Shown here one piece after another: positions 1 through 11,451 of a stretch of DNA of 11,451 bases; the first letter of the stretch is position 1, and each line of letters starts with the position of its first letter. The translations under genes were made by a program, and so were the position numbers. The DNA comes from Willaertia magna (taxonomy: Eukaryota; Heterolobosea; Eutetramitea; Acrasida; Naegleriidae): the NCBI GenBank assembly GCA_902984215.1, contig CADWAF010000403.1, positions 1-11,451 on the forward strand, read 5' to 3'. The notes under the pieces were generated by a model, which was not told where the DNA came from, ran no database searches, and saw only the letters and a list, made by a program, of their open reading frames with translations.

Positions 1-1640
1 AAAAAAATAATTTAAATTTGAATTTTTTTTAAAAAATATTTTTTTATTTTTTAAAAAACAATATAAATTTATACTGTTTTTATTAATTTTTTTATTAAAA
101 TATTAGCAAAAACTATGAATATTATAAAAATTGTATAAATTTATACTCTTTAAGCTAAAAATTTTTATGCTTTTTATAAAAAATTTATGCTTAAAATGAC
201 AATTAACTGTTGTAATTAAATTAAACATGTTTAAAACAGTGTTTTAAAAAAAAAAGAAATTTTTGAAAAAAAGTTATTTTAAGATTGTTTTAAAAATATT
301 TTATTGAATCTTTTTTTGTTTTATTTTTGCATAAATAATTGGAAAACTATATATGATTTTAAGTATAGTCATTATGGAACTGTTAAGTATAAATAATTTT
401 ATTAATTTTATAAAAATATAATTTGTTATTACTAAATATAATTTTTTGATATACAAATTATAAAATAAATCATATTTTTTATTATATTCAACTAAAAAAT
501 CATAGTGAATATTAAAATAATTATTATTTTCTAAAATTATTACAATTATTACCATATCTAAAATAATTTTTTTATATAAAAATCATTTACGATTTCTATT
601 AAAAAATATAATAATTAAAATATACTTCTAAAATCTATAATCATTATTATTTTTTTTTAATAATTTATTTCTTATATCATTATAAGTTTTATTTTAATAA
701 TCTATAATAATTTTTTATTTTTTATTTTTTATTATTATCTAAATTATTTTTATAATTTAAATATATTAGATATTCTTTGTTTTTTAAAAAAATAAAACAA
801 ATATTAAATAATTTCTTTATATATCATTATTGATATACAATTTTTGTAATTGTATAAAAATATAAATAAATATATTTTTATTTTTATTATATTTCATATT
901 TAAATTTTTTAATACTTTATAAAAATAAAGTTTATACTTTGAATTTTAAAAAAATTTTATTAATTTTTTTATTTTATTACTTATTTTTTTTTTAGTTATA
1001 TTTAAATTATATTTAATTTTATTTAACGTATAATTATTTTTATTTTTATTAATACTTCTTTTAATTGATAACAAAAAATTTAATATTTTTATTATATTAT
1101 TTAATTTAATTTCTTTATATAATATTTTAATAATATTTTGTTTTAATGATGAATTATGAGGTAAATTTTATAGTTTATTAATTAAATTATAAAATATTTT
1201 TATTTTAACTTCAATATTTAATTTTTTTAACCCTTCATTATTATTTAAATAACCATTTAATAATTCTTTAGTTATTATTATTATTTTTGAATTATCTATA
1301 TTATATTATAGTATAAAGAATTATTAAATGATTATTTATTTATTTACAATAATAATGACAAAGTATAATATTATTTGAAATTTAATCTTATAATTATATA
1401 TTTATAATCAATAATCATAACTCTATACCAATGTAAATAATATTTTTTATATATTTTTAATTTTACTTTTATATAACAATAGTATTATCTAAAAAAAATT
1501 TTAAATTATCTTTAAGTACATTCTTTTTTAAGTTTTATTGTATTAAGATATATATTTTATATTGATGAATATAAAAATTATGTTTAATTAAATTTGTATT
1601 AAAGTTATATAAATTTAATTTAAAGTTAAGAGATTTTATA
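1..1640. other. Extremely AT-rich region without an intact gene
   Basis: This stretch is dominated by A and T runs. I find no intact gene, RNA gene or mobile-element terminus in it. An 84-codon minus-strand open frame at 301-555 begins with ATG but is composed almost wholly of Ile, Asn, Lys, Leu and Tyr and matches no family I recognise. The middle part shows traces of decayed minus-strand coding sequence, listed separately. The first 300 bases hold only homopolymer-rich spacer. Confidence 0.7.
301..1490 (-). pseudogene. Possible decayed protein-coding gene, family unknown
   Basis: On the minus strand, long stretches stay open although the DNA is so AT-rich that stop codons should be very frequent. 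One frame from about 1304 down to about 805 has only two internal stops (near 1165 and 950) before it closes. A second open segment at about 1490-1370 encodes a non-low-complexity stretch containing Leu-His-Trp-Tyr-Arg-Val-Met. A third segment is the 84-codon frame at 301-555, with further short pieces between. The predicted residues are mostly Asn, Lys, Ile, Leu and Tyr. I recognise no domain. It may be an old gene degraded by stops and frameshifts, or compositional chance; the Trp/His/Val/Met segment is the best argument for a real relic. Confidence 0.3.
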
Positions 1641-1705
1641 TGATAAATATTTAAATTTAAATTAAAATCATTAATTTTAAAAATAAATATTTAAAATTTA
1701 AAAAA

Positions 1706-1778
1706 TTAGTAATCAATTTTATTACGTATTTTAGAAACTAGTTTGATAATACTTTTTATAAAAGTTTATTATTTTTTG
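1706..1778 (+). pseudogene. Decayed F-box exon fragment on the plus strand
   Basis: Read on the plus strand, 1740-1776 encodes Phe-Asp-Asn-Thr-Phe-Tyr-Lys-Ser-Leu-Leu-Phe. This nearly matches the corresponding F-box exon segment of gene C, which lies on the minus strand at about 7305-7345. Weaker nucleotide similarity continues left to about 1706, including the codons around Leu-Val and Asn-Phe. An in-frame TAG directly before the Phe-Asp motif and small length changes show that it is dead. It is inverted relative to every other F-box-Ras copy in the window and abuts another F-box scrap on the opposite strand. Confidence 0.6.
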
Positions 1779-1802
1779 TGCATTCATTAAATTGTTTATT
1801 TA
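1779..1802 (-). pseudogene. Tiny F-box exon scrap on the minus strand
   Basis: On the minus strand this encodes Asn-Lys-Gln-Phe-Asn-Glu-Cys, the F-box core segment also present in genes C and E. It joins directly, at about 1802, to spacer DNA equivalent to that upstream of gene C (about 7530). It is probably the remnant of a gene-C-like copy that once stood at the left end of block 1, with most of its exon removed and the adjoining piece inverted. Confidence 0.55.
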
Positions 1803-1908
1803 CAACAATTTTTACAAAAAAATTCAATAGTTACAGCAATTTATAGCTTGACACTGCGGTAACCTTACAAATAAAAATCAACAAAAATTCCAAGCGTATT
1901 GTAACTAT

Positions 1909-3048
1909 TTACATTAAAATACATTTATGCGACTTGGTTCTGAATTCTTCAAATAAATTTTCACCGTTCAATAATCTTGTTACAACATCATTCCAATCAA
2001 TATAACCCCCTTGTGTTAATCTAATTGCTTCATAAAAAACTGTATCAATATTATATCCTGTTTTAGCACTAGTCTCAATATAAATTGGTTTTAATTTACA
2101 ATTTTTACAAAGTCGTCCCACCAACTCTTCAATAATTTCATTTGTAATTTCTCTTGTTTTATTTTCTTGTTCAATTAAATCCAATTTATTTCCAACAATA
2201 ATAATTGGAAGATCATCATTATGATCATTTACTCTATAAAAACGGCCAATGCTATACTCAACTTCATTTAATGATCTTTTGTCTGTTAAATCACAAACTG
2301 TTAAAATGCAATCAGCTCTATAAAAGTGATCTCTTTTGTTATAATAAAAGTATTTAATTAAAGTTGACAACAAATCTCTTCAAACCTACCTCATTGCTCT
2401 ATAATCTTCTTGTCCAACAGTGTCTATAATATCCAAATTAAATATCCTTTCTTCTACTTTTGTACACATTCTATACATTTCGTCAATTATTACACTTAAT
2501 AATTACAATAAAAACCAAATATAATAATGAAACAATAAATTAATTATTATATTATAATAATAAAAAGAAACATACTCATTATTTTCAACAAATTCATTTC
2601 TAATGTACCTAAATGTAATTGCTGATTTCCCAACGCTATGTTCACCTAAAACTGTTATTTTTATTTCTTTGTACAATTCATTGAGTTTATTTAATTCTTT
2701 CATTTTCGTTTTGCCATTGTAAAATTTTGGTTGTTTAATTTTTAAGTCATTATAATGATTTAAATAAGAATAAATTGTTTTGTAATTGTAAACTCCAATA
2801 ATTTTTTGTTGTAGTTCAGTTGTGACATACTTTAGAAATGTGGAAAATAATAAATCTTTATAAAAAGTTTTGTTAAATATATTATTACAACATTTATTAA
2901 ATTGTTTATTCACTAAATATAAATTATTTACTGAACTAACGTATAGTTTCAATAAATGATCTTTCGGAACTGTCAAATAGCCCAGTATGTGACAAATAAT
3001 TTCATCGGGTAAAAATTGATAATTTCTTCTGCCCTCTTTTTCAAACAT
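1909..3048 (-). CDS. F-box-Ras small GTPase fusion protein (gene A), three exons
   Basis: Exons are 3048-2576, 2494-2390 and 2332-1909, giving 333 residues. Introns are 81 nt (GTATGT...AAG) and 57 nt (GTAGGT...AAG). The ATG follows an A-rich leader, as in the sister genes. Residues about 12-55 form an F-box (Leu-Pro-Asp-Glu-Ile-Ile, then His-Ile-Leu-Gly-Tyr-Leu). The Ras-like domain starts near residue 130: P-loop G135-E-H-S-V-G-K141-S142, switch II D182-T-V-G-Q186, N241-K-L-D244, S281-A-K283. It ends in the CaaX box C330-I-L-M, predicted to be prenylated. In Ras numbering, positions 12 and 13 are His and Ser rather than Gly, and the normally invariant switch-I Thr (position 35) is Ile160. 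Nucleotide handling may therefore be altered. By family knowledge the F-box would bind Skp1; a ubiquitin-ligase adaptor role is inferred. The F-box part of exon 1 is identical over 214 nt to gene B. Confidence 0.85.
2815..3028 (-). repeat. 214-nt tract identical between genes A and B
   Basis: By direct reading, this part of gene A exon 1 is identical to 4064-4277 in gene B, covering nearly the whole F-box. Identity stops sharply at both edges. The positional counterpart of B in block 2, gene E, differs at many sites over the same stretch. This is best explained by recent gene conversion. Confidence 0.8.
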
Positions 3049-3162
3049 TTTTTTTATGTATTGGATTTACAACTTTGTTGTAAAAAAAGTTGTAAACACA
3101 CTCCTTTTCTAAACATTTAAAAACTGTATTTAGTTGACCAGATTTATCTTGTTTTATAATAT
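3049..3162. promoter_or_regulatory. Spacer between genes A and B, upstream region of gene A, with inverted repeat
   Basis: This 114-bp spacer contains the 5' region of gene A and the 3' region of gene B. A perfect 11-nt inverted repeat occupies 3066-3076 and 3086-3096 with a 9-nt loop, about 20-50 nt upstream of the gene A start. On the gene A sense strand it contains AACAAAGTT, which also occurs upstream of gene B in the B/actin intergenic region. Block 2 keeps the AACAAAGTT copy and one arm but has lost part of the second arm. Promoter function is inferred from position and sharing. Confidence 0.4.
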
Positions 3163-4294
3163 TTACATTAAAATACACTTTCGTGACTTGCTTTCAAACT
3201 CTTTCAATAACTTTTCACCTTTCAATAATCTTTTAATTACATCATTCCAATCAATATAACGACCTTCTGCTAATCTAACAACATCAATAAAAGCTTCATC
3301 AATATTATACCCAGTTTTAGCACTAGTTTCAATATAAATTGGTTTTAATTTACTTTCTTTACAAACATTTTCAACAACCAATTCTTCAACCATTTCTTTT
3401 GTAATTTCTCTTCTTTCAACATCTTGTTCAATTAAATCCAATTTATTTCCAACAATTACAATTGGAAGATCATCTTGATCTTTTACTCTATAGAAATTTA
3501 CAATTGTATTCTTTACTTCTTCTAACGTTCTTTTATCTGTCAAATCACAAACTGATAGAATGGCTTTTGAATATAATAAATGTTGATCTCTTTTAAAATT
3601 GACAATCAACAATAAATTTACAATAAATTAACTTTCCACTACTTACCTTAATGACTTAAACTCTTCTTGTCCAGGAGTATCTATAATATCTAAATAATAT
3701 GTATTTTCATCAACTTTTAAACATCTTCTGTAGTGATCCTCAATGGTTGGACTTGTAAAAATTGTAAATTATTATTTAAGAATTTTAAAATTATTTAAAA
3801 TTAAAAATTAATTAAAATTAATTCAATAAAAAATTATTTAAATAAACATACTCATACTCTTCAAGAAATACATTTCTTTGATATCTTATTGTAATAGATG
3901 ATTTTCCAACTCCTCCTTCTCCAACAATTGCAATTTTCATTTCACAATAATTACAAAAAAGATTTAATTCTTTTGATTGTTGTTTCATTTTTACGTTATT
4001 GTAATGATTTAAATAAGAGTAAATTGTTTTGTACTTATAAATTTCAATAATTTTTCTTTGTAATTCAGTTGTGACATACTTTAGAAATGTGGAAAATAAT
4101 AAATCTTTATAAAAAGTTTTGTTAAATATATTATTACAACATTTATTAAATTGTTTATTCACTAAATATAAATTATTTACTGAACTAACGTATAGTTTCA
4201 ATAAATGATCTTTCGGAACTGTCAAATAGCCCAGTATGTGACAAATAATTTCATCGGGTAAAAATTGATAATTTCTTTTTTGTTTTTTAAACAT
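3163..4294 (-). CDS. F-box-Ras small GTPase fusion protein (gene B), three exons
   Basis: Exons are 4294-3852, 3751-3647 and 3589-3163, giving 324 residues; introns are 100 nt (GTATGT...CAAG) and 57 nt (GTAAGT...AAAAG). Splicing intron 1 recreates the Ras effector sequence Glu-Tyr-Asp-Pro-Thr-Ile-Glu-Asp, and splicing intron 2 joins Ser-Leu-Arg to Asp-Gln, strong evidence for the model. The F-box is at about residues 11-54. GTPase motifs are complete: G125-E-G-G-V-G-K131-S132, T150, D172-T-P-G-Q176, N231-K-L-D234, S272-A-K274, and CaaX C321-I-L-M. The Ala59 position of Ras is Pro here. It is the best-preserved fusion in block 1 and is transcribed divergently from the actin-like gene 109 bp away. 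The F-box and GTPase share exon 1, so the fusion does not depend on splicing. Upstream regulators and substrates are unknown. Confidence 0.9.
4064..4277 (-). repeat. Gene B copy of the 214-nt tract shared with gene A
   Basis: This is identical by eye to 2815-3028. Outside the tract gene B resembles gene E rather than gene A (linker with Gln-Gln-Ser-Lys-Glu-Leu and a Gly-Glu-Gly-Gly P-loop). Gene B therefore looks like a mosaic in which the F-box segment was overwritten by gene A sequence. Confidence 0.8.
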
Positions 4295-4403
4295 TTTTTT
4301 AATTTTTTTTGTTTTGTAAATGCACTCTGAACTTTGTTACAACAACATGTAGAACTTTTTAACTATCACTTGTGCTTCTTTTATTTTCCCACCACAAAAA
4401 AAA
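4295..4403. promoter_or_regulatory. Candidate bidirectional promoter of gene B and actin-like gene 1
   Basis: Only 109 bp separate the two divergent start codons. The segment TGCACTCTGAACTTTGTTACAACAACA near 4321-4347, apart from one base, is kept in block 2 (9841-9867), whereas the DNA between it and the actin start is shortened there. It includes the AACTTTGTT core also found upstream of gene A. A-rich leaders precede both ATGs. No standard TATA box can be told apart from the AT-rich background. Confidence 0.5.
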
Positions 4404-5567
4404 ATGTCCTTAGAAGAAGCACAAGTAATAGTTATTGATACAGGATCTCAAACATTTAAAGCAGGAACGGCAGGCGAAGAGACACCAAAATCTATTTTTC
4501 CAACAATTATCGGTTTTAACAAAAAAGCAAACGTCAATGAATCAAATAGTGACGTTTTGAAAGATGAATTTATTGGAATGAAAGCTCAAGAAAATCTTCA
4601 AGACTTGTTAAGCGTGTCACCAATTATTGATCGTGGTATTGTTACTAATTTTGAACATTTTGAAAAGCTTTTAAATTATACATTTTATAGTGAATTAAAT
4701 ATGTTACCAAATGAACATTCAGTGATTTTGACAGAAATGACATTGACAGAAGAAGAAAAGATTCAAAGAGAAAAGAAAACTGAATTAATATTTGAAAAAT
4801 TTAATTCACCTTCTTTCTATCTTGGTCATCACTCCATCTTATCATTATACGCTAATGGCAGAACAACCGGTGTTGTTGTAAATTCAGGGCACGACATTAC
4901 CAACGTTGTTTCGGTATGCGACGGCAAAATACAAAAACAAGCGGCCTATAAATTACCAGTTGGTGGAAGAGATGTCACAAAATATTTATCTCAATTATTA
5001 ACAAAAAATATAGAAAATTTTAAATTCTTAAATGAAGAAGAAAAATTAAAAACTGCACAAGATATTAAAGAAAAGTTTGCAAACTTTTTAGATAAAAGAA
5101 TGTATGGAACTGATAAAGAACAAAATTATGAATTACCTGACGGTACGGTTTTAACTTTTACGTTACGTGACGATGTTGTGACAGAATGTGGAGAAGTATT
5201 ATTTAAACCAAATTTATTAAATGAAATTTACAATAACACAGAAATTAATGATAATTTGGGTATTCATGAATTAGTTAATACATCAATTATGAATTGTGAC
5301 ATTGATTTTCGCAAAGAATTATATTTAAATATTGTTTTAAGTGGTGGAAATACCTTATTTAAAGGATTTGGTGCAAGATTAAGCAGAGAAGTTGAAGAAA
5401 TATCACCTTCAATGGCAGCTAAAACAATAGAGAACGAGGAAAGAAAAATTGCTGAGTGGATTGGTGGGTCAATTGTTGGTAGCATGCATTTCTTCTCTGA
5501 ACGTTGTCTTTCAATCGCAGAATATAAGGAAGTAGGTGTATCTATTATTCATCGCAAATGGTTTTAA
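4404..5567 (+). CDS. Divergent actin-like protein, copy 1 (single exon, 387 aa)
   Basis: The protein is co-linear with actin, which is usually about 375 residues. The N-terminal phosphate loop is D12-T-G-S with K19-A-G-x-A-G. Later signatures are Ser-Leu-Tyr-Ala-x-Gly-Arg-Thr-Thr-Gly near 147-156, Asp-Ile-Lys-Glu-Lys at 220-224, Tyr-Glu-Leu-Pro-Asp-Gly at 242-247, Leu-Ser-Gly-Gly-Asn-Thr at 312-317, Trp-Ile-Gly-Gly-Ser-Ile at 352-357, and the terminal His-Arg-Lys-x-Phe. Residues matching actin Gln137, Asp154, Asp157 and His161 are His143, Asn160, His163 and Asn167, so normal ATP hydrolysis is doubtful. The DNase-loop region (about 39-58) is polar and longer instead of hydrophobic, arguing against ordinary filament contacts. 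It could be a nucleotide-sensing or scaffold actin-related protein; I cannot assign a named Arp class. It is divergent from gene B and convergent with the CCA exon. Confidence 0.92.
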   Translation: MSLEEAQVIVIDTGSQTFKAGTAGEETPKSIFPTIIGFNKKANVNESNSDVLKDEFIGMKAQENLQDLLSVSPIIDRGIVTNFEHFEKLLNYTFYSELNMLPNEHSVILTEMTLTEEEKIQREKKTELIFEKFNSPSFYLGHHSILSLYANGRTTGVVVNSGHDITNVVSVCDGKIQKQAAYKLPVGGRDVTKYLSQLLTKNIENFKFLNEEEKLKTAQDIKEKFANFLDKRMYGTDKEQNYELPDGTVLTFTLRDDVVTECGEVLFKPNLLNEIYNNTEINDNLGIHELVNTSIMNCDIDFRKELYLNIVLSGGNTLFKGFGARLSREVEEISPSMAAKTIENEERKIAEWIGGSIVGSMHFFSERCLSIAEYKEVGVSIIHRKWF

Positions 5568-5734
5568 AATAATATTTATTTGTATAATGAGAGTAAATAT
5601 ATTTTTTGGAAAATAATTCAACAATTGTTTTTCTTGCCGTTCTTTTGGCATAACCTTTTTGCAAGAATTACACAAAAGAGGCACAAAACACAGAACTCGC
5701 CTTATAAACGTTAATTGTTATTTAAATCAATGTT
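5568..5734. other. Convergent 3' spacer between actin-like gene 1 and the CCA exon
   Basis: The two genes end facing each other across 167 bp. The spacer is less AT-rich than others, with a stretch at about 5628-5700 that is almost unchanged in block 2 (11122-11205). It contains TCTTGC...GCAAGA as a short inverted repeat. It probably holds the 3' untranslated ends and polyadenylation signals. I see no tRNA or recognisable small RNA. Confidence 0.45.
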
Positions 5735-5987
5735 TTATTTCTTTTGTTTTTTCTTAGGGTTATAAGTCTCCAATTCTGCATGTAATTTAAGAAAACGTTC
5801 AGAGTGCTCTTTCAACCATTCCAAAGCCTCTTCCTTTGTGACAACTTGTGGATATTTCTCTAAAGAATAATCAACTAACTCTTCAAGAACTTTAGCAACA
5901 ATAGGTCCAGGATTTATACTCAATGCTTTTGAAATATCCGAACCATTCAACACTGGTGAACTTTCTTGTAGAAGATATTTTTGTAAA
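5735..5987 (-). CDS. Last exon of a tRNA nucleotidyltransferase (CCA-adding enzyme), copy 1, apparently orphaned
   Basis: The exon encodes 83 residues after a TAG splice acceptor at 5988-5990. It contains Pro-Val-Leu-Asn-Gly-Ser-Asp-Ile, then Asn-Pro-Gly-Pro, then Thr-Lys-Glu-Glu-Ala-Leu-Glu-Trp-Leu, and ends in a Lys-rich tail. That order (L-x-G, K/N-P-G-P, T-x-E-x-A) resembles the C-terminal region of class II CCA-adding enzymes, which add CCA to tRNA 3' ends. The catalytic head should lie upstream on the minus strand (above 5990), but that DNA is AT-rich and shows no such exon within the next 500 bp. A start at the GTG or TTG codons near 5951 is unlikely. This copy is probably a truncated duplicate, unless a very long intron separates it from further exons. 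Confidence 0.6.
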
Positions 5988-6475
5988 CTAAATTTGAAAA
6001 ATTATTTATTGTTTTAAATAAAAAAATTTATTAATTTTAATACCTAAAATTTAAAATTTATATTATTATTAGTTAATATAAATTTTTTAAAGTTAAATTA
6101 TTAAATTTAAATATTATAAAAAAATTTTATAATTAATAATAAATAATAAATAAATCTATTAATATATAAAGATAAAATTTAAATAAATTTTGTATTTTTT
6201 TTAAAAAATATATTTTATAATTTTAAAAATCCAAAGAGCTATTATAAAATTAAATAATAATACATAAAATTTATAATAATTTTTTTATTTTAATATTAAA
6301 ATATTTTGTATAATCTTTATATATTTTTAATTTGCCTCAACATTATAAATTGTTTTTAATTAATTTTTTTAGTAATAAAGAATAATAATTTATAAAAAAA
6401 TGTTTAAAAATGATTTAATAAAATAAAAAAATAAAAATAGAATTAAGTATAATTTTGAAATGAATTATTAAATAA
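5988..6475. other. AT-rich spacer between block 1 and the helical-repeat fragment
   Basis: About 490 bp of A/T-dominated DNA. Its left edge (5988-5990 and onward) would be the 3' end of an intron of the CCA gene. I find no convincing upstream exon, no open frame of note on either strand and no repeat with clear boundaries. The duplication breakpoint probably lies here or inside the CCA gene. Confidence 0.6.
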
Positions 6476-6721
6476 CGTTATTTTTTAATTACAATTTTTT
6501 ATAAAATACTTTGTAAAGAAGATTTAATTAAAATTGTTAGTGAAAATCCTTTTACTTTTAAAATTGTAATGAATTATGATAATAATATTGTAAAGGATTT
6601 TACTGATTTAATAATTGAAAAGAATGTTAAAGCTTTTAGAGCGTTACCAAGGAGTTATAGAAGTATGAAATTAAACAGAGAGTTTGTTTGTAACATCATT
6701 ACAAAAAAAGATTGCGAAACG
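6476..6721 (+). pseudogene. Fragment of a helical-repeat-like gene (perhaps DUF4116-type), truncated
   Basis: An open frame starts after a stop at 6473 and includes an ATG at 6569. Its residues look like real protein: Lys-Ile-Val-Ser-Glu-Asn-Pro, then Val-Lys-Ala-Phe-Arg-Ala-Leu-Pro, then Asn-Arg-Glu-Phe-Val-Cys-Asn-Ile-Ile. The spacing of Leu-Pro and of Arg-Glu-Phe-Val recalls the short helical repeats of DUF4116 proteins; that is a tentative impression. Near 6722 the frame runs into DNA that is the shared 3' end of the F-box-Ras genes, so its C-terminus has been replaced. No complete gene exists here and the native start is not visible. Confidence 0.35.
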
Positions 6722-6728
6722 ATAATAT

Positions 6729-7506
6729 TTACATTAAAATACACTTTTGTGACTTTGTAGATTCAAACTCTTTAAATAAATTTTCACCATTTAATAATCT
6801 TTTAATTACATCATTCCAATCAACAAAAGCATTGTGCGTCAATCTAGCAGCTGCACAAAAAACCTTTTCAATCTTTATAAAAAATACAAATTTTACAAAA
6901 CTTACCTTAATGATGAAAACATATCATCTCCTGCAGTGTCTAAAATATCTATGTGATATTTTGCTTCGTCAATTGTTGTAATTTTTAAATAATTATCTTC
7001 AACAGTTGGACTTAAAGTTAATAATGAAAATATTACAAAATTACAATTTAAAAAAACATACTCATATTCTTCAACAAAAATATTTTTAACATATTTAACA
7101 GTAATTGCTGATTTTCCAACCCCGTTTTCTCCAATTACTGTTATTTTCATGTTATAGGTTAGTCTTTTTTTATCGTAATTAAGAACGTTAATTTCTTTTG
7201 ATTGTTTTGTTTGTAAAATAACATAACAGTTTAAAAGTGAATAAATTGTTTTGTGATTGTAACTTTTTGTTGAAGTTCATTTGTTAAGTATTTAAGAAAC
7301 GATGAAAATAATAAATTTTTATAAAAAGTGTTATCAAACGAGTTTTTAGCGCATTCATTAAATTGTTTATTTACCAAGTATAGATTATTTATTGATTTTA
7401 CTAAAGGCTTCAATAAATTTTCTTTTGGAACAAGATATCCAAATACGTGACTAATTATTTCATCGGGTAAAAATCGTTGGTAAGGTGATTGCAATTTTGT
7501 TAACAT
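6729..7506 (-). pseudogene. Broken F-box-Ras gene C (frameshift plus deletion of most of the last exon)
   Basis: The start and F-box are recognisable in 7506-7235 (Leu-Pro-Asp-Glu-Ile-Ile...His-Val-Phe-Gly-Tyr-Leu). About ten bases are missing relative to gene A near 7262, shifting the frame so that translation stops at 7231 after 91 residues. In the shifted frame the gene continues through a P-loop (Gly-Glu-Asn-Gly-Val-Gly-Lys-Ser), a 51-nt intron (7061-7011) restoring Glu-Tyr-Asp-Pro-Thr, and exon 2 (7010-6906) with Asp-Thr-Ala-Gly-Asp in place of Gln61. The last exon has lost the region of the Asn-Lys-x-Asp and Ser-Ala-Lys motifs; only the C-terminus with Cys-Ile-Leu-Met remains (6872-6729). 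Splicing at the visible AAG would also be out of frame. It cannot make a full GTPase; a short F-box peptide is conceivable. Confidence 0.85.
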
Positions 7507-7644
7507 TTTTTTCGCAAAAGATTTTTTTTACAACAATTTTTACAAAAAAATGCAATAGTTATAACAATTTATACCTTGACACTACAATAACCTTACAAAT
7601 AAAAAGCAACAAACATTCCAAGAATATTGTAACAATATTATTAT
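7507..7644. other. Spacer between genes C and D
   Basis: This 138-bp stretch is the 5' side of gene C and the 3' side of gene D. From about 7530 to its end it closely matches 1803-1908, the DNA downstream of gene A, which marks the left limit of good block homology. No gene, RNA or clear motif is seen beyond A/T runs. Confidence 0.6.
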
Positions 7645-8614
7645 TTACATTAAAATACATTTATGCGACTTGGTTCTGAATTCATCAAATAAATTTTCAC
7701 CGTTCAATAATCTTGATACAACATCATTCCAATCAATATAACCCCCTCGTGTTAATCTAATTGCTTCATAAAAAACGGTATCAATATTATATCCTGTTTT
7801 AGCACTAGTCCCAATATAAATTGGTTTTAAAGTACAATTTTTACAAAGTCTTCCAACCAACTCTTCAATTATTTCATTAGTAATTTCTCTTGTTTTATTT
7901 TCTTGTTCAATTAAATCTAATTTATTCCCAACAATAATAATTGGAAGATCATATTGATCATTTACTCTATAAAAACGGCCAATGCTATACTCAACTTCAT
8001 TTAATGATCTTTTGTCTGTTAAATCACATACTGTTAAAATGCAATCAGCTCTATAAAAGTGATCTCTTTTTAATAAAAGTATTTAATTAAAGTTGACAAC
8101 AGATCTCTTTAAACCTACCTCATTGCTCTATAATCTTCTTGTCCAACAGTGTCTATAATATCAAAATTAAATATCCTTTCTTCTACTTTTGTACACATTC
8201 TATACATTTCGTCAATTGTTACACTTAATAATAATTACCATAAACATTGAGTTTAGTTAATTCTTTCATTTTCGCTTTGCCATTGTAAAATTTTGGTGGT
8301 TTAGTTTTTAAGTCATTATAATGATTTAAATAAGAATAAATTGTTTTGTAATTGTAAACTTCAATAAGTTTTTGTTGTAGTTCATTTGTGACGTACTTTA
8401 GAAATGTGGAAAATAATAAATCTTTATAAAAAGTTTTGTTAAATATATTATTACAACATTTATTAAATTGTTTATTTACTAAATATAAATTATTTACTGA
8501 ACTAACGTATAGTTTCATTAAATTATCTTTCGGAACTGTCAAGTAGCCCAGTATGTGACAAATAATTTCATTAGGTAATAGTTGATAATTTCTTCTGCCC
8601 TCTGGTTCAAACAT
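7645..8614 (-). pseudogene. F-box-Ras gene D with the P-loop region deleted; encodes at most a 129-aa F-box protein
   Basis: This is the block 2 counterpart of gene A. Exon 1 starts at 8614 with the same F-box and linker, then about 165 bp present in gene A (roughly 2513-2678) is missing, removing the P-loop, the start of switch I and the intron 1 donor. Translation from the ATG ends at 8225 after 129 residues. The downstream exons remain intact: 8223-8119 with Asp-Thr-Val-Gly-Gln, a 53-nt intron 8118-8066, and 8065-7645 with Asn-Lys-Leu-Asp, Thr-Ser-Ala-Lys and the CaaX box Cys-Ile-Leu-Met. I checked two tiny candidate introns at the deletion site; both splice into stop codons. The GTPase half is thus untranslatable with the F-box. 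An F-box-only product could compete with its relatives, which is speculative. Confidence 0.82.
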
Positions 8615-8722
8615 TTTTTTTATGTATTGGATTTACAACTTTGTTGTTTTTGTAAACACACTCCTTTTCTAAACATTTAAAAACTGTATTTAGTTGACCA
8701 GATTTATCTTGTTTTATAATAT
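8615..8722. promoter_or_regulatory. Spacer between genes D and E, upstream region of gene D
   Basis: 108 bp matching 3049-3162 nearly base for base. AACTTTGTTGT (gene D antisense of AACAAAGTT) is retained about 20-40 nt upstream of the gene D start, while the second arm of the inverted repeat seen in block 1 is disrupted. The E-proximal part is the 3' region of gene E. Confidence 0.35.
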
Positions 8723-9812
8723 TTACATTAAAATACACTTTCGTGACTTGCTTTCAAACTCTTTCAATAACTTTTCTCCTTTCAATAATCTTTTAATTAC
8801 GTCATTCCAATCAATATAACTACCTTCTGCTAATCTAACAACATCAATAAAAGCTTCATCAATATTATACCCAGTTTTAGCACTAGTTTCAATATAAATT
8901 GGTTTTAATTTACTTTCTGTACAAACATTTTCAACAACCAGTTCTTCAACCATTTCTTTTGTAATTTCTCTTCTTTCAATACCCTGTTCAATTAAATCCA
9001 ATTTATTCCCTACAATTACAATTGGAAGATTATCTTGATCTTTTATTCTATAGAAATTTACAATTGTATTCTTTACCTCATCTAAAGTTCTTTTATCTGT
9101 CAAATCACAAACTGATAGAATGGCTTTTGAATATAATAAATGTTGATCTCTTTTAAAATTTAAAATTGACAATCAATAAATTAATTCTCCACTACTTACC
9201 TTAATGACTTAAACTCTTCTTGTCCAGGAGTATCTATAATATCTAAATAATATGTATTTTCATCGACTTTTAAACATCTTCTGTAGCGATCCTCAATGGT
9301 TGGACTTTTTAAAAATTGTAAATTATTTAAAATTATTTAAAATTTAATGTTAATAAATAAACATACTCATACTCTTCAAGAAATACATTTCTTTGATATC
9401 TTATTGTAATAGATGTTTTTCCAACTCCTCCTTCTCCAACAATTGCTACTTTCATTTCACTATAATTATAAAAAAGATTTAATTCTTTTGATTGTTGTTT
9501 AATTTTTAAGTTATTGTAATGATTTAATAAAGAATAAATTGTTTTGTAATTATAAATTTCAATAATTTTTCTTTGTAAATCAGTTGTGACATATCTTAAA
9601 AATTTTGAAAATAATAAATCTTTGAAAGTATTACCAAACATATTTTTACAACATTCATTAAATTGTTTATTTATTAAATATAAATTATTTATTGAACTAA
9701 CAGTAGACTTCAAAAAACTATCTATTGTTATTACCGTCAAATAGCCCAGTATGTGACAAATAATTTCATCGGGTAAAAATTGATAATTTCTTCTTTTTTG
9801 TTTTTTAAACAT
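8723..9812 (-). CDS. F-box-Ras small GTPase fusion protein (gene E), three exons, intact
   Basis: Exons are 9812-9367, 9304-9200 and 9149-8723, giving 325 residues; introns are 62 nt (GTATGT...AAAAG) and 50 nt (GTAAGT...AAAAG). I chose the ATG at 9812 because it follows the A-rich leader and matches the starts of A, B and D; a GTG further upstream (9845) is only an open-frame extension. The F-box spans about residues 12-55. The Ras domain has G126-E-G-G-V-G-K132-T133, effector E-Y-D149-P-T151-I-E-D, D173-T-P-G-Q177, N232-K-L-D235, S273-A-K275 and CaaX C322-I-L-M. The GTPase part is very close to gene B, but the F-box differs (Val-Ile-Thr-Ile-Asp-Ser-Phe in place of Val-Pro-Lys-Asp-His-Leu). 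It is divergent from actin-like gene 2. Predicted role: prenylated, GTP-switched F-box adaptor; inferred only. Confidence 0.9.
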
Positions 9813-9900
9813 TTTTTTTTGTTTTTTTTTGTTTTGTAAATGCACTCTGAACTTTATTACAACAACAAGTCAAACTTTTATTTTCCTATGTCAAAAAAAA
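9813..9900. promoter_or_regulatory. Candidate bidirectional promoter of gene E and actin-like gene 2
   Basis: 88 bp between divergent starts, 21 bp shorter than the block 1 equivalent. The conserved TGCACTCTGAACTTT and ACAACAACA elements remain at 9841-9867, nearer to the actin start than in block 1. Poly-A/T tracts flank both ATGs. Confidence 0.45.
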
Positions 9901-11061
9901 ATGTCGTTAGAAGAAGCACAAGTAATAGTTATTGATACAGGTTCTCAAACATGTAAAGCTGGAACTGCAGGTGAAATAACACCAAAATCTATTTTTCCAA
10001 CAATTATCGGTAACAAAAAAGCAAACGTCAATGAATCAAATAGTGACGTTTTGAAAGATGAATTTATTGGAATGAAAGCTCAAGAAAATCTTCAAGACTT
10101 GTTAAACGTGTCACCAATTATTGATCGTGGTATTGTTACTAATTTTGAACATTTTGAAAAGCTTTTAAATTATACATTTTATAGTGAATTGAATCTGTTA
10201 CCAAATGAACATTCAGTGATTTCGACAGAAATGACATTGACAGAAGAAGAAAAGATTCAAAGAGAAAAGAAAACTGAATTAATATTTGAAAAATTTAATT
10301 CACCTTCTTTCTATCTAGGTCATCACTCCATCTTATCATTATACGCTAATGGCAGAACAACCGGTGTTGTTGTAAATTCAGGGCACGACATTACCAACGT
10401 TGTTTCGGTATGCGACGGCAAAATACAAAAACAAGCGGCCTATAAATTACCGGTTGATGGAAGAGATGTCACAAAATATTTATCTCAATTATTAACAAAA
10501 AATATAGAAAATTTTAAATTCTTAAATGAAGAAGAAAAATTAAAAACTGCCCAAGATATTAAAGAAAAGTTTGCAAACTTTTTAGATAAAAGAATGTATG
10601 GAACTGATAAAGAACAAAATTATGAATTACCTGACGGTACGGTTTTAACTTTTACGTTACGTGACGATGTTGTGACTGAATGTGGAGAAGTATTATTTAA
10701 ACCGAATTTATTAAATGAAATTTACAATAACACAGATATTAATAATTATTTGGGTATTCATGAATTGGTTAATACATCAATTATGAATTGTGACATTGAT
10801 TTTCGTAAAGAATTATATTTAAATATTGTTTTAAGTGGTGGAAATACCTTATTTAAAGGATTTGGTGCAAGATTAAGCAGAGAAGTTGAAGATATATCAC
10901 CTTCAATGGTGGCTAAAACAATAGAGAACGAGGAAAGAAAAATTGCTGAATGGATTGGTGGATCAATTGTTGGTAGTATGCATTTCTTCTCTGAACGTTG
11001 TCTTTCAATTGCAGAATATAAGGAAGTTGGTGTATCTATTATTCATCGCAAATGGTTTTAA
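9901..11061 (+). CDS. Divergent actin-like protein, copy 2 (single exon, 386 aa)
   Basis: Nearly identical to copy 1, with one codon fewer (Phe38 of copy 1 is absent) and about a dozen amino-acid differences, including Phe to Cys at residue 18, Gly to Asp at position 187 of copy 1, and Leu to Ser at position 109. Silent differences seem somewhat more numerous by eye, which suggests protein-level constraint. The open frame can be extended upstream to 9829, but the ATG at 9901 is the start that matches copy 1 and actin length. The same catalytic-site replacements occur (His, Asn, His and Asn for actin Gln137, Asp154, Asp157 and His161), so these predate the duplication. Terminal His-Arg-Lys-Trp-Phe is retained. 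Confidence 0.92.
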   Translation: MSLEEAQVIVIDTGSQTCKAGTAGEITPKSIFPTIIGNKKANVNESNSDVLKDEFIGMKAQENLQDLLNVSPIIDRGIVTNFEHFEKLLNYTFYSELNLLPNEHSVISTEMTLTEEEKIQREKKTELIFEKFNSPSFYLGHHSILSLYANGRTTGVVVNSGHDITNVVSVCDGKIQKQAAYKLPVDGRDVTKYLSQLLTKNIENFKFLNEEEKLKTAQDIKEKFANFLDKRMYGTDKEQNYELPDGTVLTFTLRDDVVTECGEVLFKPNLLNEIYNNTDINNYLGIHELVNTSIMNCDIDFRKELYLNIVLSGGNTLFKGFGARLSREVEDISPSMVAKTIENEERKIAEWIGGSIVGSMHFFSERCLSIAEYKEVGVSIIHRKWF

Positions 11062-11222
11062 AATAATATTTATTTGTATAATGAGAGTAAATATGTTTTT
11101 TGGAAAATAATTTAACAATTGTTTTTCTTGCCGTTCTTTTGGCATAACCTTTTTGCAAGAAACACAAAAGAGGCACAAAACACAGAACTCGCCTTATAAA
11201 CGTTGTTATTTAAATCAATGTT
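11062..11222. other. Convergent 3' spacer between actin-like gene 2 and the CCA exon
   Basis: Block 2 version of 5568-5734, with a few small deletions (near 11161 and 11204) and scattered substitutions. Presumably 3' untranslated DNA of both genes; no RNA gene recognised. Confidence 0.45.
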
Positions 11223-11451
11223 TTATTTCTTTTGTTTTTTCTTAGGGTTATCTGTCTCCAATTCTGCATGTAATTTAAGAAAACGTTCAGAGTGTTCTTT
11301 CAACCATTCCAAAGCCTCTTCCTTTGTGACAACTTGTGGATATTTCTCTAAAGAATAATCAACTAACTCTTCAAGAACTTTAGCAACAATAGGTCCAGGA
11401 TTTATACTCAATGCTTTTGAAATATCTGAACCATTCAACACTGGTGAACTT
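11223..11451 (-). CDS. C-terminal part of a tRNA nucleotidyltransferase (CCA-adding enzyme), copy 2, cut by window edge
   Basis: Matches 5735-5963 with very few changes; one visible amino-acid change is Tyr to Asp five residues before the Lys-rich tail. The same Leu-Asn-Gly-Ser-Asp-Ile, Asn-Pro-Gly-Pro and Thr-Lys-Glu-Glu-Ala motifs are present. The gene continues beyond 11451, so this copy may be the complete parental gene, but its catalytic part is outside the window. Identification rests on the C-terminal motifs alone. Confidence 0.6.
   Translation of the reverse strand, partial: SSPVLNGSDISKALSINPGPIVAKVLEELVDYSLEKYPQVVTKEEALEWLKEHSERFLKLHAELETDNPKKKQKK

Follow-up and report, generated by a model that had tools for sequence, protein, structure and literature searches.

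F-box proteins bind Skp1 in SCF ligases, CaaX boxes are prenylated, and small GTPases that carry adaptor domains for other cullins are known in the form of Rab40, whose SOCS box is C-terminal, and of RhoBTB, which works with Cullin-3. The Euglenozoa, members of Discoba, provide an example in which the adaptor domain is an F-box. This protein, TbFRP, combines a FYVE domain, an F-box and a Ras-like GTPase on one chain, and according to the available text of the report a search for an ortholog in Naegleria gruberi revealed none (PMC3593210). Willaertia is likewise placed in Discoba in the available account of its genome (PMC11702301). Proteins of the ARF family that carry an F-box or a BTB domain have also been described, in the accessible text as a recurrent recruitment into ubiquitin-dependent circuits (PMC8358228).

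The locus considered here belongs to Willaertia magna (Heterolobosea), whose genomes are AT-rich, with GC contents given as 24.8% (PMC6892926) and 24.69% (PMC11702301) in the available text of two reports. It lies in a window (the whole 11,451-nt stretch of DNA analysed, C122:1-11451 of a genome scanned as 19.24 Mb in 894 contigs) that carries five related genes, A to E, all on the minus strand. With an F-box on a canonical Ras, this free-living amoeba would have Ras activation and protein destruction coupled within a single chain. The first-pass annotation of this DNA knew of no described family with this layout, which has to be corrected in view of the published accounts of TbFRP (PMC3593210) and of the ARF proteins with an F-box (PMC8358228), as far as the available text of each describes them.

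Results

Structure of genes B and E

Table 1. Coordinates of the genes and other features in the window.
Feature	Position	Strand	Description
Gene A	1909..3048	-	333 residues; effector loop changed to NDVIIDE
Gene B	3163..4294	-	exons 4294-3852, 3751-3647, 3589-3163; introns 3851-3752, 3646-3590; 324 residues
Gene C	6729..7506	-	divergent broken copy; F-box part and P-loop in different frames; NKxD and SAK stretch missing
Gene D	7645..8614	-	copy of A via block duplication; lacks most of intron 1 and the P-loop-bearing end of exon 1
Gene E	8723..9812	-	three exons; spliced product 325 residues
Gene E exon 1	9367..9812	-	F-box-like segment (residues ~12-57), linker, P-loop GEGGVGKT; stop-free
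Gene E intron 1	9305..9366	-	62 bases, GTATGT...AAAAAG, phase 2; splicing gives EEYDPTIED
Gene E exon 2	9200..9304	-	switch I DPTIED and switch II DTPGQE
Gene E intron 2	9150..9199	-	50 bases, GTAAGT...TAAAAG; splicing gives SLRDQH
Gene E exon 3	8723..9149	-	NKLD, ETSAK, C-terminal CILM and stop
Actin-family gene, first copy	4404-5567	+	intronless; PF00022 1.3e-94
Actin-family gene, second copy	9901-11061	+	intronless; PF00022 5.8e-92
Duplicated ORF, first copy	5735-6001	-	
Duplicated ORF, second copy	11223-11450	-	
ORF fragment	6476-6760	+	

The product of gene E consists of an F-box-like segment, a linker of about 60 residues, a complete Ras domain and a CILM terminus, with LPDEI at position 13, GEGGVGKT at 126, YDPTIED at 148, DTPGQE at 173, NKLD at 232, ETSAK at 271 and CILM at 322. 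This is the layout that the first-pass annotation had proposed for B and E, and the coordinates, strand, exon structure and motifs are as it described them. Its claim of a direct fusion also holds for both genes: LPDEI and the P-loop of gene E fall within one stop-free exon, and gene B has the same three-exon structure, again with F-box and P-loop in a single stop-free exon. Both introns of gene E have GT..AG ends, and their removal restores the Ras motifs as had been predicted, giving YDPTIED and SLRDQH. The possibility that B and E are an artefact of two neighbouring genes is rejected because of this shared stop-free exon and because uninterrupted fusions are found elsewhere in the genome.

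Spliced gene A corresponds over all 333 residues to the NCBI W. magna protein P0003 (ABK040_006899), gene A being identical in two assemblies, while residues 103-324 of gene B correspond to P0001 (ABK040_006900, 222 aa). The splice junctions of P0001 and P0003 are those of spliced B and A, and the intron 1 junction of P0001 (paralogue B) is as in gene E. The start of P0001 lies at an internal Met, which leaves out the F-box, though the frame of gene B is open upstream. Among the matches listed, 9 of 16 W. magna proteins start at the F-box (P0002-P0005, P0009-P0012, P0014) and 7 start inside or after it (P0001, P0006-P0008, P0013, P0016, P0040); the latter, as partial or truncated models, were left out of alignment A1. 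Gene prediction for strain T5(S)44, to which the ABK040 records presumably belong, made use of RNA-seq and protein data according to the available text of the genome report (PMC11702301).

The GTPase domain and its C-terminus

The Ras domain that had been called in the spliced 325-residue protein of gene E matches Pfam Ras (PF00071) at 2.5e-39, and that of gene B at 6.5e-40. The G1-G5 motifs and the DPT effector loop are present in gene E, as is a CaaX box, CILM, at its end; switch II of both E and B reads DTPGQ, where H-Ras has DTAGQ. When the family profile is compared with solved structures, H-Ras or Ras is found in all of the best 60 of 952 rows, and a fold search with the model of P0002 gives Ras structures in the best 50 of 1,999 rows, with target TM values of 0.81-0.92 for H-/K-Ras. 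When 33 GTPase domains are placed in a tree, the ten F-box+Ras rows cluster together (100/100), with the six unfused W. magna Ras rows next to them (98/95). On the evidence of its sequence, the GTPase of gene E is Ras proper.

The F-box segment

Compared with the GTPase, the N-terminal segment is recognised less directly. Against the curated cut-off of 24.3 bits for Pfam F-box-like (PF12937), the whole proteins score 22.6 bits for B (E 9.3e-5), 22.5 bits for A (E 9.6e-5) and 16.2 bits for E (E 0.009), all of them below it. Scanning the genome with the same profile gives 25.3-25.5 bits, above the cut-off, for the frames of genes A to D, and gene E is not among the matches; exon 1 alone scores 24.6 bits for gene B, above the cut-off, and 18.3 bits for gene E, below it. 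Exon 1 of gene B passes both the F-box-like and the Ras cut-offs, and exon 1 of gene E has a Ras score of 23.4 bits, above the cut-off of 21.6. Among 11 family members, F-box-like is detected in 6 and F-box in 2 (E 0.1 or better).

Since single sequences are marginal, a profile-profile comparison was used, in which 17 family N-termini (16 kept by the program) were aligned by hhalign with 20 F-boxes of the W. magna genome, each above the cut-off and selected from 104 genome matches (one of them, from C375, itself belongs to a fused gene). This comparison gave a probability of 96.0, a score of 43.1 and an E value of 4.5e-9 for one target, and none of 200 column shuffles reached the score (top shuffle 18.0). 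Cutting the N-terminus differently gave a score of 39.5, against 8.6-13.0 for the linker, for each half of the Ras domain and for the N-terminus in reverse. When applied to single sequences, the profile of local F-boxes weakly lists 10 of 11 members (best E 5.3e-4, gene E 0.015, P0014 86, for a nominal 1000 sequences). Within the first 100 residues of P0002, 14 are invariant across 11 aligned family proteins. AlphaFold predicts helices in the F-box region at low confidence, and no confident three-helix F-box: the mean pLDDT is 78.6 for full-length P0002, with residues 1-29 below 50, and 52.7 for the N-terminus of gene E alone. The F-box of the first-pass annotation is upheld in part. As judged from the profile comparisons it is real at the level of the family, in which exon 1 of B and the frames of A to D exceed the cut-off, but it is not established by gene E alone, which at 16.2-18.3 bits is a weak member.

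Duplication and divergence of the array

A block containing A, B, the actin gene and a further ORF is duplicated within the window (1791-5963 versus 7521-11451), in three pieces of 93.6-94.7% identity, and the gap in gene D is seen as a break of the self-match at 2503/2679 versus 8232/8245. Between E and B, dN/dS is 0.051/0.132 for the whole protein, 0.120/0.250 for the F-box, 0.089/0.225 for the linker and 0.022/0.086 for the Ras part, so that dN stays under dS in the F-box and linker as well. The ratio for the F-box part is 0.48 to 0.64 across three gene pairs, and constraint on it is therefore weak. Between A and B the values are 0.021/0.033 for the F-box and 0.254/0.450 for Ras; the near-identity of the F-boxes, but not of the Ras domains, suggests exchange between copies.

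A six-frame genome search with the gene E protein locates 14 family places (E <=8.3e-12, match start in residues 1-54), with 5 in the window, 4 in C182, 3 in C46 and 1 each in C280 and C778; the count excludes C753 and C879, since the match there continues past a stop into genes for ordinary Ras. The match is stop-free in 10 of the 14, and the GTPase motifs are altered in several paralogues. A bacterial or viral origin is rejected, because the genome contains spliced genes, genes for Skp1 and for cullins, and at least 162 matches to the Ras profile; when viral contigs were scanned once with the alignment of the family, 92 pattern matches came up, none of which is a relative by tblastn.

Several other features of the array may be recorded. 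At the DNA level the F-box halves of the neighbours A and B (2730-3054 versus 3979-4300) are 94% identical and their last exons 81%, which looks like an exchange limited to the F-box end. The best solved match of the first actin-family copy is ordinary actin (E 1.2e-81). The first copy of the duplicated ORF weakly matches a tRNA nucleotidyltransferase domain (E 0.0071, below the cut-off), a similarity that may mark the ORF as the final exon of a gene for a CCA-adding enzyme. The ORF fragment has no Pfam match above cut-off; by eye it resembles a portion of the longer ORF at 2234-3094 of L049, which has other family members next to it. In L050 (C182), two similar Gln-rich ORFs of 370 and 378 residues (5366-6481 and 7609-8748, minus strand) are interleaved with exons of the F-box+Ras family.

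Other fusions of an F-box and a GTPase

Candidate fusions elsewhere in the genome were collected by comparing profile match lists by eye; 18 loci were read and ten proteins were run through Pfam. Five of the ten pass the F-box and Ras cut-offs in one uninterrupted frame (L039, C708; L040, C681; L041, C644; L042, C745; L043, C311), although the Ras match of L042 ends at position 119 of 162, so that the frame holds an incomplete GTPase. The Ras cut-off is also exceeded by L053 (C656) and by two ORFs of L052 (C400), whose F-box scores of 18.2, 20.1 and 19.9 lie below the cut-off of 20.5, and in L046 (C792) an F-box is accompanied by a GTPase match that falls short of its cut-off. For L044 (C375) the F-box-like match is strong (4.3e-12) and the next exon is nearest to TC10 and Rac; joined to L094 (C375) through a 46-base GT..AG intron inside the P-loop, L044 is predicted to encode 491 residues ending in CIIG. 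Both domains are above cut-off in the NCBI W. magna proteins P0121, P0122 and P0123, and the F-box of P0124 scores 19.2 of 20.5. The nearest solved GTPases are Rab1 (C400), Ypt1 (C745) and Rab32 (C681).

As read, the ORFs of four fusions with a Rab-like GTPase (L040, L041, L043 and L053) lack a CaaX end. L040, L041 and L043 begin with MGQ, and so would L053 from its second Met. MGQ is a possible start for N-myristoylation; the membrane attachment of these proteins may consequently differ from that of the Ras branch.

The distribution of the family was followed in protein databases. Short-word searches, which distant relatives can escape, found 6 database proteins with the first 132 residues of P0002 and 4 with L040, all from W. 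magna, and in the search with gene E every row among the best 120 of 912 that covers at least 81% of the query is from W. magna. No Naegleria name occurs in the results for P0002 and L040 or in the named rows of the gene E best 120 of 912, many rows being nameless.

Number of joinings

The tree comprises 19 fused and 14 unfused rows selected from the Ras-profile matches of the genome; P0005 (middle missing), C598 (no open frame across both domains) and C792 (GTPase below cut-off) were left out. The Ras, Rho and Rab labels of the 14 unfused rows were assigned by motif, and one of them, Rab_C156, fell beside the Ras group. C375 groups with Rho (99/99), the eight other non-Ras fusions lie near Rab (81/88, weak), and one long branch, C708, is flagged. 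A single clade of all 19 fused rows, a group fixed before the tree was made, is rejected (p-AU 0.0031), so that repeated joining, in three events, would be the simplest reading of the tree. A single old fusion followed by many losses of the F-box is less simple, the tree being blind to gain versus loss. Two further groups, both named after the tree and uncorrected for multiple tests, are rejected as single clades: the 18 fused rows without the Rho-like row, that is Ras-type plus Rab-like (p-AU 0.0223), and the nine non-Ras rows, Rho-like plus Rab-like (p-AU 0.0412).

Discussion

Taken together, B and E encode real single-chain proteins. The likeliest role for them, though the odds on it are no better than even, is that of adaptors which sit at the membrane and bring substrates to an SCF (Skp1-Cullin1) ligase, with Ras as the selector, and for this role we infer Skp1 binding, prenylation, GTP gating and substrates. 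The genome contains family matches to Skp1 (3), cullin (7), the prenyltransferase beta family (1) and prenyltransferase alpha repeats (7, on two contigs), as well as 4 ICMT matches from a profile that also matches bacterial and archaeal controls. In the proposed arrangement the F-box, separated by a helical linker from the canonical Ras domain, would dock on Skp1, and the prenylated CaaX tail would place the complex on the membrane. The GTP-loaded Ras domain would then recruit effector-type partners as substrates or, alternatively, might position the ligase where Ras signals. GTP gating of assembly is not to be assumed, because the binding of Rab40b to Cullin5 is nucleotide-independent according to the available text on that protein (PMC8129794), and by this analogy gating of substrate choice appears likelier.

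Several other readings account for parts of the same evidence. With both parts on one chain, the F-box could act in cis, bringing the SCF ligase to the GTPase itself; there would then be no substrate from outside, and Ras would be short-lived, with its level governed by its own turnover. Such a role is in line with the suggestion of the TbFRP authors, in the available text, that the F-box may couple to rapid proteolysis, and with the cleavage that releases the GTPase of TbFRP (PMC3593210), but F-boxes on several GTPase branches fit either role, and we regard action in cis as unlikely. It is about equally improbable that the F-box has drifted or has a non-SCF function, so that the N-terminus would be only a helical partner-binding segment and the work would be done by the Ras domain. 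The scores of gene E below cut-off, the lack of a confidently predicted F-box fold and the weak constraint on the F-box part (0.48-0.64) all point in that direction, and Roy1, reported to be an F-box protein that works outside SCF complexes and inhibits a Rab5-like GTPase, may be a precedent. Set against these observations are a profile-profile match to F-boxes that lies far above those of the shuffles and of other regions, and the passage of gene B over the Pfam cut-off.

Two more sceptical readings seem to us very improbable indeed. The F-box and the GTPase might be made as separate proteins, or translation might start inside the linker, as would be suggested by the start of NCBI P0001 at residue 103 of gene B, by the 7 of 16 NCBI family models among the matches listed that begin inside or after the F-box, and by the cleavage of TbFRP that frees its GTPase (PMC3593210, available text). 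The stop-free exon, the inclusion of the F-box in 9 of 16 NCBI models among the matches listed, the conservation of the N-terminus as protein and the uninterrupted fusions elsewhere in the genome argue otherwise. Nor do we give more than slight credence to a functionless, fast-decaying tandem array of lineage-specific duplicates on their way to becoming pseudogenes. C and D are broken, the block duplication within the window is of 93.6-94.7% identity, and the N-terminal part finds only the 6 W. magna proteins, all of which would fit such decay, but B and E have kept their Ras motifs, clean introns and CaaX end, the whole-protein dN/dS of E and B is 0.051/0.132, and gene A is identical in two assemblies.

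Beyond the reading of B and E as membrane-anchored SCF adaptors, we advance more tentatively, and with some doubt, a wider proposal: that Heterolobosea captured an F-box at least three times, on Ras, Rho and Rab-like GTPases, and thereby acquired GTP-switched SCF adaptors as a Cullin-1 counterpart of Rab40 (Cullin-5) and RhoBTB (Cullin-3), in whose Ras branch active Ras would select ubiquitination targets at the membrane. The presence of F-boxes on Ras, Rho and Rab-like GTPases of one genome makes the design look favoured, and the three branches are natural replicates for asking whether nucleotide state gates a cullin ligase.

Comparison with known systems

Naegleria is the sister genus of Willaertia. 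The accessible passages of a few W. magna or Naegleria papers contain no mention of such a fusion, and among the matches listed from the open-licence literature no description was found of a protein consisting of an F-box, a canonical Ras and a CaaX end. Fusions of an F-box with a GTPase may nevertheless be on record for Naegleria, since the small-GTPase supplement of a Naegleria fowleri paper is cited, in its available text, alongside reviews of F-box, BTB and RhoBTB proteins (PMC8296547).

As far as the available text describes it, TbFRP shares with the W. magna family a single-chain layout in which the F-box precedes a GTPase of the Ras superfamily, and a link to membranes. It differs in having a FYVE domain and a GTPase nearest to TbRab18 (PMC3593210), where the W. 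magna family has Ras proper and a CaaX box as the putative membrane signal; no FYVE domain was found in Pfam scans of E, B, A or the 11 family members. The ARF proteins share the joining of a small GTPase to an F-box and are set apart, by their description in the accessible text, in belonging to the ARF family and not to Ras (PMC8358228). Rab40, in the text available, is likewise a Ras-superfamily GTPase with its own cullin-ligase adaptor motif that brings substrates to a ligase, although it does so through a SOCS box, Elongin B/C and Cullin-5 in place of Skp1 and Cullin-1, and on a Rab in place of a Ras (PMC8129794); Pfam scans of E, B, A and the 11 family members revealed no SOCS family, and gene E ends in its CaaX box. 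RhoBTB, by its reported make-up, similarly combines an atypical Rho with a cullin-adaptor domain, but has BTB for F-box, another cullin, and Rho for Ras. By analogy of design, Rab40 and RhoBTB are functional analogues of the F-box+Ras family. The union of an F-box and a GTPase on one chain is thus already known, and an F-box placed directly on a canonical Ras with a CaaX end would be a further form of it.
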